Notes under the pieces: model-generated
Databases searched by the model: none
What the model was told of the DNA's origin: nothing
What the model saw: the letters and a program-made list of their open reading frames with translations, nothing else
Made by a program: the position numbers and the translations under genes
Origin: Mobilibacterium timonense
Lineage (GTDB): Bacteria > Bacillota > Clostridia > Peptostreptococcales > Anaerovoracaceae
Reading direction: 5' to 3'
DNA: 64,000 nt
NCBI RefSeq assembly: GCF_900155555.1
Contig: NZ_FUHN01000007.1
Coordinates: 372,073-436,072 of the forward strand
Shown here: in pieces, positions 1 to 64,000 of the stretch
Position numbering within the stretch: the first letter of the stretch is position 1
Layout of the letters: every line of letters begins with the position of its first letter

Positions 1-740
1 TAATCATAACCACCAGTTGAACTGGTGGTTTGTCCTTGCCCTAAAAGGGCCTGTTACTTGCAGGCGTCTTAAGACGCACCGAAATAGACTGCCAACCGCA
101 TCTCTATTTTCCGGCTGCGCCTAAGGGCGCTTTTTATTATGCCTTCGTATTCTTGCTACCCGTGAACGGGTCTATGTACTCCTTCAATGTTAATTGATCA
201 TTTGCGATATCTTCTTGCAGTTGGTTTCGTATGTATTCTGCGATTGCCTTTTTGTTTCTGCCAACTGTATCGACATAATAGCCACGGCACCAGAAATGCC
301 TGTTCCCATACCGATATTTCATATTCGCATGTCTGTCGAATATCATCAGTGAGCTTTTTCCCTTCAGATATCCCATCACTTGCGATACGCTGTATTTTGG
401 CGGAATTGATATCAGCATGTGTACATGATCAGGGCACAACTCCGCTTCTATTATTTCTATGCCTTTCTGATCACACAACTGCCTAAGTATCTTGCCAATA
501 TCCTCTTTTATTTTTCCGTAGATAATTTGTCTCCTGTACTTCGGCGCAAACACTACGTGATACTGACACCGCCACTTCGAATGTGTTAAACTATTGATGT
601 CGGTTTTGGTAATATTACCCATCGATTTATTCCTCCTTTGTTACATGAGTGCGGTTGGAAGCCTCATTCATGATATCACAGGAGGTTTTTTCTTGAAGCT
701 AAAGCTTCTTACTCCACCGGCTTAGCCGGTGGTTTTTTTA
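1..740 (-). mobile_element. IS200/IS605-family insertion sequence, tnpA only
   Basis: The element carries a single tnpA and no tnpB. Both ends carry subterminal hairpins instead of classical terminal inverted repeats. At the left, 8-30 pairs AACCACCAGT with ACTGGTGGTT and a second small hairpin lies at 38-50. At the right, 714-732 pairs CCACCGGC with GCCGGTGG and is followed by a T run, so that end doubles as a terminator. Extra hairpins lie at 64-77 and 117-130. This is the architecture of single-strand 'peel and paste' elements recognised by an HUH transposase. The exact cleavage sites cannot be fixed from one copy, and the left end may lie just outside the window. Confidence 0.85.
137..622 (-). 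CDS. tnpA: IS200/IS605-family transposase TnpA (HUH endonuclease)
   Basis: A 161-residue Y1 transposase, near the usual family length of 140-155 residues. The metal-binding HUH motif is visible as HVHM around residue 66, preceded by the typical CPDHVH context. The nucleophile is probably the tyrosine in AIAEYIRNQ near residue 130. The family cuts and rejoins single-stranded DNA at hairpin-flanked ends. Translation starts at an ATG preceded by AAAGGAGG at about nine bases. The frame is intact, so the element could be active. It lies downstream of rnr and is separated from it by a terminator. Confidence 0.95.
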   Translation of the reverse strand: MGNITKTDINSLTHSKWRCQYHVVFAPKYRRQIIYGKIKEDIGKILRQLCDQKGIEIIEAELCPDHVHMLISIPPKYSVSQVMGYLKGKSSLMIFDRHANMKYRYGNRHFWCRGYYVDTVGRNKKAIAEYIRNQLQEDIANDQLTLKEYIDPFTGSKNTKA

Positions 741-756
741 CACTAAAGATCACAAC

Positions 757-791
757 AAAAAGCAACGACTGATCGAGTCGCTGCTTTTTTT
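757..791 (-). terminator. Bidirectional terminator downstream of rnr
   Basis: An imperfect hairpin at 761-785 (GCAACGACT pairing with AGTCGCTGC, one mismatch) is flanked by A-rich DNA on the left and a T tract on the right. It can therefore terminate rnr transcription and also plus-strand transcription leaving the insertion sequence. Confidence 0.75.
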
Positions 792-847
792 ATTTACCGA
801 TCTGTCTTTTGCAGGTATCGCCAGTACACGCCGCCATCGACGCCGTA

Positions 848-2884
848 TCAGCCCACTATCTCAAAATCTATGAGCTTATCTATGGTATCCACGGCGGTCA
901 CCTTTATCTGTACCGGATCACCCAGAGCGTAGCTGATGCCGCTTCCCTCGTTGATAGCGCGGTAGTTCTTTTCGTCATAAACAAAGAAGCCTGTGAGGGT
1001 GTCGTATTTGACGAAGCCCTCGACGGTATTCTCCAGCTCCACATAAAGCCCGTTGGCTGTCACGCCGCTGACGATGCCGTCGAACTTCAAGCCGGTCTTG
1101 TCTGACATGTAATCCACCTTGGCGGCCTTTTCCACTTCCCTCTCCAGCTCAAGAGTGTTCCTCTCCGTCGCAGACACCTGCGATGCCACGCCGTCGGCTA
1201 TCTCCTTGTAGTGTTCCTGGTGTTCCTTAAACTCCCTGTCGCTGCTGTGGAGTCTGTCTTTTATTATCCTGTGTATGAAAAGGTCTGAATACCGGCGTAT
1301 AGGTGACGTGAAGTGAGTATAGTATCTGAAGGCAAGGCCGAAGTGTCCGAGGCACTCTGTGCGATAATCCGCCTTCTGCATCGTCCTTATGATGACGCGG
1401 CTCACCACGTTCTCCTGTGGGGTACCTGACACTCTTCTGATGACCGCCGCCAGATCCTTTGGCGCGACCGCGTCGGACCTGCTCGGGATCTCTATACCAA
1501 AACTCCTCAGAAAATCTCTCAGGTCGGAGATCTTTCCGGGATCCGGCTTTTCATGGACCCTGTACAGGAAAGGATATCTCGTCCAGAAGAAGTGTTCTGC
1601 CACCACCTTGTTGGCCATGAGCATGAACTCTTCTATCATACGGTTTGCCGTGCGTCTTTCCACCAGCCTGATGTCGGAGGCATGGCCCTCTTCGTCCAGG
1701 ATGATCTCAGCCTCGCTGAAATCGAAGTCAATGCTGCCGTTCCTCATCCTCCTCTTGTGGAGTACCTCTGCAAGATCCCTCATTGCAAGGAGCATAGGAT
1801 ATATGTTCACGTATCTCTTCTTGAGGTCGGGATCTCCGTGTTCAAGCAGGTCTGACACGTCGTCATAGACCAGTCTCTCATCGGAGCGAATAATGCTCTC
1901 GTAGATCTCATGGTCAACTACCTTGCCCCTCTCGTCAAGATCCACCTGACAGGTCAGAGTCAGTCTGTCCTCGTGGGGATTAAGGCTGCATATGCCGTTG
2001 GAAAGCTGCTCCGGAAGCATCGGTATAACTCTGTCGAGCAGATAGACACTGTTGCCCCTCTTCAGTGCCTCTTTGTCCAGTGGGCTACCCTCTGTCACGT
2101 ACTCCGCAACGTCTGCGATATGCACGTAAAGACGACATCCATCTCCCAGCTTTTCCAATGATACCGCATCGTCGAAATCCTTGGAGTGAGCACCGTCTAT
2201 GGTAACTATCGGAAGTTCTCTCAGGTCTCTCCTGTCGGATCCAGGAGAAATGCTCACACCTTCAGCCTGCCTGTTTCTGAAATCCTGCTCCAGGGCTTTT
2301 GCCTGTTTTACAGACTTATCACCGAATTCCTGGCGAATCCCGTAGCTCCTGATAAGACCCAGTGTCTCCGCATCAGCCGCGCCTTCCCTCGCGATGATCT
2401 GCTTGACTTTTCCTCGTGGAATATCATCTTCATCCGGATATTTCGTTATCTTGGCCTCCACGATATCACCGTTGGCAGACTTAGCAAAATGGCCTTTTTC
2501 TATATAAACTGCCTCTCTTCCGTGACGCCCCAGGGGTATCACATATCCACGGTGATCTATTTTTTCCAGGCGGCCTATGACAGTTGTGGTATTTCTCTGC
2601 AGGATCTTGATCACCCTGCCTTCTCTTTTGCCGTTGCTGTCGCTGTCTCTGTACTCCACGCGCACCATGTCCCCATCCATTGCGCCATTCATACGTGAGC
2701 GGGGGATAAAAATATCTTCGTCTTCCTGAATGAGGAACCCGAAACCTCTCTTCGTTTTCTCAATGAGACCTTCGGCCGTGCACTTTTTCGATCTGTTTCT
2801 GGAGCCTGTTCTGCGGCGATATGATCCGCCTTCTCTTCCAGATGCTCCTCTGTTTCTGTTTTGCTTTTCTTTCTTCTTAGCCAT
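848..2884 (-). CDS. rnr: Ribonuclease R (RNB family 3'-5' exoribonuclease)
   Basis: A 678-residue processive 3'-5' exoribonuclease of the RNase II/R family, acting on structured RNA. The N terminus (about 1-35) is rich in Lys, Arg and Gly. Cold-shock domains follow (about 36-165). The RNB catalytic domain has its metal-binding aspartates in the motif TIDGAHSKDFDDA (Asp230, 236, 238 and 239), and a C-terminal S1 domain ends the protein. The ATG is preceded by AAGGAG at about eight bases. The gene is slightly shorter than typical RNase R. Its TGA stop is followed in frame by 17 more sense codons before TAA (see findings). It sits downstream of ispH-rpsA but behind that unit's terminator. Confidence 0.96.
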   Translation of the reverse strand: MAKKKEKQNRNRGASGREGGSYRRRTGSRNRSKKCTAEGLIEKTKRGFGFLIQEDEDIFIPRSRMNGAMDGDMVRVEYRDSDSNGKREGRVIKILQRNTTTVIGRLEKIDHRGYVIPLGRHGREAVYIEKGHFAKSANGDIVEAKITKYPDEDDIPRGKVKQIIAREGAADAETLGLIRSYGIRQEFGDKSVKQAKALEQDFRNRQAEGVSISPGSDRRDLRELPIVTIDGAHSKDFDDAVSLEKLGDGCRLYVHIADVAEYVTEGSPLDKEALKRGNSVYLLDRVIPMLPEQLSNGICSLNPHEDRLTLTCQVDLDERGKVVDHEIYESIIRSDERLVYDDVSDLLEHGDPDLKKRYVNIYPMLLAMRDLAEVLHKRRMRNGSIDFDFSEAEIILDEEGHASDIRLVERRTANRMIEEFMLMANKVVAEHFFWTRYPFLYRVHEKPDPGKISDLRDFLRSFGIEIPSRSDAVAPKDLAAVIRRVSGTPQENVVSRVIIRTMQKADYRTECLGHFGLAFRYYTHFTSPIRRYSDLFIHRIIKDRLHSSDREFKEHQEHYKEIADGVASQVSATERNTLELEREVEKAAKVDYMSDKTGLKFDGIVSGVTANGLYVELENTVEGFVKYDTLTGFFVYDEKNYRAINEGSGISYALGDPVQIKVTAVDTIDKLIDFEIVG

Positions 2885-2956
2885 CGATTACTCCTTAAGG
2901 AGGCACTTTAACTTTATTTTACCTTTGTTTTACCGGGTGATCACGTTACCGCAACT

Positions 2957-2988
2957 AAAAAACAGAGGGTCGGAAAACCGACCCTCTG
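2957..2988 (-). terminator. Rho-independent terminator of ispH-rpsA
   Basis: A perfect 11-bp stem (CAGAGGGTCGG with its complement, AAAA loop) at 2963-2988 is followed on the minus strand by six T residues. It lies 11 bases after the ispH-rpsA stop codon and separates that gene from rnr. Confidence 0.92.
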
Positions 2989-2999
2989 GAAGAATCCGA

Positions 3000-4994
3000 T
3001 TAATTCTCCTCTGCTGTCTCTTCCTCTGCATCATCTTCGTCATCGGAAAGAGTTGCCTTGATGCTCAGGCTGATCCTGTGTCTATCAGTATCGATATCCA
3101 TAATCTTGGCCTTGATGACCTGTCCGACCTGAAGCTCATCGCTTACGCTGTCAACCCTCTTGTTGGCGATCTCTGAGATGTGGACAAGACCGTCAAGTCC
3201 TGCCTCCAGCTCAACAAAAGCACCATACTCCTTGATCTGAACGACCTTGCCTTCGATGACCTGTCCAACGACATACTTTGTGCCGACGAGAGACCATGGC
3301 TCCGGCTGAGTCTGCTTCAGGCCCAGGGAGATCTTGCCCTTCTCCTCGTTCAGAGCGAGGATTTTGACGTTGATGATGTCACCGATAGACAGAACCTCCT
3401 GAGGGTGCTTGAGCTTGCCCCAGCTGATCTCGGAAATGTGGAGCAGTCCGTCTACACCGCCGATATCTACGAACGCGCCGTAGTCGGTGAATCTCATGAC
3501 CTTACCCTCAACGATGTCTCCAACGTTCAGGTTAGCCCAGATCTCCTCCACCTGCTTGCGCTTCTCTTCAACCAGTACAGCCTTTCTGGAGAAAACAGCC
3601 CTGTTGCGTCTATCATCGACCCTGATGACCTTGACATCTGCTCTCTGGCCGATGAACTCATCTGCCTTCTCAACATATCTGTCGGAGAGCTGGGACATTG
3701 GAATGAATCCTGTGACCTGCTTATACTGTGCGATTACGCCGCCGTTTACCGCTCTGATGAACTCTACGTTGATGGACTCCTTGTTCTCCATGAACTCCTT
3801 GAGCTCCTTGTAGTTCTCGTTCATCTCAAGCTTCTTCTTGGAGAGGGAGATCCCTCCGTCTCCTTCATCGGACTTCATCACCTTGGCCTCGACCGTATCT
3901 CCCACCTTGAAGACATCAGAAAGCTTCTGGCCTTCCTCAAGGGTCACCTCGTCCTTGCGCAGGATTCCGTCCTTCTTGCATCCCATGTTGATGATGACTT
4001 CATTATCGAGTACATCGATGACCTCGCCCTCTACGATCTCTCCTGGCTTCGGAAGACGCAGAGAATCCTCGATCTGATCCATGTAGTCAAACATAGGGTT
4101 CTTTTCGTCAGTAATAACATTCTGGCTCATACTGGAAATAACCTCCTTAATAATCCATGCAGGCGTAGATGCACCTGCGGTAATGCCTATTCTATTATAT
4201 TTGTGCACTTCTTTCAACTCTAAATCAGAAATATCTCGCACAAAAACGGCGTGTTTGCAATATTTTTTTGCGATTTCGTAAAGCTTTTTTGAATTGGAGC
4301 TGTTGGGATCGCCGATAACGACCATCATGTCCACTTCTGCGGCCAGCCTGGCACAGGCATCCTGCCTCTCCCTCGTGGCATTGCAAATGGTATTTTTCAG
4401 TTCATATCTGATCTCGTATCTATCAAGGACCCTCAGAATGTCATCCAGGAGCTCTCTCCTTATCGTGGTCTGGCAAACTATCAGCGGCAGTCCATCATCC
4501 TGTCCCTGTTCAAAATTTTCAGCCCACTTTTCCGCCTCTTCAACATCCTGGATGATCACTCCCTTCCACTGACACCAGCCGTTTGTGGCGATCACCTCCT
4601 GATGATCCCTGCTTCCAACGATGATCACCTTCCTGCCTTCTTCCGCAGCCTGATGGACCAGTTGATGGATCCTGCCTACGAATACACATGTGGTGTCCAC
4701 AAGATTCACGCCTATGGCTTCGGCCTTTTTATAAAATTCCTCCGGTTCACCGTGAGATCTTATGATTATTGTGTCGCCAGGCCCAGCCTGGTCGATGCTC
4801 TGGATCTCTCCAACGCCGTTCTCTCTCAGGCGCTCCGTCACGGCTCTGTTGTGTATGAGCTGCCCGCAGGTATAAAGACTGATCTTCTTATCATCGGGTC
4901 TTTCGTTGTTCAGGCGGATCTGTTCCTCCGTAAGCTCGATCGCTCTTCTGACGCCAAAGCAAAAGCCTGCATGATCTGCTGTAATTATTTCCAA
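3000..4994 (-). CDS. ispH: Fused 4-hydroxy-3-methylbut-2-enyl diphosphate reductase (IspH) and ribosomal protein S1-like protein
   Basis: A 664-residue two-part protein. Residues 1-285 are IspH, the last enzyme of the MEP isoprenoid pathway, which reduces HMBPP to IPP and DMAPP with a [4Fe-4S] cluster. The three cluster cysteines are visible as Cys12 (GFCFGVRRA), Cys103 (DTTC) and Cys204 (NTICNATRERQDA). Residues about 317-650 hold four S1 RNA-binding repeats, ending in an acidic tail. This fusion is well known in Clostridia. The open frame runs 73 codons further upstream into eno, but that part is an out-of-frame shadow. The true start is TTG at 4994, preceded by AGGAG at about nine bases. 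ispG and dxr of the same pathway lie elsewhere in the window. Confidence 0.95.
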   Translation of the reverse strand: MEIITADHAGFCFGVRRAIELTEEQIRLNNERPDDKKISLYTCGQLIHNRAVTERLRENGVGEIQSIDQAGPGDTIIIRSHGEPEEFYKKAEAIGVNLVDTTCVFVGRIHQLVHQAAEEGRKVIIVGSRDHQEVIATNGWCQWKGVIIQDVEEAEKWAENFEQGQDDGLPLIVCQTTIRRELLDDILRVLDRYEIRYELKNTICNATRERQDACARLAAEVDMMVVIGDPNSSNSKKLYEIAKKYCKHAVFVRDISDLELKEVHKYNRIGITAGASTPAWIIKEVISSMSQNVITDEKNPMFDYMDQIEDSLRLPKPGEIVEGEVIDVLDNEVIINMGCKKDGILRKDEVTLEEGQKLSDVFKVGDTVEAKVMKSDEGDGGISLSKKKLEMNENYKELKEFMENKESINVEFIRAVNGGVIAQYKQVTGFIPMSQLSDRYVEKADEFIGQRADVKVIRVDDRRNRAVFSRKAVLVEEKRKQVEEIWANLNVGDIVEGKVMRFTDYGAFVDIGGVDGLLHISEISWGKLKHPQEVLSIGDIINVKILALNEEKGKISLGLKQTQPEPWSLVGTKYVVGQVIEGKVVQIKEYGAFVELEAGLDGLVHISEIANKRVDSVSDELQVGQVIKAKIMDIDTDRHRISLSIKATLSDDEDDAEEETAEEN

Positions 4995-5020
4995 GCCAAA
5001 ATCTCCTGATTCTAAAATAT

Positions 5021-5041
5021 CCGGGCAGCAGCGCCGCCCGG
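5021..5041 (-). terminator. Weak hairpin between eno and ispH
   Basis: CCGGGC and GCCCGG form a 6-bp GC-rich stem. On the minus strand it is followed by ATATTTTAG, only a poor T tract, so it may be a leaky terminator or a processing structure between eno and ispH-rpsA. Confidence 0.4.
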
Positions 5042-5049
5042 TAAAATTC

Positions 5050-5067
5050 TCAGGTATCGATACCTGA
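5050..5067. promoter_or_regulatory. Perfect 18-bp palindrome between eno and ispH
   Basis: TCAGGTATCGATACCTGA is fully self-complementary over 18 bp and lies just downstream of the eno stop codon, about 56 bp before the ispH TTG start. It has no loop, so a dimeric DNA-binding protein site is as likely as an RNA hairpin. Function unknown. Confidence 0.4.
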
Positions 5068-5079
5068 CATCCGTTCCTC

Positions 5080-6363
5080 TTAATCGAACAATCTGCTTCC
5101 GATATAGTCTGCGGAATCCCCAAGGTCCTCCTCGATCCTGAGCAGCTGGTTGTACTTCGCAACTCGTTCGGTCCTGGCAGGAGCTCCGGTCTTGATCTGA
5201 TATGCGTTGACACCGACTACAAGATCTGCGATAGTCGTGTCCTCTGTCTCTCCGGAACGGTGGGAAACGATGGTGTTGTAGCCGTTCTTCTTTGCCAGAG
5301 CGATTGTCTCCAGAGTCTCGGAGATGCTTCCGATCTGGTTGAGCTTGATGAGTATCGCGTTTGCGCATCCCAGCTTGATGCCCTTAGCAAAGCGCTCAGG
5401 ATTCGTCACGAACAGGTCATCTCCGACGATCTGGATCTTGTCTCCCAGCTTCTCCGTCATCAGCTTCCAGCCGTCCCAGTCTTCTTCGTCCATTCCGTCC
5501 TCGATGGATGCGATAGGATACTGATCGCAGAACTTCTCCCAATTCTCCACGAGCTCAGCCGATGTAAATGTCCTTCCGGACTTAGGCATCTTGTAGACGC
5601 CCTTCTCATTTGTCTTCCAGCCGCTGGCTGCCGCATCTATGGCGATGACGAAATCGGTCCCCGGCTCATACCCGGAGTTCTTGATGGCGGCGACCATGTA
5701 GTCCAGCACCTGGAACTCATCTTTCAGGTTAGGAGCATATCCGCCCTCATCTCCCACTGCCGCGGAGTATCCTTCCTTTTTCAGATCCTTTCCCAGCTGG
5801 TGATACACCTCTGCGCACCATCTGAGGGCTTCCTTGAACGTAGGCGCTCCTACCGGCATGATCATGAACTCCTGGACATCGACGGTGTTCGATGCATGCT
5901 CTCCGCCGTTCAGGATGTTCATCATAGGCACAGGAAGAGACGTTCCGTTGATCCCGCCGAAGAATCTGTAAAGAGGGATACCGAGAGATGCAGCAGCGGC
6001 CTTCGCACATCCCAGAGAAACTGCCAGAATGGCGTTCGCTCCGAAGCGGCTCTTGTCTTTCGTGCCGTCCAGCGCCATCATCTTTCTCTCGATACTGAAG
6101 ACGTCCGATGCGTCCTCTCCGATGAGCAGGTCTCTTATCTCGTTATTGACAAAAGAAACTGCCTTTGTAACGCCCTTTCCGCCGTAACGGGTCTTGTCAC
6201 CGTCTCTCAGCTCCAGGGCCTCATAAATACCTGTGGATGCTCCGCTTGGAGTATCTCCGTATCCTACGGTCCCGTCCTCAAGATGGATCTCCGCCTCAAC
6301 GGTAGGGTTGCCCCTCGAATCAAGGATCTCGCGGCCAATAACGTCAACGATCTTAGTCCACAT
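5080..6363 (-). CDS. eno: Enolase (phosphopyruvate hydratase)
   Basis: A 427-residue cytosolic glycolytic enzyme that interconverts 2-phosphoglycerate and phosphoenolpyruvate. The family signature is plain: the N-terminal [13 protein letters not shown], the GASTG loop, the Mg2+ ligand regions ([31 protein letters not shown]) and the C-terminal [15 protein letters not shown] with the catalytic His. Length is typical. The open frame extends 34 codons upstream, but ATG at 6363 is the natural start because AAAGGAG precedes it at about nine bases and enolases begin at this point. A good promoter lies at 6437-6465, so eno is probably transcribed independently of the Tad genes upstream. Confidence 0.97.
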
Positions 6364-6436
6364 GTGTATTTCTCCTTTACATTGATGAAGATGAGGGCTT
6401 GATTTCGCCTTTCTATTGATTTTTCTCACTTCATGG

Positions 6437-6465
6437 ATTATACACTCAAAGTGAAACGCTAACAA
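6437..6465 (-). promoter_or_regulatory. Sigma-A type promoter of eno
   Basis: On the minus strand, TTGTTA (6465-6460) and TATAAT (6442-6437) are separated by exactly 17 bp. Transcription would begin near 6430 and give a leader of about 65 nt before the eno ATG. Confidence 0.7.
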
Positions 6466-6471
6466 GATGAA

Positions 6472-6999
6472 CTAATTTTCGACCCTGGGGCTCAGACGGC
6501 TTATCCTCTTGTCCAGGTGGCGGAGGAGCCGGAGCCTGTCCCCGTTCCTGACCACCTCTTTCAGGCGCTCCATTTCTTCTGCCTCCGCGCTGTTCCTCCT
6601 GTCCGTGATCCTGTCTATAAAGAGCACGAGCTTGTCCTCAAAGTCTGTCTCGTTGAAATCCGGGTAGAACAGTATCCTCATCCTGTCCTTATCCACGCTG
6701 TTGCCGCTGCAATATATGAGCTCTGGTTCCAGCAGATACTTTCGCGCCATCACCAGGTAGTTCTCATTCTCATCGCTGATCTCGATCAGCCCCTTCACCA
6801 GCTTCAGCTTTCCCTGTACGTCGAGGTCGCACACACGGAGCTTCCTGAAATTCCCGGTATCATATGTGAACATATACGCATCACCGTCTCTTATGATACT
6901 CATCCTCAGGAAATTCCTGCTGTAATTTCCCGTCAGGATGTCGTTCAGATACATTGGCATGTTGTATCCGGTTATCTCCTGCTTTAGCCACTTTTTCAT
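6472..6999 (-). CDS. DUF6382-like protein at the end of the Tad pilus cluster
   Basis: A 175-residue soluble protein of unknown function. Its sequence pattern (a KLRVCDLDVQGKLKL block followed by a tyrosine-rich ELIYCSGNSV block and a charged helical tail) resembles the DUF6382 domain. In clostridial Tad loci that domain is usually the N-terminal half of a longer FHA-domain protein. No FHA domain follows here, so it may be a shortened version. It lies 12 bp downstream of the pseudopilin gene and is the last gene of the cluster; the eno promoter begins just past its stop. The family assignment is from pattern memory only. Confidence 0.55.
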   Translation of the reverse strand: MKKWLKQEITGYNMPMYLNDILTGNYSRNFLRMSIIRDGDAYMFTYDTGNFRKLRVCDLDVQGKLKLVKGLIEISDENENYLVMARKYLLEPELIYCSGNSVDKDRMRILFYPDFNETDFEDKLVLFIDRITDRRNSAEAEEMERLKEVVRNGDRLRLLRHLDKRISRLSPRVEN

Positions 7000-7011
7000 C
7001 TTCGAACCTCC

Positions 7012-7788
7012 CTATCCGCCGCACTTGCTGCAGGGAGTATACCCCCTTTCAAGAGCCGTCTCCTTCTCCATCTCCATGTATCTTCTGTTCAGGACCCCGC
7101 AGGACTTAAGATGGTATCCTTCCCCGTACTTAGGAAAAATATACACGGTCGTGCCATCCTTCGCCCTTCCGCTTCGGCAAACGGGACAGCCTTTGTACTG
7201 TTTCCGCACATATGGGTCGAGGCTCCTGGTGACGGTACCTGCCTTCATAAAGGTGCATCCGTCTCTGTGGTATTTTTCTCCTCTTTTTGGGAAAACATAG
7301 ACTCCCGCAGCGTTTTTGTCCTGCATGTCGCCGTCTGTCGCGGGTTTCAAAGGCCTTTTTCTCCCCACGTATGCCCTGCTCATCACAGACATCCTGTAGC
7401 GGGCCGATGACATGAAGTTCATGGGATTGCTGGCTCTTAGCTCCATGTCTGCCGAGATGGCTATGGCCTCGTCTATTCCCATGTATTCAGTCCTGAAGCG
7501 GAGATCCCTGATCGACGCCGACTCCACAAGGTGGCTGTACTCCATCATCCTGTTTTTGATCCGCCGTGATGCCGTGATGTGAGAAGGGAATACCCCCGCT
7601 TCAGCCATTGCCCTGCGCATCTCGTCTGCACCCACATAGTTTGCGTTCTCCACGGCGGCATACATGAGTATCACCGACAGAAAAGTCACGATCCCAATTA
7701 TGAACAGCGGCAGGCAGATAGCTCCCTCCACCAGGTAGCTTCCAGATATGTTTTTCAGGATCCTCTCCTTCATGTGTACTCTTTTCAT
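7012..7788 (-). CDS. TadE/TadF-like pseudopilin with two C-terminal YHxxxC-CxxC modules
   Basis: A 258-residue membrane-anchored protein. Residues 11-48 give the TadE-like N terminus: a short basic leader, the sequence GSYLVEGAICLPLFI resembling the E+5 pilin-like motif, and one hydrophobic helix. The middle (50-150) is an extracytoplasmic region without known motifs. Two similar modules follow: YVFPKRGEKYHRDGC (Tyr173, His174, Cys178) with Cys201 and Cys204, then YIFPKYGEGYHLKSC (Tyr225, His226, Cys230) with Cys253 and Cys256. Such YH-C-CxxC segments occur at the C termini of some secreted nucleases and ComEA-like proteins and probably bind metal or form disulfides. Its start overlaps the preceding stop (ATGA), which indicates translational coupling. 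Confidence 0.75.
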   Translation of the reverse strand: MKRVHMKERILKNISGSYLVEGAICLPLFIIGIVTFLSVILMYAAVENANYVGADEMRRAMAEAGVFPSHITASRRIKNRMMEYSHLVESASIRDLRFRTEYMGIDEAIAISADMELRASNPMNFMSSARYRMSVMSRAYVGRKRPLKPATDGDMQDKNAAGVYVFPKRGEKYHRDGCTFMKAGTVTRSLDPYVRKQYKGCPVCRSGRAKDGTTVYIFPKYGEGYHLKSCGVLNRRYMEMEKETALERGYTPCSKCGG

Positions 7789-9167
7789 CTGTACTCTTCC
7801 TCCACCGTGTAGTCCCTGCCGTTGGTCTTTACCGTGAACCGCACACCAGTGTAGTATTCGTCCATATTGAAGTCCCTGTAATATCTGTATTTCATGTTGA
7901 TCTGGACTATGTCCATGATCCTTAACAGCCTCACCCTTTCGTCCACGGCCAGGATCAGCACCTTAAGGTGGTCTTCATACGTAAGGCCATCCCTGATGCT
8001 GCCGCTGCCCCCCGCGCCTCCGGCTTCGCTCATCTCTCCGATGGTCTCAGCGTTTTCATCGAGAGCCTTGCGGCCCTCCTCCCCCAGCTTTCCCCTGAAG
8101 GCGTCACCCTCCAGGATGCCCTTAAGGTCGGTCTGCCACGTCTCCTTTGTTTTCATTGCAGGCACCCTGCCGTCGTCCAACAGGGTTTCCACATCCTTGT
8201 AGGATTCCGCTGCGGCCCAGAGCTCCAGCAGGATCAGCTGAACGGCCGGTCCCGCCCCGGGAGAGATCACCTCGGCTATGGACAGAGTCAGCTCCATCTT
8301 TTCCTGGTCCGTGTACAGGTATGCAAGGTTTACCGCGTTCCTCAAGAGAAAAAGCCTTCTCTGGACTGCCCCGAGGTTCTGGGGATCCGAGGGCTTTCCC
8401 GCCGCCACGTATTCCCATTCGTTTCTGAAATACGATTTTTTTCCATCGGGACCGTACAGATGGCTTCCGAGATTGTTGCTTATGAACAGCATGTCCATCG
8501 CGGCATTTCCGGCGACCCCGCTAAGCACGTCTCCGGATCTGGAATCCTTCAGGATCTCCCTGGCTCTGCTCCCGCTGAACCTGCCCTGATGGCCATGCGA
8601 TGGAAGCGTCCTCAATATCACCGGATTGCTGATGTACCTGTATCCTTCGACCGTCTCCACTTTTTCCTGAGCCATGGACTCAGGCACATCGCCACCGACG
8701 AATGTCCCATCCGTCACACCGGTAAAGGGCCGATCCTCCACGGTTGGTCTTTTTGTTCTTCCCTTTGACAGCAGCTTCTTTCCCGTTTCCATCCCAAGTG
8801 AAAGCTTCATGGCCTTCCTGAAATTCTCCGGATCGCCCAGCTCCATTCCACCGAGTTCCGCTTCGGCTCCCTGGAGCTTTGAGTTGAGCCTGCTGGCCAT
8901 GGAGTATTCCATGTATGTCTCCACCTTCCTGCCCACCTGCTCATCGTCCCCCTGATAGGCCATAAGGCCATAATCGCGGAGCAGATAGACATCGTATTCT
9001 GAAAGGATCCCCCTGGCCCATACGATGGAAAACGCCCTGCTTTCGCTGTGCACCGTAAGTTCCCTTGCCACCTGGATCACCACTACGAGGGCGGCGGCGA
9101 ATGCGACTATCAGGATGGCGAGAAATACAGCTGCCGATCCTCTTTTGTTCCCTGTGATCCCGGACAT
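7785..9167 (-). CDS. DUF5702-like Tad-associated membrane protein (TadG-like role)
   Basis: About 460 residues. The N terminus (NKRGSAAVFLAILIVAFAAALVVVIQVARE) is a single membrane helix after a short basic stretch, typical of Tad minor pilin or TadG-like proteins. The remainder is a large extracytoplasmic region with a RDYGLMAY-type motif around residue 60 that recalls DUF5702 proteins of clostridial Tad loci. Start choice: an ATG at 9188 overlaps the previous gene by 14 bp, but the ATG at 9167 has GAGG seven bases upstream and begins right before the signal-like segment, so I prefer it. It overlaps the next gene by 4 bp. Exact function unknown; probably pilus assembly. Confidence 0.7.
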   Translation of the reverse strand: MSGITGNKRGSAAVFLAILIVAFAAALVVVIQVARELTVHSESRAFSIVWARGILSEYDVYLLRDYGLMAYQGDDEQVGRKVETYMEYSMASRLNSKLQGAEAELGGMELGDPENFRKAMKLSLGMETGKKLLSKGRTKRPTVEDRPFTGVTDGTFVGGDVPESMAQEKVETVEGYRYISNPVILRTLPSHGHQGRFSGSRAREILKDSRSGDVLSGVAGNAAMDMLFISNNLGSHLYGPDGKKSYFRNEWEYVAAGKPSDPQNLGAVQRRLFLLRNAVNLAYLYTDQEKMELTLSIAEVISPGAGPAVQLILLELWAAAESYKDVETLLDDGRVPAMKTKETWQTDLKGILEGDAFRGKLGEEGRKALDENAETIGEMSEAGGAGGSGSIRDGLTYEDHLKVLILAVDERVRLLRIMDIVQINMKYRYYRDFNMDEYYTGVRFTVKTNGRDYTVEEEYR

Positions 9168-9174
9168 GGCATCC

Positions 9175-9594
9175 TCACTTCTCTTCATCCGGATCTTTCA
9201 CCAGCACTCTCGCTCTGACCTGCTGATCGAAATTTATGAGGTACCACTCCGACTTCAGGTCTTTCCCCGGGGAATGCCTCAATACACCTCCAGGGGCAAG
9301 ATCCGCCCGGTCTTCCCTCACATTTCTTTTTATCGTGATATCCAGCCGGTCGGTCTGTTCGGCGATGGTATTTCCGTGAAGCCTCACCCCAGCGCAGAGT
9401 ATCTCCATGTAGAACACCATCACCCTGATGAGCAGCATCGCGACCAGGATCACGAGAGGGAGGACTATGCTGGCCTCGACCATCTGAGATCCGTTTCTTC
9501 TGCGCAGGATCTCCACAAGGCTGCGATAAATACCACCGTTACGCACGCTTCTGCGACCTCCCCTGATGTGATCTCCTTCGCTTTCCTTTTTCAT
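9175..9594 (-). CDS. TadE-like pseudopilin
   Basis: A 139-residue protein whose residues 30-64 (RRRNGSQMVEASIVLPLVILVAM in part) give the class III signal of TadE-like pseudopilins: positively charged leader, Gly-Ser, Glu, then a hydrophobic helix. About 75 residues of predicted extracytoplasmic sequence follow. TadE/F proteins are processed like Flp prepilins and are needed for pilus assembly. The start overlaps the Flp stop codon in a TGATG arrangement, so translation is coupled to the pilin gene. No cognate prepilin peptidase gene is visible in this cluster. Confidence 0.8.
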   Translation of the reverse strand: MKKESEGDHIRGGRRSVRNGGIYRSLVEILRRRNGSQMVEASIVLPLVILVAMLLIRVMVFYMEILCAGVRLHGNTIAEQTDRLDITIKRNVREDRADLAPGGVLRHSPGKDLKSEWYLINFDQQVRARVLVKDPDEEK

Positions 9595-9782
9595 CAGAAT
9601 TTGCTGGCGTCCAGATTCTTGAACGTCTCATTTACGAAATCGGTTATCTCCGTCTTGAAGATGATCCCTATGGCGACCGCGATAGCGACAAGAATGGCCA
9701 CCTGCACCATCTCCATTCCTCTTTTGTTGTTCAACGACTTCACGGCTCTTGCCGCACCAGATAGTCTGATCATGTTCCTCAT
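9594..9782 (-). CDS. flp: Flp-type (type IVb) pilin
   Basis: A 62-residue protein with the classical Flp1 layout: a basic leader of about 22 residues ending in NNKRG, then MEMVQVAILVAIAVAIGIIF with the conserved Glu five residues after the Gly (Glu24), a single hydrophobic helix, and a short C-terminal tail ending TFKNLDASKF. This should be the major structural subunit of the Tad pilus after cleavage at the Gly. It is followed directly by two TadE-like pseudopilins and a DUF5702-like protein and preceded by the platform proteins TadB and TadC. Confidence 0.88.
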   Translation of the reverse strand: MRNMIRLSGAARAVKSLNNKRGMEMVQVAILVAIAVAIGIIFKTEITDFVNETFKNLDASKF

Positions 9783-9828
9783 AACGTCTCTCCATTTCTC
9801 TTTTCACATTCCATTATCAAACGAATTC

Positions 9829-10863
9829 CTACATTCCCAGCATTGCCGGCGCCATCGTCACGGCGATGAGCACCACCAGCAGCAGCCCCAGGGGATACGC
9901 CATTTTCATCTCCATCAGCTTGCCGTGCTCTCGTGCCATGTTCTTCCTGTTCTCCCACAGATATCTCCCCTCATGGTCAAGACTCTGTATGATATCAGCC
10001 CCCTTTCTCTCGTTTTCTTTCAGGATCGACGCCACTCTCATCAGCTCCTTGACGCCATACTTCTCCGCCAGTTCGTTTATCAGCTCGGAGGTGCTCACGC
10101 GATCCCTGTCGTTGGACTTCTTCAGCTTTACCAGCTCTCTCTGGAAAAAGGTCATCTGATCCCCTTCCATATCGTAGCTCTCGCATATTGCGGTGAATGC
10201 GTCTCTCAGGATCATCCCGCCGTTCATCATCAGCATCAGCTGATTCGTGAACCTCGGAAGCTCCAGGACGATCTCCCGTCGCTGTTCCTTTTCCTGCTTT
10301 TTATGCTCCTCCGCATCTCTGCGGCCGGTCATGAAGGCAAGAACGGCGCCGGTCACGGGGAAAAGCACGAACAGTTCCCAGTCCCTGTCCCTGTGGCTCC
10401 ACTTTATCGCCGTGCCGTCCTCCAGCCTGAGAGGGAGCATTATCCTCTTCCTTGTGCTGTCTTCAGCGTCTCTCACCATGTGGTCTATCTCGGCGGACAC
10501 CGCCCGGCCCGCGTCTCCTTCATGCGCCGAGGAACCTTCCCCATCACCGCCGTCGGCGACCTTCGGGCGGAACTGCACATCCTTTTCCACCTTTCCGAAA
10601 TCGCCTGTTACCTCTGCCCTCAGGGAAAACTCCGCTGAGTCATTCACATTCTCCCTGCTGACGCCGACAAGCCTTCCCCTGTCGTCAAAGACATACTTTC
10701 GGCCGGCCGCCATGCCCTTTCCCATCGCAAGTGCCATCAGAAGAGAAGTGACCAACAAGATGGTATACATCTTTTTTCTGGTCTCATCGCTCACGGCGCC
10801 CATGCCGGCCATTCCGGCTAGTTCCACGCAAAACCTTTTGAGTTTTCCAGCCATCTCTTTCAT
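9829..10863 (-). CDS. tadC: TadC-like type II secretion system F-domain protein
   Basis: A 344-residue inner membrane platform protein of the Tad system. There is a hydrophobic segment near residues 32-48, a long hydrophilic insert (about 50-165), a second helix (about 168-182), the cytoplasmic T2SSF helical bundle (ELPRFTNQLMLMMNGGM region, about 205-300) and a C-terminal membrane helix ending in APAMLGM. The T2SSF motif LMLMMNGGMILRDAF and the RGADIIQSL segment support the assignment. The start overlaps the tadB stop by 4 bp (ATGA). The insert between the first two helices makes it longer than some TadC proteins. Confidence 0.85.
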   Translation of the reverse strand: MKEMAGKLKRFCVELAGMAGMGAVSDETRKKMYTILLVTSLLMALAMGKGMAAGRKYVFDDRGRLVGVSRENVNDSAEFSLRAEVTGDFGKVEKDVQFRPKVADGGDGEGSSAHEGDAGRAVSAEIDHMVRDAEDSTRKRIMLPLRLEDGTAIKWSHRDRDWELFVLFPVTGAVLAFMTGRRDAEEHKKQEKEQRREIVLELPRFTNQLMLMMNGGMILRDAFTAICESYDMEGDQMTFFQRELVKLKKSNDRDRVSTSELINELAEKYGVKELMRVASILKENERKGADIIQSLDHEGRYLWENRKNMAREHGKLMEMKMAYPLGLLLVVLIAVTMAPAMLGM

Positions 10864-11600
10864 ATTCTCACCCTGATGATCTTCCTGATCATCCCGTACA
10901 ATCCGATGTCCGCCGCTATCACCCCTGTCATGATCAGCCTTCCGTGTATCGTGGAATAGAGGGGATCAACATAATCGCCTGCCATCAGATCGAGGAAAAG
11001 TATCACAGCTATCGGCATCGCAAAGATCATGAAGCCTTCCTTCTCTTTTCTGCTTATTATCCCGTTTATCTCGTTTTCTATGGTCATCTTCTCGATTATC
11101 ACCGACGCTGCCTTGTTCAGTGCCAGCACCAGGTTTCCTCCAGTGGACCGGCATATCCTGCACACGGTGACAAAGTCCAGAACGTCCTCGAATCCGGTCT
11201 TCGCCCCGAGATCCATGAGCACCTGTATCTCGTCCTCTTTCCCCACCTGCAGGCGGTCTTTCATGATCAGAAGTTCTCTGTACATGAGAGAATCCTCACC
11301 GTGGATGTCACGCATGCTCGGCATGGATTCCACAAGTCCTTCTCCTATGCCCCTGCCGGCGCCCACAGACGTGGACAGGATGAAGAGCAGGTCCTTGAAT
11401 TCCTCCAGAAATCTGGCATTCCTCCTCTTCATCAGTTCCTCTGCAGCGAACGCTCTTACCCTCTTGTGAAAGATCATCGGCACGAATGCGAACAGAAGCG
11501 TGCCGTAAAACAGAAGCGACAGGAATATCGAGCCTGTCACCATAAGGCCCCAGAATATGATGTTCTCTCTCCTGGAAAAAATGTATACGCTGTAGTCCAT
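10860..11600 (-). CDS. tadB: TadB-like type II secretion system F-domain protein
   Basis: A 246-residue membrane platform protein. Two N-terminal hydrophobic stretches (about 15-45), a cytoplasmic T2SSF domain (FLEEFKDLLFILSTSVGAGR, continuing to about 185) and two C-terminal helices match TadB. The motif SVGAGRGIGEGLVES corresponds to the family's conserved glycine-rich turn. It pairs with TadC to form the platform driven by the TadA ATPase encoded 14 bp upstream. It lacks the extra N-terminal extension of the longest TadB proteins but is otherwise complete. Confidence 0.87.
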   Translation of the reverse strand: MDYSVYIFSRRENIIFWGLMVTGSIFLSLLFYGTLLFAFVPMIFHKRVRAFAAEELMKRRNARFLEEFKDLLFILSTSVGAGRGIGEGLVESMPSMRDIHGEDSLMYRELLIMKDRLQVGKEDEIQVLMDLGAKTGFEDVLDFVTVCRICRSTGGNLVLALNKAASVIIEKMTIENEINGIISRKEKEGFMIFAMPIAVILFLDLMAGDYVDPLYSTIHGRLIMTGVIAADIGLYGMIRKIIRVRI

Positions 11601-11614
11601 GTCCCGTTCTCCAG

Positions 11615-12904
11615 CTACTGCTGCCCTTCGTTCATCATGATCTTCAGCCGCTGGTCGTCCGCCAGCGAGCTTCCAGTCCTCTCCAGCCTCCCGTTCTCTC
11701 CGGAGAGCCGGAAAAGATAGTTGAGATTGTAGTCTCTTCCGTTGAAGTCCACGAGCTCCGCGATCTCCACTACACGCCTGACACCGCTGTGATCCCGCCT
11801 CAGATGCACGAAGAGATCTATAGCATTTGCAATCTGGCTTTTCACCGAATACACCGGCATCTGCCCGTCGGTCATGTACATGCTCTCCAGGCGGTTCAGC
11901 ATCCCCCTTATATCATTGCCGTGACCGGTGCTGAGAGATCCCTGGTGCCCCGTATTCATTGCCTGGACCATCTCCACGACTTCCCGGCCCCTGACCTCTC
12001 CAACGATTATCCTGTCAGGCCGCATTCTCAGGCTGGTTCGGATGAGCTGCTCCATAGTCACCTCACCTTTTCCCATGGAATTGGCCGCTCTGCACTCCAT
12101 GTGGACCTTGTTCGTCAGATGCTCTATCCTGAGCTCTGAAGAGTCCTCTATGATGATCACCCGCTCCCTGTCGTCTATAAATGAGGACAGAGCGTTCAGG
12201 AACGTGGTCTTCCCTGAGGATGTTCCCCCGGATATGAATATGTTGTATCCGGCCCTGACCACCTGAGCAAGAAAATCCCTGCACTCCTGGGTGAGGGTCC
12301 CCATGGATACCATCTCGTCCATCGTGATGGATTCCCTGTAAAATTTTCTTATGGTCAGTATCGGCCCGTTCAGCGCCACGTTCCTCAGCACTCCGTTCAC
12401 CCTGTTGCCGTTCGGGAGCCTGGCGTCCACGATGGGCCTTGCCTCGTTCACCTCGCGGTGCACCTCGGATGCCAGCAGCCTGATGAGTGATTCCAGCTCC
12501 TGGGGAGAGGTGAAGGCATCATCGATCTCTGTGAGCCTGCGCCTCCTCTCCGCAAAGATGTGGTCCGGCCCGTTGACCATTATCTCGTTCACCGAATCGT
12601 CCTCGAGGAGATCCTGGATCACCCCGTACTTGCAGCCGACCCTAAGGTAAACAGCCGTGATGAAGTTCTTTATGTGATCCACATCCACCTCGTCCACCAT
12701 GGGCGACCCGAAGAAGGCATCTTCCACCATCTCGAGCAGCTCCTCTTCATCCACAGGCGCTCCCTTCTCCGAAAGGCCCCTCTTGATATCCCTCGTGAGC
12801 TCGCTGATCCCCCATCCGTACAGGCTCACGGTCTCCTTCATGTTCCTGCAGTTCTCCCTGCGGCCGCCGCGTTCGTCCATCCTCTTCTGCAGCAGTCCTT
12901 TCAT
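11615..12904 (-). CDS. tadA: TadA/CpaF-family pilus assembly ATPase
   Basis: A 429-residue secretion ATPase powering Tad pilus assembly. The nucleotide-binding site is intact: Walker A GGTSSGKTTFLNALSSF, an Asp box (IIIEDSSELRIEH), a His box/Walker B region (LRMRPDRIIVGEVRG) and the arginine-containing N-terminal subdomain. The open frame continues 54 codons further upstream, but that portion overlaps the tadZ-like gene in another frame. I take the ATG at 12904, which overlaps the upstream stop (ATGA), giving coupled translation. Downstream ATGs at residues 8 and about 20 are possible alternatives because no strong ribosome binding site precedes 12904. Confidence 0.9.
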   Translation of the reverse strand: MKGLLQKRMDERGGRRENCRNMKETVSLYGWGISELTRDIKRGLSEKGAPVDEEELLEMVEDAFFGSPMVDEVDVDHIKNFITAVYLRVGCKYGVIQDLLEDDSVNEIMVNGPDHIFAERRRRLTEIDDAFTSPQELESLIRLLASEVHREVNEARPIVDARLPNGNRVNGVLRNVALNGPILTIRKFYRESITMDEMVSMGTLTQECRDFLAQVVRAGYNIFISGGTSSGKTTFLNALSSFIDDRERVIIIEDSSELRIEHLTNKVHMECRAANSMGKGEVTMEQLIRTSLRMRPDRIIVGEVRGREVVEMVQAMNTGHQGSLSTGHGNDIRGMLNRLESMYMTDGQMPVYSVKSQIANAIDLFVHLRRDHSGVRRVVEIAELVDFNGRDYNLNYLFRLSGENGRLERTGSSLADDQRLKIMMNEGQQ

Positions 12905-13383
12905 ACCGACACCATCTTTCTGATCATATCCTCCGACGCAAGCTCTATCAGGTCTCCCATCTCCCTCGCATCTATGGTCCAAAGATCCCGCACGTATTCC
13001 TCTCCTCCCAGGATCCTCACAGGAAGATCTGACCTCTCTCCCTCGGCATCCGATGAGTGGATCCATATTCTGGTACCAGAACTCTTTATCACCTGTACTC
13101 CCTGTTTCGTGCAGGCGGTGCCTATGTGGAAGATGACCACATCAAAAGTCCTGTCAGAGACGCATCTCGTCACTCCCAGTATCTCCCTCGTGGACATGCC
13201 GCAGAACGGATTTATGCCACCCGGCATCCTGAAGTGATGCACCCCGTAGCTGTCCTCTGTGAAGAATGCATCAGAGGATATCTTTTTTCCGGACGCTATA
13301 TGGTACATCATCCGTTTGAACCTCTGATCTCTGCCTGGCCACCATCTGGCAGAACCTGCCGCTGGCGATCTCATCTCCGTCAC
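12901..13383 (-). pseudogene. C-terminal part of a split TadZ/CpaE-like protein
   Basis: The homologous portion begins near 13323 (RFKRMMYHIASGKK) and continues through FDVVIFHIGTACTKQGVQV, which resembles the switch strand of ParA/MinD-type TadZ proteins (VILDLGTS in relatives), then an IHSSDAEGE segment and a C-terminal helix. The first 20 residues of this open frame are read in the wrong frame of the neighbouring fragment. The reading frame is shifted relative to the N-terminal fragment at 13271-13777. It might still be translated from an internal ATG (13311). The whole is best read as one gene interrupted by a frameshift, perhaps with an internal deletion, since the joined product would be only about 290 residues. 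Confidence 0.6.
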
Positions 13384-13777
13384 AGAACACCGCTATCCGA
13401 GTGCCCTCGCCTTCTCCCCCGGGTTCCTCTCCGCCCTTGAGCCCGTAGATGAACCTGAGATCCGCCAGGAGGGAATCCACTCTCTGATACTTGAATATCC
13501 TGTATGGACCGTTGTCAGGATCGCCTCCGTCGTCCTCCGGCAGTTCCGTCAGAAATACCGTGCTCTCCATCATTCTCCGGCTGCAATTCCCGGCCAGCTC
13601 CATGATCCCGTAGTCCGTCACGTTTATGAACCCGTCTCTCTCAAAACTATGGTCAGCATCTATCGCAGGATCCAGGCCCCCCGATATCTCCATGGTCACA
13701 TCCTGGCTGGACCGCCCGGCCAGCTCTATAAAGGCACTCAGAAATTCCAGATCTCTCATAACTAAATGAAGTTTCAC
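13271..13777 (-). pseudogene. N-terminal part of a split TadZ/CpaE-like protein
   Basis: A 168-codon frame starting at GTG 13777, with AAGGAG eight bases upstream. Residues 1-110 look like the receiver-like N-terminal domain of Tad localisation ATPases (MKLHLVMRDLEFLSAFIELA, then a FKYQRVDSLLADLRFIYG helix). At 127-149, TRIAVFCDGDEIASGRFCQMVARQ occupies the position of the ATPase P-loop but has no GKT/GKS signature. After about residue 149 (near 13331) the family resemblance switches to the overlapping frame, and the last 19 residues here are probably not native. In Tad systems this protein places the pilus machinery at the pole. Frameshift, deletion or sequencing error cannot be told apart from the sequence. 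Confidence 0.6.
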
Positions 13778-14017
13778 TGTCTCGCTCCTTGTTCATCTGA
13801 CACTTACTGGCTGAAATATATCATCTGCCATTTTCCCCTGCAGTACATCTTCACCCGTGAGCTTTCTTCCTGTTATCGGTATTTCACGGCACCAGAAAAG
13901 GCCGCCCCACAAACGTGAAGCAGCCCTCTACGACCGTGTCTCCGGTGATCTCTGTGACCTCAAGCTTTTACGCTCAGGCCCCCGTCCCTGTTTTCCTGTT
14001 CTCGATCTGTTCTGACC
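13778..14017 (-). other. 240-bp gap between DUF2207 gene and tadZ, with possible gene remnants
   Basis: No intact gene. On the minus strand two short protein-like stretches occur in different frames: one including LEVTEITGDTVVEGCFTFVG (ends at a TGA) and one including PITGRKLTGEDVLQGKMADD. They could be relics of a gene, possibly the SAF-domain cpaB/rcpC gene that normally lies in such clusters, but the resemblance is weak. The tadZ ribosome binding site (AAGGAG) lies at the left edge. Confidence 0.3.
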
Positions 14018-15310
14018 TTATTCCTGGAAGTAAGCGTTCTCCAGGTTCCTTATCATGGAGCTCATCGTGACCACGTCGAACACCTGCCCGCTCTTGTATC
14101 TGATATCAGATTTGAACCACTTCGGATAACTGACATCTATATCCTGGAAATTTCTTGCCCAGCGCTTCGTTATCCCGAAGAGATATGCATATGGCAGCAC
14201 CGCGAAAAAGTACTCCGGATCCTCGGCCATCAGCATCCGCAAGGTCTCCTCGTCCGCGTTTTCCACGAACTCCCGGAATTTCCCGAACCTGCTGTTGACC
14301 GTACTGTTCCACTGGGACCTGGATCTCATGCTGCCTATGATAAACGGGGCAATACAAAGCAGTACCAGAAGAAGGGTGGTGACCGTCCCGTTCCCAAAGC
14401 CGTTAGGGCCGAAACAGATGATATCCATGTACCAGATGGCGGCTCCCACGTAGAGTGCCGCAAGTATGGCGGTCCCTAAGATCTTTCCCGAGCTCCTTTT
14501 CGTCTGCCCCCTTCTGTACAGCGCCGCCAGTGAAGGGATAGAGAGCACCATTATCACAGGCAGCAGGATCTCAAGTGCCACGGCAAAGGCGATCTGCCAT
14601 TGGGAAGCCACCCCGTTGCTGAATAACGATCTTGTATATGTGCTCGTCCTGCCCAGCTCCTTTACGGCGCCCAGAAGTATCAGAGATATGAGGAACACGC
14701 ATGTCCCGGCAAACTCCGCACCTCTGCTGCTCTTGGAAAAGAAAGATCTCTTTCCCCTGTAGCTCTTCCGGACGCTTCGCTGCAGCTTCTGCTGGTTCTT
14801 CTTCATTCGCAGTCGGACGTCGCTAAGACAGACCTTCGCATCATCCCCTGAAGGCACCGCCCTCGAACTCTCAGGCATATCGAAGAGCGCCCTGAAGAAC
14901 GACTGAACCCCCTGGCTTTCAGCCACCGGGAAATCCAGCGCTTCAAAACTGTATTGTCTTTTTCCTTCTTCATCCAGATACTCGGTTATAGTCATGTACC
15001 CCCTGCTGCTCAGGTAAAAAAAGAGCGCCAGGGTGTCATTCCTGTCCACATACCCGTCGATGATATAGGCGGCATCCAGCGGGTCTATCCCCTCCGGCGG
15101 ATAATACTCCACCTGCGTCCTGTTTTCCGGTTCACGGCCCCAGATGATCTTCAGCAAGATCAGAACTATGATGGCCGCCAGCAGTACTAGAGCCGCGGCT
15201 CTCCCGAATCCGGCGGCATCGCTGAGGAGCCGCACGGCACTCCGACCGCCGGCAGCCCGCGACATGGCTGTGCTCCCCATCATCACTGTTACTGACATCA
15301 TTCTCATCAT
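14018..15310 (-). CDS. DUF2207-family membrane protein lacking the N-terminal extracellular domain
   Basis: About 430 residues. After one N-terminal membrane helix (ALVLLAAIIVLILLKII) comes the cytoplasmic block VEYYPPEGIDPLDAAYIIDG, then GYVDRNDTLALFFYLSSRGY, a group of central helices and the C-terminal motif PYAYLFGITKRWARNF; all of these mark the C-terminal part of DUF2207 proteins. Relatives normally carry a signal peptide and a beta-rich extracellular domain of roughly 200 residues before this helix, which is absent. The open frame begins at a TTG (15346) within the pnp terminator hairpin; ATG 15310 with AAGGGA just upstream is the more plausible start. Function unknown. Confidence 0.7.
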   Translation of the reverse strand: MMRMMSVTVMMGSTAMSRAAGGRSAVRLLSDAAGFGRAAALVLLAAIIVLILLKIIWGREPENRTQVEYYPPEGIDPLDAAYIIDGYVDRNDTLALFFYLSSRGYMTITEYLDEEGKRQYSFEALDFPVAESQGVQSFFRALFDMPESSRAVPSGDDAKVCLSDVRLRMKKNQQKLQRSVRKSYRGKRSFFSKSSRGAEFAGTCVFLISLILLGAVKELGRTSTYTRSLFSNGVASQWQIAFAVALEILLPVIMVLSIPSLAALYRRGQTKRSSGKILGTAILAALYVGAAIWYMDIICFGPNGFGNGTVTTLLLVLLCIAPFIIGSMRSRSQWNSTVNSRFGKFREFVENADEETLRMLMAEDPEYFFAVLPYAYLFGITKRWARNFQDIDVSYPKWFKSDIRYKSGQVFDVVTMSSMIRNLENAYFQE

Positions 15311-15335
15311 GGTTCCCTTTTTTCCTCTTCTTCCC

Positions 15336-15376
15336 CATAAAGACAAATTGGCGGACAGCCCCTGCCATCCGCCAAT
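15336..15376 (-). terminator. Terminator downstream of pnp
   Basis: ATTGGCGGA and TCCGCCAAT form a perfect 9-bp stem (15347-15376) after the pnp stop. On the minus strand it is followed by TTGTCTTTATG, a moderate T-rich run. It isolates pnp from the DUF2207 gene. Confidence 0.7.
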
Positions 15377-15399
15377 ACCAGGTCTCGTTCAGTTCTGCA

Positions 15400-17523
15400 C
15401 TACTCCTGTATGTCTTCAGCTCTTCCTCTTACGAGGTTGATCCTGTCCTGATTGTCGATCTCGGCGACCTTTACCACTACCTTATCTCCAACGTTCATCA
15501 CATCCTCGACTCTGTCGATCCTGTGGTTGGACATCTTGGAGATGTGGAGCAGTCCTTCCTTTCCAGGGAGGACCTCGATGAAGGCACCGAAGTTCATGAT
15601 CCTCTTGACCTCGCCGAGATAGGTCTCGCCTACCTCCACGTCCTTCACGATGAGGTCGATCCTCTTCTTAGCTTCCTTTGCGCTCTCCATGTCCGCACTG
15701 TAGATGGTGATCTGACCTACGTTGTCGTCGGAGATGTCGATCTTCACGCCGGTCTCCTCGACGATCTTGTTGACGGTCTTTCCTCCCGGTCCGATGACGA
15801 GGCGGACCTTCTCAGGATCGACCATCATCATGATAACTCTAGGAGCATAAGGCGAAAGTTCCTTTCTAGGCTCAGGCAGCTCCTCCAGCATGTTAGCCAG
15901 GATATGGGCTCTTCCCACCTTGGCCTGGTTCAGAGCCTCCTCCAGTATGTCTCTGGAGAGGCCGTGCACCTTGATGTCCATCTGGAGAGCGGTGATGCCG
16001 TCAGGTGTTCCAGTCACCTTGAAGTCCATGTCTCCCAAGAAGTCTTCCATCCCCTGGATATCGCTGAGGATCGCATGGCGGAAGCTTCCGTCAGGGTTCG
16101 TCCCCTCGATGAGTCCCATGGCGATGCCGGAAACAGGCTTCTTTATCGGAACTCCGGCATCCATAAGGGCCAGGCAGGATCCGCATGTGGAAGCCATAGA
16201 AGAAGATCCGTTGGATGAGAGCACCTCGGATACCACTCTGATGGCATAAGGGAACTCCTCCGCTGAAGGGATCACCGGAAGGAGCGCTCTCTCTGCGAGA
16301 GCCCCGTGTCCGATCTCTCTTCTTCCCGGAGATCTGCTCATTCTTGCCTCACCTGTGCAGTAGCCAGGGAAGTTGTACTGGTGCATGTATCTCTTTCTGG
16401 TCACATCGATGTCGATGCTGTCCAGGTACTGGGCCTCGCTGAGAGGTGCCAGAGTAGCGACTGAGAGGACCTGCGTCTGGCCTCTCTTGAAAAGTCCTGT
16501 TCCGTGGGCTCTCGGAAGGAATCCGGTCTCTGACCAGAGAGGCCTGATCTCCGTGAGCTTTCTGTTGTCCGGACGGATGCCCTCGTCGAGTATCATCCTG
16601 CGGACTTCTTCTTTTCTTATGTTGTAGAGGACGTCTGCGACTTCCTTGGAGCCCTCAGGGAAGATCTCTGCAAAGTGCTCCTGTGTATCGGCGTCGACAG
16701 CGTCCATGTTGGCAAGGCGCTCCTGCTTGTCTACGGTCTTGATGGCATCCACCATCTTGTCCGTAGCGTAAGCCCTGACGGCCTCGTCCACCTCGTCGGA
16801 AGCCTTGAACACCTTGTATTCCATCTTTTCCTTGCCCACCTCGGCAACGATCTCCTCGATGAACACGCAGAGCTTCTTGATCTCCTCGTGACCGAACATG
16901 ATGGCGTCGAGCATCTCGTCCTCAGGAACTTCCTTTGCTCCTGCCTCTACCATCATGATGGCGTCTTTCGTTCCGGAAACGGTGAGGTTGATGTCTGATG
17001 CCATCCTCTGCTCATAAGTAGGATTGATGATCAGCTCGCCGTCAACTCTTCCTACTACAACTGCTGCCGTAGGGCCGTCCCACGGGATGTCGGAGATGGC
17101 CAGAGATACCGAGGAACCCAGCATTGCGGCGATCTCCGGAGAGCAGTCGTGATCCACGCTCATCGCCGTGGCAACAACGACTACATCGTTCCTGAAGCCC
17201 TTTGGAAAAAGAGGTCTCAGCGGTCTGTCCATGAGTCTCGAGGTGAGGGTAGCCTTCTCGCCCGGCCTTCCCTCTCTCTTGATGTATCCTCCAGGGATCT
17301 TACCTACGGCGTACATTTTCTCTTCATAGCTGCAGCTAAGAGGGAAAAAGTCCACATCCTCCTTTGCCTCCTTCGAAGCGGTGGCGGTGCAGTTCACAAC
17401 GGTGTCTCCATATCTCACCGTCGTCTGGCCGTTGGCCTGCTCGCAGACCTTTCCGATCTCGAACTGCAGGAGTCTCCCTCCCAGTGCCGTTCTGAATGTC
17501 TTATAATCCGTGAATCTTGCCAT
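15400..17523 (-). CDS. pnp: Polynucleotide phosphorylase (polyribonucleotide nucleotidyltransferase)
   Basis: A 707-residue phosphorolytic 3'-5' exoribonuclease of the RNA degradosome. Two RNase PH-like domains flank a helical linker. The second core has [15 protein letters not shown] and the conserved MAMGLI-type region, followed by KH ([20 protein letters not shown]) and S1 ([26 protein letters not shown]) domains. Length is typical. The open frame extends 17 codons upstream, but ATG 17523 begins with the conserved FxTALGGRxL region and has AAGGAG 12 bases upstream. It lies downstream of rpsO, the usual order, with an rpsO terminator between them. Confidence 0.97.
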
Positions 17524-17635
17524 TCTAATTAACAACTCCTTCCTGTTAATTTCCTTCTCCCACGCAGATGCCACGGACAGTCCATAGCACCGTAAGATCC
17601 ATTAGATCCAGATTTAGAATAATGCTGATATATAC

Positions 17636-17661
17636 AAATAAAGCGGGATATACATCCCGCT
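17636..17661 (-). terminator. Terminator of rpsO
   Basis: AGCGGGAT and ATCCCGCT form an 8-bp stem at 17642-17661. On the minus strand it is followed by TTTATTTG. It lies 17 bases after the rpsO stop, upstream of pnp, and may be partially read through. Confidence 0.8.
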
Positions 17662-17678
17662 CCACATGTCAAAAGTTA

Positions 17679-17945
17679 TTACTTTCTCAGTCCCAGACGA
17701 GCGATCAGGCTTCTGTATCTCTCAATGTCAACTTCCTTGAGATACTTCAGAAGGTTTCTTCTCTGACCTACCATCTTCAGAAGTCCTCTTCTTGAATGGA
17801 AGTCCTTCGGATGATTCTTGAAGTGCTCGTTCAGGTCGTTGATCCTGTAAGTGAGGATAGCTACCTGTACCTCAGGGGAACCTGTGTCTCCCTCTTTGGT
17901 CTGGTACTCTTTGATGATCTCCTGCTTCTTCTCTGGTGTAAGCAT
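17679..17945 (-). CDS. rpsO: Small subunit ribosomal protein S15
   Basis: An 88-residue ribosomal protein with the full S15 pattern: [43 protein letters not shown] and a C-terminal [13 protein letters not shown]. It binds the central domain of 16S rRNA. The ATG is preceded by AAAAAAGGAG. It is followed by a terminator and then pnp. Upstream (17946-18257) the divergent antiporter gene starts, and AT-rich DNA there contains several candidate -10 boxes for rpsO, for example TATAAT on the minus strand near 18080. Confidence 0.97.
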
Positions 17946-18154
17946 TGCATTTCTCCTTTTTTCATAAAATTCACCTGGACGGCGGGGACGTCGGAGTGTC
18001 GTTCCTCAGCAGTTCAGGTACAAACATGCTTAGTGAATATATCATATCCATTACGTAAAGTCCAGAATACGCTTTATATATTATATAAAAAAACAAAGCA
18101 GATAATTGATCTAACGGCATTCTGTCACTCACATTTTCTTTTCTTTTACCTTGT

Positions 18155-18170
18155 ATATGATCGATCATAT
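18155..18170. promoter_or_regulatory. Perfect 16-bp palindrome upstream of the antiporter
   Basis: ATATGATCGATCATAT is fully palindromic and lies about 50 bp upstream of the antiporter -35 box, in the divergent rpsO/antiporter intergenic region. It is a plausible operator for a dimeric regulator. No regulator gene is adjacent. Confidence 0.4.
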
Positions 18171-18218
18171 GTCACCGGAAGGGATTTTACTGTCATCCGG
18201 GCTTTTCGTCAACGGGGC

Positions 18219-18248
18219 TTTCCATCACACCGCAAATTCCGATATAAT
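18219..18248 (+). promoter_or_regulatory. Promoter overlapping the antiporter start
   Basis: TTTCCA (18219-18224) and a perfect TATAAT (18243-18248) are separated by 18 bp. The predicted transcription start, about seven bases after TATAAT, lies within a few bases of the antiporter ATG at 18258. Confidence 0.6.
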
Positions 18249-18257
18249 GAATATGTT

Positions 18258-20573
18258 ATGGAAGTACCTTCATTAATTACCGACCTGGCCCTCATGCTCA
18301 TGACGGCCGCCGTCGTTACTATCATTTTCAAGAAGATAAAACAGCCCCTGATCCTGGGGTACATTGTTGCGGGCTTTCTGACGAGCCCGTTTTTTCCTCT
18401 GTTCTTCGACGTCGAGAACATGGAGTCCATCCACACGTGGAGTGAGATCGGAGTAGTCTTTCTGCTTTTCCACATCGGGCTGCACTTTGACATCAAGAAG
18501 CTGGCAGAGCTCGGGAGCACCGCCATCGTCTCGGCATCCGTCAAGATGGCAGGGGTCCTCGTCATGGGCTGGCTGATGGGGAGACTGTTCGGAATGAACA
18601 CGATGAACAGTCTTTTCCTCGGGGCGATGCTGTCCATAAGCTCCACGGTCGTGATACAGAAGAGCTTTGAGGAGCTCCACGTCCAGGACGAGCCATACGC
18701 AGGCCTGGTCATGGGTTCCCTTGTGGTCGAGGACATCCTCGGCATCTTTCTCATGGTGGTCCTGTCCACCCTTTCGGTGAGCCAGACCATCAACGGACCT
18801 GATCTCCTGAAGGAGCTGGCGATGATGCTGATATACCTGGTCGCCTGGCTGCTGCTCGGGATATACCTCCTTCCTACGGTCCTGAACAAGATCATGGATC
18901 TTATGAGCGACGAGATGCTGGCGGTCCTGTCGATAGGGCTGTGCTTCTCGATGGCTCTGCTTGCCAGCAGGCTTGGCTTTTCCATGGAGCTGGGTGCCTT
19001 TATAGCCGGATCCCTGATCGCAGGAACGGTGCACGCCGAAGACGTCAGCCGTGTCACCTCGGGGATAAAAGATCTTTTCGGAGCCATTTTCTTTCTCTCT
19101 GTTGGAATGATGGTGGACCCTTCCGTGATCGCGGCAAACTGGAAGTCCATCGTTCCGATCGCACTGCTGGCGATCGTCTTCAAGCTGATATTCGCCACTG
19201 TGGGCATGGTCATGTCCGGACAGGAACTCCGCACGGCGGTAAAAGGCGGCATCAGCCTTGCGCCGATAGGCGAGTTTTCCTTCATCATCGCCTCTCTGGG
19301 TATCTCCCTTGGCGTCATGGAGGAGACGCTGTATCCGATAATCGTGGCGGCCTCCATACTCACAATTATCCTGACCCCTGCCCTCATCAGGAACTCAGAC
19401 CGCGAGATCGACATCCTCATGAAGATCATCCCGGACAGCCTTCTCGCGCTGATCCAGGAGTACACCTCCGGGAACCAGGCCAGCGACGACAGGGACGCAG
19501 ACTGGACGACGGTCCTGAAGTCCTTTTTCTCGAAGATGCTCATATACGGAACTCTGCTCCTGGTGATAGCAATGGCCGGGACGCAGTTCCTGTACCCCGC
19601 GGCTGCACTCATGCTGCCGCCGATCCCGGCGGGTATCATCTCATGCGTCGCGATCTACGGAGTCATGATCATCTTCATCAGACCGATGCTCGATTTCCAC
19701 AGCGCATCCTTCACCAACCTGTGGTTCTCCCGGATGGCGAACCGCCCTCCGCTGGTCACGATGATAGTTCTGAAGCTCGCGGTCATCGCCGCCATCGCGT
19801 ACATTCCCATCCGCGTCATTTTCGGTCCGCACCAGTGGATCTTCCTTGCCACTATAATACTGGCGATCGTGATCGTGGGGAGGTCTGACTTCGTATCTAC
19901 ATTCTACCTGCGGCTAGAGACACGGTTCCTGCGGAACCTGAACGAGCGCACCATAGAGCAGGAGGAGGAGCGCGTGGGCAGAGGCCACTGGCTGGACGAG
20001 GACTACAGCATCGTTTCCTTCATAGTGCCGGCAGGCGCGCCGTACGTGGGACGAACCCTCGAGGATCTCTCCTGGGGGCGTAACCTGAACATTTACGTCG
20101 TTAAGATAGAGCGGAAAAGGGAGCTTGAGGCGGGAGCACTGGGCAACCTCGGCCGGAGGGCCATACTGATGCCTTCAGGCGGTGCCCATCTGTATGCGGG
20201 AGACAAGGTATACATAGTCGGCGACTACCAGTCCATCGACACCTTTTACAGCGCACTCGGATTTGAGCGCACCAAGCCTATCCGCACACTCAAAGAGTTC
20301 ATGGAGACCGACTACCCGGATACCGCCAGCGCGCTGGCGTGCATAGCGGTGAAGGTGAACGGGAACGCGCCGTTCTGCGGCAAGACCATTAGGAAGAGCG
20401 GCATACAGGAAAGGCGCCACTGCATGATACTCGGCATCCGCAAGAACGGATACACGGTCACCATGCCTGACGCGAACATGCTGATAGAAGAAGATGACAT
20501 CATGTGGCTTATAGGCTCCAACAACAACGTCGGAAAGATGGCCGCAGCCGCCATGAAGAAAAGAAAGGCATGA
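18258..20573 (+). CDS. CPA2-family cation:proton antiporter with two RCK_C/TrkA-C domains (Kef-type)
   Basis: A 771-residue membrane transporter. Residues 1-385 form the Na+/H+ exchanger fold with about 12 helices, including VVFLLFHIGLHFDIKKL and GSLVVEDILGIFLMVV with the Glu-Asp pair expected for CPA2 exchangers. A second set of four to five hydrophobic segments covers about 415-560. Two cytoplasmic TrkA-C-like domains follow (FIVPAGAPYVGRTLEDL near 595 and GNAPFCGKTIRKSG near 710), which usually sense ligands or ions. It probably exchanges K+ or Na+ for H+. The frame is open upstream to 17796, but no start with a ribosome binding site exists there; ATG 18258 precedes the first helix. No Shine-Dalgarno is visible. 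Confidence 0.87.
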   Translation: MEVPSLITDLALMLMTAAVVTIIFKKIKQPLILGYIVAGFLTSPFFPLFFDVENMESIHTWSEIGVVFLLFHIGLHFDIKKLAELGSTAIVSASVKMAGVLVMGWLMGRLFGMNTMNSLFLGAMLSISSTVVIQKSFEELHVQDEPYAGLVMGSLVVEDILGIFLMVVLSTLSVSQTINGPDLLKELAMMLIYLVAWLLLGIYLLPTVLNKIMDLMSDEMLAVLSIGLCFSMALLASRLGFSMELGAFIAGSLIAGTVHAEDVSRVTSGIKDLFGAIFFLSVGMMVDPSVIAANWKSIVPIALLAIVFKLIFATVGMVMSGQELRTAVKGGISLAPIGEFSFIIASLGISLGVMEETLYPIIVAASILTIILTPALIRNSDREIDILMKIIPDSLLALIQEYTSGNQASDDRDADWTTVLKSFFSKMLIYGTLLLVIAMAGTQFLYPAAALMLPPIPAGIISCVAIYGVMIIFIRPMLDFHSASFTNLWFSRMANRPPLVTMIVLKLAVIAAIAYIPIRVIFGPHQWIFLATIILAIVIVGRSDFVSTFYLRLETRFLRNLNERTIEQEEERVGRGHWLDEDYSIVSFIVPAGAPYVGRTLEDLSWGRNLNIYVVKIERKRELEAGALGNLGRRAILMPSGGAHLYAGDKVYIVGDYQSIDTFYSALGFERTKPIRTLKEFMETDYPDTASALACIAVKVNGNAPFCGKTIRKSGIQERRHCMILGIRKNGYTVTMPDANMLIEEDDIMWLIGSNNNVGKMAAAAMKKRKA

Positions 20574-20598
20574 CCATCTGCAGGTCATGCCTTTCTTT
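20560..20598. terminator. Bidirectional terminator between convergent antiporter and LysR genes
   Basis: A perfect 16-bp stem (AAAGAAAGGCATGACC with its complement, 7-nt loop) contains the antiporter stop codon TGA in its left arm. T-rich arms end on both sides, so it can serve both convergent genes. Confidence 0.75.
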
Positions 20599-20626
20599 GA
20601 TCCGTGCCCGACGTTTCACGTAAACA

Positions 20627-21517
20627 TTATTCTTTCAGTGCATCGATGACGTGTCTCCTGAAGGCCCTCTTGATCCCGGGCTCCGGTGCCTTGCTGCTCA
20701 CCAGATACGTGGTGATCACCTTCTTCGGCTCCAGCGGGACGAATGTTATCTCGTCCCCGGAGAAATGGCGACAGACCCTGTCTGAGGCTATGAGCACGCC
20801 CACATCGTCCCTGACCATGTCTATCATCGTGCCCCACTCGTTGTCGTTCATGAAGGCAACGTTGAAATCAGCCCCCGAGCTGTTGAAGAACTTCTTTATC
20901 TCGGTATAGTAGTGGGATTCCAGCCCTCCGGTGAGTATCCTGAGCTCGCCCAGTTCATCTGGCCTGATGGCCTTGTTCCCCGCGAATTTATTGCTCCTGC
21001 TCATGAGAACGTACAGCTGCTCGGAAAAGAGCTTTTCGTACTCCAGGTCGCTGAACGTCATGCCGTCATCCGCCACCTTCAGGATGGCGAAGTCGAGGCG
21101 CCTGTTCCGGAGCATGTCCTCTCCCTCGCGGTTGTCCACGATCTTGAGGTTTCCGACCACGTTGTGGTTCTTGGAAAAGAACTCGTTGATCACCGGAAGG
21201 ATCCCGGCCTGGCGAACGAAAAGGAAAACGCCCAGGTTTATCACGACGCGGGAACCCGCAGTCGGCTGATGGAACGACTCCAGAAGCGCATCCATGGCCC
21301 TTACCACTTCCTCGCCCCTTTCACAGAACTTTTCCCCATCCTTGGTGAGAGATACCCCGTGTGTATCCCTGTCGAAGAGCCTCATCTGAAGTTCGTCCTC
21401 AACGGCTTTCACCTGTCTGGTAAGCGCCGGCTGCGTAATGTAAAGCTCGTTTGCGGCGCCCCGGAAGCTTTTCTGCCTTGCGATCTCCAGCACATAATAT
21501 ATCTGTCTCAGTTCCAT
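20627..21517 (-). CDS. LysR-family transcriptional regulator
   Basis: A 296-residue regulator of standard length. Residues 1-60 form the winged helix-turn-helix: MELRQIYYVLEIARQKSF, then AANELYITQPALTRQVKAVEDELQ. Residues 90-290 form the periplasmic-binding-like effector domain. It is transcribed divergently from the M20 amidohydrolase and transporter genes with 212 bp between them, the usual arrangement for a LysR protein controlling its neighbours. An inverted repeat at 21622-21642 is a likely operator. The effector may be the substrate or product of the amidohydrolase; this is inference. Confidence 0.92.
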   Translation of the reverse strand: MELRQIYYVLEIARQKSFRGAANELYITQPALTRQVKAVEDELQMRLFDRDTHGVSLTKDGEKFCERGEEVVRAMDALLESFHQPTAGSRVVINLGVFLFVRQAGILPVINEFFSKNHNVVGNLKIVDNREGEDMLRNRRLDFAILKVADDGMTFSDLEYEKLFSEQLYVLMSRSNKFAGNKAIRPDELGELRILTGGLESHYYTEIKKFFNSSGADFNVAFMNDNEWGTMIDMVRDDVGVLIASDRVCRHFSGDEITFVPLEPKKVITTYLVSSKAPEPGIKRAFRRHVIDALKE

Positions 21518-21621
21518 AACATCCTTCTCCCATCATTTCCATGCTATTTTACAATAAGTTGCACATGAGTGGCAAAAAAGCTTTTCTCCTTCAATGGAAC
21601 TGCGTCCTCGTTCACTTGGAT

Positions 21622-21642
21622 GTGATAACAATTGATTATCAC
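21622..21642. promoter_or_regulatory. Candidate LysR operator in the divergent intergenic region
   Basis: GTGATAA and TTATCAC form a 7-bp inverted repeat with a 7-bp spacer that itself contains CAATTG. It contains the T-N11-A pattern of LysR boxes and lies midway between the divergent LysR and M20 genes. Confidence 0.55.
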
Positions 21643-21729
21643 CAGACAAACGCTAGTTATTTCCATGTTGCCTGAATTCAAAATAAAATTTCAGTGAAGT
21701 AAATGTGAAACAGAAAGGATGCGGCAACA

Positions 21730-22914
21730 ATGAACATTTTTCTGAAGGAGGCTCAGGAGCTCCAGCCGGAGATCATTGAAAACCGCCGGCACATCCACGA
21801 GGATCCGGAGCTGGGTTTCGATCTTCCGAACACCCGCTCTTTCGTCAAGGAGCGCCTGAGAGCCTGCGGCTATGAGCCAAGGGAGCTCGGAGGCGGCATC
21901 GTGTGCACGGTCGGACAGGGATCACCTGTACTCATGCTTAGAGCCGACATGGACGCACTGCCACAGACCGAAGAGTCCGGAGAGATCTTTTCCAGCAAAA
22001 ACCCGGGGGTCTGTCACTCCTGCGGGCACGACGGCCACACAGCCATGCTCCTGGCCGCCGCAAAGATACTGAAAAAACATGAATCAGAGCTTGAAGGTAC
22101 GGTAAAATTCATGTTTGAGGCGGGAGAAGAGATCCTCTCGGGTTGCCAGAGGATGATCGATGAAGGCGTCCTCGAGGATCCGAAGGTGGATGCAGCGATG
22201 GCGCTCCACGCCAACATAGGCAACCCTGATCCACGCCGGTCGACACCGGGGAATTTTTCCTACTGTGCCAGAGAGGCTTCCGCCTCCGCTGATGAATTCC
22301 ACATACACATCACCGGAAGAGCAGCTCACAGCAGCACGCCGAACGAAGGGATCTCAGCGCTCAGCATCGGGGTGAACATCTGCAATCAGCTTGAGCAGCT
22401 GGTGGCCCTGAACGTCCCATCAGACCAGAACTTCGTGCTCGCGATCGGCTCCATGAAATCAGGGACCGCCGCCAACATAATACCCGGCGAAGCGCTGATA
22501 AAGGGAACTCTCAGAGGGTACAGCAACGAGTACAGGGCAGCGGTCAAGCAACGCATCGAGGCGATTGCCAGAAACGCCGCGGAGACGTGGGGCGGCACTG
22601 CCACAGTGGATTATCCGATAGGCGTCTCCCCTCTGATCAACGACACAGAAATGGCAAAAGAGATGGCCGGCTATGCAGAGGATGTCTGCAAAAAGGTCTC
22701 GGTTATCCCTCCTCTCCCGGCGTCCGAGGACTTCGCGGAGATGTGCCAGTTCGTACCGGTGTTTTTCGGAAACATCGGTCTCGGCTCTCCTGAAGACGGC
22801 TACGAGTTCTCCCACCACAATCCGAAGCTGAGGATGGACGAGAGCGGTCTGTATTACGGAACGGCGGTCTTCTGCAGCTGCGCTTTCAACTGGCTGAAGA
22901 ACCATCACAAGTAG
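21730..22914 (+). CDS. M20-family amidohydrolase (metal-dependent aminoacylase/carboxypeptidase type)
   Basis: A 394-residue cytosolic hydrolase of the M20D amidohydrolase type. Metal-site motifs are intact: RADMDALPQTEE, CHSCGHDGHTAMLL (Cys and His ligands), MFEAGEEILSGC (catalytic Glu), ALHAN (His) and, near the end, EFSHHNPKLRMDE. An insert domain with GRAAHSSTPNEGIS sits in the middle. Such enzymes cleave N-acyl amino acids, indole-acetyl conjugates or similar amides; the substrate here is unknown. The start ATG has AAAGGA about 12 bases upstream. A transporter gene follows after 51 bp, suggesting uptake and hydrolysis of one substrate under control of the divergent LysR. Confidence 0.9.
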   Translation: MNIFLKEAQELQPEIIENRRHIHEDPELGFDLPNTRSFVKERLRACGYEPRELGGGIVCTVGQGSPVLMLRADMDALPQTEESGEIFSSKNPGVCHSCGHDGHTAMLLAAAKILKKHESELEGTVKFMFEAGEEILSGCQRMIDEGVLEDPKVDAAMALHANIGNPDPRRSTPGNFSYCAREASASADEFHIHITGRAAHSSTPNEGISALSIGVNICNQLEQLVALNVPSDQNFVLAIGSMKSGTAANIIPGEALIKGTLRGYSNEYRAAVKQRIEAIARNAAETWGGTATVDYPIGVSPLINDTEMAKEMAGYAEDVCKKVSVIPPLPASEDFAEMCQFVPVFFGNIGLGSPEDGYEFSHHNPKLRMDESGLYYGTAVFCSCAFNWLKNHHK

Positions 22915-22965
22915 AGAAAGGCAAATATAGTTACTGCAGTAATAGCAGAGAAAGAATGGTGTAAA

Positions 22966-24138
22966 ATGGACGGATTACTGGCATTGACCATAATAATGAT
23001 CGTTTACGCGATAGGCGACATGATCACCACTAAGACGAAGGCTATCATCTCCATGCTCTTCGTCGCATCTGTGCTCTTCGCTGTGATGTTCTGGATGGGA
23101 CTTCCGGGGACCATTTTCCAGGACTCCATGCTCCAGCCCTTCGCGACCGTAACGGTTGGGCTCCTCCTGGTACACATGGGGACCACCATCAAGCTGAGAG
23201 AATTCATTGCCAACTGGAAGACCGTAGTCGTTGTGTTCTGCTCGACGATCGCCATCTGCGCAGGCGTGTACTTCCTCGGACAGCTCATCATCAACAGAGA
23301 CATGGCTCTCATCGGCGCTCCTATCCTTGGCGGCGGCGTTGTGGCCTTCCTGGTCATGTCTGACGCCCTCAAGAGCGCCGGCCCTCAGATCGTCCTCTTC
23401 GGCTCCCTCGTGCTCGTCATCCAGGGCGTCGTGGGATTTCCTATCGCTTCCATGCTCTGCAAGAAGGAGGCCCTGCGCCTCAAGGGGCAGATACTGGATG
23501 GAAGTCTCACCCTCATGGAGGAGAAGAAAGAGACCAGTGACGGCAAAAAGGAGAAAAAGAACATCTTCCAGGTGCCTGACAAGTACAACAGCCCTAATTT
23601 CATGATCGCCAAGCTGGCGGTAGTCGCACTCATCGCACAGAAGCTCTCCGCCCTTTCAGACGGCAAGGTGAACATGCTTGTGATCTGCCTGATACTCGGC
23701 ATACTCGCAAGAGAGATCGGATTCCTCGACGAAGGCTCACTCACTAAGGCAAACGGATTCACCTTCGTAATAGGTGCCGTGCTCACCAACGTATTCGCAA
23801 ACCTTGCCCAGACCACACCTGCCACGATCGCCTCCATGATCGCACCTCTGGCAGTGGTAGTCGTGATAGGACTGGCGTGCTGCGCGCTGGTGGCCATCCT
23901 CGTCGGAAAGTTCTTCGGCCTCAGCTGGTACATGTCATTCGCGATGGGAGTCACCGCCCTCTTCGGATTCCCTGGAACGCTCATCGTTCCCTCAGAGGTA
24001 GTGAGAGCCGTTGCCGACAACGAAGAGCAGAAGGCTATCCTCACCGAAAATCTCGTGCCTACGATGGTCATCTCCGGTTTCGTTTCCGTATCCATCGTAT
24101 CCGTTCTGGCCGCAGGCATCATGGCCGGATGGGCATAA
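22966..24138 (+). CDS. Predicted polytopic transporter, possibly GltS/carboxylate-symporter-like
   Basis: A 390-residue integral membrane protein with about 10-11 predicted helices in two halves. The halves are separated by a charged cytoplasmic loop (about 178-205, with KKETSDGKKEKKN). Repeated glycine-rich segments (GAPILGGGVVAFLVMSDALK in the first half, GVTALFGFPGTLIVPSE in the second) suggest an inverted-repeat fold as in sodium:carboxylate or glutamate symporters, but I do not recognise the family with certainty. Adjacent to an M20 amidohydrolase, it probably moves the acyl-amino acid substrate or an amino acid product. A strong terminator follows. Confidence 0.6.
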   Translation: MDGLLALTIIMIVYAIGDMITTKTKAIISMLFVASVLFAVMFWMGLPGTIFQDSMLQPFATVTVGLLLVHMGTTIKLREFIANWKTVVVVFCSTIAICAGVYFLGQLIINRDMALIGAPILGGGVVAFLVMSDALKSAGPQIVLFGSLVLVIQGVVGFPIASMLCKKEALRLKGQILDGSLTLMEEKKETSDGKKEKKNIFQVPDKYNSPNFMIAKLAVVALIAQKLSALSDGKVNMLVICLILGILAREIGFLDEGSLTKANGFTFVIGAVLTNVFANLAQTTPATIASMIAPLAVVVVIGLACCALVAILVGKFFGLSWYMSFAMGVTALFGFPGTLIVPSEVVRAVADNEEQKAILTENLVPTMVISGFVSVSIVSVLAAGIMAGWA

Positions 24139-24153
24139 AAGATCAAAAAAAGC

Positions 24154-24190
24154 GAGGGTCTGTACCGGGTGTACAGGCCCTCATTTTTTA
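24154..24190 (+). terminator. Terminator of the amidohydrolase-transporter operon
   Basis: GAGGGTCTGTAC and GTACAGGCCCTC form a 12-bp stem with one G-T pair and a CGGGT loop, followed by ATTTTTT. A-rich DNA on the left lets it also act for the convergent small genes. Confidence 0.9.
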
Positions 24191-24197
24191 TGACACA

Positions 24198-24434
24198 TCA
24201 TTTTCTGTTGCGCGCTGTCTGTCTCTTGAGGTGCAGGATCCCGTAGACCGCACCTGCCACGGCCGCGGCCCCGATCAGGAACACCGCACTGTGCACCAGC
24301 AGGTTCCCCTCATCGCCGCTGACGAGCCTGAGATATCCGTCAGCAATGGCGCCCGCGATCACTCCCGCCGCCACGCTCACTCTCTTCGCTGATCTTGCGC
24401 TCAGCTCTGTGCTGCGCTTTTCCTCTTTTTCCAT
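24198..24434 (-). CDS. Small two-helix membrane protein, unknown function
   Basis: A 78-residue protein with a charged N terminus (MEKEEKRSTELSARSAKR), two hydrophobic helices (about 20-35 and 47-67) and a basic C terminus. It overlaps the upstream small gene by 34 bp, which suggests the two are translated together. No family recognised. Confidence 0.5.
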   Translation of the reverse strand: MEKEEKRSTELSARSAKRVSVAAGVIAGAIADGYLRLVSGDEGNLLVHSAVFLIGAAAVAGAVYGILHLKRQTARNRK

Positions 24435-24613
24435 CTCTTATCCAACTTTACCTCGTTCATCAGCACGTAAATCCCCACCAGCGCCGCTACTGATGCCGCC
24501 AGCACCACGTACATTGTGGAGACGCTGACCTTATTTTCGTAGAAATAGAGGTTGCAGTCAACAGAATCTTTCAGGCTCTTGATAAATTCTGCGGGCACGC
24601 CGCAGTCCTTCAT
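24401..24613 (-). CDS. Small single-helix membrane protein, unknown function
   Basis: A 70-residue protein: a soluble N terminus with two cysteines (MKDCGVPAEF and VDCNLYFYEN), one hydrophobic helix (about 34-52) and a basic tail. It lies 25 bp after the EamA transporter gene. The purine-rich GAGGGAG sits directly against the ATG, so the start is uncertain; the frame is also open ten codons further upstream but without a normal start codon. No family recognised. Confidence 0.45.
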   Translation of the reverse strand: MKDCGVPAEFIKSLKDSVDCNLYFYENKVSVSTMYVVLAASVAALVGIYVLMNEVKLDKRWKKRKSAAQS

Positions 24614-24638
24614 CTCCCTCAGCGCCCCGTACTCAGGC

Positions 24639-25544
24639 TTAACATTCTTTTTTCATAGGTTTCCCCGGCAGCGAGGCCGCGATCATTGCCCCGATGATCA
24701 TGGCTCCTCCGATCACTCCGTTCCAGCCGATGCGCTCGCCCAGGAAAATGGCCCCGAGTATCGCGGTTATGAGAGGATAGCAAGCGCAGTATAGGCCCGC
24801 GATGGTGGCGGAAACGTGTTTCTGAGCCACTGGCTGAAGCGTGAAGCCCAGACATGTGCAGATGAGCGCCAGGCATGCCACCATGATCCAGACATTTGTA
24901 GAAAAGCTCCTGATAGGATCTTCAGTCACGAATGCAAAGACCATGCTCAGGATCCCGATGACGCCGATCTGGATCACACCGAGCATTGGGGCATCGTCGG
25001 TCTTCGAATACCTGTCTGTGGTGATCACGACGGACGTGTAGAATACCGCCGCCAGCAGGTCCAGCATCACCCCTGTTGAAAATTCCAGGTGTCCGCCCTT
25101 CAAGGTGATGAACCCCACTCCGGCAAGCGCGAATAAACTGCTGATTATCACTGACTTTCCCGGGAAGCGGCGCACCAGTAATCCGTCAGCTATCGGTACC
25201 AGTACTACGGCCGTGTTCTCAAGGAAAGCGGTGGTCGAGGAATTGGTCATCTTGAGACCGAAGGTCTCGCAGGTCATGGTGAGAAAGAAAAGGATCCCCA
25301 TCACAGTGCCGTGTATAAGCACGCTGCGGTCTATCGTCTTCAGCCTCTTCCAGAATATGACCACGAGCACCGCAAAGGCCAGGAGAAACCTGTATCCAAG
25401 CAGCGTGAATGGTCCCATAGCCTCGAGACCAAGAGTTGAAAACAGCAGCGACGTGCTCCTCAGCGCCAGCACGGTGAACAGCAGTATCTTTCCAGTCCTC
25501 TCGTTAAGCTCCATCTTTTCCTGTCCCCCACTTTTTCCTTTCAC
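24639..25544 (-). CDS. EamA/DMT-superfamily transporter
   Basis: A 301-residue ten-helix membrane protein with two EamA repeats: the first includes LRSTSLLFSTLGLEAMGPFTLLGYRFLLAF and the second SATIAGLYCACYPLITAILG followed by FLGERIGWNGVIGGAMIIGA. Both repeats show the drug/metabolite exporter pattern. The substrate is not predictable; amino acid or metabolite export is common. The frame starts at GTG 25544 with AGGA six bases upstream; ATG at codon 11 (MELNERTG) is an alternative. It diverges from a LysR gene with overlapping promoters, so that regulator probably controls it. Confidence 0.88.
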   Translation of the reverse strand: MKGKSGGQEKMELNERTGKILLFTVLALRSTSLLFSTLGLEAMGPFTLLGYRFLLAFAVLVVIFWKRLKTIDRSVLIHGTVMGILFFLTMTCETFGLKMTNSSTTAFLENTAVVLVPIADGLLVRRFPGKSVIISSLFALAGVGFITLKGGHLEFSTGVMLDLLAAVFYTSVVITTDRYSKTDDAPMLGVIQIGVIGILSMVFAFVTEDPIRSFSTNVWIMVACLALICTCLGFTLQPVAQKHVSATIAGLYCACYPLITAILGAIFLGERIGWNGVIGGAMIIGAMIAASLPGKPMKKEC

Positions 25545-25567
25545 AGATGTTCCTGTTATGTCTCATC

Positions 25568-25604
25568 TTGACAAGATTATATTAGATGGTATGTTATGAG
25601 TAAA
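25568..25604. promoter_or_regulatory. Overlapping divergent promoters of the EamA and LysR genes
   Basis: Plus strand: TTGACA (25568-25573), 16 bp, TATGTT (25590-25595), reading toward the LysR gene. Minus strand: TTTACT (25604-25599), 17 bp, TATAAT (25581-25576), reading toward the EamA gene. The two promoters occupy the same DNA, so polymerase binding to one should exclude the other. Confidence 0.6.
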
Positions 25605-25662
25605 TCGCTAAAGTTTCAAGTTTGATTTGATTTTCTATCAACACAAAAGAAAGGTCGCCGCC

Positions 25663-26589
25663 GTGGATACGAGAAAGGTCAGGGCGCTCATCGCCGTCGT
25701 AGAGTCCGGAAACATGACAGCAGCAGCAGAGGAACTGGGATACACCCCGTCGGGAATGAGCCGGATGATGGACACCCTGGAAAAGGAACTCGGCATCCCT
25801 CTCCTCATCAGGAGCAAAGGCGGCGTCTCTCCCACCCGCGGGTGCCTTCAGATGCTTCCTGCGATGAAGGATCTTGTCCGCCTTGCAGACGACATCCAGA
25901 GCAGGGCAAAAGAAGCCGTGGACGGCATAACTGGAGAGATAAGGATCTCCAGCGCATACAGCACCTATTACAGACCACTGTCCAGGCTGGTGACGCGCTT
26001 CGAAGAAAAACACCCCGGCATCTCCATAGAGATCCAGGGAGGCATCAATTCAGATCTGATGATGAAAAGGATCACCTCCGGCGAGCTGGACATCGGGATC
26101 ATCAGCCGAAGAGAAGGGAACTGCCAGTGGATACCACTTACCAGAGATCCAATGAAGGCCTGGGTCCCTGCCGATCACCCTTCCGTTCAGGACGGCTTTT
26201 ACCCACTCAAGAGATTCGAGACAGACCACTACATAGTCCATTTCCCGGGAAAAGTCACCGACAGCCAGAGGGCCCTCGATTCCGTCGGCATACATCCATC
26301 GGTCACCAGCCCCGCCTTCGATTCTTACGCCGCCTTCAAGATGGTGGAGGCAGGTCTAGGGGTGACACTTGTCAACGGGCTGTACAGCACGCTGTGGAAA
26401 GGCGATGTGGCGGTCCTGCCGGTACGCCCCGAAATACGCATCCCGATCGGCATAGCCGCATCCGAAAAGCGATTCATCTCTCCCGCCGCAGCCCTTTTCC
26501 TGGAATACATGAAGAACGACCTGCCGCTCCTGAACGGCTCTGCGGAACAGGCCTCTGAGGGCCATGACGCCGATGCCAAGGCAAAATAA
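25663..26589 (+). CDS. LysR-family transcriptional regulator
   Basis: A 308-residue regulator. The helix-turn-helix is clear (RKVRALIAVVESGNMTAAAE, then LGYTPSGMSRMMDTLEKELG), followed by a LysR substrate-binding domain (ITGEIRISSAYSTYYRPLS onward). The frame is open from 25627, but GTG 25663 with AAAGG eight bases upstream is the natural start. It diverges from the EamA exporter and ends convergent with ribF. It probably regulates the exporter; the effector is unknown. Confidence 0.88.
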   Translation: MDTRKVRALIAVVESGNMTAAAEELGYTPSGMSRMMDTLEKELGIPLLIRSKGGVSPTRGCLQMLPAMKDLVRLADDIQSRAKEAVDGITGEIRISSAYSTYYRPLSRLVTRFEEKHPGISIEIQGGINSDLMMKRITSGELDIGIISRREGNCQWIPLTRDPMKAWVPADHPSVQDGFYPLKRFETDHYIVHFPGKVTDSQRALDSVGIHPSVTSPAFDSYAAFKMVEAGLGVTLVNGLYSTLWKGDVAVLPVRPEIRIPIGIAASEKRFISPAAALFLEYMKNDLPLLNGSAEQASEGHDADAKAK

Positions 26590-26609
26590 AAAACGGGCCA
26601 TAGCGCCCG
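26586..26609 (-). terminator. Terminator of the rimP-ribF operon
   Basis: CGGGC and GCCCG form a short stem (26594-26609) just after the ribF stop. On the minus strand it is followed by TTTTTTATTTTG. It closes the long translation-factor operon. Confidence 0.75.
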
Positions 26610-26610
26610 C

Positions 26611-27579
26611 TCATATGCCGTGGAACACACGGCCGTCTCTGCAGTTTTTCTGGATCATCTGCCGAAGCTCTTCGAGGCTCGCAAAGTTCTTTTCCGGCCT
26701 CTCCCACTTCAGGAAGTAGACCCGGATCTCCCTTCCGTATATGTCGCTGCTGAAGTCGTACAGATAGGTCTCCACGGACATCTGCGTTCCTCCTACCGTC
26801 GGCTTCGTGCCCAGGTTGGTTATCCCTGGCCACAGCACCTCTCTTCCTTCGTCGTCGGTCTCCGGCCTGCCCTCCTCGTCGAATATCTTCACCTGCGTGA
26901 AGTATACGCCCTTCGGGGGAAGCACCATGTGGGGATCCGGGAAAAAGTTGGCTGTTGGAAAGCCTATTGTCCTGCCGATGTGGCGGCCCTGAGTCACCTT
27001 TCCGTTGAGAGCGAAGGGTCTTCCTAGGAACCTCTCCGCCTTTTCCATGTTCCCCTGTTCCACGATCTCCCTTATGGCAGTTGAGCTCACGGTCTCACCA
27101 TCCAGCTCCACCGGATCCTGGACGATGACCTGGAATCCCAGTTCCTCTCCGAGCCGCCTGAGCAGCTCCGGATCTCCCGAGGCCCTGTCTCCGAACCTGT
27201 AGTTGAATCCGCAGTGGACCGACTTCGCGTGAAGCCCGTCCACCAGGATGTCCCTCACAAATGCTTCGGGATCCATCTTCATGATCTCCCTCGTAAACGG
27301 GATCGCTATCACCCCGTCTATCCCGATGTCCGACATCAGCTCCAGCTTGTCCTGGGGCTGGGACAGAAACCTCAATGCCTTTCCGCCCGAAAGCTCCTTG
27401 AACTCCCTTGGGTGTACCGAAAAGGTGAAACACAGCGAGGTCAGGTCCTTCTCTTCGGCCGCCCGCTCCGCCGCGGACAGTATCTTCCTGTGCCCGATGT
27501 GGACCCCGTCGAAGTTCCCGAGGGCCACCGCGGTACCACCGTCTATTGTTATATTCTCTAAATCAGTATAAACCTTCAT
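26611..27579 (-). CDS. ribF: Bifunctional riboflavin kinase/FAD synthetase
   Basis: A 322-residue cytosolic enzyme making FMN and then FAD from riboflavin. The N-terminal adenylyltransferase has the nucleotidyl motif GNFDGVHIGHRKIL and HCGFNYRFGDRASGD. The C-terminal kinase domain has GRPFALNGKVTQGRHIGR, IGFPTANFFPD, GITNLGTKPTVGG and DIYGREIRVYFLKWERPEKNF. Slightly longer than average because of inserts after TQVKIFDEEG. It is the last gene of the operon after truB, its usual neighbour. Confidence 0.95.
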   Translation of the reverse strand: MKVYTDLENITIDGGTAVALGNFDGVHIGHRKILSAAERAAEEKDLTSLCFTFSVHPREFKELSGGKALRFLSQPQDKLELMSDIGIDGVIAIPFTREIMKMDPEAFVRDILVDGLHAKSVHCGFNYRFGDRASGDPELLRRLGEELGFQVIVQDPVELDGETVSSTAIREIVEQGNMEKAERFLGRPFALNGKVTQGRHIGRTIGFPTANFFPDPHMVLPPKGVYFTQVKIFDEEGRPETDDEGREVLWPGITNLGTKPTVGGTQMSVETYLYDFSSDIYGREIRVYFLKWERPEKNFASLEELRQMIQKNCRDGRVFHGI

Positions 27580-27617
27580 TATGTTCTCAGCTGTCAGTAA
27601 AAATAACTTGCGCAGGC

Positions 27618-28571
27618 CTATCTGAAGACCTTGAGGGCCTTCAGGCCGTTTCCGCTTTCTTCCGTACGCACCAGCGCACCCGTGCCGGCAAAGGCGCCAT
27701 CTTCTCTATAGACCCTGAAAACGTTTTCCAGGCCCTCCGCCCTGTAGATCCCGCGGGCGGCAAGGTCGACCTTTTCCACTATGTTCCAGTCTTCCTGTGA
27801 CACCGGCCTTCCGTTCAGGAAGTCATCGGTACCCCTGCCGTTCAACCTGGCGGTCCCGAGGTCAACGAGAGTCCGGTCCACGGGGATGATAAACCTCTCC
27901 AGCTCGTCATCACCCATGTCCATGATCGCGTCGAGGTCCACGGCGTTCTCCTCTGTGAAAAAGCCGCTGGCGGTCCTCCTGAGGTACGTCATGCACCCGC
28001 CGCAGCCGAGTTTTGCGCCGATGTCGTCACATATCGAGCGTATGTACGTGCCCTTGCTGCAGGTGACCATGAAGTGGACCGTCCCTTTCTCCAGGTCGCA
28101 GCCCTGCAATACCATCTCTCTGATGAAAATGTTCCTGGCCTTGTCCTCCATGCAGATGTCGGCGCCTTCCCTTGCGTATTTATACAGGGGCCTGCCGTTC
28201 ACTTTGAGGGCGGAGAACTTTGGGGGGATCTGGCGGATCTCCCCGGTGTAGCTGCCGAAGGCCTCCTCCACATCATCTTCCGCGACCCCAGAAAAGTCTC
28301 TTGTCTCCAGGATGGTCCCAGTGGAATCCAGGGTATCGGTTACCGTACCCAGTTTCATTTCTGTTTCATATGTCTTGAAGTCGCCGTCGTAGTACTGGAT
28401 CATCCTCGTGGCGCGGCCGAAGCACACGGGCAGGACTCCCGAGGCCATCGGATCCAGCGTCCCGGTGTGCCCGGTCCGTTTTATCCCCAGCCTTCTCCGC
28501 ACTCTGGCCACCACGTCATGTGATGTGAGGCCTTCGGGCTTGTTGATATTAATAACTCCCTCTGATATCAA
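27618..28571 (-). CDS. truB: tRNA pseudouridine(55) synthase
   Basis: A 317-residue enzyme that forms pseudouridine-55 in the T loop of tRNAs. The catalytic Asp lies in GHTGTLDPMASGVLPVCFG, and KPEGLTSHDVVARVRR and the KFSALKVNGRPLYKYAREG segment complete the family pattern. A C-terminal PUA-like extension follows. The start overlaps the upstream DHH gene stop by 4 bp (ATGA), so translation is coupled. Confidence 0.96.
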   Translation of the reverse strand: MISEGVININKPEGLTSHDVVARVRRRLGIKRTGHTGTLDPMASGVLPVCFGRATRMIQYYDGDFKTYETEMKLGTVTDTLDSTGTILETRDFSGVAEDDVEEAFGSYTGEIRQIPPKFSALKVNGRPLYKYAREGADICMEDKARNIFIREMVLQGCDLEKGTVHFMVTCSKGTYIRSICDDIGAKLGCGGCMTYLRRTASGFFTEENAVDLDAIMDMGDDELERFIIPVDRTLVDLGTARLNGRGTDDFLNGRPVSQEDWNIVEKVDLAARGIYRAEGLENVFRVYREDGAFAGTGALVRTEESGNGLKALKVFR

Positions 28572-29569
28572 AACTTCTCCTGACTGTCTATCTCCATCTG
28601 CTTCTTCAATTCATCCAGGACCACTGGCTCCGCCTGATCGAGGCCCATTTTCAGGGAGCAGCCTGCAGCGCGAACGTGACCGCCGCCTCCGAGGCGCTGA
28701 GCCACATCGCCCACGTTGAGCCATGACCTGGCCCTCATGCTGACCTTGACCAGATCAGGCCCATTCTCCTTGAAAATGACAGCGGTCTCTACTCCGTCTA
28801 TGCTCATCAGTCGCTGAATGATCCCGTCCGTCTCATTCATCTGCGCACCGGTCCTCTCGAGATCGTCCATGGTGATCTCGCCGTACACCAGCTTGCCGCC
28901 GCACATGAACCGCGCTCTCTCCACTACCAGCGAACTCATCTTCATGGAAGAGAATGAATTTCTTTCGTACACCAGCGAACTCACCGCCTTCGGATCAAAA
29001 CCCGGTACATCGAACAATTTTGCCGCGATAAGATGTGTCCTGGCGGTGGTGTTGCTGTACTGAAAATTCCCCGAATCTGTGGATATCCCGGCAAAAAGGC
29101 TGTTCGCCATGGCGAGATCCAGCGTCACCCCGAGCTCCATCAGCAGGAGATATGCCAGCTCTGAGCACGCGGCCGAGTCCGGTTCTATGTGCTCCATGTC
29201 AAAAGTGGTATCTCCTTCGCCAGTGCTGTGATGGTCGATGCAGATGGATCTCCCGCCCCTAAGAAATACATCTTTTCTCCGGCCTATCCTGGAAACGCTG
29301 CTGCAGTCCACCATGAGCACCGTGGTATCCCCGTTCACGATATCGGGATCACCCGTACAGCATCCGGCCTCGAGAAAATCCAGATTGTTCGGGATGCTCT
29401 CATCAAGATATACATAGCTGTCGATGCCCAGGCTCCTCAGGCCGAGACATATGGAAGAGGCTGTCCCCATGGCGTCTCCGTCCACGTTCATGTGCGGAAA
29501 GATCACCACTCTTTTTGCCTTCTTCAGTTCTCCGGCTATCTCGCCCAGTGAATTATTTTTCGTCTTCAT
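28568..29569 (-). CDS. DHH/DHHA1 phosphoesterase, NrnA-like nanoRNase or pAp phosphatase
   Basis: A 333-residue cytosolic phosphoesterase. DHH motifs: FPHMNVDGDAMGT (Asp and His metal ligands), MVDCSSVSRIGRR and CIDHHSTGEGD. The C-terminal DHHA1 domain has LGGGGHVRAAGCSLK. Relatives degrade 2-5 nt RNAs, hydrolyse pAp or cleave c-di-AMP breakdown products. In Firmicutes this gene sits between rbfA and truB, as here. The frame extends 12 codons further upstream, but ATG 29569, which overlaps rbfA by 17 bp, gives the usual N terminus. Confidence 0.9.
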   Translation of the reverse strand: MKTKNNSLGEIAGELKKAKRVVIFPHMNVDGDAMGTASSICLGLRSLGIDSYVYLDESIPNNLDFLEAGCCTGDPDIVNGDTTVLMVDCSSVSRIGRRKDVFLRGGRSICIDHHSTGEGDTTFDMEHIEPDSAACSELAYLLLMELGVTLDLAMANSLFAGISTDSGNFQYSNTTARTHLIAAKLFDVPGFDPKAVSSLVYERNSFSSMKMSSLVVERARFMCGGKLVYGEITMDDLERTGAQMNETDGIIQRLMSIDGVETAVIFKENGPDLVKVSMRARSWLNVGDVAQRLGGGGHVRAAGCSLKMGLDQAEPVVLDELKKQMEIDSQEKF

Positions 29570-29972
29570 CTCCAGTTTCCCCTGTATCCTCCCGGGCAGC
29601 TCCATCCTCGCTGTCGTGGATCTTCTTCAGAACGGACTCGATATGGCGTCCGTTTTCCATTGAATTGTCTATGCGGAAGATCAGCTCAGGCGTGTGCCGC
29701 AGCTTGATGTCTCTGCCCACTTTGTTTCTGAAAGTGCCCTTTGCTCTATCAAACCCCTCCAGGACTTCTTTGTCAACCTGTTCTCTGTCCTCTCCCGTGA
29801 GGACCAGCGGAGTTATGTATATATACGCATAGCTGCCATCTCTCGTAACGTTCACGTCGGATATGGTTATGATCCTGGACGTGAGCACGGGATCCTTGAT
29901 CCCGTTGAGAAGGAGCGAGCTCACGCTTTTCCTGATCTCCTCCTCCAGCCGTCCCTGTCGTACCTGTTTCAT
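29553..29972 (-). CDS. rbfA: 30S ribosome-binding factor A
   Basis: A 139-residue ribosome maturation factor with a KH-like fold. The N-terminal RQGRLEEEIRKSVSSLLLNG, the ITISDVNVTRDGSYAYIYIT strand region and the LRHTPELIFRIDNSMENG helix identify it. An acidic tail follows. AGGAGAGG precedes the ATG. It lies 65 bp after infB in the classical order; the gap contains a 7-bp GCAGCTG hairpin. Confidence 0.94.
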   Translation of the reverse strand: MKQVRQGRLEEEIRKSVSSLLLNGIKDPVLTSRIITISDVNVTRDGSYAYIYITPLVLTGEDREQVDKEVLEGFDRAKGTFRNKVGRDIKLRHTPELIFRIDNSMENGRHIESVLKKIHDSEDGAAREDTGETGDEDEK

Positions 29973-30037
29973 GTATTTTACCTCTCCTGCAAATAATGCA
30001 GCTGCACCTCAGGCACAGCTGCACTCGTTATTGCCGT

Positions 30038-33007
30038 TTATAAGTCTCTCTCCACCTCTACCATGGTGAAGCACTCGATAACGTCTCCAGGCTTGATATC
30101 GTTGTAGTTCTCTATGCCGATACCGCACTCGTAGCCCTGGTTCACTTCCTTGACGTCGTCCTTGAAACGCCTCAGGGATGAGATCATGCCCTCGTGGATC
30201 ACGATGCCGTCTCTTACCAGGCGGATCTGCATGTTCCTCTGCATCTTGCCCTCGGTGACGTACGCACCGCCGACGATGCCGATGTTCGGGACCTTGAAGG
30301 TCTCCCTGATCTCCGCCTTTCCAAGTACCTTTTCCTGGAACTCCGGAGCCAGCATTCCCTTCATGGCCTTCTCCACGTCGTCGATGATGTCGTAGATGAC
30401 TCTGTACAGTCTGACCTCGACGTTGGCGTCAGATGCCTGATTCATTACCGCCGTCGTAGGCCTTACGTTGAATCCGATGATTATGGCACCAGACGTCTCA
30501 GCCAGCATAACGTCGGACTCGGTCACGGTACCCACTCCGGAGTGGATGATGTTTACTTTTACCTCGTCGTTGTTCAGCTTCTCAAGGGAGGTGATGATGG
30601 CACCGACAGATCCCTGTACATCGGCCTTTACGATGATATTCAGGTTCTGGACCTCGCCTTCCTTGATCTGCGAGAACAGCTTTTCGAGAGTGGTGCTGGA
30701 GTTCTTCGCCAGTACTTCCTCTCTCATCTTCTCGGCTCTGTTCTCGGCGATCTCCCTGGCCGTCTTGTCATCCTTCACAGCATTGAAGGCGTCACCGGCG
30801 AGCGGAACATCGTTGAGTCCCAGCACCTCCACAGGAGTTGCCGGGAGGGCCTTTCTGATGGTGTCTCCCTTGTAGTTCGTCATGAGACGGATCTTGCCGT
30901 GGCATGTTCCTGCCACGATGCTCTGTCCGGTCTTGAGAGTACCGTTCATCACCAGCAGTGTGGCAACAGGTCCTCTCGCCTTGTCCAGCCTGGCCTCGAT
31001 CACGCTTCCCATGGCCAGCCTGTCAGGGTTCGCCCTGAGCTCAAGCATCTCGGCCTGGAGGAGGATCATCTCGAGGAGCTCGTGTATTCCTTCGCCCTTC
31101 TTGGCCGAAACAGGAACGCAGATCGTGTCTCCGCCCCAGTCCTCTACGAGGACTCCGTTGTCGGCAAGGTCCTTCTTTACCTTGTCAGGGTTTGCGCCAG
31201 GCTTGTCCATCTTGTTGATGGCCACGATGATCGGAACGTTTGCCGCCTTGGCATGGCTGATGGACTCGATGGTCTGCGGCTTTACGGAATCGTCCGCGGC
31301 AACTACCAGCACCGCGATATCGGTGATCTGCGCACCTCTTGCACGCATGGTGGTGAACGCCTCATGTCCCGGAGTATCCAGGAATACGATCTTCTTTCCG
31401 TTGATGTTTACCTCGGACGCACCGATGTGCTGCGTGATGCCTCCGGACTCTCCCTCGGTCACGTTCGTGTTTCTGATGGCGTCCAGCAGGGACGTCTTAC
31501 CGTGGTCTACGTGTCCCATCACGGTGATGATCGGAGCTCTAGGCTTCAGCTCGGACTCCGCATCCTCATGGAGCTCCAGACCCGGCTCTTCTTCCTCCTC
31601 GTGCTCTTCCGTAACGGCGATGCTGATGCCGAGATCCTCTGCCAGCATCTCCACTGTATCCTTGTCCAGGGTCTGGTTGATGGTGGCCATAATGCCCAGC
31701 TTCATCAGAGCCATGATGACCATCGAAGGTGATACCTCCGCCTGCTCTGCCAGTCCCGCAACTGTGATCGGAACGGTGATGGCGATGGTGCCCTCTGGCA
31801 GGAGATCCTCTATGCTCTCCTCAGGCTCCTGCTGTTTCTGCTTATTCTTGTACTTGTGGCGCTGCTGCTTTTCCAGAGTCCTCTCATCGTAGTACCTGGA
31901 ATTCTTCCCGCCGCCGTTGCCCTGTTTCTCGAAACGGTTATGTCTCTCGTGAGAGCCGTCTCCTCTTTCTTTCTTGTCGAAGACTTTCTTGGTCTTTCCG
32001 CTCTTTCCTGAGTGCTTCCCGGATGTCTGAGGTGCCTGTGCTCCCTCATTTCTTCTTTCATCCGTGCGACCCTCTCCGGATCTGGACTGCCTGCGGCTGC
32101 TGTTCTTGTCCCTGCGGTCCTTGCTGCCGCCGTTATCGTTCTTGCCCTTGCCCTTCGCATCTCTGGACTTCTTTCCGGAGTTCTTCTTCTCCTCGGGCTT
32201 TGAATCCTTCTTGACGTCGAAGACCTTCTTGAAGCGCATAGGCTTGTTCGGAGCATTCACATACTCCTCTTTCTCCTTCTTCGCCTCTTTCTTCTCTTCT
32301 TTTTTCTCTTCCTTTTTATCTTCTACAGACTTGTCGGCGCTCTTCTCCTCATGCTTTTTCGACGCGTGAGAAGTCTTCTCGCCGGTCCTCTCCTCAGCCT
32401 TAGAAGGTGCACTGTCTTCCGCCTTGCCGGATGCCTTCTCCTCGGCAGGAGCCTCTGCCTTCTTTTCCTGCGCTCCGGAGACCTCAGGGGCCTTTTCGGA
32501 CACTGGAGCCTCTGCCTTCTCCGCGGACTTCTCTTCTGTCTTTTCCGCCTCAGGAGCCTTCTCAGAAGTTTTTTTTGCCTTATCCTCATCGGCGCTGGCC
32601 TTTACTTCATTTTCAGGCTTCTCAGATGCGGAAGCTGCAGTCTCCACCGCCTCGCTCTTCTCCGCAGACTCATGAGGCTTCTGCGGAGCTTCCTCTGCAG
32701 CCTTTTCCTCCGCTGCCTTCTCTTCTGCAGCCTTTTCTTCAGCCTCAATGTCCGCCTTCTTCTTTCTTCTCGGCATGGCCTTGCCCAGTATCGGCATGAC
32801 CTTGTTCTTGTGCTTTGAAGAGCTTCCCGAAGATGAACGGGATCCCTTGAGCCTCGAAACCGTGTCTGCGATCCTGTCGGCATCTGACTGATCTATGCTG
32901 CTTTCTCTGGTTTTGATCTCGATATCCAGAGACTGGGTCATCTTTTTCAATTCATCGTACTCGATGCCAAGCTCTTCAATCAGATCACTCACTTTTTTTT
33001 TCGCCAT
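30038..33007 (-). CDS. infB: Translation initiation factor IF-2
   Basis: A 989-residue GTPase that places initiator fMet-tRNA on the ribosome. The short N-terminal IF2_N segment ([17 protein letters not shown]) is followed by a very long low-complexity region (about 55-400) made of Lys, Glu, Ala and Ser runs, then a second IF2_N-like segment and the G domain with GHVDHGKTS (G1), DTPGHEAF (G3) and NKMDKPGAN (G4), then domains II-IV. The linker is longer than in Bacillus. The ATG follows rnpM by 3 bp with TAAGGAGG upstream. Confidence 0.97.
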
Positions 33008-33010
33008 TCG

Positions 33011-33286
33011 CTATACCTCCTTAACCAGCATAAGCAGCTCCCGGAAGATACCGTCAGTCTCTTCTTCGCTGAAACCTCTCTTGAAGCTTCTGTTAAGCCC
33101 TCTGCTCTTTTTCGCCTTTTCAATGCACTCGCTGTTCCGGCAGAAATACACTCCTCTGCCTTTAGCCTTGCCAGTGGTGTCCACAGCGAGCCTCTCTCCG
33201 TCCCAGGCCACCCGTATCATGTCCTTCTGAGGATGAGACTCCATGCATCCCACACAGCGGCGCATGGGAATTTTCTTTTCCGTCAT
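33011..33286 (-). CDS. rnpM: RNase P modulator RnpM (YlxR family)
   Basis: A 91-residue YlxR/DUF448 protein with the signature MRRCVGCMESHPQKDMIRVAW and GRGVYFCRNSECIEKAKK. Family members were long annotated as nucleic-acid binding and have been reported to modulate RNase P. It sits between nusA and infB as in other Firmicutes. The ylxQ (L7Ae-like) gene that often follows is absent here; infB starts 3 bp later. Confidence 0.93.
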   Translation of the reverse strand: MTEKKIPMRRCVGCMESHPQKDMIRVAWDGERLAVDTTGKAKGRGVYFCRNSECIEKAKKSRGLNRSFKRGFSEEETDGIFRELLMLVKEV

Positions 33287-34450
33287 CTATTCTCCTGCCG
33301 CTTCATCAGCCTCTTCCGCCGGAGTGCCTGCATCCTCAGGCGCCTCGGCGACCTTTTCCTCATCCACGTCCTCGTATTCGTCGAACTGGAATCCGGAATT
33401 CTCCAGCTGCTCTCTGCTCTTGATATCTATCTTCCATCCGCTGACTCTTGCCGCCAGCCTTACGTTCTGTCCCTCTCTTCCGATGGCAAGAGAAAGCTGC
33501 TGCTCAGGCACGACGGCGATAGCCATCTTTTCCTGCTCGTTCTCCTCGATGTAAACGCTCTCCACTACGGCAGGTCTCAGCACGTTGCTGATCAGCACCG
33601 CAGGCTCCTCGTCCCACACTATGATGTCGATCTTCTCGCCGTTCAGCTCGTCAACGATGTTCTGGACCCTGGAGCCCCTGTTACCGACGCATGCTCCCAC
33701 AGGATCCACGTCAGGATCGTGGGAGTAAACTGCGATCTTGGTCCTGGATCCCGCTTCTCTCGCTATACCCTTGATCTCCACAGTACCGTCTGCGATCTCC
33801 GGGATCTCCAGCTTGAAAAGCTCTCTCACGAGGCCCGGATGGCTGCGGGAGAAGAAGACCTGTGGTCCGTTCTTCGAGGCTTTCGGCCTGTTCGGATCCT
33901 TGACGTCCATCACGAACACCTTGATCCGGTCTCCCACGTTGAAGTGCTCTGTCTTGACCTGCTCGGATACCGGAAGTATGCCCTCAGTATTGTCGATGGC
34001 CAGGAATATTGTACCGTTGTTGATCCTCTCGATCCTTCCGGACACCAGAGTTCCCTGCTTGTCCTTGAGCCTGGAATAGGTGCTCTGCCTCTCAGCCTCC
34101 TTGACCTTCTGAACTACTATCTGCTTAGCGGTCTGAGCTGCGATCCTTCCAAAGTCTTTAGGATCGATAGGGAAATACATCTCGTCTCCCACCTCGTAGT
34201 CGGGATCGTATGACCTGGCAACTTCCAGCGATATCTGATTCTCGTCGTCCTCCGGATCCTCAACGACTTCCTTGATCAGGAACACCTGGACCTCTCCGGT
34301 CTCCCGGTCTACCTCCACCAGTGTATTTCCACCGAAGTTCTTCTCGTAGGCTGTCTTCACTGCGGTCTCAACTGCGGTGATAATCTCCTCCTTCGGGATG
34401 TTTTTCTCTCTCTCAAGCTCGTCAAGTGCATCAAGAAACTCTTTGTTCAT
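33287..34450 (-). CDS. nusA: Transcription termination/antitermination factor NusA
   Basis: A 387-residue RNA polymerase-associated factor. Order: N-terminal RNAP-binding domain (1-130), S1 domain (TLVSGRIERINNGTIFLAI), then two KH domains (VGACVGNRGSRVQNIVDEL and LAIGREGQNVRLAARVSGWKI). A short acidic tail ends the protein, so it lacks the C-terminal repeats of the E. coli form, as usual in Firmicutes. It lies between rimP and rnpM in one operon. Confidence 0.96.
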   Translation of the reverse strand: MNKEFLDALDELEREKNIPKEEIITAVETAVKTAYEKNFGGNTLVEVDRETGEVQVFLIKEVVEDPEDDENQISLEVARSYDPDYEVGDEMYFPIDPKDFGRIAAQTAKQIVVQKVKEAERQSTYSRLKDKQGTLVSGRIERINNGTIFLAIDNTEGILPVSEQVKTEHFNVGDRIKVFVMDVKDPNRPKASKNGPQVFFSRSHPGLVRELFKLEIPEIADGTVEIKGIAREAGSRTKIAVYSHDPDVDPVGACVGNRGSRVQNIVDELNGEKIDIIVWDEEPAVLISNVLRPAVVESVYIEENEQEKMAIAVVPEQQLSLAIGREGQNVRLAARVSGWKIDIKSREQLENSGFQFDEYEDVDEEKVAEAPEDAGTPAEEADEAAGE

Positions 34451-34459
34451 CTTATCCTC

Positions 34460-34939
34460 CTAAAAAACGACTGCCAGGTTGATCTTCGACACATCCTTTC
34501 TGTCGAATGACTCCTGACCGTCATCTGTGTCTATCACTATTCTGCCGTCCTCCAGGCCCCTGAGAGTGCCCTGGAACTGCTTCTTTCCGTTTGATGCCTT
34601 ATAGAGCTTCACTTCTACCAGCTCCCCGGCAAAGCGGGTAAAATCCCTGTCCTTGAGAAGCTCCCGATCCAGTCCCGGAGACTCCACTTCCAGGTCATAC
34701 CTGCCGTCTATTATATCCAGATCATCCAGAGAATCTCCCAGGTAGCGGGCGACATCCTCGCATTCCTCTATGCTCACGTACCGGTCTTCGCTGTCCTCGG
34801 GCTTGTCGAGCACCACTCTAAGCTTCCAGGCCGGGCCGGCCTTCTTGTATTCCACAAGATAGACCTCAAGGTCCTTTCCATCGATATGAGACTCCACGAG
34901 TTCTGTGATCTGACTGACGATCTGTTCTCTTTTAGCCAT
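34460..34939 (-). CDS. rimP: Ribosome maturation factor RimP
   Basis: A 159-residue 30S assembly factor. The two-domain RimP pattern is visible: VYLVEYKKAGPAWKLRVVLD, then YVSIEECEDVARYLGDSLD, DLEVESPGLDREL and a C-terminal SH3-like domain. The frame is open seven codons further upstream, but ATG 34939 preceded by AGGAG fits better. It is the first gene of the operon; a hairpin and promoter lie immediately upstream. Confidence 0.94.
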   Translation of the reverse strand: MAKREQIVSQITELVESHIDGKDLEVYLVEYKKAGPAWKLRVVLDKPEDSEDRYVSIEECEDVARYLGDSLDDLDIIDGRYDLEVESPGLDRELLKDRDFTRFAGELVEVKLYKASNGKKQFQGTLRGLEDGRIVIDTDDGQESFDRKDVSKINLAVVF

Positions 34940-34969
34940 GCTTCTCCTGTAAAAATGCATAACATAACT

Positions 34970-34995
34970 GAAAGAGTGGGTTGCCCCACTCTTTC
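34970..34995 (-). ncRNA. rimP-leader-like hairpin
   Basis: In the 5' UTR, GAAAGAGTGGG and CCCACTCTTTC form a perfect 11-bp stem with a GCAA tetraloop, about 30 bases before the rimP ATG. It is not followed by a T tract, so it is not a terminator. A conserved hairpin of this kind upstream of rimP is known as the rimP leader. The assignment is by resemblance and position. Confidence 0.6.
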
Positions 34996-35015
34996 TGAAT
35001 CAAACGTGCATAAAG

Positions 35016-35044
35016 AATATATCAAATAACTCTAGTATTTGCAA
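35016..35044 (-). promoter_or_regulatory. Promoter of the rimP-nusA-infB operon
   Basis: On the minus strand, TTGCAA (35044-35039) and TATATT (35021-35016) are separated by 17 bp. Transcription would start near 35009, just upstream of the rimP-leader hairpin. Confidence 0.65.
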
Positions 35045-35081
35045 TGGTTTTTTGCCTGTCCAACCACATTGTGACGGTATT

Positions 35082-38000
35082 TTACTGGAAAAGCTCAAAA
35101 ATCGATACCTGCGAGGATTCCGGCAGTCCCTCGAAGAGTCCGCAGCTCTTCAGATCGTCGATGTTCGTCTGTGAAAGGCTGGTCCTGCTCCTCACGTCAT
35201 CAATGGTGGTAAAAGGCGCCTCATCGTACGCCTCGCACAGCGAAACTGCGGCGGAATGGCCGATGCCGCTGACCGCCCCGAACGGGATGTTCACAGTGCC
35301 ATCCACAACGTTGAACCTGTCTGGAGCAGAAACGCCAAGGCATGGCATGGAAAACTCTATGTCGCGTGAGAACATCTCGTACATGACCTCATATACCGTG
35401 AGATGAGCCTTCTGCTTGGCCGTGATACCCGGCCCCATGGCGTACAGTGCGTCCATCTCCCTCTCCACGGCCCTGATACCACCCTTTGCGGCCTGGATGT
35501 CGAAGTCGTCGATCTTCGTAGAGAGATATGCGCAGTAGAACGCCGCCGGGTAGTGCACCTTGAACCAGGCCATTCGTATCGCCATCATGACGTATGCCGC
35601 CGCGTGCGCCCTCGGGAAAAGGTATTTCAGCGTCCTGCAGGATTCCACGTACCACTCCGGAACGCCGTGGCTGTACATGAGCTCGAGCTCGTCCTCCTTC
35701 AGTTCCCTGTTCTTTCTCACGTCCTCCATGATCCTGAAGGCGTCACTGTTGTCCAGGCCCTTGTTGATCAGGTAGTTCATGATGTCGTCACGGCAGGAGA
35801 TGACCTCGTCTATCCCTGCGATGTTGTTCTTTATGATGTCCTGGGCGTTGTTGGTCCACACGTCCGTTCCGTGAGAGAATCCGGAGATCTTGATCAGGGC
35901 CGAGATGGTCTTCGGCTGTACGTCGTCAAGCATGGCCCTGGTGAAGTTCGTCCCGAACTCTGGAATGGCAAAAGTCCCGTGCTTGAACCTGTAATCCGGA
36001 TTCTTGATGTTCAGTGCGTCCAGAGACGTGAAAATGCTTATGGTGGCCGGATCGTCCAGCTTTATTTTGAGCGGGTCCACTCCCGTCATGTCCTGCAGGT
36101 GCTTTATCATCTGGGGCACATCGTGGCCCAGGATATCCAGCTTGAGCAGGTTCTTGTCTATCTTGTGGTAGTCGAAGTGTGTGGTGATGATGTCCACATC
36201 CCTCTTATTCGCCGGCTTCTGTATCGGACAGAACTCGAAGATCTCGTGATCGTCAGGGACGACTATGATACCTCCCGGGTGCTGGCCCGTCGTCCTCTTC
36301 ACCCCGCTGCACCCCTTCACGAGCCAGTCCATGTCGTACTTGCTCATGGGGATCTGCTTCTCCTCGGCGTAGTGCTTCACGTAACCGTAAGCCGTCTTCT
36401 CCGCTATGGTCGAAACGGTCCCGGCCTTGTACACGTTCTTTTCCCCGAAGATCACGCCCACGTACTTGTGGGCCTGCGGCTGATACTCTCCCGCGAAGTT
36501 CAGGTCGATATCAGGCTCCTTGTTTCCCTTGAAGCCGAGGAATGTGGCAAAAGGGATGTTCAGGCCGTTTTTGTTCAGCTCGTGGCCGCAGCGAGGACAT
36601 TTCTTGTCCGGCATGTCGAAACCAACATCGTATTTCTCAACGTCATCTGTGAATTCCAGGTACTTACACTCCGGACAGATGTAATGCGGTCTCAGGGGAT
36701 TCACCTCCGTGATCCCCGCCATGGCGGCAGCAAATGAAGATCCAACGGAACCACGGCTTCCTACAAGGTATCCGTCCTCGTTGGACTTCTTTACCAGCAT
36801 CTGAGCGGCCACGTACATCACGGCGTACCCGTTGCCGATTATGGACTTCAACTCCGTGTCCAGCCTGTCCTGGATCGGCTCCGGCAGGGGATCTCCGTAG
36901 ATGCTCTTCGCTGTTTCATAACAGGTGTTCTTGAGGGTCTCCTCCGCCCCGTCGATGTGCGGAGGGTACTTTTCGGCAGGCACCGGCTGGAACGACTCGC
37001 ACATGTCGGCTATCTTATTCGTGTTGTCGATGACTATCTCTTCCGCACGGTCTCCAAGATATGAAAACTCATCCAGCATCTCCTGGGTGGTCCTGAGATA
37101 AAGGCTGTCGGAATTCGTATCCTTGAATCCAATGCCGGCCATTATGATGTTTCTGTTTACTGCCGCCTCCTTAGTGGGATAGTGGGAATCCGTTGTGGCC
37201 ACTGTGAGCTTGCCGAGCCTGTCCGCACAATGGAGTATCTTCAGATTGTTGTTGATAAGGTCTTCTCTGGATGAAACTATTCCCTCATCTATCATGAACT
37301 GATTGTTTCCAAGCGGCTGTATCTCCAGGTAATCGTAAAAGCCGGCAAGCTTGTCCAGTTCCTCATCTGTTGCGCCGTTCTCCACGGCCTTGTATATCTC
37401 TCCCGCCTCGCAGGCACTTCCTATGATCAGGCCCTCTCTGTATTTGCTGAGGACAGATCTGGGAAGCCTCGGCTTCTTGTAGAAGTAGTCGATGTGGGAG
37501 TATGAGACCAGCTTGTACAGGTTCTTGAGGCCGGTCTTGTTCTTTGCCAGCAGGATGATGTGATATGTCTTATGTTTCTTGATGTCTATGTTCCCGTCTT
37601 CGTCCCATGCGTCCTCGTCGGGATAGAGGTATCCCTCCATTCCATAGATCACCTTGATGTTCTTTCCCTTACCTTCAAGTTTTTTTGCGGTGTTTGCCGC
37701 ATCAGGGAAAGCCTGGACGACGCCGTGGTCCGTGATGGCCACAGCCGGCTGACCCCAGGCCGCCGCCTGCTCAACCAGCTTGTCCACCTCATTGAAGCCG
37801 TCGTTATCGCTCATCCTGGTGTGGACGTGGAGCTCTACCCGGCGTTTTTCACCAGGGTATCTCTCCTCCTTGCAGACGTTTGGTATAACATTGATGTTCC
37901 TGGCATCCATCAGAGCCTCGTGCTCGAACCTGTCGCTCTTGATCTTTCCAGAGACACGGACCCTGTCACCCTCCGAAAGGTTCTCGCTTACTTCCGCAAA

Positions 38001-38549
38001 CTTTTCCGGATCCATGAAGCTCTTTACGCCCATGGCTCTGTTGTGGTCCTCGATCTCCATCATGAAGATGACGCCCTTTTTGGCATCGCCCTTGCGATCC
38101 TTGTATGAGATCTCTTTTCCCTCCATGGAAAAAACGTCTCCGTCCACAATCACCTCTTCATCTGTGTCGGTGAGGACGAAGGCATCGCCATAGCTCATTG
38201 GGCTTCCTTTTATCATGCGGCCCTTTATCACCGGCGACTTCTCTCCCGAAGAGTCACTGCTGTTATCGCTCTTTTTTTCATCGATGCGCTGAACGACAGT
38301 TCTGTCCTGCTCCAGGATCCACTCGAAGTCGAGGCCTTCGATATCCTTCATCCCCTTCATGTATTCTTTCTTCATCCGGGATTCCAGATATTTGGGCACA
38401 GAAAAATTGAGCCTGACGCTCAGTGTCAGGACTCCCGTATGCCTGTTCAGCTTCGCTTCCTGTATTTGAAAATTCAGATCTTCCGGAGCCCTGCCCTGGG
38501 ACTTCGCCAGCACCTCGGGGTCCAGGACTCCTGATGGATCATTGATCAT
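35082..38549 (-). CDS. polC: PolC-type DNA polymerase III alpha subunit lacking the inserted exonuclease domain
   Basis: A 1155-residue replicative polymerase; PolC is usually about 1430. Order: a shortened N-terminal domain (1-150), OB domain (about 158-225), PHP domain starting at RRVELHVHTRMSDNDG (237-250) with AITDH (271-275), zinc-binding motif CPECKYL and CPRCG (625-654), palm aspartates in PDIDLNFAGEY (Asp680, Asp682) and LLKLDILGHD (Asp805), then fingers and C-terminal helix-hairpin-helix regions. Between IYGMEGYLYP (about 310) and HKTYHIILLAKN (about 326), where PolC normally carries the DEDDh exonuclease (VVFDVETTG), only about 15 acidic residues remain. ispG ends 3 bp before its ATG. 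Polymerase residues look intact. Confidence 0.93.
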   Translation of the reverse strand: MINDPSGVLDPEVLAKSQGRAPEDLNFQIQEAKLNRHTGVLTLSVRLNFSVPKYLESRMKKEYMKGMKDIEGLDFEWILEQDRTVVQRIDEKKSDNSSDSSGEKSPVIKGRMIKGSPMSYGDAFVLTDTDEEVIVDGDVFSMEGKEISYKDRKGDAKKGVIFMMEIEDHNRAMGVKSFMDPEKFAEVSENLSEGDRVRVSGKIKSDRFEHEALMDARNINVIPNVCKEERYPGEKRRVELHVHTRMSDNDGFNEVDKLVEQAAAWGQPAVAITDHGVVQAFPDAANTAKKLEGKGKNIKVIYGMEGYLYPDEDAWDEDGNIDIKKHKTYHIILLAKNKTGLKNLYKLVSYSHIDYFYKKPRLPRSVLSKYREGLIIGSACEAGEIYKAVENGATDEELDKLAGFYDYLEIQPLGNNQFMIDEGIVSSREDLINNNLKILHCADRLGKLTVATTDSHYPTKEAAVNRNIIMAGIGFKDTNSDSLYLRTTQEMLDEFSYLGDRAEEIVIDNTNKIADMCESFQPVPAEKYPPHIDGAEETLKNTCYETAKSIYGDPLPEPIQDRLDTELKSIIGNGYAVMYVAAQMLVKKSNEDGYLVGSRGSVGSSFAAAMAGITEVNPLRPHYICPECKYLEFTDDVEKYDVGFDMPDKKCPRCGHELNKNGLNIPFATFLGFKGNKEPDIDLNFAGEYQPQAHKYVGVIFGEKNVYKAGTVSTIAEKTAYGYVKHYAEEKQIPMSKYDMDWLVKGCSGVKRTTGQHPGGIIVVPDDHEIFEFCPIQKPANKRDVDIITTHFDYHKIDKNLLKLDILGHDVPQMIKHLQDMTGVDPLKIKLDDPATISIFTSLDALNIKNPDYRFKHGTFAIPEFGTNFTRAMLDDVQPKTISALIKISGFSHGTDVWTNNAQDIIKNNIAGIDEVISCRDDIMNYLINKGLDNSDAFRIMEDVRKNRELKEDELELMYSHGVPEWYVESCRTLKYLFPRAHAAAYVMMAIRMAWFKVHYPAAFYCAYLSTKIDDFDIQAAKGGIRAVEREMDALYAMGPGITAKQKAHLTVYEVMYEMFSRDIEFSMPCLGVSAPDRFNVVDGTVNIPFGAVSGIGHSAAVSLCEAYDEAPFTTIDDVRSRTSLSQTNIDDLKSCGLFEGLPESSQVSIFELFQ

Positions 38550-38552
38550 ATA

Positions 38553-39635
38553 CTACTTCCCGCTTTCCTTTCTCGTGTCTTCTTCTATCATTTCTACCAG
38601 AACACCGATCAGCTCATTCTCAGGAAGGGTGCGGACGACCTCTCCCCCGGCGATGATCAGCCCCTGGCCTCTGCCTCCGGCAATGCCGTAATCTGCATCC
38701 TTAGCCTCTCCAGGGCCGTTTACCACGCACCCCATGATGGCGACCTTGAGAGGCCTCAGCCCCAGAGTCTCTCTCTTTGCAGCCAATGGTGCCAGAGCGT
38801 CCTCAGCTCTGTTGGCGAGACCGATGAGGTCCACCTGTGTTCTACCACAGGTAGGACAGGATACGATCTCGATGCTCCTCTTTCTCAGACCTGCAGCCTC
38901 CAGTATCCTCCTGGCACAGTAGACCTCCTCTACCGGATCGGTGGTCAGCGACACCCTTATGGTGTCACCTATCCCGGCAAGCAGGAGACCTCCGATGCCT
39001 ACCGCCGATTTGATTATGCCATTTCTTGGTGTACCAGATTCGGTAATGCCGATGTGGAGTGGATAGTCGGTCATGTCCTTCAGGAGCATGTGACAGTCGT
39101 AGGTCATCCTGACGTCCGTAGACTTCACGGACAGCACCAGCTGGTCGTAATCCATCTCCTCTATCATGCCGAGAGTCCTGACTGCGCTCTCCGCAAGCCC
39201 ACGGGCAGTGACCCTGCCATATTTATCCACAAGGTCCTTTTCCAGCGAGCCTGAATTGACTCCTACACGGATCGGGATGTTCCTCTTTTTTGCCGCATCC
39301 ACGACCAGTTTAAGCTTGTCTCTGCCGCCGATGTTTCCCGGATTTATCCTTATCTTATCGGCGCCGGCGTCTATCGCCCTGAGGGCCATCCTGTAGTCAA
39401 AGTGGATGTCCGCCACCAGCGGCATGTCGGTCTGCCTGCGCACCCTGGCAAAGGAATCTGCCGCCTCGTTGTCGGGCACCGTGACCCTGACGATCTGACA
39501 GCCCGCCTTTTCAAGCTCTCTGATCTGCGCCAGCAGAGCCTTTTCGTCTCTTGTGTCCACGTTTGTCATGGACTGTATTGAGACCGGCGCTCCTCCTCCG
39601 ATGAGGACGCCGCCGCAATTCACCTGTTTAGTCAT
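38553..39635 (-). CDS. ispG: (E)-4-hydroxy-3-methylbut-2-enyl-diphosphate synthase
   Basis: A 360-residue iron-sulfur enzyme of the MEP pathway, converting MEcPP to HMBPP. TIM-barrel part: PVSIQSMTNVDTRDEKALL, ADIHFDYRMALRAIDAGADK and IRINPGNIGG. The [4Fe-4S] cysteines appear in IVSCPTCGRTQVDL and IMGCVVNGPGEAKDADYG. Length is normal. It lies between rseP and polC; its product is the substrate of the IspH part of the fusion protein at 3000-4994. Confidence 0.96.
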   Translation of the reverse strand: MTKQVNCGGVLIGGGAPVSIQSMTNVDTRDEKALLAQIRELEKAGCQIVRVTVPDNEAADSFARVRRQTDMPLVADIHFDYRMALRAIDAGADKIRINPGNIGGRDKLKLVVDAAKKRNIPIRVGVNSGSLEKDLVDKYGRVTARGLAESAVRTLGMIEEMDYDQLVLSVKSTDVRMTYDCHMLLKDMTDYPLHIGITESGTPRNGIIKSAVGIGGLLLAGIGDTIRVSLTTDPVEEVYCARRILEAAGLRKRSIEIVSCPTCGRTQVDLIGLANRAEDALAPLAAKRETLGLRPLKVAIMGCVVNGPGEAKDADYGIAGGRGQGLIIAGGEVVRTLPENELIGVLVEMIEEDTRKESGK

Positions 39636-39667
39636 TTCTATCTCCCGTCATTAAATGAGAGAAGCCG

Positions 39668-40681
39668 TCACAGCAGCTTCGTTATGTCGTGCCAAGTTAT
39701 GAATATGAACAGGGCAAATAGTATAGCCATTCCGGCCAGGTGCACATAACCTTCCATGGCATCCGTTATCCTGTTGCCGGACAGCTTCCGCACTATCACG
39801 AAAAGAATGCGTCCACCATCCAGTGCCGGAAGCGGCAGCAGATTTACCACGGCCAGGTTGAGGCTGACCAGCGCCACCAGATAAAGGATGGTCACGATGC
39901 CATTTGCTCTGGCCTTGTCCACGATGGTCACCAGTCCCACCGGCCCGGATACGTCGTCGGCTGTCAGCTTTCCGCTGAACAGCTGTCCGAAGGCCTTCAG
40001 CATCGACTTGTTGAGCTCCCAGGTCGCAACGCCTCCGTAGTATACACACTTGAAGACGTTCCTGGATCTTCCCGCCTGGATGCCTATTATGTACCTGCCC
40101 GTGCCGTCATCAGACTTTTCCATCGCGACAGAATAACTCTTCTCTTCACCGTCTCTGTCTACCACGATCTTCACCGGGGCGATGGGATCTGCCTTTTCCA
40201 GCTGCGTCACCGTATCTCCCCAGCTGGATACTTCGTTACCGTTCACCGAGACTATCTCGTCTCCCTGGCGGATCCCCGCCTGGTACGCCGGACCGGACTT
40301 GTCCACGCTGGACAGCTGATTCGTCGGGATGCCCATGATGGTCACAGCGATGATGATCGTGAGAAGGGCCACCAGGATATTGTTGAAGGCGCCGGCAAAA
40401 AGTATGACCAGCTTCCTCCACCACGCGGCATTTCCGAAAGCTCTGGGATCATCGTTCCCTTCCTCGTCTTCTCCTTCCATAGCGGTATATCCCCCAAGAG
40501 GAATGGCCCTCAGGGAATAAAGGGTCTCCCCCTTCTGCTTCTTCCACAGAGCGGGTCCCATGCCGACTGCGAACTCGTTCACTTTCACGCCCATCTTCTT
40601 GGCCGCTACCATGTGTCCGAATTCGTGGGGTATGACCAGGATCATGAAAAGAATTACCGTAAGTATGATCGTTATTACCAT
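39668..40681 (-). CDS. rseP: RIP metalloprotease RseP (site-2 protease family)
   Basis: A 337-residue intramembrane zinc protease. The first helix carries HEFGH (IPHEFGHMVAAKKMG) and the third conserved helix carries LPLPALDGGRILF. A central PDZ domain (PAYQAGIRQGDEIVSVNGNEV) lies between them. About four membrane helices. Relatives cleave anti-sigma factors and leftover signal peptides. It sits between dxr and ispG, its standard place. Confidence 0.95.
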   Translation of the reverse strand: MVITIILTVILFMILVIPHEFGHMVAAKKMGVKVNEFAVGMGPALWKKQKGETLYSLRAIPLGGYTAMEGEDEEGNDDPRAFGNAAWWRKLVILFAGAFNNILVALLTIIIAVTIMGIPTNQLSSVDKSGPAYQAGIRQGDEIVSVNGNEVSSWGDTVTQLEKADPIAPVKIVVDRDGEEKSYSVAMEKSDDGTGRYIIGIQAGRSRNVFKCVYYGGVATWELNKSMLKAFGQLFSGKLTADDVSGPVGLVTIVDKARANGIVTILYLVALVSLNLAVVNLLPLPALDGGRILFVIVRKLSGNRITDAMEGYVHLAGMAILFALFIFITWHDITKLL

Positions 40682-40694
40682 ATAGTTTCCGTTC

Positions 40695-41840
40695 TTACAG
40701 GCCCAAGGCCTCTCTTACGTCCCTTCGCGCTCTGCCGTCCACGTCGAGGAGCTCCTCCACAGAGGAGGCCCTCCCCGCCTGATACCGATCCATAAGCGTC
40801 TCAAGGGTGTTCTGTATGTCCAGGAAGCCTATGCGGCCCTTAAGGAAGTGGTGCACGAGCTCCTCGTTCGCCCCGTTCATGTAGCACGGAGCCGTCCCCC
40901 CCTCCTTTATGGAGGAATATGCTATATCGATGCACTTGAAAACGTCTCTCCGAGGCTTTTCGAAGTGGAGCACCGGGGCTTCCGTGAAAAAGTCCAGGCT
41001 GTCCCCTCCGAAGTCCACACGCTTCGGGTATCCCAGGGCATAGCTTATCGGGAGCCTCATGTCCGGCAGGCCCATCTGAGCGATCACAGATGTGTCCTCG
41101 AATTCCACCATTGAGTGTACGATGCTCTCAGGGTGGACGTGGATCTCTATCCTCTCAGGGTCAACGTCAAAGAGCCACCTGGCTTCTATGACCTCAAGGC
41201 CTTTGTTCATCATGGTGGCCGAATCGATGGTTATCTTGTTACCCATGGACCACTTCGGATGGTTGAGCGCCTGCTCAAGAGTCACCTGCTCAAGCTCCTC
41301 CCGTGAACATTTCCTGAACGGACCTCCTGACGCCGTGAGGAGTATCCTCTTTACACCGGATCCCCCTCGGGACTGCAGACATTGGAATATTGCACTGTGT
41401 TCGCTGTCCACAGGGATGATGGAGACTCCTTTTTCCGCAGCGAATGATGTTATGATCTCACCCCCCGCCACGAGTGTCTCCTTGTTGGCGAGAGCGATGT
41501 CCCTGCCCTGAGATATGGCCTCATACGTAGGAACCATGCCGCTTATCCCCATGAGGGAATTGATGATCATGTCACAGTCAACGTGGGTGATGTCTCTCAG
41601 CCCCCGGCTGCCGCAGTACACCTGGAGCCCTGAAAACTCCTTTTCCAGAGCCATGGCATCCTCTTCTCTCTCCACGGCGACCGCCTGAGGTGAAAACTCT
41701 CTTATCTGTTCTCTCAGCTCCCGTATCCTCGACCTGCACGTAAGGCCGGCCACCTGGAACTTGTCGGGGTTGCTTCTAATCACGTCCAGGGCCTGAGTCC
41801 CTATGGACCCGGTGCTTCCCAGGATCAGTATTTTTTTCAT
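40695..41840 (-). CDS. dxr: 1-deoxy-D-xylulose 5-phosphate reductoisomerase
   Basis: A 381-residue enzyme that converts DXP to MEP with NADPH, the first committed step of the MEP pathway. Signatures: LGSTGSIGTQALDVI (nucleotide binding), ALANKETLVAGG, VDSEHSAIFQCL, LTASGGPFR, HPKWSMGNKITIDSATMMNKGLE, and the C-terminal domain. It is followed by rseP and preceded by cdsA. The 94-bp gap before it contains a CGTGACAG motif repeated about 21 bp apart. Confidence 0.96.
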   Translation of the reverse strand: MKKILILGSTGSIGTQALDVIRSNPDKFQVAGLTCRSRIRELREQIREFSPQAVAVEREEDAMALEKEFSGLQVYCGSRGLRDITHVDCDMIINSLMGISGMVPTYEAISQGRDIALANKETLVAGGEIITSFAAEKGVSIIPVDSEHSAIFQCLQSRGGSGVKRILLTASGGPFRKCSREELEQVTLEQALNHPKWSMGNKITIDSATMMNKGLEVIEARWLFDVDPERIEIHVHPESIVHSMVEFEDTSVIAQMGLPDMRLPISYALGYPKRVDFGGDSLDFFTEAPVLHFEKPRRDVFKCIDIAYSSIKEGGTAPCYMNGANEELVHHFLKGRIGFLDIQNTLETLMDRYQAGRASSVEELLDVDGRARRDVREALGL

Positions 41841-41934
41841 AAACGTTCTTTCCTATCTTGCCTTCCTGTCACGTCTGTCTGTTCTTTCTGTCACGTCAGG
41901 CGCGCCTTCCATATCGTGGAATGCTACCACACGT

Positions 41935-42717
41935 CTATGGAAGGATGAAAACGATACTGTAATAGATGAATGGAGCAACGAAGATCACGCTGTCGAACCT
42001 GTCCATGATCCCGCCATGACCTGGTATGAGGTGACCGTAGTCCTTGATGCCCATCTTTCTCTTGAAGGCGCTGGCGGTCAGGTCTCCGCACTGGGAGACG
42101 ATGCCTCCCACAAGACCCATGATCAGGCATTCGTGGAAAAGCCCCGGCATGAAGAAATATCCGAAAAGGCCTCCGAAAACGGTTGCGCCGAGCGCTCCTC
42201 CTATGGCTCCCTCGATGGTCTTCTTAGGGCTCAGGTTCGGACACAGCTTGTGTTTTCCGAAGGCGTATCCCGTGAAGTAAGCCATGATGTCGGACCCGAA
42301 GGCCGCGATGAGCACCAGCCACACCAGCTCAGAATACGCAGTGTGGTCGATGAGCACTATATGATATGTAAAGAAAACGATGTAGACGATGCCTGTGAGG
42401 GTGGCCATGGAATCTTCCGGGGACCTGTTCACTATGTCCCAGCCGTACAGAAGGGAGGCCGTGATGGACAGGAGGATCCAGCCCATGAGGAACACAGGGT
42501 TATGACCGTTCACCAGGAAACCAACGTAAAGTATGGTTATCATGCAGTATGCGATCTTCCTGGACGGGCGTATTCCCATGTTGTTGAATCCGTTAAAGAA
42601 CTCCGTCACTCCTATGTAGGATACAAGCGCCGCCGCGATGAGCAGCGGGATCCCGCCGAAGTATACAACCAGGAGCAGGGGTACCATGCATATTCCAGAT
42701 ATTATCCTCGTCTTCAT
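41935..42717 (-). CDS. cdsA: Phosphatidate cytidylyltransferase
   Basis: A 260-residue membrane enzyme with about seven helices that makes CDP-diacylglycerol from CTP and phosphatidate, the precursor of anionic phospholipids. The family signature is complete near the C terminus: SAFKRKMGIKDYGHLIPGHG followed by GIMDRFDS. It starts 2 bp after uppS ends, so the two are coupled. Confidence 0.95.
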   Translation of the reverse strand: MKTRIISGICMVPLLLVVYFGGIPLLIAAALVSYIGVTEFFNGFNNMGIRPSRKIAYCMITILYVGFLVNGHNPVFLMGWILLSITASLLYGWDIVNRSPEDSMATLTGIVYIVFFTYHIVLIDHTAYSELVWLVLIAAFGSDIMAYFTGYAFGKHKLCPNLSPKKTIEGAIGGALGATVFGGLFGYFFMPGLFHECLIMGLVGGIVSQCGDLTASAFKRKMGIKDYGHLIPGHGGIMDRFDSVIFVAPFIYYSIVFILP

Positions 42718-42719
42718 TG

Positions 42720-43463
42720 CTACTTATCTTCCTTTTCTCTCCCGCCGAACCTTCTGTTGCGGTGAGTGTATTCATTCAGCATCTCTCTGTATTCGTCCTC
42801 TGAAAAGTCAGGCCACAGCGTATCTGTGAACATTAGCTCGCTGTATGCCGACTGCCACAGCAGGAAGTTGGACATCCTCTCTTCCCCGGAGGTCCTTATG
42901 ACCAGATCCGGATCCGGGATGTCACAGTGAAGGGATCCCGTGTACAGGTGAGCGCTGATCTCTTCCTCGGTAACATCTCTGCTGATCCCTGGTCCGTTTG
43001 TGACCTCTCTGTCTGCGAGCAGTTCGTTCACTGCCTTGACGATCTCGTCTCTCCCGCCGTAATTCAGCGCGATGTTGAAGTTCATGCCATTGCAGTGTTC
43101 GGTCTCCTTGAGGAGCTTGTCTATGCTCTTCACGGAATCGTCCGGGAGCATGCTGTAGTCTCCCAGAATGTTGATGTGGACGTCGTTCTCCACCAGCTCG
43201 GCCAGCTCGGACCTCACATACTTTACTATGAGCTTGAAGATGCCCGAGACCTCCTCGGTGCTCCTCTTCCAGTTTTCCGTGGAAAAGGCATACACTGTAA
43301 GGTTTTCGATCCCCATGTTCGAGGATGCGATCACTATCCTCTTCATAGCCTCCATTCCGGCATTGTGCCCCATGAGGCGCGGAACGCCTCTCTTCTTTGC
43401 CCATCTGCCGTTCCCGTCCATGATGATGCCAACAGAACGCGGAATATTGTTTTCTCCAGCCAT
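42720..43463 (-). CDS. uppS: Isoprenyl transferase (undecaprenyl diphosphate synthase)
   Basis: A 247-residue cis-prenyltransferase producing the C55 lipid carrier for cell wall synthesis. Motifs: IIMDGNGRWAKKRGVPRLMG with the catalytic Asp, YAFSTENWKRS and VIRTSGEERMSNFLLWQSAY. The frame extends 15 codons upstream, but ATG 43463 with AAGGTG upstream gives the family's usual start. It links the MEP pathway genes of this operon to wall synthesis. Confidence 0.95.
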   Translation of the reverse strand: MAGENNIPRSVGIIMDGNGRWAKKRGVPRLMGHNAGMEAMKRIVIASSNMGIENLTVYAFSTENWKRSTEEVSGIFKLIVKYVRSELAELVENDVHINILGDYSMLPDDSVKSIDKLLKETEHCNGMNFNIALNYGGRDEIVKAVNELLADREVTNGPGISRDVTEEEISAHLYTGSLHCDIPDPDLVIRTSGEERMSNFLLWQSAYSELMFTDTLWPDFSEDEYREMLNEYTHRNRRFGGREKEDK

Positions 43464-43530
43464 TTTATCACCTTCATTCAATAACAAAGCAAACGTGACC
43501 GCAGCCACGTTTGTCTTTCTTCCCAGCCAG

Positions 43531-44082
43531 TTATACGGCCATTACTTCCTTGTCCTTGGCCGCGACCATCTCATCGATATCCTTGATGGCCTTGTCGACG
43601 GTCTTCTGGATATCGTTCATGGCGGACTTCACATCGTCCTCAGTGAGCTCTCCGTCCTTCTGCTGTTTCTTCAGCGCTTCGTTTTCTTCTCTTCTGACGT
43701 TTCTGATGGCGACCTTGGCTTCCTCGCCGTATTTCTTTACGCTCTTGGTCAGTTCCTTGCGCCTCTCCTCTGTAAGGGTAGGCATTGCCAGTCGGATGAC
43801 CTTCCCGTCGTTGCTTGGATTGATGCCGATGTTAGCTTCGTTGATGCCCTTCTCTATGTTCGAGATCGACTTCGGGTCGAACGGTGTGATCAGAAGGGTC
43901 CTCGGATCAGGCACGGAAACGTTCGCCAGTGCCTTGAGCGGAGTCGGAGATCCGTAATAATCCACCGTGACCCTGTCCAGGAGAGAAGGATTTGCCCTTC
44001 CCGCCCTTATCGTATTCAGGTTCTCCTTCAGGTTCTCTTTGGTCGCCCCGATCTTTTCTTCCAGTGTCTTCTTGCTGGCCAT
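43531..44082 (-). CDS. frr: Ribosome recycling factor
   Basis: A 183-residue protein that, with EF-G, splits post-termination ribosomes. The three-helix bundle pattern is clear: LNTIRAGRANPSLLDRVTVD, TPLKALANVSVPDPRTLLIT, IRLAMPTLTEERRKELTK and the VRREENEALKKQQKDGELTED region. ATG 44082 is preceded by GGAGG; the frame is open 14 codons upstream. It follows pyrH by 13 bp. Confidence 0.96.
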   Translation of the reverse strand: MASKKTLEEKIGATKENLKENLNTIRAGRANPSLLDRVTVDYYGSPTPLKALANVSVPDPRTLLITPFDPKSISNIEKGINEANIGINPSNDGKVIRLAMPTLTEERRKELTKSVKKYGEEAKVAIRNVRREENEALKKQQKDGELTEDDVKSAMNDIQKTVDKAIKDIDEMVAAKDKEVMAV

Positions 44083-44095
44083 TGTCTTACCTCCA

Positions 44096-44800
44096 TCAGT
44101 GAATAAGAGTACCGATATTCTCACCGTTGATAACTTTCATCATATTATGCCCCCCTCTGAGTCCGAAGACGTAGAGGTTGATGCCGTTGTCCTTGCAGAG
44201 GGTCGCCGCGGTGAGATCCATGACCCGCAGCTCCTTTTCCACTATATCCATGTAAGTCAGCTCCGTATACCTCTGAGCATCCGGATCCTCTTTCGGGTCG
44301 GCGGAGTAGACCGCGTCCACGTTCTTTGCCAGGAGGATCACTTCAGCTCCGATCTCGGCAGCTCTCAGTGCCGCCGTGGTGTCTGTGCTGAAAAAAGGAC
44401 TTCCCGTTCCGCAGCCGAAGATCACGACTTTGCCTTCTTTGAGGTAGTCCAGGGCTTTTCTCCTGGAATACCCTTCAGCCATGTCCCTGATCTCGATGGC
44501 AGTCATGACCTTGGCCTCGCATCCGATGGAAAGGAGCACATCCTGCAGTGCCAGAGAATTCATAACGGTGGCCAGCATGCCCATGTAGTCTGCAGTGGCT
44601 CTGTCAAGGCCTTCGCCTGTCCTTCCCCTGAAGAAGTTGCCCCCTCCGACTACGATGGCGACCTGCACTCCCAGATCGCTTATCTCCTTGATCTGCTTCG
44701 CAGTGTCCAGGGTGACCTCAGGGTTGACGCCGAATTTATCATCGCCCGCCAGTGCCTCCCCGCTGAGCTTTATGAGCACTTTTCTGTACTTGACCGCCAT
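44096..44800 (-). CDS. pyrH: UMP kinase
   Basis: A 234-residue bacterial UMP kinase (amino acid kinase fold) phosphorylating UMP to UDP. Motifs: [53 protein letters not shown] and [21 protein letters not shown] 44800 is preceded by AAGGAG; the upstream extension in frame is not native. In many Firmicutes rpsB-tsf precede pyrH; here thrS and sppA do. Confidence 0.96.
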
Positions 44801-44867
44801 ATGAATTCTCCTTTTCCGTATCTGTAAAAAAACTTGTGTCGTCACGCCTGTGTTATGTTTGCGTTAC

Positions 44868-46040
44868 CTATTTCCTGATCTGTGAGATGTACATGACCTG
44901 GAAAGAGGATCCGCCGCTGTTCACCAGCTCCATGGCCTGGCGGTACTGTCCGACTAGTGACGGGCCACCCGCTCCGAAGTATCCCAGAAGGGACTGGACG
45001 AAGGATTTGTCCTGTTCCTGAGCTATGTACTGGATGTCGCAGTCCTGCAGCTTGCTGTTCCTTCGGATCCTGTTGTAGAACTCCTTCTCGGTGCATATCT
45101 CGTCGATGAGTCCATTGCTCTTGGCCTGCTCGGCTGTATAGACTCTGCCATCCGCAAGAGCCTTCACCTGATCCACGGTCATGTGCCTTCCCTTGGCCAC
45201 GACATCCACGAACTGGCTGTATGCATCGTCTATCAGGCTCTGGAATATAGCCTTCTGTTCATCTGTCATAGGGCTGGTCGCAGAGCCCATGGCCTTGTTA
45301 GGCCCTGATGTGATGGTCTGGGTCTTGATGCCCAGCTTATCCAGGAGCCCGCTCACGTCGTAGAACGTCCCCATGGTGACGCCTATAGAACCGGTCCAGG
45401 CATTCCTGTTGGCGTAGATTCTGTTGCTCGGAGCCGCCACGTAATACCCGCCTGAACATGCCTGGCTCTCCATGTAAGTATACACAGGCCTCCCCGTCTT
45501 CTTGTATTCCAGGATCTTCTGGTACAGCTCATCTATGGCGTAGGACTCACCGCCCGGTGTGTTTATCCTCAGGACCAGAGCCTTGTTGTCCCTGTCCTTC
45601 TCCAGCTGATCGATGGAGTCCAGCAGGAACGACTGGTCGTAGGTGTTCTCGCTGAAATAGAATCCCGAGCTGTATCCCATGGTACCGTTCACATCCAGGA
45701 CGGCAATGTAGTCCTTCATGTAGTTTATCTTCTTGTAGCCATTGCTGTCCTTCCCCGGGTCTACAGAAAAGCGCCCTATGAAAAGGCCCCCCAGGAAGAG
45801 GAGGAAGCAGAGCAGGAACGCTATCCCTCTGCTTATGAGCTTTGGCTTCTTGCGTGATCTCCCGCCGGTAGCAGGATCACCTGTCGGAGCGGGACCGCCT
45901 CCCTCACCTCCGGTGCCCTTTTTTCCGACCGGGATCCACTGCCTTTTTTCCTGGTTCCTTATGCGGCCGTAGACCACCTGGGGCTCCTCGCGGCGTTCCT
46001 CGCCGCCGCGGTTCATGTTATCCGAATTGTTGTTTTCCAT
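44868..46040 (-). CDS. sppA: Signal peptide peptidase SppA (S49 family)
   Basis: About 390 residues. A Pro/Gly/Arg-rich cytoplasmic N terminus (1-65) precedes one membrane helix (GIAFLLCFLLFLGGLFIG) and then an S49 protease domain. The catalytic Ser is in ESQACSGGYYVAAP and the general-base Lys in TSGPNKAMGSA, matching the Bacillus-type Ser/Lys dyad. It degrades leftover signal peptides in the membrane. The long charged N-terminal region is unusual. A GTG at 46055 overlaps the thrS stop, but ATG 46040 with GGGAGA upstream is preferred. Confidence 0.9.
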   Translation of the reverse strand: MENNNSDNMNRGGEERREEPQVVYGRIRNQEKRQWIPVGKKGTGGEGGGPAPTGDPATGGRSRKKPKLISRGIAFLLCFLLFLGGLFIGRFSVDPGKDSNGYKKINYMKDYIAVLDVNGTMGYSSGFYFSENTYDQSFLLDSIDQLEKDRDNKALVLRINTPGGESYAIDELYQKILEYKKTGRPVYTYMESQACSGGYYVAAPSNRIYANRNAWTGSIGVTMGTFYDVSGLLDKLGIKTQTITSGPNKAMGSATSPMTDEQKAIFQSLIDDAYSQFVDVVAKGRHMTVDQVKALADGRVYTAEQAKSNGLIDEICTEKEFYNRIRRNSKLQDCDIQYIAQEQDKSFVQSLLGYFGAGGPSLVGQYRQAMELVNSGGSSFQVMYISQIRK

Positions 46041-46051
46041 ATCTCTCCCGA

Positions 46052-47791
46052 TCACAGAGCCTTGGTTTCGATCTCTTCCACGAGCTTGGCTATAAAGTCG
46101 TCAACGCTCATGGATCCGAGGTCACCTGCCTTTCCGGATCTCACGGACAGAGTTCCGTCCTGAGCCTCCTTCTCACCTATGACGCACATGTAGGAATCCC
46201 TGGCGTTTCTGGACTCTCTGATCTTGTATCCGATCTTTTCGTTCCTGTAGTCGGTCTCGACTCTAAGGCCGGCGGCCTCACACTTCTCTCTTACCTGCTC
46301 GGCATACTCATCGGAAGCGTCTGTTACGGTCATGAGCTTCACCTGTACAGGCGCCAGCCAGAGCGGGAACTTGCCCGCGAAGTGCTCGGTGAGCATTCCG
46401 ATGAACCTCTCCACGGAACCCATGATGGCTCTGTGGATCATGATAGGTCTGTGCTTTTCTCCGTCCGGTCCGATGTACGACATGTCGAAGCGCTGAGGCA
46501 TCTGGAAGTCCAGCTGGATGGTGCCGCACTGCCATGTCCTCCCGAGGGAATCCTCCAGGTGGAAGTCCAGCTTAGGTCCGTAGAATGCACCATCGCCCTC
46601 ATTTACCACATATTCTTTGCCGATGGACTCGATGGCCACTCTCAAAGCGTCCTCAGCTGCATCCCACTCGGAGATCTCGCCCATAAAGTCGTCCGGACGG
46701 GTGGACAGCTCAACGTGATACTTGAAGTTGAACACCTTGTAGAAGCTGTCGATGAGCTGAATGACCTTCACAAGCTCGTCGGTCACCTGGTCAGGCGTCA
46801 TGTAGATGTGGGCATCGTCCTGGAAAAAGGTCCTTACCCTCATCAGTCCATGAAGCGCTCCGGAGAGTTCGTGTCTGTGCACCTGTCCCATCTCAGCGTA
46901 TCTGATAGGGAGCTCCCTGTAGGAGTGGGACTTGTTCTTGTACACCAGGATGGAACCAGGGCAGTTCATAGGCTTGATGGCGTACTCCTGATCGTCTATC
47001 TCAGTGAAGTACATGTTGTCCTTGTAGTGATCCCAGTGACCTGAAGTCTTCCACAGCTCCTCGTTCAGGATCAGCGGAGTGAGGATCTCCTGATATCCGG
47101 CCTTCCAGTGAATCTCCTTCCAGAAGCTCTGCAGCTGGTTCCTGATGATCATGCCCTTAGGAAGGAAGAACGGGAAACCCGGACCTGCCTCGGACACCAT
47201 AAAGAGCTCCATCTCCTTGCCGATCTTCCTGTGGTCTCTCTTCTTTGCTTCCTCCAGTTTGTCCAGGTAGTCCTTCAGCTCTTCCTGAGTCGGGAAGGAT
47301 GTTCCGTAGATCCTCTGGAGCATCTTGTTATCGGAATCTCCTCTCCAGTATGCGCCTGCAACGCTCTGAAGCTTGTATGCCTTGATCTGGCCTGTGGACT
47401 CCATGTGAGGTCCTGCGCACAGATCCGTGAAGTCACCCTGCTTGTAGAAGGAGATCGTCTCCCCTTCAGGAATGTCTCCTATGAGCTCCACCTTGTACGG
47501 CTCATCCCTGTCTTCCATGAACTTGATCGCCTCATCCCTCGAAAGCTCGAATCTCTCGATAGGATATCCGGCCTTGATGATCTTCTTCATCTCCTTGGTG
47601 ATGGCCTGGAGATCTTCATCCGTGAACTTGTGATCAAGATCGAAGTCATAGTAAAATCCGTTGTCGATGGCGGGGCCGATCGCCAGCTTCGCTTCCGGCC
47701 ACAGTCTCTTCACGGCCTGAGCCATGATATGAGACGTGGTGTGTCTGTATTTATCTCTATCTTCCTTGTTGGAAAAATCAACCTTTGCCAT
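46052..47791 (-). CDS. thrS: Threonyl-tRNA synthetase without TGS domain
   Basis: A 579-residue class II synthetase charging tRNA-Thr. It starts directly at the editing domain (RHTTSHIMAQAVKRLWPEA, His17 and His21; TDLCAGPHMESTG holds the other editing residues) and lacks the roughly 60-residue TGS domain of the common form. The catalytic core is complete: MNCPGSILVYKNKSHSYREL, motif 2 RVRTFFQDDAHIYMT and motif 3 HRAIMGSVERFIGMLTEHF, followed by the anticodon-binding domain. Upstream is TAAGGAG and a -10 TATAAT at 47858-47853. The 98-bp leader is too short for a T-box. Confidence 0.94.
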   Translation of the reverse strand: MAKVDFSNKEDRDKYRHTTSHIMAQAVKRLWPEAKLAIGPAIDNGFYYDFDLDHKFTDEDLQAITKEMKKIIKAGYPIERFELSRDEAIKFMEDRDEPYKVELIGDIPEGETISFYKQGDFTDLCAGPHMESTGQIKAYKLQSVAGAYWRGDSDNKMLQRIYGTSFPTQEELKDYLDKLEEAKKRDHRKIGKEMELFMVSEAGPGFPFFLPKGMIIRNQLQSFWKEIHWKAGYQEILTPLILNEELWKTSGHWDHYKDNMYFTEIDDQEYAIKPMNCPGSILVYKNKSHSYRELPIRYAEMGQVHRHELSGALHGLMRVRTFFQDDAHIYMTPDQVTDELVKVIQLIDSFYKVFNFKYHVELSTRPDDFMGEISEWDAAEDALRVAIESIGKEYVVNEGDGAFYGPKLDFHLEDSLGRTWQCGTIQLDFQMPQRFDMSYIGPDGEKHRPIMIHRAIMGSVERFIGMLTEHFAGKFPLWLAPVQVKLMTVTDASDEYAEQVREKCEAAGLRVETDYRNEKIGYKIRESRNARDSYMCVIGEKEAQDGTLSVRSGKAGDLGSMSVDDFIAKLVEEIETKAL

Positions 47792-47852
47792 AATAATCTC
47801 CTTAAAATATATATCAAGAGCGCCTTGCGGCGTCCAAAGCCTGCACGGTGAA

Positions 47853-47858
47853 ATTATA
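47853..47858 (-). promoter_or_regulatory. Probable -10 box of thrS
   Basis: TATAAT on the minus strand, about 60 bp before the thrS ATG. No good -35 hexamer is present at 16-18 bp, so the promoter may be weak or activator-dependent. A small CGCC-GCAA-GGCG hairpin follows in the leader. Confidence 0.4.
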
Positions 47859-47889
47859 CCATCTTTATTCTGTCAGTTCCATGAAGTGG

Positions 47890-48417
47890 CTATTTCCTTC
47901 TTGTATATCCGAAGAGCCATCCGCAGACTCCTCCTACGACGACCCCTGCGGCTAGAGATGGCAGCATGCTCTTGTCTCCCAGTACGGCGACCAGTAGTCC
48001 TGCGGCGAACCCGATGATCGTGCCTATCTCTGTGAAGTAATACAGAACATCTCCCTTTCCGTCCTTGCCTCCTGTGATCATGGATGACCTCATGGCCTTG
48101 ACGGAGCTCAGGATGCCCCCGACGACAAGGGCGGCTATGCCGATGATCAGTCCGCTGTTCCCCTTGAGATGGACGGTGCCCATCTGAACGAGTGGGAGCC
48201 ATACGATGGCGAAAAATATAAATATCAGACCCGGTACGCTTGGTGCCGGCTGTTTTTCTCCTCTTCTTCTCGTGTTGTGGACCCTCTGCAGACTCGGTGT
48301 GTCTCTCCTGCCACCCTTATTGCCGTCACCGGCCTTTTTTTTCCTGGCAGTCCCTCCGGAGCCAGCACTCTTCAGCTCGTCCTTGTAATGGTAGTTGCTG
48401 TTTTTCTTTCCTGCCAT
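47890..48417 (-). CDS. Membrane protein with basic N terminus, unknown function
   Basis: A 175-residue protein: a very basic, glycine-rich cytoplasmic region (1-60, with ARKKKAGDGNKGGRR), then four predicted helices (about 64-80, 87-105, 125-147 and 150-168) and a short basic tail. No domain recognised. It follows thiI by 29 bp and appears to be the last gene of the rny/iscS/thiI stretch. Confidence 0.6.
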   Translation of the reverse strand: MAGKKNSNYHYKDELKSAGSGGTARKKKAGDGNKGGRRDTPSLQRVHNTRRRGEKQPAPSVPGLIFIFFAIVWLPLVQMGTVHLKGNSGLIIGIAALVVGGILSSVKAMRSSMITGGKDGKGDVLYYFTEIGTIIGFAAGLLVAVLGDKSMLPSLAAGVVVGGVCGWLFGYTRRK

Positions 48418-48446
48418 CTTTTTACTCCTTATCCTGCGTGACCCTG

Positions 48447-49649
48447 CTACACGATCTCGCTCGGTTTGATCTCCACGATCTCATCTGAATCGACAGCCGC
48501 CTTGACGAGTCCCTCTACGTCAAGTGCTGATTCCGATTTCTGTATCCTGTCCAGCTTCGGCTTTGTCACCGGATGCTTTGGCAGGAATACCGTACAGCAG
48601 TCCTCATAAGGCTGAATGGAAAGGTCGTATGTGCCTATTTCCTTCGCCTTGTCCATAATGTCCACCTTGTCCATCGCGATGAGGGGGCGCATGACCGGCA
48701 TGTCCACGACGCTGTCTGTCACCACAAGTGCCTCAACAGTCTGGCTTGCCACCTGGCCAAGATCCTCTCCAGTGATCAGCATCATGTTCTTCGTCTTTTT
48801 CGCCACTTCCTCGGCTATCCTCATCATGAACCGCCTGACGAGGATAGTCGTCTCGTCCTCAGGGCAGTTCTTTACGATCTCTTCCTGGATAGGGAGAAGG
48901 TTTATCACGTGCATGGTGATGGTCCCCATGTACCCGGCTAGAACTCTGCAGAGGTCCTCGACCTTTCTCTGTGCTCTCTTGCTAGTATAAGGATACGAAT
49001 GGAAGTGGATCGCCTCGATCCTCATCCCGCGCTTGGCCATCATGAACGCAGCCACCGGGCTGTCGATGCCTCCGGACATCAGGATCAGACCTTTTCCATT
49101 GGTACCAAGAGGAAGCCCTCCGAAGCCCTTGATCTTGTCTCTGTAGATATATGCAGCCTCTCTTCTCACGTCGACGAAAAGCTTCAGGTCAGGCTCGTGA
49201 ACGTCCACCCTGATATCCGGTACCCCGGACAGAATGGAGCCTCCCACCATCGCACCGATCTCCGGAGACTGGACGGGAAATGACTTATCTGCCCTCTTGG
49301 CCTTGACTTTGAAGGTCCTGATATCTTCTTCTCTTCTAAGATCCCTGACGAAAGCCGCTGCCGCCTCCCCTATGGCGTCCATATCTTTCTCGACGCTGAT
49401 GGCCGGGCTGACAGTTGCCACTCCGAATACCTTTGAAAGCTTTCTCACCGCATCATCTACCGGAACATCACCGCCGATGCGTACCAGCATCAGTCCGCCG
49501 TTCCAGTGGGAGTCATTGTCCCAGCAGGCTATGGCATTTCTGACTCTTTCCAGCAGGACCCTCTCGAAATAAGGCTTGTTCATGCCCTTGAGAGCGACCT
49601 CGCCGCATCTCACTATGTACAATCTGCTGTTTTCACTGTTCAAATTCAA
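48447..49649 (-). CDS. thiI: tRNA uracil 4-sulfurtransferase ThiI
   Basis: A 400-residue enzyme forming 4-thiouridine in tRNA. An N-terminal ferredoxin-like and THUMP region (1-165) is followed by the PP-loop ATPase domain with LILMSGGIDSPVAAFMMAKRG. It ends after the PP-loop domain and lacks the rhodanese extension of the E. coli protein, as is usual in Firmicutes. The start is TTG 49649 with AGGAGAG about six bases upstream. Its sulfur donor is encoded immediately upstream: the cysteine desulfurase gene ends 11 bp before. Confidence 0.95.
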   Translation of the reverse strand: MNLNSENSRLYIVRCGEVALKGMNKPYFERVLLERVRNAIACWDNDSHWNGGLMLVRIGGDVPVDDAVRKLSKVFGVATVSPAISVEKDMDAIGEAAAAFVRDLRREEDIRTFKVKAKRADKSFPVQSPEIGAMVGGSILSGVPDIRVDVHEPDLKLFVDVRREAAYIYRDKIKGFGGLPLGTNGKGLILMSGGIDSPVAAFMMAKRGMRIEAIHFHSYPYTSKRAQRKVEDLCRVLAGYMGTITMHVINLLPIQEEIVKNCPEDETTILVRRFMMRIAEEVAKKTKNMMLITGEDLGQVASQTVEALVVTDSVVDMPVMRPLIAMDKVDIMDKAKEIGTYDLSIQPYEDCCTVFLPKHPVTKPKLDRIQKSESALDVEGLVKAAVDSDEIVEIKPSEIV

Positions 49650-49660
49650 ATCAAACTCTC

Positions 49661-50845
49661 CTATCTGAAGCTTCCGAGCCTGCGGAACCTCTCCACGGCC
49701 TCTGCGGTCTTCCGGATCACCACATCCATCTCCTGGATGGTATTGAAATGGCTGAAGCTGTACCTTACCGCTCCCTCGATCTCCTTGTGGGACCTTCCCA
49801 TGGCGGTCAGGACGTGACTGTCTCCCGCGTTGTTGGAATGACAGGCTGACCCCGTCGATACAAAGATCTGGTCCTGCTCAAGCGTATGAAGTATGACTTC
49901 TCCTCTCACTCCCTCGAAGGAGATATTGAGGACCGACGGACATCTCCTTCCCGGCTCGTCCAGCGTGGTCCCGGTGACTGACGGCCCGTTCAGCCGGATA
50001 TCTTTTATCTCCGTCGACAGTCCATTATAAAGGTATTCATTGAGCTCGGAAAGTTTTTTATTATTTTCTTCCAGTTCACCGCACGACATCTCCGCCGCCA
50101 GGCCCATGCCAGCGATCCCCGGCACGTTCTCAGTACCGGAGCGAAGCCCTCTTTCCTGTCCGCCTCCGGTGATGAATGGAGGAATGTCTATTCCCTTTTT
50201 TATATACAGCGCACCGATCCCCTTCGGTCCGTGGAACTTGTGTCCGCTTATTGAGATGAGGTCGAAGTCCTCACGTCTCAGGTCGATCTTGCCAAATGCC
50301 TGAACAGCATCCGTATGAAAAAGGATCTTCTGGCCGTGTTTTTCCGCGAATGCACGCGTCATCGCGCAGGCATCCTTCACCGGCTGGATGGCTCCTGTCT
50401 CGTTGTTCACGGTCATCATGGATACCAGAACGGTGCTCTCGTCGAGCTCGTCTCTTAGCTGATCAAGATCAGCGACCCCGTTCTTGTCCACGCCTATTTC
50501 TGCGACATCCCAGCCATCCTCTCTGAGCCTCATGGCAGTCTGGATGACGGCAGGATGTTCAACGGCTGTGATAATGATTTTGTTCCCCCGCCTCCGAAGC
50601 TTCCTCGTACCGGACATGAGCGCCATGTTGTCGCTCTCCGTTCCGCAGGACGTGATCACCACTTTTCCACCTGTTGGAAAACATGATCCGAGCTGAGACG
50701 CGGCTTTGCGAAGTATTTCCGATCCGTCGAACCCCAGTTCATGAAGTGAGCTCGGGTTTCCGAAGTGATTTCTCGCTATGTCTGCCATCAGATCTGTGAC
50801 CTGATCGTACTGTCTGGTGGTGGAACTGTTATCAAGGTAGATCAT
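49661..50845 (-). CDS. Cysteine desulfurase (NifS/IscS family)
   Basis: A 394-residue PLP enzyme that takes sulfur from cysteine as a persulfide. Motifs: MIYLDNSSTTRQYDQV, FHTDAVQAFGKIDL, the PLP lysine in ISGHKFHGPKGIGALYIKKG and the catalytic cysteine loop VSTGSACHSNNAG. Placement directly before thiI means it most likely serves tRNA thiolation (the NifZ/ThiI pairing) rather than general Fe-S assembly, since no iscU-like gene is adjacent. Confidence 0.94.
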   Translation of the reverse strand: MIYLDNSSTTRQYDQVTDLMADIARNHFGNPSSLHELGFDGSEILRKAASQLGSCFPTGGKVVITSCGTESDNMALMSGTRKLRRRGNKIIITAVEHPAVIQTAMRLREDGWDVAEIGVDKNGVADLDQLRDELDESTVLVSMMTVNNETGAIQPVKDACAMTRAFAEKHGQKILFHTDAVQAFGKIDLRREDFDLISISGHKFHGPKGIGALYIKKGIDIPPFITGGGQERGLRSGTENVPGIAGMGLAAEMSCGELEENNKKLSELNEYLYNGLSTEIKDIRLNGPSVTGTTLDEPGRRCPSVLNISFEGVRGEVILHTLEQDQIFVSTGSACHSNNAGDSHVLTAMGRSHKEIEGAVRYSFSHFNTIQEMDVVIRKTAEAVERFRRLGSFR

Positions 50846-50913
50846 CAGATGATTTTCCTTCCTTCCCTTGTAAACAAAAAGCCCTCCCGCACTTAGGAGA
50901 GCTTGTGAATGGC

Positions 50914-52452
50914 CTATTTTGCGTAGTCAACCGCTCTAGTCTCCCTGATGACATTGACCTTGATGTGACCAGGATACTCCAGCTCGGACTCGATCTTCTT
51001 TGCAACATCCCTTGCCAGCATCGGTACTTCGTTGTCTTTGACCTGATTTGGCTTGACGATGATCCTGATCTCACGTCCTGCCTGGATGGCGTAGGATCTT
51101 TCAACGCCCTTCGTGGAGTTGGCGATCTCTTCCAGAGTCTCCAGACGCTTGATGTAGGACTCGAGAGTCTCTCTCCTGGCGCCAGGTCTGGCGGCACTAA
51201 GGGCATCAGCTGCAGAAACGAGCACGGCTTCCATAGTGGTGGCTTCCACATCTCCGTGATGAGCCTCTACGGCGTTGATCACCTTCCATGGCTCCTTGTA
51301 CTTCTTGCAGATGTTAACTCCTATCTCGACGTGAGTACCTTCGACCTCGTGGTCTATGGACTTTCCTATATCGTGTAGAAGTCCTGCCCTCTTGGCAAGG
51401 CGGGTATCGAATCCAAGCTCGCTGGCCATGATGCCTGCAAGTTGTGATACCTCGACTGAATGCATGAGCACGTTCTGTCCGTACGAAGTCCTGTATTTCA
51501 GACGTCCAAGCAGCTTTACAAGCTCTGGGTTCAGGTTGTGTACTCCTGTCTCGAAGCAGGCCTTCTCGCCCTCCTCCTTGATGATGTTGTTCACTTCCTT
51601 CGTCGACTTCTGGACCATCTCCTCGATCCTGGCCGGATGGATACGTCCATCAACGATGAGCTTCTCGAGCGTAAGTTTGGCTATCTCCCTCCTGATAGGA
51701 TCGAAGCCTGAAAGTATGACAGCCTCAGGTGTATCATCGATGATCAAATCTACACCGGTGAGGGTCTCTATTGCTCTGATGTTTCTTCCCTCACGTCCGA
51801 TGATCCTTCCCTTCATGTCGTCGTTCGGGAGCTGAACGACGGAGACGGTGGATTCTGCCACCTGGTCGGCAGCGCATCTCTGAATGGCAAGCGTGATTAT
51901 GTTCTTTGCTCTCTTGTCTGCCTCCTCCTTGGCCTCTGCCTCCACCTGAGCGATCATTGCGGAAGCATCCTTGCGGACATCCTTCTCTATCTCCTCCAGC
52001 AGAAGGTGCCTGGCCTCTTCCCTGGAGTATCCCGAGATCTTCTCAAGTTCGGCCACCTGCTTCTGCAGGTATTCATCTATCTCCTTGTGCTTTTCGTTCA
52101 TCGAGTGCTCTTTCTTGGTGAGCTCCTGCTCCCTGCGCTCGATGCCGCTGAGCTTGCGGTCGATGTTTTCTTCTTTTCCCTGAATTCTCTTTTCGGTCTT
52201 GTTTATCTCGTTTCTTCTGTCACGGATCTCCCTCTCAACATCGGATCTCAGCTTGTGAGCCTCCTCCTTTGCTTCCAGGATCTTCTCCTTTTTTACATTT
52301 TCCGCTGAATTCTCAGCGTCCAGCAGGATATTCTGGGCCTTCTGCTCAGCACTTCCGATCTCTTTCTCACCGATGGATTTGCGCAGCAGATATCCCACGA
52401 ACAGACCAACTACGAGAGCAACAAGTCCGGCAATAATTGCAGATATTGTCAT
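50914..52452 (-). CDS. rny: Ribonuclease Y
   Basis: A 512-residue membrane-anchored endoribonuclease that initiates mRNA decay in Firmicutes. N-terminal helix ([21 protein letters not shown]), a long coiled coil (about 30-190), KH domain ([20 protein letters not shown]) and HD domain ([21 protein letters not shown]). Length and order are typical. It has a strong promoter at 52611-52639 and a leader of about 150 nt. Confidence 0.97.
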
Positions 52453-52610
52453 CTTGTTCTCCTTTTCTGATTCTATATATTATCCGACCTAACCACCTTA
52501 ACGGGTAAACAACAGGTCAAAACAGACTATAGTCATACGGACCCGTTATGTTCAACTCCGCTGAATTCATGTGAATACACGGTGATTAAATTGCATAAAT
52601 AAACCAATTA
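52453..52610 (-). other. Long, possibly structured leader of rny
   Basis: About 150 nt lie between the predicted transcription start (near 52604) and the rny ATG. It contains inverted repeats AACGGGT...ACCCGTT and a small palindrome GACTATAGTC. No known riboswitch recognised. Confidence 0.4.
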
Positions 52611-52639
52611 ATTATACGTTATCCCGCCGTTTACGTCAA
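52611..52639 (-). promoter_or_regulatory. Strong sigma-A promoter of rny
   Basis: On the minus strand, TTGACG (52639-52634) and TATAAT (52616-52611) are separated by exactly 17 bp, close to consensus. Confidence 0.82.
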
Positions 52640-52707
52640 TAAAACGAATAGCCCCAACTGTAAGCGTGATAACTATCGTACGGCACTCGACCACATATCG
52701 AAACGCA

Positions 52708-52738
52708 GAAAAAAAGCGCCACACAAATGTGCAGCGCT
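52708..52738 (-). terminator. Terminator of the POT transporter gene
   Basis: An 11-bp stem with two G-T pairs (52715-52738), followed on the minus strand by seven T residues, 38 bases after the transporter stop. Confidence 0.88.
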
Positions 52739-52776
52739 CTCTTTGATTGTCTGTTCAACAGTATAAGACAAATGTC

Positions 52777-54138
52777 TTATTTTGCTGTCTCCAGCTCATC
52801 CAGCTTGCCGCTGAAGATCCACATGATAACTCCGAATGCGATTACGATCGCGCCGGTGATACCATAGCCCTTTGCGAATGCAACTGTGTTCAGGTATGCG
52901 TATACACGTGGATAGATCTGCTGAGCCAGGAATACTGCGATAGGCCAGAAGCCCAGGAGCAGACCCAGAACCTTAGCAGGTGCCAGCTTGTTGATGAAGG
53001 AGTTGCCCAGAGGGGAGAATACCATCTCACCAACGGACATCAGCAGGGATACCAGGAAGATCCACAGGCAGGATGTTCCCTCTCTCTGACCACCGGCAAG
53101 GTTGTATGCCAGTACCATTACCAGGTAGGAAACTCCAACCAGGATGGTTCCGAAACCAGTCTTCTTGAACATGGACAGGTCCTTGCCCTTTGCTGCCAGC
53201 TTGTTCCATACAACGGCCAGAACTGGTCCCAGAATGATGCAAACCAGAGCGTTCATGGAGTCGAAGTAAGAAGTAGGGATCAGCTTACCGAACAGGTGCC
53301 AGTCGGCGATATTCTGGAAGTCGCTTCCATCGCCCCAGCCAAATACGTAGTAAGCAGGCATGTATGCCATGTACCATACCATCCAGAATACACCGGAGAA
53401 CAGTGTTACCAGGATGATAGCGAAGACTCTCTTCTTGTCTCCGGAAGTGAGCGGCTGATTTGCTGCCTCTCTCTTCTCCTCAGAAACGAACTCTCTCTGA
53501 TCCTTCTTGAAAGGCGCCTTACCAGCATCTCCCAGTGTTGCTCTTCCTCCGATGACGAACAGCAGCGCATCGATGAACAGCAGGATGCCGCAGAGTCCGA
53601 ATACTCCCTGGAAGCTCATCGTAGGGTTGTCGCCTACTGCCATTACGGCGATGAATGTCGTTCCGATGAATGAACCGATGTTAACGAAGGAATACTGGAT
53701 GGAGAAGGCTGCGTTCAGCTCATCAGGATCGGAGAAGAGCTGTCCGTTGATTCCGGAAAGATTTCCTTTGAACAGTCCTGTTCCGACAGATACCAGAATG
53801 ATCATTACCCAAACCATTCCAAGTCCTGAAGCTTTCCATGCAACCAGGTATCCGATTCCCATGAGGATCATACCAAGGGCTACGCAAAGTCTTGGGCTTA
53901 CAAAGTGGTCAGCGATATATCCACCGATGATAGGTGTGATATATGTCCATGCTACGAACTGTGCGGACATTGTCGCTCCGGCAACGCTCGTGGAACCGAG
54001 ACCACCTGCAGATACATCAGTTGCCAGCCAGATGGCAAGCAGATACTTTACAGTATAGAATGCCATACGCTCGAATGTGAATCCGAGGGCGCAGATGTAA
54101 AAGCCTAATGGTCTGCCCTTTTTAGCTGTTTGTTCCAT
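52777..54138 (-). CDS. POT/PTR2-family proton-dependent peptide transporter
   Basis: A 453-residue MFS-type transporter with 12 or more helices. The N-terminal helix carries the POT-type ERM region (GFTFERMAFYTVKYLLAIWL, the family's ExxERF site). PIIGGYIADHFVSPR and SVGTGLFKGNLSGINGQLF match the PTR2 signatures, with Gly-Asn-Leu replacing the usual Lys-Pro-Asn. It imports di- and tripeptides with protons. It is monocistronic, with its own promoter, a leader of about 160 nt and a terminator. TAGGAGG precedes the ATG by about nine bases. Confidence 0.88.
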   Translation of the reverse strand: MEQTAKKGRPLGFYICALGFTFERMAFYTVKYLLAIWLATDVSAGGLGSTSVAGATMSAQFVAWTYITPIIGGYIADHFVSPRLCVALGMILMGIGYLVAWKASGLGMVWVMIILVSVGTGLFKGNLSGINGQLFSDPDELNAAFSIQYSFVNIGSFIGTTFIAVMAVGDNPTMSFQGVFGLCGILLFIDALLFVIGGRATLGDAGKAPFKKDQREFVSEEKREAANQPLTSGDKKRVFAIILVTLFSGVFWMVWYMAYMPAYYVFGWGDGSDFQNIADWHLFGKLIPTSYFDSMNALVCIILGPVLAVVWNKLAAKGKDLSMFKKTGFGTILVGVSYLVMVLAYNLAGGQREGTSCLWIFLVSLLMSVGEMVFSPLGNSFINKLAPAKVLGLLLGFWPIAVFLAQQIYPRVYAYLNTVAFAKGYGITGAIVIAFGVIMWIFSGKLDELETAK

Positions 54139-54306
54139 TCTCTTTTACCTCCTAAGTAAAAAAAAGATTTAGTGATAATTCCTCAGGGGAACGGCACTGC
54201 ACCATCGGTCCTGTTACAAAACCAGCCCGGGTAATTCAACCGGTTCCATTTCCAGCCGGAATGCGTTTCCTGTAACTTACAAATTACTCCCCCTATTACC
54301 GTGAAG
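54139..54306 (-). other. 160-nt leader of the peptide transporter, possible cis-regulatory RNA
   Basis: Between the promoter and the ATG, GGGGGAG at the 5' end can pair with TTCCCCT near 54180, enclosing several GC-rich inverted repeats and a twice-occurring GTTACAGGA / GTAACAGGA motif. No riboswitch class was identified. No T-tract terminator is obvious, so control of translation would be the more likely mode. Confidence 0.4.
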
Positions 54307-54335
54307 ATGTTATCACATACATTTCACAAAGTCAA
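54307..54335 (-). promoter_or_regulatory. Promoter of the peptide transporter
   Basis: On the minus strand, TTGACT (54335-54330) and TAACAT (54312-54307) are separated by 17 bp. The rest of the region to 54534 is AT-rich with no gene. Confidence 0.6.
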
Positions 54336-54534
54336 TTAAAAAACACATGCTTTTACACAAGGTATAAGTCATGCGTTTTGTGTATAGTCACAGTTTTTAT
54401 TGTGGTTATTGAATGTTATTTTATAATTTTAAAGATAATCGGCGAATTGTACTGATGGCGGAACATGAACGATATGTGAATTTTCGACCGTCGTCTAAAC
54501 CGCATACTCCGCACATGCAGCCATGATTTTTTTC

Positions 54535-55275
54535 TTACCACTCCTCATCATACAGCCTGGCCCTTATCTCCCTCGCTATACGCCTGAAGTTCTCCGCGAT
54601 GTAAGTATCCTGTTTTGCCACGATGGGGATCCCCATCGCCCCCGCAGCTCTGATGTTCTGATCCTCCAGGACAGCTCCAAGGCTCTCGCACCGCAATGCC
54701 TCATCTACCGTCCTGTAGTCGAGTTCCAGCTTTTTCTCTTCCAGATCCCGGATGACTCTGTTCAGTATATATCCCCTGGACATTACCTGGTTTTCCAGCA
54801 TCACTTCCTCCGCAGCCTGGGCGGCCCTGAGGGAAGGCCAGTCCGGAGTGAGGACCACAATGCCTCCGTCAGATACGCTGGCACACGTAGACAATATCTC
54901 CCCTGCACCCGGAGGACAGTCCAGGATTATCCAGTCGTATTTGTATTTCAGCACTTCCACAAGTTTTCCAAGTGTTTCCTTTCGCAGCCACTGCACAGAT
55001 TCTGTCTGAGCTCCCGGTATCAGCTGAAGCCCGCTGAGATGAGGAGCCGTAAGAATACCCCTGTCCGTGCTGCACACGCCGGTGAGAATGTCCCTGATAT
55101 CGAACAGCGCATAATTCTCCACACCGAGATAAAGGTCCAGGCACCGGGCGTTAGGGCTCATGTCGATCAGGATGGTCTTCTCCCCCTGGATCTGCCAGGT
55201 CAGTCCCAGATTGCACGCAATGGTGGACTTTCCCGTTCCCCCTTTACCTGAAGCTATCATTACAACGCTGCTCAA
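54535..55275 (-). CDS. MinD/ParA-family P-loop ATPase
   Basis: A 246-residue ATPase. The deviant Walker A KGGTGKST (residues 11-18) and the switch II region (DWIILDCPPGAGE) are those of MinD. In the A' motif, Asp38 is present but the second Asp of MinD (DADxG) is Ser40 (IDMSPNARCLD). The C terminus (ARLYDEEW) lacks the amphipathic Lys/Phe-rich membrane-targeting helix of MinD. It lies beside radC; no minC or minE is visible. Cell division placement or another positioning role is likely, but it may not be a standard MinD. Confidence 0.82.
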   Translation of the reverse strand: MSSVVMIASGKGGTGKSTIACNLGLTWQIQGEKTILIDMSPNARCLDLYLGVENYALFDIRDILTGVCSTDRGILTAPHLSGLQLIPGAQTESVQWLRKETLGKLVEVLKYKYDWIILDCPPGAGEILSTCASVSDGGIVVLTPDWPSLRAAQAAEEVMLENQVMSRGYILNRVIRDLEEKKLELDYRTVDEALRCESLGAVLEDQNIRAAGAMGIPIVAKQDTYIAENFRRIAREIRARLYDEEW

Positions 55276-55408
55276 AATCTACTCCTGACTGCCTGCATCG
55301 ACGCAGATCCTTCTCAAAGAAATAACGTATTGCATATTTTAATATATTTTTCGGCTGATTCACAGTCTGTAATTATCTCATGTTATCTGCAACGAATACC
55401 AGCGGCCG

Positions 55409-56104
55409 TTATCCCTCTCCGCTGTCCTCGAGATATCCCTGCTCCTTCATGCTGAAATATCCCGACTCGGCTATGATGATATGATCGAGCAGCCTTATGC
55501 CGACCAGTTCTGCTGCGGTTTTGATCCTGGCCGTGCCTGCAATATCCTCCGCGCTGGGATCCGGGCTTCCACTCGGGTGATTGTGGACCAGTATTATCCC
55601 CGCCGCACTTCTCCTTATTGCCGGATTCAGCACCTCTCTGGGGTTCAGTGCGGTGCTGTCCAGAGCACCTATGGAGATCGTAAGTCTCGATTCCACCTGG
55701 CACCTGTTGTTTATGATGAGCTCGATGAGATGCTCCCTCTTTTCGTAGCGCAGCGTCTCACGCAGGAGATGGTATACCTCTCTGGGATTGCAAGCTGAAT
55801 CCCGGCTCTTTCCTATCTCCTCTCTGCTCCGCCTCATGAGCTCCATGGCAGCTACCACCGCACAGGCCTTAGTCTTACCCACGCCGTCGATGAACATCAG
55901 CTCGCTGGGTTCTACGTTGTAGAGATCTCCTGACGACTCCGCGGAAAAGGAGATTATGTCTTCTGCGAGCTGTACGGCCGATTTTTCCCTGCTTCCAGTG
56001 CGTATCAGAAGAGCGATGAGCTCAGCGGTACTGAGGGCTCCCTTTCCGTAATACATCATCTTCTCCTGAGGCCTCTCCTCCGGCGGCAGCGATTTGATCT
56101 GCAT
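55409..56104 (-). CDS. radC: RadC-family JAB1/MPN domain protein
   Basis: A 231-residue protein. The N-terminal helix-hairpin-helix UPF0758 region (LPPEERPQEKMMYYGKGAL, ELMFIDGVGKTKACAVVAA) is followed by a C-terminal JAB1/MPN metalloprotease-like domain with IILVHNHPSGSPDPSAED. The old link to DNA repair is not well supported and the role is uncertain. It sits between the MinD-like gene and a membrane protein gene; the radC-minD association is common in bacteria. Confidence 0.93.
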   Translation of the reverse strand: MQIKSLPPEERPQEKMMYYGKGALSTAELIALLIRTGSREKSAVQLAEDIISFSAESSGDLYNVEPSELMFIDGVGKTKACAVVAAMELMRRSREEIGKSRDSACNPREVYHLLRETLRYEKREHLIELIINNRCQVESRLTISIGALDSTALNPREVLNPAIRRSAAGIILVHNHPSGSPDPSAEDIAGTARIKTAAELVGIRLLDHIIIAESGYFSMKEQGYLEDSGEG

Positions 56105-56146
56105 GGCTGTTCTCCTTTCAGGGACTCACAGCCGGATTATATACAA

Positions 56147-56175
56147 TAAAAACTCCGGGCCGCAAACACCCGGAG
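56147..56175 (-). terminator. Terminator after the 56204-56701 membrane protein gene
   Basis: CTCCGGG and CCCGGAG form a 7-bp stem (56153-56175), followed on the minus strand by TTTTTATTG. It closes the lipoprotein-nrdR-cmk transcription unit before radC. Confidence 0.82.
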
Positions 56176-56203
56176 CACACTCTGTTACATAAATGTGACA
56201 AAG

Positions 56204-56701
56204 TTATCTCTTCTTTTTCTTTTTCTTAGCCTGACCGCCGCCCGAGGACTTTTTGTCCTGTCCCCCTCCGGCATATCCGTCAGGCACCTGGTAGTTGCCT
56301 CTCTGAAGGATCGTCAATGTCTTCAGAGTGAGCATGGTAAGCACGATGAGTGTCGCAGATACGATCTTGTCCAGGTAATAGTTCCCGAGATACGCCTCAT
56401 TGGCGACCTGAAGGATCATCAGTACTATCTGCACCAGAAGCCACAGCCGCAGCCTGGCGCAGTACATCATCACTACCTTGTGCATCTTTCCCCTCGGCAC
56501 TGTGGTCGCATACTTCACGTCATACAGAACACACAGGATCACCTGGATCACTGCCAGCGCCACAAGACCGAAGACCAGCTTCCTGTCGCTAAACCCTGTG
56601 GCTGACGATATAGAATCGTGAAAAAGCATGGCGAGATACATAAAAAAAACGATGTACGTATAAGTTCTGACCTTTGCCAGGGCTCTCTTTCCTTCGCCCA
56701 T
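56204..56701 (-). CDS. Four-helix membrane protein, unknown function
   Basis: A 165-residue protein with about four hydrophobic helices (14-28, 42-60, 88-102, 108-128) and a C-terminal tail of Gly and Lys ending in a run of lysines, so the tail is probably cytoplasmic and may bind nucleic acid or ribosomes. No family recognised. It lies 30 bp after cmk and before a terminator. Confidence 0.6.
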   Translation of the reverse strand: MGEGKRALAKVRTYTYIVFFMYLAMLFHDSISSATGFSDRKLVFGLVALAVIQVILCVLYDVKYATTVPRGKMHKVVMMYCARLRLWLLVQIVLMILQVANEAYLGNYYLDKIVSATLIVLTMLTLKTLTILQRGNYQVPDGYAGGGQDKKSSGGGQAKKKKKKR

Positions 56702-56731
56702 CCCCGGTTCCCCTTTCTGTGGAAAAAAATG

Positions 56732-57403
56732 TTATTTTCTGCGTTCCTCTGCCAGGCGCACTATGGCGTCAGTGACATCAGGTATAGTCATGTGAGAGGT
56801 GTCGATCTCCACGGCATCCTCGGCCTTCGACAGTGGATTCAACTCCCTGTGTGTGTCCTGGTAGTCCCTCTGACATATGTCCTGATACACCATCTCCAGC
56901 GTGACACCGACGGCCTTTCCCTTTTCCTGGAGCTCCCTGAACCGTCTTTGAGCCCTCACCATCGGATCCGCCGTGAGGAATATCTTCAATTCAGCATCCT
57001 TGATAACATTTGTACCGATGTCCCTGCCGTCCATGACCACGTCCGAGGTCTCAGACATGATCCGCTGAAGGTCGCCGAGCTTCTTCCTTACGCATGGGAT
57101 CCTGGAAAAAGAAGATGCGGCTTTCGATACCTCAGGCGTGCGGATGGACCCGCTGACGTCCCGACCGTCCAGAAGTATGCGGCCGTCGCTGAATTCGATC
57201 CTCGTATGACCCAGTACTCTTTCCACTCCGTCCAGATCCTCCGGATTCACGCCCTCTTCGGTCAGCTTCAGTCCGATAGCTCTGTACATGGCGCCCGTAT
57301 CAACATACTCAAGGCCGAGCCTGGCGGCGACGATCTTTGAGATCGTGCTCTTTCCGGCGCCACCCGGACCGTCGATGGCTATGCGAAATCTTGACTTACT
57401 CAT
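56732..57403 (-). CDS. cmk: Cytidylate kinase
   Basis: A 223-residue CMP/dCMP kinase. P-loop IAIDGPGGAGKSTISKIVA, YVDTGAMYRAIGLKL, DGRDIGTNVIKDAELKIFLTA and the RDYQDTHRELNPLSKAEDAV region are all typical. The open frame reaches 22 codons into nrdR, but ATG 57403, 13 bp after the nrdR stop, gives the normal length. In many Clostridia cmk precedes ispH-rpsA; here they are more than 50 kb apart. Confidence 0.95.
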   Translation of the reverse strand: MSKSRFRIAIDGPGGAGKSTISKIVAARLGLEYVDTGAMYRAIGLKLTEEGVNPEDLDGVERVLGHTRIEFSDGRILLDGRDVSGSIRTPEVSKAASSFSRIPCVRKKLGDLQRIMSETSDVVMDGRDIGTNVIKDAELKIFLTADPMVRAQRRFRELQEKGKAVGVTLEMVYQDICQRDYQDTHRELNPLSKAEDAVEIDTSHMTIPDVTDAIVRLAEERRK

Positions 57404-57416
57404 ATTACTGCTGCTT

Positions 57417-58004
57417 TCATTCTTTTTCCCGGGTTTCCTTTTCGCCTGTTTTTTCACCAGGCTTGTCACTCGGGTCAGACAGGACTACCTCTCCTGTCTC
57501 CGTATCCTCTGACTCAATAATGTACTTCTCGTGCTTTTTCTTGCCGGTATTCTCGGCCTGGAGCAGCTTGTTGATCTCCTGCACGAAGGTGTCAACATCT
57601 GTGAACCTGTGGTATACAGACGCAAATCGCACATATGCTACCTGATCGATCTCGCGGAGCCTGTCCATGATAAGTGCGCCGATCATCTCGGAATCGATCT
57701 CCTTTTCCATGGTGTTGTTCAGACCACGCTCTATGTCGTCTGCGATCTTGACCACATCGTCATAGGTCACCTTTGTCTTCTCGCAGGACTTCATTATGCC
57801 GTTTATTATCTTGTTCCTGTCGAAGCTCTCTTTTCTGCCGTCCTTCTTGACCACCACAAGAAGAGTGTCCTCTATCTTCTCAAATGTGGTAAAGCGCTTG
57901 TGGCATTTCTCGCACTCTCTTCTTCTCCTCGTGGCAAACCCACCCTCAACGGGTCTTGAATCCACTACTTTCGTATCCGGGAAGTTGCAAAATGGGCACT
58001 TCAT
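57417..58004 (-). CDS. nrdR: Transcriptional repressor NrdR with extended C terminus
   Basis: A 195-residue repressor of ribonucleotide reductase genes. Zinc ribbon MKCPFCNFPDTKVVDSRP with CEKCHKRF, then an ATP-cone domain (LLVVVKKDGRKESFDRNKII onward). Normal NrdR ends near residue 150; here about 45 extra, highly charged residues follow (KKKHEKYII through KPGEKTGEKETREKE). It is followed by cmk and preceded by the trigger-factor-like lipoprotein gene. Confidence 0.94.
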   Translation of the reverse strand: MKCPFCNFPDTKVVDSRPVEGGFATRRRRECEKCHKRFTTFEKIEDTLLVVVKKDGRKESFDRNKIINGIMKSCEKTKVTYDDVVKIADDIERGLNNTMEKEIDSEMIGALIMDRLREIDQVAYVRFASVYHRFTDVDTFVQEINKLLQAENTGKKKHEKYIIESEDTETGEVVLSDPSDKPGEKTGEKETREKE

Positions 58005-58029
58005 CTAAGCAGTCTCCTGTTCTTGCGAA

Positions 58030-59115
58030 TTATTTAGCTACGCTCTTCTTCATAACTTTAGTCATCACCTTGTCGTAGAGCATGGAATCGTACAGGTTGT
58101 TGTCCTCTGCATACTCCTCGATGGTGGAGCCGGTGGCCTGCTTGAACTCATCCTTGCTGTATCCGGCGGTCTTCAGGAGATCGTCCAGATAATCATTGTA
58201 CTCCTTGGACGTGATGGAGATATCGTACTTGTCGGCGAGGGCGTTGAGCACCAGTTCCTGCTTCACCATGTTCTTCGCCGCCGTCTTTGCCTGGGCCTTG
58301 AACTGTTTTACGGTCATGCCGGTAGAGCTCTTGATGTACTTCGAGAATGTGGTGTCGTTGGACTTTGCCGCCTTTTTGTATGACTCAATGATCTTGTTGT
58401 ACCTGTCGTCAAGCTCCTTCTCAGGGTATTTCTTCACCTTGCTGGTGCTGAGGATGGTGGAGAACACCTGCTGCTTGTCGGTCTCCTCTGCCTGCTGATC
58501 CGCCTTTTTCTGCAACTGCTTTCTTATGGCCGCCTCATACTCCTCTGTCGTGTCGTACTTTGTGTTCTTCTTTACAAAAGCATCGTTGTACTCAGGAGTC
58601 TCCTTCACGGTCAAGCTGTTGATCGTGATGGTGAACGTTGCGGTCTTCCCCGCGACAGCAGAATCACTGTAGTCTGACGGGAAGGTGAGATCCACGTCGT
58701 ACTTGTCTCCAACGTTGTGCCCCACGATCGAATCCGCGAACCCGTCGATGAAGTTGTTGTCCGCAATGCTGATCTCAACATTCTTTGCAGAACCGCCGCT
58801 GAACTTCTTGCCGTCGATCTTTCCCACGTAGTCTATGTTGACAGTGGAGTCACTGGCAACTGTACCTTCCTTGACCTTCTTGGTCTTCACAGCGGCCGCT
58901 ATGTCCTGGTCGATCTGGCTCTGTACGTCGCTGTCGGAGACTTGGGCCTCCGTCTTCTCGTATTCTATACCGCTGGTCTTCCCCAGCTTGATGTACTCGC
59001 TCAGATCATAATTGTAATCTTTCGGCACCTTCGCGCCGCCACAGGAACTGAGCATCAGCATCATCAACGCCGCAACGGAAAGAGTCAGGACTTTTATCGT
59101 TGTTTTTCTTTTCAT
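58030..59115 (-). CDS. Trigger-factor-like lipoprotein with FKBP-type peptidyl-prolyl isomerase domain
   Basis: A 361-residue secreted lipoprotein. The signal peptide (MKRKTTIKVLTLSVAALMML) ends in the lipobox MLSSC, then GGAKVPKDYNYD. An FKBP-like domain (about 85-165: SDSTVNIDYVGKIDGKKFSGG, GFADSIVGHNVGDKYDVDLTFP) precedes a long helical trigger-factor-C-like region (about 175-360). It probably assists folding of exported proteins at the outer face of the membrane. ATG 59115 follows GAGGAG at about nine bases; the upstream open frame is not native. It lies upstream of nrdR and cmk. No ribosome-binding N-terminal domain is present, consistent with export. Confidence 0.85.
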   Translation of the reverse strand: MKRKTTIKVLTLSVAALMMLMLSSCGGAKVPKDYNYDLSEYIKLGKTSGIEYEKTEAQVSDSDVQSQIDQDIAAAVKTKKVKEGTVASDSTVNIDYVGKIDGKKFSGGSAKNVEISIADNNFIDGFADSIVGHNVGDKYDVDLTFPSDYSDSAVAGKTATFTITINSLTVKETPEYNDAFVKKNTKYDTTEEYEAAIRKQLQKKADQQAEETDKQQVFSTILSTSKVKKYPEKELDDRYNKIIESYKKAAKSNDTTFSKYIKSSTGMTVKQFKAQAKTAAKNMVKQELVLNALADKYDISITSKEYNDYLDDLLKTAGYSKDEFKQATGSTIEEYAEDNNLYDSMLYDKVMTKVMKKSVAK

Positions 59116-59150
59116 AAGACTTGCTCCTCTGTCAAATAACAATCCCGTGT

Positions 59151-59180
59151 ATTCTAGCACAAAAAAGCGCTTCCTTTCAA
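59151..59180 (-). promoter_or_regulatory. Promoter of the lipoprotein-nrdR-cmk unit
   Basis: On the minus strand, TTGAAA (59180-59175) and TAGAAT (59156-59151) are separated by 18 bp, giving a leader of about 30 nt before the lipoprotein ATG. Confidence 0.7.
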
Positions 59181-59306
59181 TGGCAGAGGGTCGATGTACA
59201 CCCAGTGTTCACCTTCGGGCTATATTTCACATTATCCAGCGCTTTTCAGCACATTCATTACATTTCCGCGTCTCCGATCTTTGACCGAAACGACATATTC
59301 GATTGG

Positions 59307-59428
59307 TATTATAACGGTGCCAAGAGGAAGTGACCCATAAACAAAACTTACTCTAGATTGTTCTTTCTAAACTTAAAGTAATCGTAGTAAATGGGAAAAA
59401 AGATCCGGTTCGTCCGGGTCTTTTTCCT
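59307..59428 (+). ncRNA. Candidate plus-strand small RNA
   Basis: In the 400-bp gap between the lipoprotein gene and the rplT operon there is no gene. On the plus strand an extended -10 (TGGTATTAT, 59304-59312) is followed about 90-110 bases later by a terminator (GATCCGG, TTCGT loop, CCGGGTC, then TTTTTCC) at 59402-59425. No plus-strand coding region lies upstream that would need this terminator. The hairpin is also followed by T residues on the minus strand, so it may simply back up the rplT terminator. Confidence 0.3.
59402..59425. terminator. Bidirectional terminator in the lipoprotein/rplT gap
   Basis: A 7-bp stem with one G-T pair and loop TTCGT (59402-59420), with AAAAAA to the left and TTTTT to the right, so it is functional in both directions. 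Confidence 0.75.
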
Positions 59429-59473
59429 TTTTTGCCTTACAGCCATCCGCTAATCGCCTTCCGATCTCCGGTG

Positions 59474-59509
59474 AAAAAAAACACCGGTAAGGAACGTGCC
59501 CTGCCGGTG
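59474..59509 (-). terminator. Terminator of the infC-rpmI-rplT operon
   Basis: CACCGG and CCGGTG enclose a smaller AGG/CCT pairing (59482-59509). On the minus strand it is followed by eight T residues, just after the stop of the 60-residue gene. Confidence 0.9.
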
Positions 59510-59516
59510 AATTTTC

Positions 59517-59699
59517 TTATTTACCAGGATGTCCGTGTTTACTGGCCTGTATCTCATCAGCCTTCCTGAGCGCATCCTCGATTTTCTTCCGCTTAGCCTC
59601 TTCGTTTTTCATGGAAAAGAACCATCCCGCGACCGCCACAAGAGCGACGATGCCAGCGGCAATGGCTATATAGCCAACATGACTTACGAAGTATTCCAT
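59517..59699 (-). CDS. Small single-helix membrane protein at the end of the rplT operon
   Basis: A 60-residue protein: one hydrophobic helix (about 8-30: VGYIAIAAGIVALVAVAGWFF), then a charged, helical cytoplasmic segment (MKNEEAKRKKIEDALRKADE) and a short tail ending in GHPGK. It begins 2 bp after the rplT stop and is followed by the operon terminator, so it is co-transcribed with ribosomal protein genes. No family recognised. Confidence 0.6.
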   Translation of the reverse strand: MEYFVSHVGYIAIAAGIVALVAVAGWFFSMKNEEAKRKKIEDALRKADEIQASKHGHPGK

Positions 59700-59701
59700 G
59701 A

Positions 59702-60058
59702 CTAGTTAATGGCTGCCTTTGCAGTCTCGCAGAGCTTTGCGAATCCCTCTGCATCATAGATAGCCATCTCTGAGAGCATCTTCCTGTTGATCTCGATGCC
59801 GGACTTCTTCAGACCGTTCATCAGGCGGCTGTAGGAGATGCCGTTAGCTCTTGCCCCGGCGTTGATCCTTGCGATCCACAGCCTTCTGTACTCTCTCTTC
59901 TTGTTCTTACGTCCGATGAACGCAGATCTCAGGCTGCGCATCACTGCAGGGTTAGCTGCTCTGAAAGTGTTGCTCTTTCTTCCGTAGAATCCCTTTGCCT
60001 GCTTGATTACCTTCTTGTGCTTCTTGTGAGCGTTAACGCCCTTCTTTACTCTTGCCAT
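59702..60058 (-). CDS. rplT: Large subunit ribosomal protein L20
   Basis: A 118-residue 23S rRNA-binding protein essential for early 50S assembly, and in Firmicutes the autoregulator of this operon. [40 protein letters not shown] and [20 protein letters not shown] are diagnostic. It follows rpmI by 18 bp. Confidence 0.97.
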
Positions 60059-60076
60059 ATCTAACTACCTCCCTGA

Positions 60077-60277
60077 TTACTTACCCATTGATCTCAGCAT
60101 GCGCTTTGTATCTGCGCTGGTCAGGATCGAAGACTTCCTCAGTCCTCTCTTCCTCTTAGGCGACTTCTTGGTCAGAATATGGCTCTTGTATGCCTTGTTC
60201 CTCTTGATCTTTCCGGAACCTGTCAGCTTCATTCTCTTGCATGCGCCTCTGTGAGACTTCATCTTGTTCTTAGCCAT
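60077..60277 (-). CDS. rpmI: Large subunit ribosomal protein L35
   Basis: A 66-residue very basic protein: [36 protein letters not shown] and the [12 protein letters not shown] terminus. A GGAGGG ribosome binding site precedes it. It lies between infC and rplT in the standard order. Confidence 0.96.
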
Positions 60278-60303
60278 TGGAACTCCCTCCTGTAAATTCT
60301 CTG

Positions 60304-60813
60304 CTACTTCTTTGGGGCCAGAAACATCGTCAGGCTTCTTCCCTCGAACTTTGGCTTCTTGTCTACCACTCCAACTTCGGCCACCTCTTCTGCGAATCTG
60401 TTCATCACATCGTAGCCCTTTGAAGTGTAGTCCCTTTCACGTCCTCTGAACCTGAGGCTCACCTTGACCTTGTCACCCTCTTTGAGAAACTTGGCAGCGG
60501 TCTTGGCCTTCACCTGGATATCGTGCTCCTCGATGAAGGTACTGAGCCTGATCTCCTTGATCTGCATGGTCTTCTGGTTCTTTTTAGCAATTTTGTCCTT
60601 CTTCTGCAGCTCGTAACGGTATTTACCGTAGTCGAGGATCTTGCATACCGGCGGCTCAGCATTCGGAGACACATTTACCAGATCCAGTTTTGCATCCTCA
60701 GCCATCTGAAGCGCATCCCTGGTGTCCATGACTCCACGCATCTCCCCGTTCTCGTCGATCACTCTGACCTGCCTGGCGCGAATAGCACCGTTTATCTGTC
60801 TTTCCTTGCTAAT
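60304..60813 (-). CDS. infC: Translation initiation factor IF-3, AUU start codon
   Basis: A 169-residue initiation factor. N domain: [18 protein letters not shown] and [21 protein letters not shown] domain: [19 protein letters not shown] and [20 protein letters not shown]. No ATG, GTG or TTG lies at the right place. GGAGGT is followed after seven bases by ATT AGC AAG GAA (60813), so the gene begins with the rare AUU codon. IF-3 discriminates against such starts, which gives the well-known feedback control of its own synthesis. Confidence 0.95.
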
Positions 60814-60833
60814 TTTTCTTACCTCCAACAAAT

Positions 60834-60859
60834 AAAAAGCGGATACACGAAGTATCCGC
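60834..60859 (-). terminator. Leader attenuator terminator of infC-rpmI-rplT
   Basis: GCGGATAC and GTATCCGC form a perfect 8-bp stem, followed on the minus strand by TTTTTATTTG, only about 20 bases before the infC start. It therefore acts inside the 5' UTR as a regulated terminator. Confidence 0.88.
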
Positions 60860-60933
60860 ACTATAAGTCAGGGACTATAGAACCCTATCAACGTAAGTCG
60901 GTAAGGTGAGAAGCGGATGACTTCTGCTTTGAC
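60839..60933 (-). ncRNA. Ribosomal protein L20-type leader RNA
   Basis: The leader from about 60933 carries, near its 5' end, an ATCCGC segment complementary to GCGGAT in the 5' arm of the downstream terminator, so an antiterminator can compete with it. The conserved-looking CTTCTCACCTTACCGAC and GATAGGGTTC stretches fit the L20 leader of Firmicutes, in which free L20 promotes termination. Confidence 0.75.
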
Positions 60934-60939
60934 CGTAAT

Positions 60940-60968
60940 ATGATACATCGTACAGGTGCCGCGGTCAA
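60940..60968 (-). promoter_or_regulatory. Promoter of infC-rpmI-rplT
   Basis: On the minus strand, TTGACC (60968-60963) and TATCAT (60945-60940) are separated by 17 bp, with transcription starting near 60933 at the head of the leader RNA. Confidence 0.78.
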
Positions 60969-60976
60969 GCCCTGAA

Positions 60977-62713
60977 TTACATAAATGCAACAACTATCCA
61001 GAGAATTATCACCGCACTCACTGCTTCACCAATTACCGTTCCGATCCGCCTGTCCTCGTTTTCAAACGACATCGAACGGATGACCGCAAAATGCGATCCC
61101 TCTGTCATGATTTCCGGATGGGCAAGCCTGTCGCTGAGTCCGTGGACGAAGTTCAGAGAATGCCTGTCGCACCAGTCTCCCACGGCGTTGAGCGCCACGG
61201 ATATACAGTTGAAAAGCGCCTTCAGCGGTTTCCTGTAGAACCAGTCGAAGTCGATGGTAAACTCGTCGTGAGGCTTCATCTTCTTCAGATACAGGAAGAA
61301 CGGTACAGACCCGCCCACGAAAATCGCCACATACTCCATGACATGTGCCATGGTGAACGGATCGTAACTCGTCTGATACTGTGTGAACCTGTAGAGCGTC
61401 CTCGGGATCAGTCCGAATATCACAGAGACTGCGGTCCCGGTGATCATGGCAAGGTCCATGGATATTGATCTGGTCCTCACCTGCTTCACGTCCAGGTCAG
61501 ACGGACCAAAGAACACGAACCAGTTGATCTTTAGCGTGATCGACAGGAGAGTTCCCACTCCTGCTGCGGTTATGAACAAGGCCGGTATCCTGTATCCGCC
61601 CTGGGCAAGAGATTCCATTATGAGGCCCTTGCTGGCAAATCCACTGGAAAACGGCATCCCCGCGATAGCGAGAGACGCTATCAGGAAGCACATTGAAGTC
61701 ACGGGCATCTTCCGCCACAGACCGCCGAGTTCCGTGATCTTCCTTTTCCCGGTGCAGTACACGATCGAGCCGGTACACATGAGGAGGACGCCCTTGAACA
61801 TTATATTCGCCACCGCGTGTGCCGAGGCCCCGTCTATGCCCATTGTGCTCCCTGTACCGAGAGAAGCCACCATCATCCCAAGCTGGCTGACGATGTGATA
61901 ACACAGGAGCCTGCCAATATCGTTTTCCATTATCGCCATGCAGGCGGCGTATATAGCCATGAAACAGCCGACCCAGATCAGCATCTCCGTTCCGGCCATG
62001 AATCTTATCAGGGCGTATATGGCTGCCTTTGTGGTAAAAGATCCGAGATATGCCGTCCCGCTCATAGATGCTACAGAATACGCGTCCGTCAGCCATGAGT
62101 TCATAGGCGGTATAGCTGCGTTGATCCCCAGCCCTATGAGTATGAGCCAGAAGCTGGCATCATGAGGACCCTGTGCCAGGTTCCGGATAGCCATGCCGTT
62201 GTGGTATACGTTCAGAAGGAGTCCCACAAGGAGAGTGTTTCCTCCGAGAGCGTGGATCAGCATGTACCTGAACGCCGCCCTGCTCGATTCCCTGGTGTGC
62301 CTCGCGTATATGAGAAATGTGGATGCTATTGCAGAAGCCTCCCAGAAGACGATGAAGCTGATGCAGTCCCCGGCCAGGACGACCGACATGGCGCTGCCCG
62401 CGTACATGGTGGCGATCGCCGCCTCTCCCTTATCAGTCAGCCTGTATGAGTAGATAGACAGAATGATGGATATTATGCAGAAGGCGAACAGGAATGCCAT
62501 TGAGAGGTTGTCGACCTTCAGGAGCTCTACGGAAAAATCGTCTGTTATGTGATACGTGAGGTTTGCGGATCTAGACAGTGTCAGTCCCGCGGCAGCTGCG
62601 CAGACTGCGGCGATAATGGAAAGTGGGCCTTTGGCCTTCTGCGGCATGATGAAGATGAGTATGCCGAAAGCCATCATTATCAGCCCCGGATGCAGTACAT
62701 TATTCATCATCAT
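60977..62713 (-). CDS. Proton-conducting membrane subunit (NuoN/MrpD-like)
   Basis: A 578-residue antiporter-like subunit with about 14 or more helices. The core carries DCISFIVFWEASAIASTFLIY (the conserved Glu on TM5), IHALGGNTLLVGLLL, AAIPPMNSWLTDAYSVAS, FTTKAAIYALIRF with the conserved Lys, and HAVANIMFKGVLLMCTG. A long C-terminal extension (about 440-578) follows, containing a hydrophilic segment and a last helix. Such subunits move H+ or Na+ in Mrp antiporters, complex I or membrane-bound hydrogenases; which complex this is cannot be decided here. It overlaps the upstream small gene by 14 bp. Confidence 0.88.
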   Translation of the reverse strand: MMMNNVLHPGLIMMAFGILIFIMPQKAKGPLSIIAAVCAAAAGLTLSRSANLTYHITDDFSVELLKVDNLSMAFLFAFCIISIILSIYSYRLTDKGEAAIATMYAGSAMSVVLAGDCISFIVFWEASAIASTFLIYARHTRESSRAAFRYMLIHALGGNTLLVGLLLNVYHNGMAIRNLAQGPHDASFWLILIGLGINAAIPPMNSWLTDAYSVASMSGTAYLGSFTTKAAIYALIRFMAGTEMLIWVGCFMAIYAACMAIMENDIGRLLCYHIVSQLGMMVASLGTGSTMGIDGASAHAVANIMFKGVLLMCTGSIVYCTGKRKITELGGLWRKMPVTSMCFLIASLAIAGMPFSSGFASKGLIMESLAQGGYRIPALFITAAGVGTLLSITLKINWFVFFGPSDLDVKQVRTRSISMDLAMITGTAVSVIFGLIPRTLYRFTQYQTSYDPFTMAHVMEYVAIFVGGSVPFFLYLKKMKPHDEFTIDFDWFYRKPLKALFNCISVALNAVGDWCDRHSLNFVHGLSDRLAHPEIMTEGSHFAVIRSMSFENEDRRIGTVIGEAVSAVIILWIVVAFM

Positions 62714-62963
62714 CCTCCTTTCCCGTAGAGCTTTCCTCTTCGTCTCCGTACAGATACTCCGCCGCTCCCGGCAGGAAGTAGTCGGTCTTTCTGACTCTCA
62801 CGTAATCGATGTTCTTCAGCATTTCCGCCTCGTCCCGTCTCTCGCCGGCCTCGTAGTAGTCCTTGTCCTTTCTCATGAAGGAGCTCATGACGATCTTGCT
62901 GAGAACTATCAGGCAGGCTGCACTCAGGAAGGCTATGGCAAAATATTCGAAAAATTCCTTCAT
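62700..62963 (-). CDS. Small membrane protein within the Mrp/complex-I-like cluster
   Basis: An 87-residue protein with one N-terminal helix (FFEYFAIAFLSAACLIVLSKIV) and a charged cytoplasmic domain ending in an acidic tail. It is squeezed between two proton-conducting subunits, overlapping both (4 bp upstream, 14 bp downstream), so it is probably a small accessory subunit of the same complex. No family recognised. Confidence 0.65.
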   Translation of the reverse strand: MKEFFEYFAIAFLSAACLIVLSKIVMSSFMRKDKDYYEAGERRDEAEMLKNIDYVRVRKTDYFLPGAAEYLYGDEEESSTGKEDDDE

Positions 62964-64000
62964 ATCCCAACTCCTATAGTTCCGAAGATCTGGTGGCCGG
63001 CAGATACAGCCATGCTGTACAGATGGAGCCCTGCATCAGGCGCCACTCCCAGGATGAAAACGACCGCAGTAGTTACAACTATCGGCACCAGCATCGGAAG
63101 AGAAGCCTCTCCCCTTTCCTGGAATTCCATATTGATAACGTCCCTCTTGAAAGCCGTGAATACCACCGGAAGAAGGTATGCCAGTGCAAGGACGCCGCTG
63201 GCGATATAAGTTGCAGCATAGAGTGGAGACTGAACGGACACCGCTCCCATCACAAGATTTCCTTTGCTGACAAAGCCCACGAAAAGAGGGAACCCGGCCA
63301 CCGCCACCGAGGCGATGGTGAAACACGTCATGGTCACCGGCATCCTGCGACCGATCCCCACCATCTCAGAGATATTCTTTTTTCCCGTGGTCACATACAC
63401 CGCACCGGCGCACATGAACAGGGTTATCTTCATAAAGGCGTGAGCAACGATATGGTAAAGCCCTCCGACCGCTCCGAACGGGGAAAGCATGGAGACCCCC
63501 AGCACGATATAGGAAAGCTGTCCGATCGTGGAGAAGGCCAGCCTCGCCTTCAGATTATCCTTCCTCAGGGCTATGAACGAGGATATCCAGATCGTGGCCA
63601 CCGCAAAATACGATAGTATCTCCGCTCCGCCGCATGCCCTCGCGGCATCAGGACCGAACACGAAAAACACCACTCTTATCGTTGCGAACGCTCCTGCTTT
63701 TACTACCGCGACCGCGTGGAGCAGCGCACTGACAGGCGTCGGTGCCACCATCGCTGCTGGCAGCCAGCTGTGGAAAGGCATGACTCCTGCCTTTACCATC
63801 CCTGCCCCCACCATGAGGAAAAAAAGCGTCAGCATGGCTGGTCCCGGCAGCAGATCAGGCGAGACGAAACCTCCCGCCTTGAACTCAAGCGTCCCGGTGA
63901 GAACGTAGAGGATGACTATCCCGGCAAAGAAAAGCTGTCCGCTGATAAGCGTGTACGCAAGGTATTTTCTTCCTGATCTCCTGCCCTCCTCGTCTCTGTA
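62960..64000 (-). CDS. Proton-conducting membrane subunit (NuoL/M or MrpA/D-like), truncated by the window edge
   Basis: The visible 346 residues run from the window edge to the stop. The frame is open through 64000, so the start is outside the window; the internal ATG at 63835 is not the start. Conserved features: GMVKAGVMPFHSWLPAAMVA, PTPVSALLHAVAVVKAGAF (the Lys and His of the proton channel), FSTIGQLSYIVLGVSML and HIVAHAFMKITLFMCAG. It pairs with the subunit at 60977-62713 in a cation/proton-translocating complex. Confidence 0.88.
   Translation of the reverse strand, partial: YRDEEGRRSGRKYLAYTLISGQLFFAGIVILYVLTGTLEFKAGGFVSPDLLPGPAMLTLFFLMVGAGMVKAGVMPFHSWLPAAMVAPTPVSALLHAVAVVKAGAFATIRVVFFVFGPDAARACGGAEILSYFAVATIWISSFIALRKDNLKARLAFSTIGQLSYIVLGVSMLSPFGAVGGLYHIVAHAFMKITLFMCAGAVYVTTGKKNISEMVGIGRRMPVTMTCFTIASVAVAGFPLFVGFVSKGNLVMGAVSVQSPLYAATYIASGVLALAYLLPVVFTAFKRDVINMEFQERGEASLPMLVPIVVTTAVVFILGVAPDAGLHLYSMAVSAGHQIFGTIGVGI

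Follow-up and report, generated by a model that had tools for sequence, protein, structure and literature searches.

The window (the whole analysed stretch of 64,000 nucleotides, from a gut clostridium whose 2.09-Mb assembly is 90% complete) carries polC, a gene for a PolC-type DNA polymerase III, in its usual neighbourhood, with the gene order dxr, rseP, ispG, polC, rimP, nusA and infB (Table 1). The 1155-aa product scored above the cut-offs of two NCBIfam equivalogs (NF001688, 1366.7 bits versus 873; TIGR01405, 1273 versus 1043) and matched the PHP, DNA_pol3_alpha, DNA_pol3_finger and HHH_6 families of Pfam. Its domains followed the PolC-type order, with the OB fold before the PHP domain and the HhH domain (HHH_6) after the polymerase core, and both the palm aspartates and the four-cysteine zinc site of a PolC-type polymerase were found. 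The preliminary description, made from the sequence, had listed the polymerase residues D680, D682 and D805, the zinc motif and the PHP histidines as kept, and all of them were present in our alignments. It had also noted a shortened N-terminal domain in a protein of 1155 residues, which we can now specify: in alignment with relatives of 1274–1300 aa, of the two N-terminal subdomains, one (the first) was kept and the second (about 100 aa) was gone. The C-terminal QVSIF, whose Q1147 was nearly invariant among 28 aligned PolCs, resembles what we take to be the beta-clamp binding motif of PolC, and this resemblance suggests a replicative role for the protein. Elsewhere in the window, a reverse-strand gene at 3000-5213 encodes LytB (IspH) joined to S1 domains, a fusion type for which NCBIfam already has a name.

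Table 1. Position of polC, its neighbours and the parts of its product (window coordinates; residue numbers of the 1155-aa protein)
Feature	Position	Strand	Basis or remark
polC, PolC-type DNA polymerase III without exonuclease insertion	35082..38549	-	1155 aa, ATG start, frame open throughout
ispG, adjoining polC upstream	38553..39635	-	
rimP, downstream of polC, followed by nusA and infB	34460..34960	-	
N-terminal domain, shortened (residues 1-115)	38205..38549	-	alignment with 1274-1300 aa relatives
OB-fold domain (residues 116-230)	37860..38204	-	weak Pfam OB match and AlphaFold model
PHP domain, first part (residues 236-310), ligands H241, H243, D250, H275, E305	37620..37844	-	alignments
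Junction loop (residues 311-328), site of the DEDDh exonuclease in other PolCs	37566..37619	-	alignment
PHP domain, second part (residues 329-500), ligands H330, C380, D454, H456	37050..37565	-	alignments
Zinc-binding cysteines C625, C628, C651, C654	36588..36677	-	invariant in 28-PolC alignment
Polymerase aspartates D680 and D682	36504..36512	-	present in PolC alignment
Polymerase aspartate D805	36135..36137	-	present in PolC alignment
Helix-hairpin-helix domain HHH_6	35121..35360	-	Pfam
C-terminal QVSIF (residues 1147-1151)	35097..35111	-	sequence

The two halves of the PHP domain were separated by a loop of 17 residues, compared with 195–212 residues (about 205) in the exonuclease-bearing PolCs of Clostridia, where recognisable exonuclease motifs lie within the insert; the third of these motifs, read by eye because a strict regular expression was too narrow, was HRAxxD or near it in 24 exonuclease-bearing rows. 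A Pfam search of the whole protein gave no match to RNase_T (PF00929) even at E<=1, so that no exonuclease was found elsewhere in this PolC. Given the short loop and the missing PF00929 match, we assign the protein to the exonuclease-less variant of PolC (a PolC with a contiguous PHP domain and no Exo) and not to the canonical form. The junction was as previously reported, with IYGMEGYLYP ending at residue 310 and HKTYHIILLAKN beginning at residue 326, and the central observation of a PolC without a DEDDh exonuclease between its PHP halves stands. The same junction was found in Baileyella intestinalis, a member of the same genus whose PolC is 85% identical (the genus is now called Allobaileyella; PMC12872784), and in Mogibacterium species, whose loci fall in the same clade and are placed in Anaerovoracaceae. 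Since the architecture is common to a genus and a family, an assembly or deletion artefact, which a full-length polC in related strains could have revealed, is ruled out.

The AlphaFold model (pLDDT 84.6, pTM 0.71), in which the OB fold is visible, matched Geobacillus PolC 3f2b (TM 0.92 by target length), PolC 9qpc (Z 51) and also M. tuberculosis DnaE1 7pu7. The fold matches to solved PolCs were 46–48% identical in sequence, and the polymerase core, OB fold, PHP domain and zinc site are the same as in the canonical PolCs of Bacillus, Geobacillus and Staphylococcus; the difference is the DEDDh exonuclease that those carry. The protein aligned in two stretches, split at the exonuclease, with the full-length 9qpc, and in one stretch with 3f2b, a ternary polymerase-DNA-dGTP complex from which the exonuclease had been removed for crystallisation. 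The deletion in 3f2b affects the same loop but was made in the laboratory, whereas ours is natural.

Exonuclease-less PolCs are already known as a kind, of which ours is a further case, so that the novelty implied in the preliminary description does not hold: Timinskas et al. (2013) reported Exo to be absent from 6% of PolCs, almost all of them from Clostridia and Negativicutes; an extra copy in Thermotogae was also without it, and the organisms concerned were noted to have DnaE1 as well (PMC3919608). Our protein resembles theirs in having PHP, Pol3 and HhH, no Exo insertion and a co-encoded DnaE, and differs in also having no second N-terminal subdomain; its genus is not named in the text consulted (PMC3919608). 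What is new here is the count of recurrences on a tree, the pattern at the PHP site and the genome-wide searches for exonucleases.

We sampled 179 PolCs from the relatives, the class and the phylum, of which 88 were without the exonuclease and 91 with it; these numbers are not frequencies, because an exonuclease-less query ranks exonuclease-less proteins first and the sample is therefore not random. The loop at the Exo site measured 6–32 residues in the exonuclease-less PolCs, the same range as in DnaE. On a FastTree tree of the 179 PolCs, built with the junction columns left out, the exonuclease state changed 13 times, and at least 10 of these changes were forced by well-supported branches; loss of the exonuclease has thus been recurrent. 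The tree alone cannot separate gain from loss, but repeated excision is much more plausible than repeated insertion of the same domain at the same site, though some of the events could instead reflect polC genes acquired horizontally. Within the family a single loss is possible, as a tree constrained to one clade gave p-AU 0.098 against the best tree. One exonuclease-bearing PolC (L019, G009:C21) was nested inside the exonuclease-less rows of the family and could reflect a second loss, a transfer or a misplacement. We also found one genome (G316) with two PolC-like genes (G316:C20 and G316:C243), neither with an exonuclease, and five small genomes (0.8–1.2 Mb; G063, G096, G165, G298 and G314) of one clostridial family, each with a single weak C-family match, which fits DnaE and no PolC.

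We then compared the nuclease site of the PHP domain, for which M. tuberculosis DnaE1 offers the closest precedent. The PHP domain of that replicase is its proofreading nuclease, nine residues hold three zinc ions, and mutation of the PHP aspartate D23 or D226 abolishes exonuclease activity (PMC5636811). The equivalents of these residues are intact in our PolC, which has nine out of nine PHP metal ligands, and like DnaE1 it has no DEDDh exonuclease built into the replicase; the mycobacterial enzyme is, however, of the DnaE and not the PolC type, and its PHP activity has been proved (PMC5636811), whereas that of our PolC is deduced by comparison. In Geobacillus PolC, with the DEDD Exo insert in a loop beside the PHP site, one PHP residue is changed and there is no PHP exonuclease activity (PMC5636811). 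The site (HHDHEHCDH) was intact in all 88 exonuclease-less PolCs of the sample and broken only in exonuclease-bearing ones (6 out of 91), five of the six having a D to N change at the position of D454; Geobacillus PolC has this same change, and our PolC keeps the aspartate. The association between an intact PHP site and the exonuclease state gave a Fisher p of 0.016, which overstates the evidence because the six broken sites come from about two lineages. One exonuclease-bearing PolC of the same order (L074, G048:C89) had a destroyed site, its nine ligand positions reading SLDRETDHR, and sat on a very long branch of the tree. The ratio of PHP to polymerase distances was 1.11 in exonuclease-less PolCs, 1.22 in exonuclease-bearing PolCs with an intact PHP site and 1.84 where the site was broken. 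Between the two Baileyella species, for which dN alone was used because dS was saturated or undefined, the PHP domain had the lowest dN of five segments (0.039; 0.054 for palm/thumb). The PHP domain thus evolves slowly where it may be needed. Its conservation is not specific to loss of the exonuclease, since the site is intact in nearly all exonuclease-bearing Clostridia as well, and the domain may instead be kept for structure or for pyrophosphatase activity. We found no report in the open-access literature of a biochemical test of PHP activity in clostridial or exonuclease-less PolCs.

The conservation of the site bears on the reading in which PolC has no effective proofreading and replication is error-prone, fidelity coming from base selection and mismatch repair. 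The genome fits such a reading in that it has MutS (the MutS_V domain was found twice) and no DEDDh exonuclease that we could find, but with the PHP site intact in all the exonuclease-less PolCs and highly conserved between sister species, we consider it unlikely. Loss of mismatch repair alongside the exonuclease was rejected, as MutS_V was found in 61 out of 61 relatives; mycobacteria, by comparison, are without MutS.

Proofreading in trans by a DnaQ-like protein, one of the options raised earlier, was not borne out for this organism. Profile searches of its genome gave no match to PF00929 (RNase_T) or PF01612 (Pol I-type exonuclease), although an assembly that is 90% complete may lack an exonuclease gene that the organism has; PF00929 was likewise unmatched in the genome of the sister species and in 44 out of 83 exonuclease-less genomes at least 90% complete (13 out of 16 in the family set, 24 out of 38 in the class set and 7 out of 29 in the phylum set). 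In the remaining genomes at that completeness, RNase_T was found in standalone proteins or in long proteins of DinG size, and for these organisms proofreading in trans is possible. Standalone RNase_T proteins of 200–330 aa occurred in some exonuclease-less genomes, several of them 36–49% identical to PolC Exo, and four (L197, L199, L200 and L201; 41–49% identical to PolC exonuclease domains) are possible detached proofreaders, judging from this similarity. In our genome the sole DnaQ-fold-like (DEDD-like) candidate was a YprB-type PF13482 protein, which we rejected as the replacement because such proteins are equally present in exonuclease-bearing relatives and do not track the loss. A separate DnaQ-fold exonuclease acting on PolC therefore seems quite improbable here. 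The search for a second replicase was positive: the genome has a full-length DnaE (G000:C2, an open frame of 1219 aa) with nine out of nine PHP residues, so that the reported co-occurrence of exonuclease-less PolC with DnaE also holds in this organism. It would nevertheless be surprising if DnaE were the main accurate replicase and PolC secondary, as raised by Timinskas et al., in whose text all Exo-lacking PolCs but one Thermotogae copy come from organisms with PolC and DnaE1 (PMC3919608), because our PolC has its full set of catalytic residues, retains the clamp-like motif and sits in a conserved operon context, and PolC is present in nearly all relatives.

Both PolC and DnaE have an intact PHP site, and their PHP domains are the likeliest candidate proofreaders. 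In Clostridia the PHP site is ancestral, the majority of PolCs have both nucleases, and a 2026 survey found mostly three active proofreaders (PMC12926913); loss of the exonuclease therefore removed a second proofreader and not the only one, and the loss of a redundant proofreader is the most economical account. We thus propose, with a probability of about two in three, that PolC has its own PHP domain as 3'-5' proofreader, assisted by the PHP domain of DnaE and by MutS, and that the exonuclease was lost as redundant. The inserted DEDDh exonuclease would have been excised in evolution from a working chromosomal PolC, leaving a short loop; the PHP domain of PolC would serve as the 3'-5' proofreading nuclease, as its counterpart does in M. 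tuberculosis DnaE1; the second replicase, DnaE, would contribute an intact PHP site as well; and MutS-dependent mismatch repair would clear much of the remaining errors. That the PHP domain is active and sufficient we infer from site integrity and analogy. Of the options offered in the preliminary description, a takeover of proofreading by PHP was thus the best supported by the pattern at the site, but "taken over" is too strong, because the site is intact in exonuclease-bearing Clostridia too. It is possible, if somewhat short of probable, that about ten or more lineages of Clostridia arrived independently at replication by PolC and DnaE without any DEDDh exonuclease and with PHP-only proofreading, each time through excision of the same domain.

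In a 2025 study of PolC in gut commensals, the RNaseT insertion served to define PolC and only sequences containing it were retained (PMC11963600); the whole exonuclease-less class of target proteins was therefore left out. The well-studied PolCs have either an altered PHP site or an exonuclease that dominates. The exonuclease-less PolCs with an intact PHP domain offer a natural experiment in which PHP proofreading can be considered by itself.
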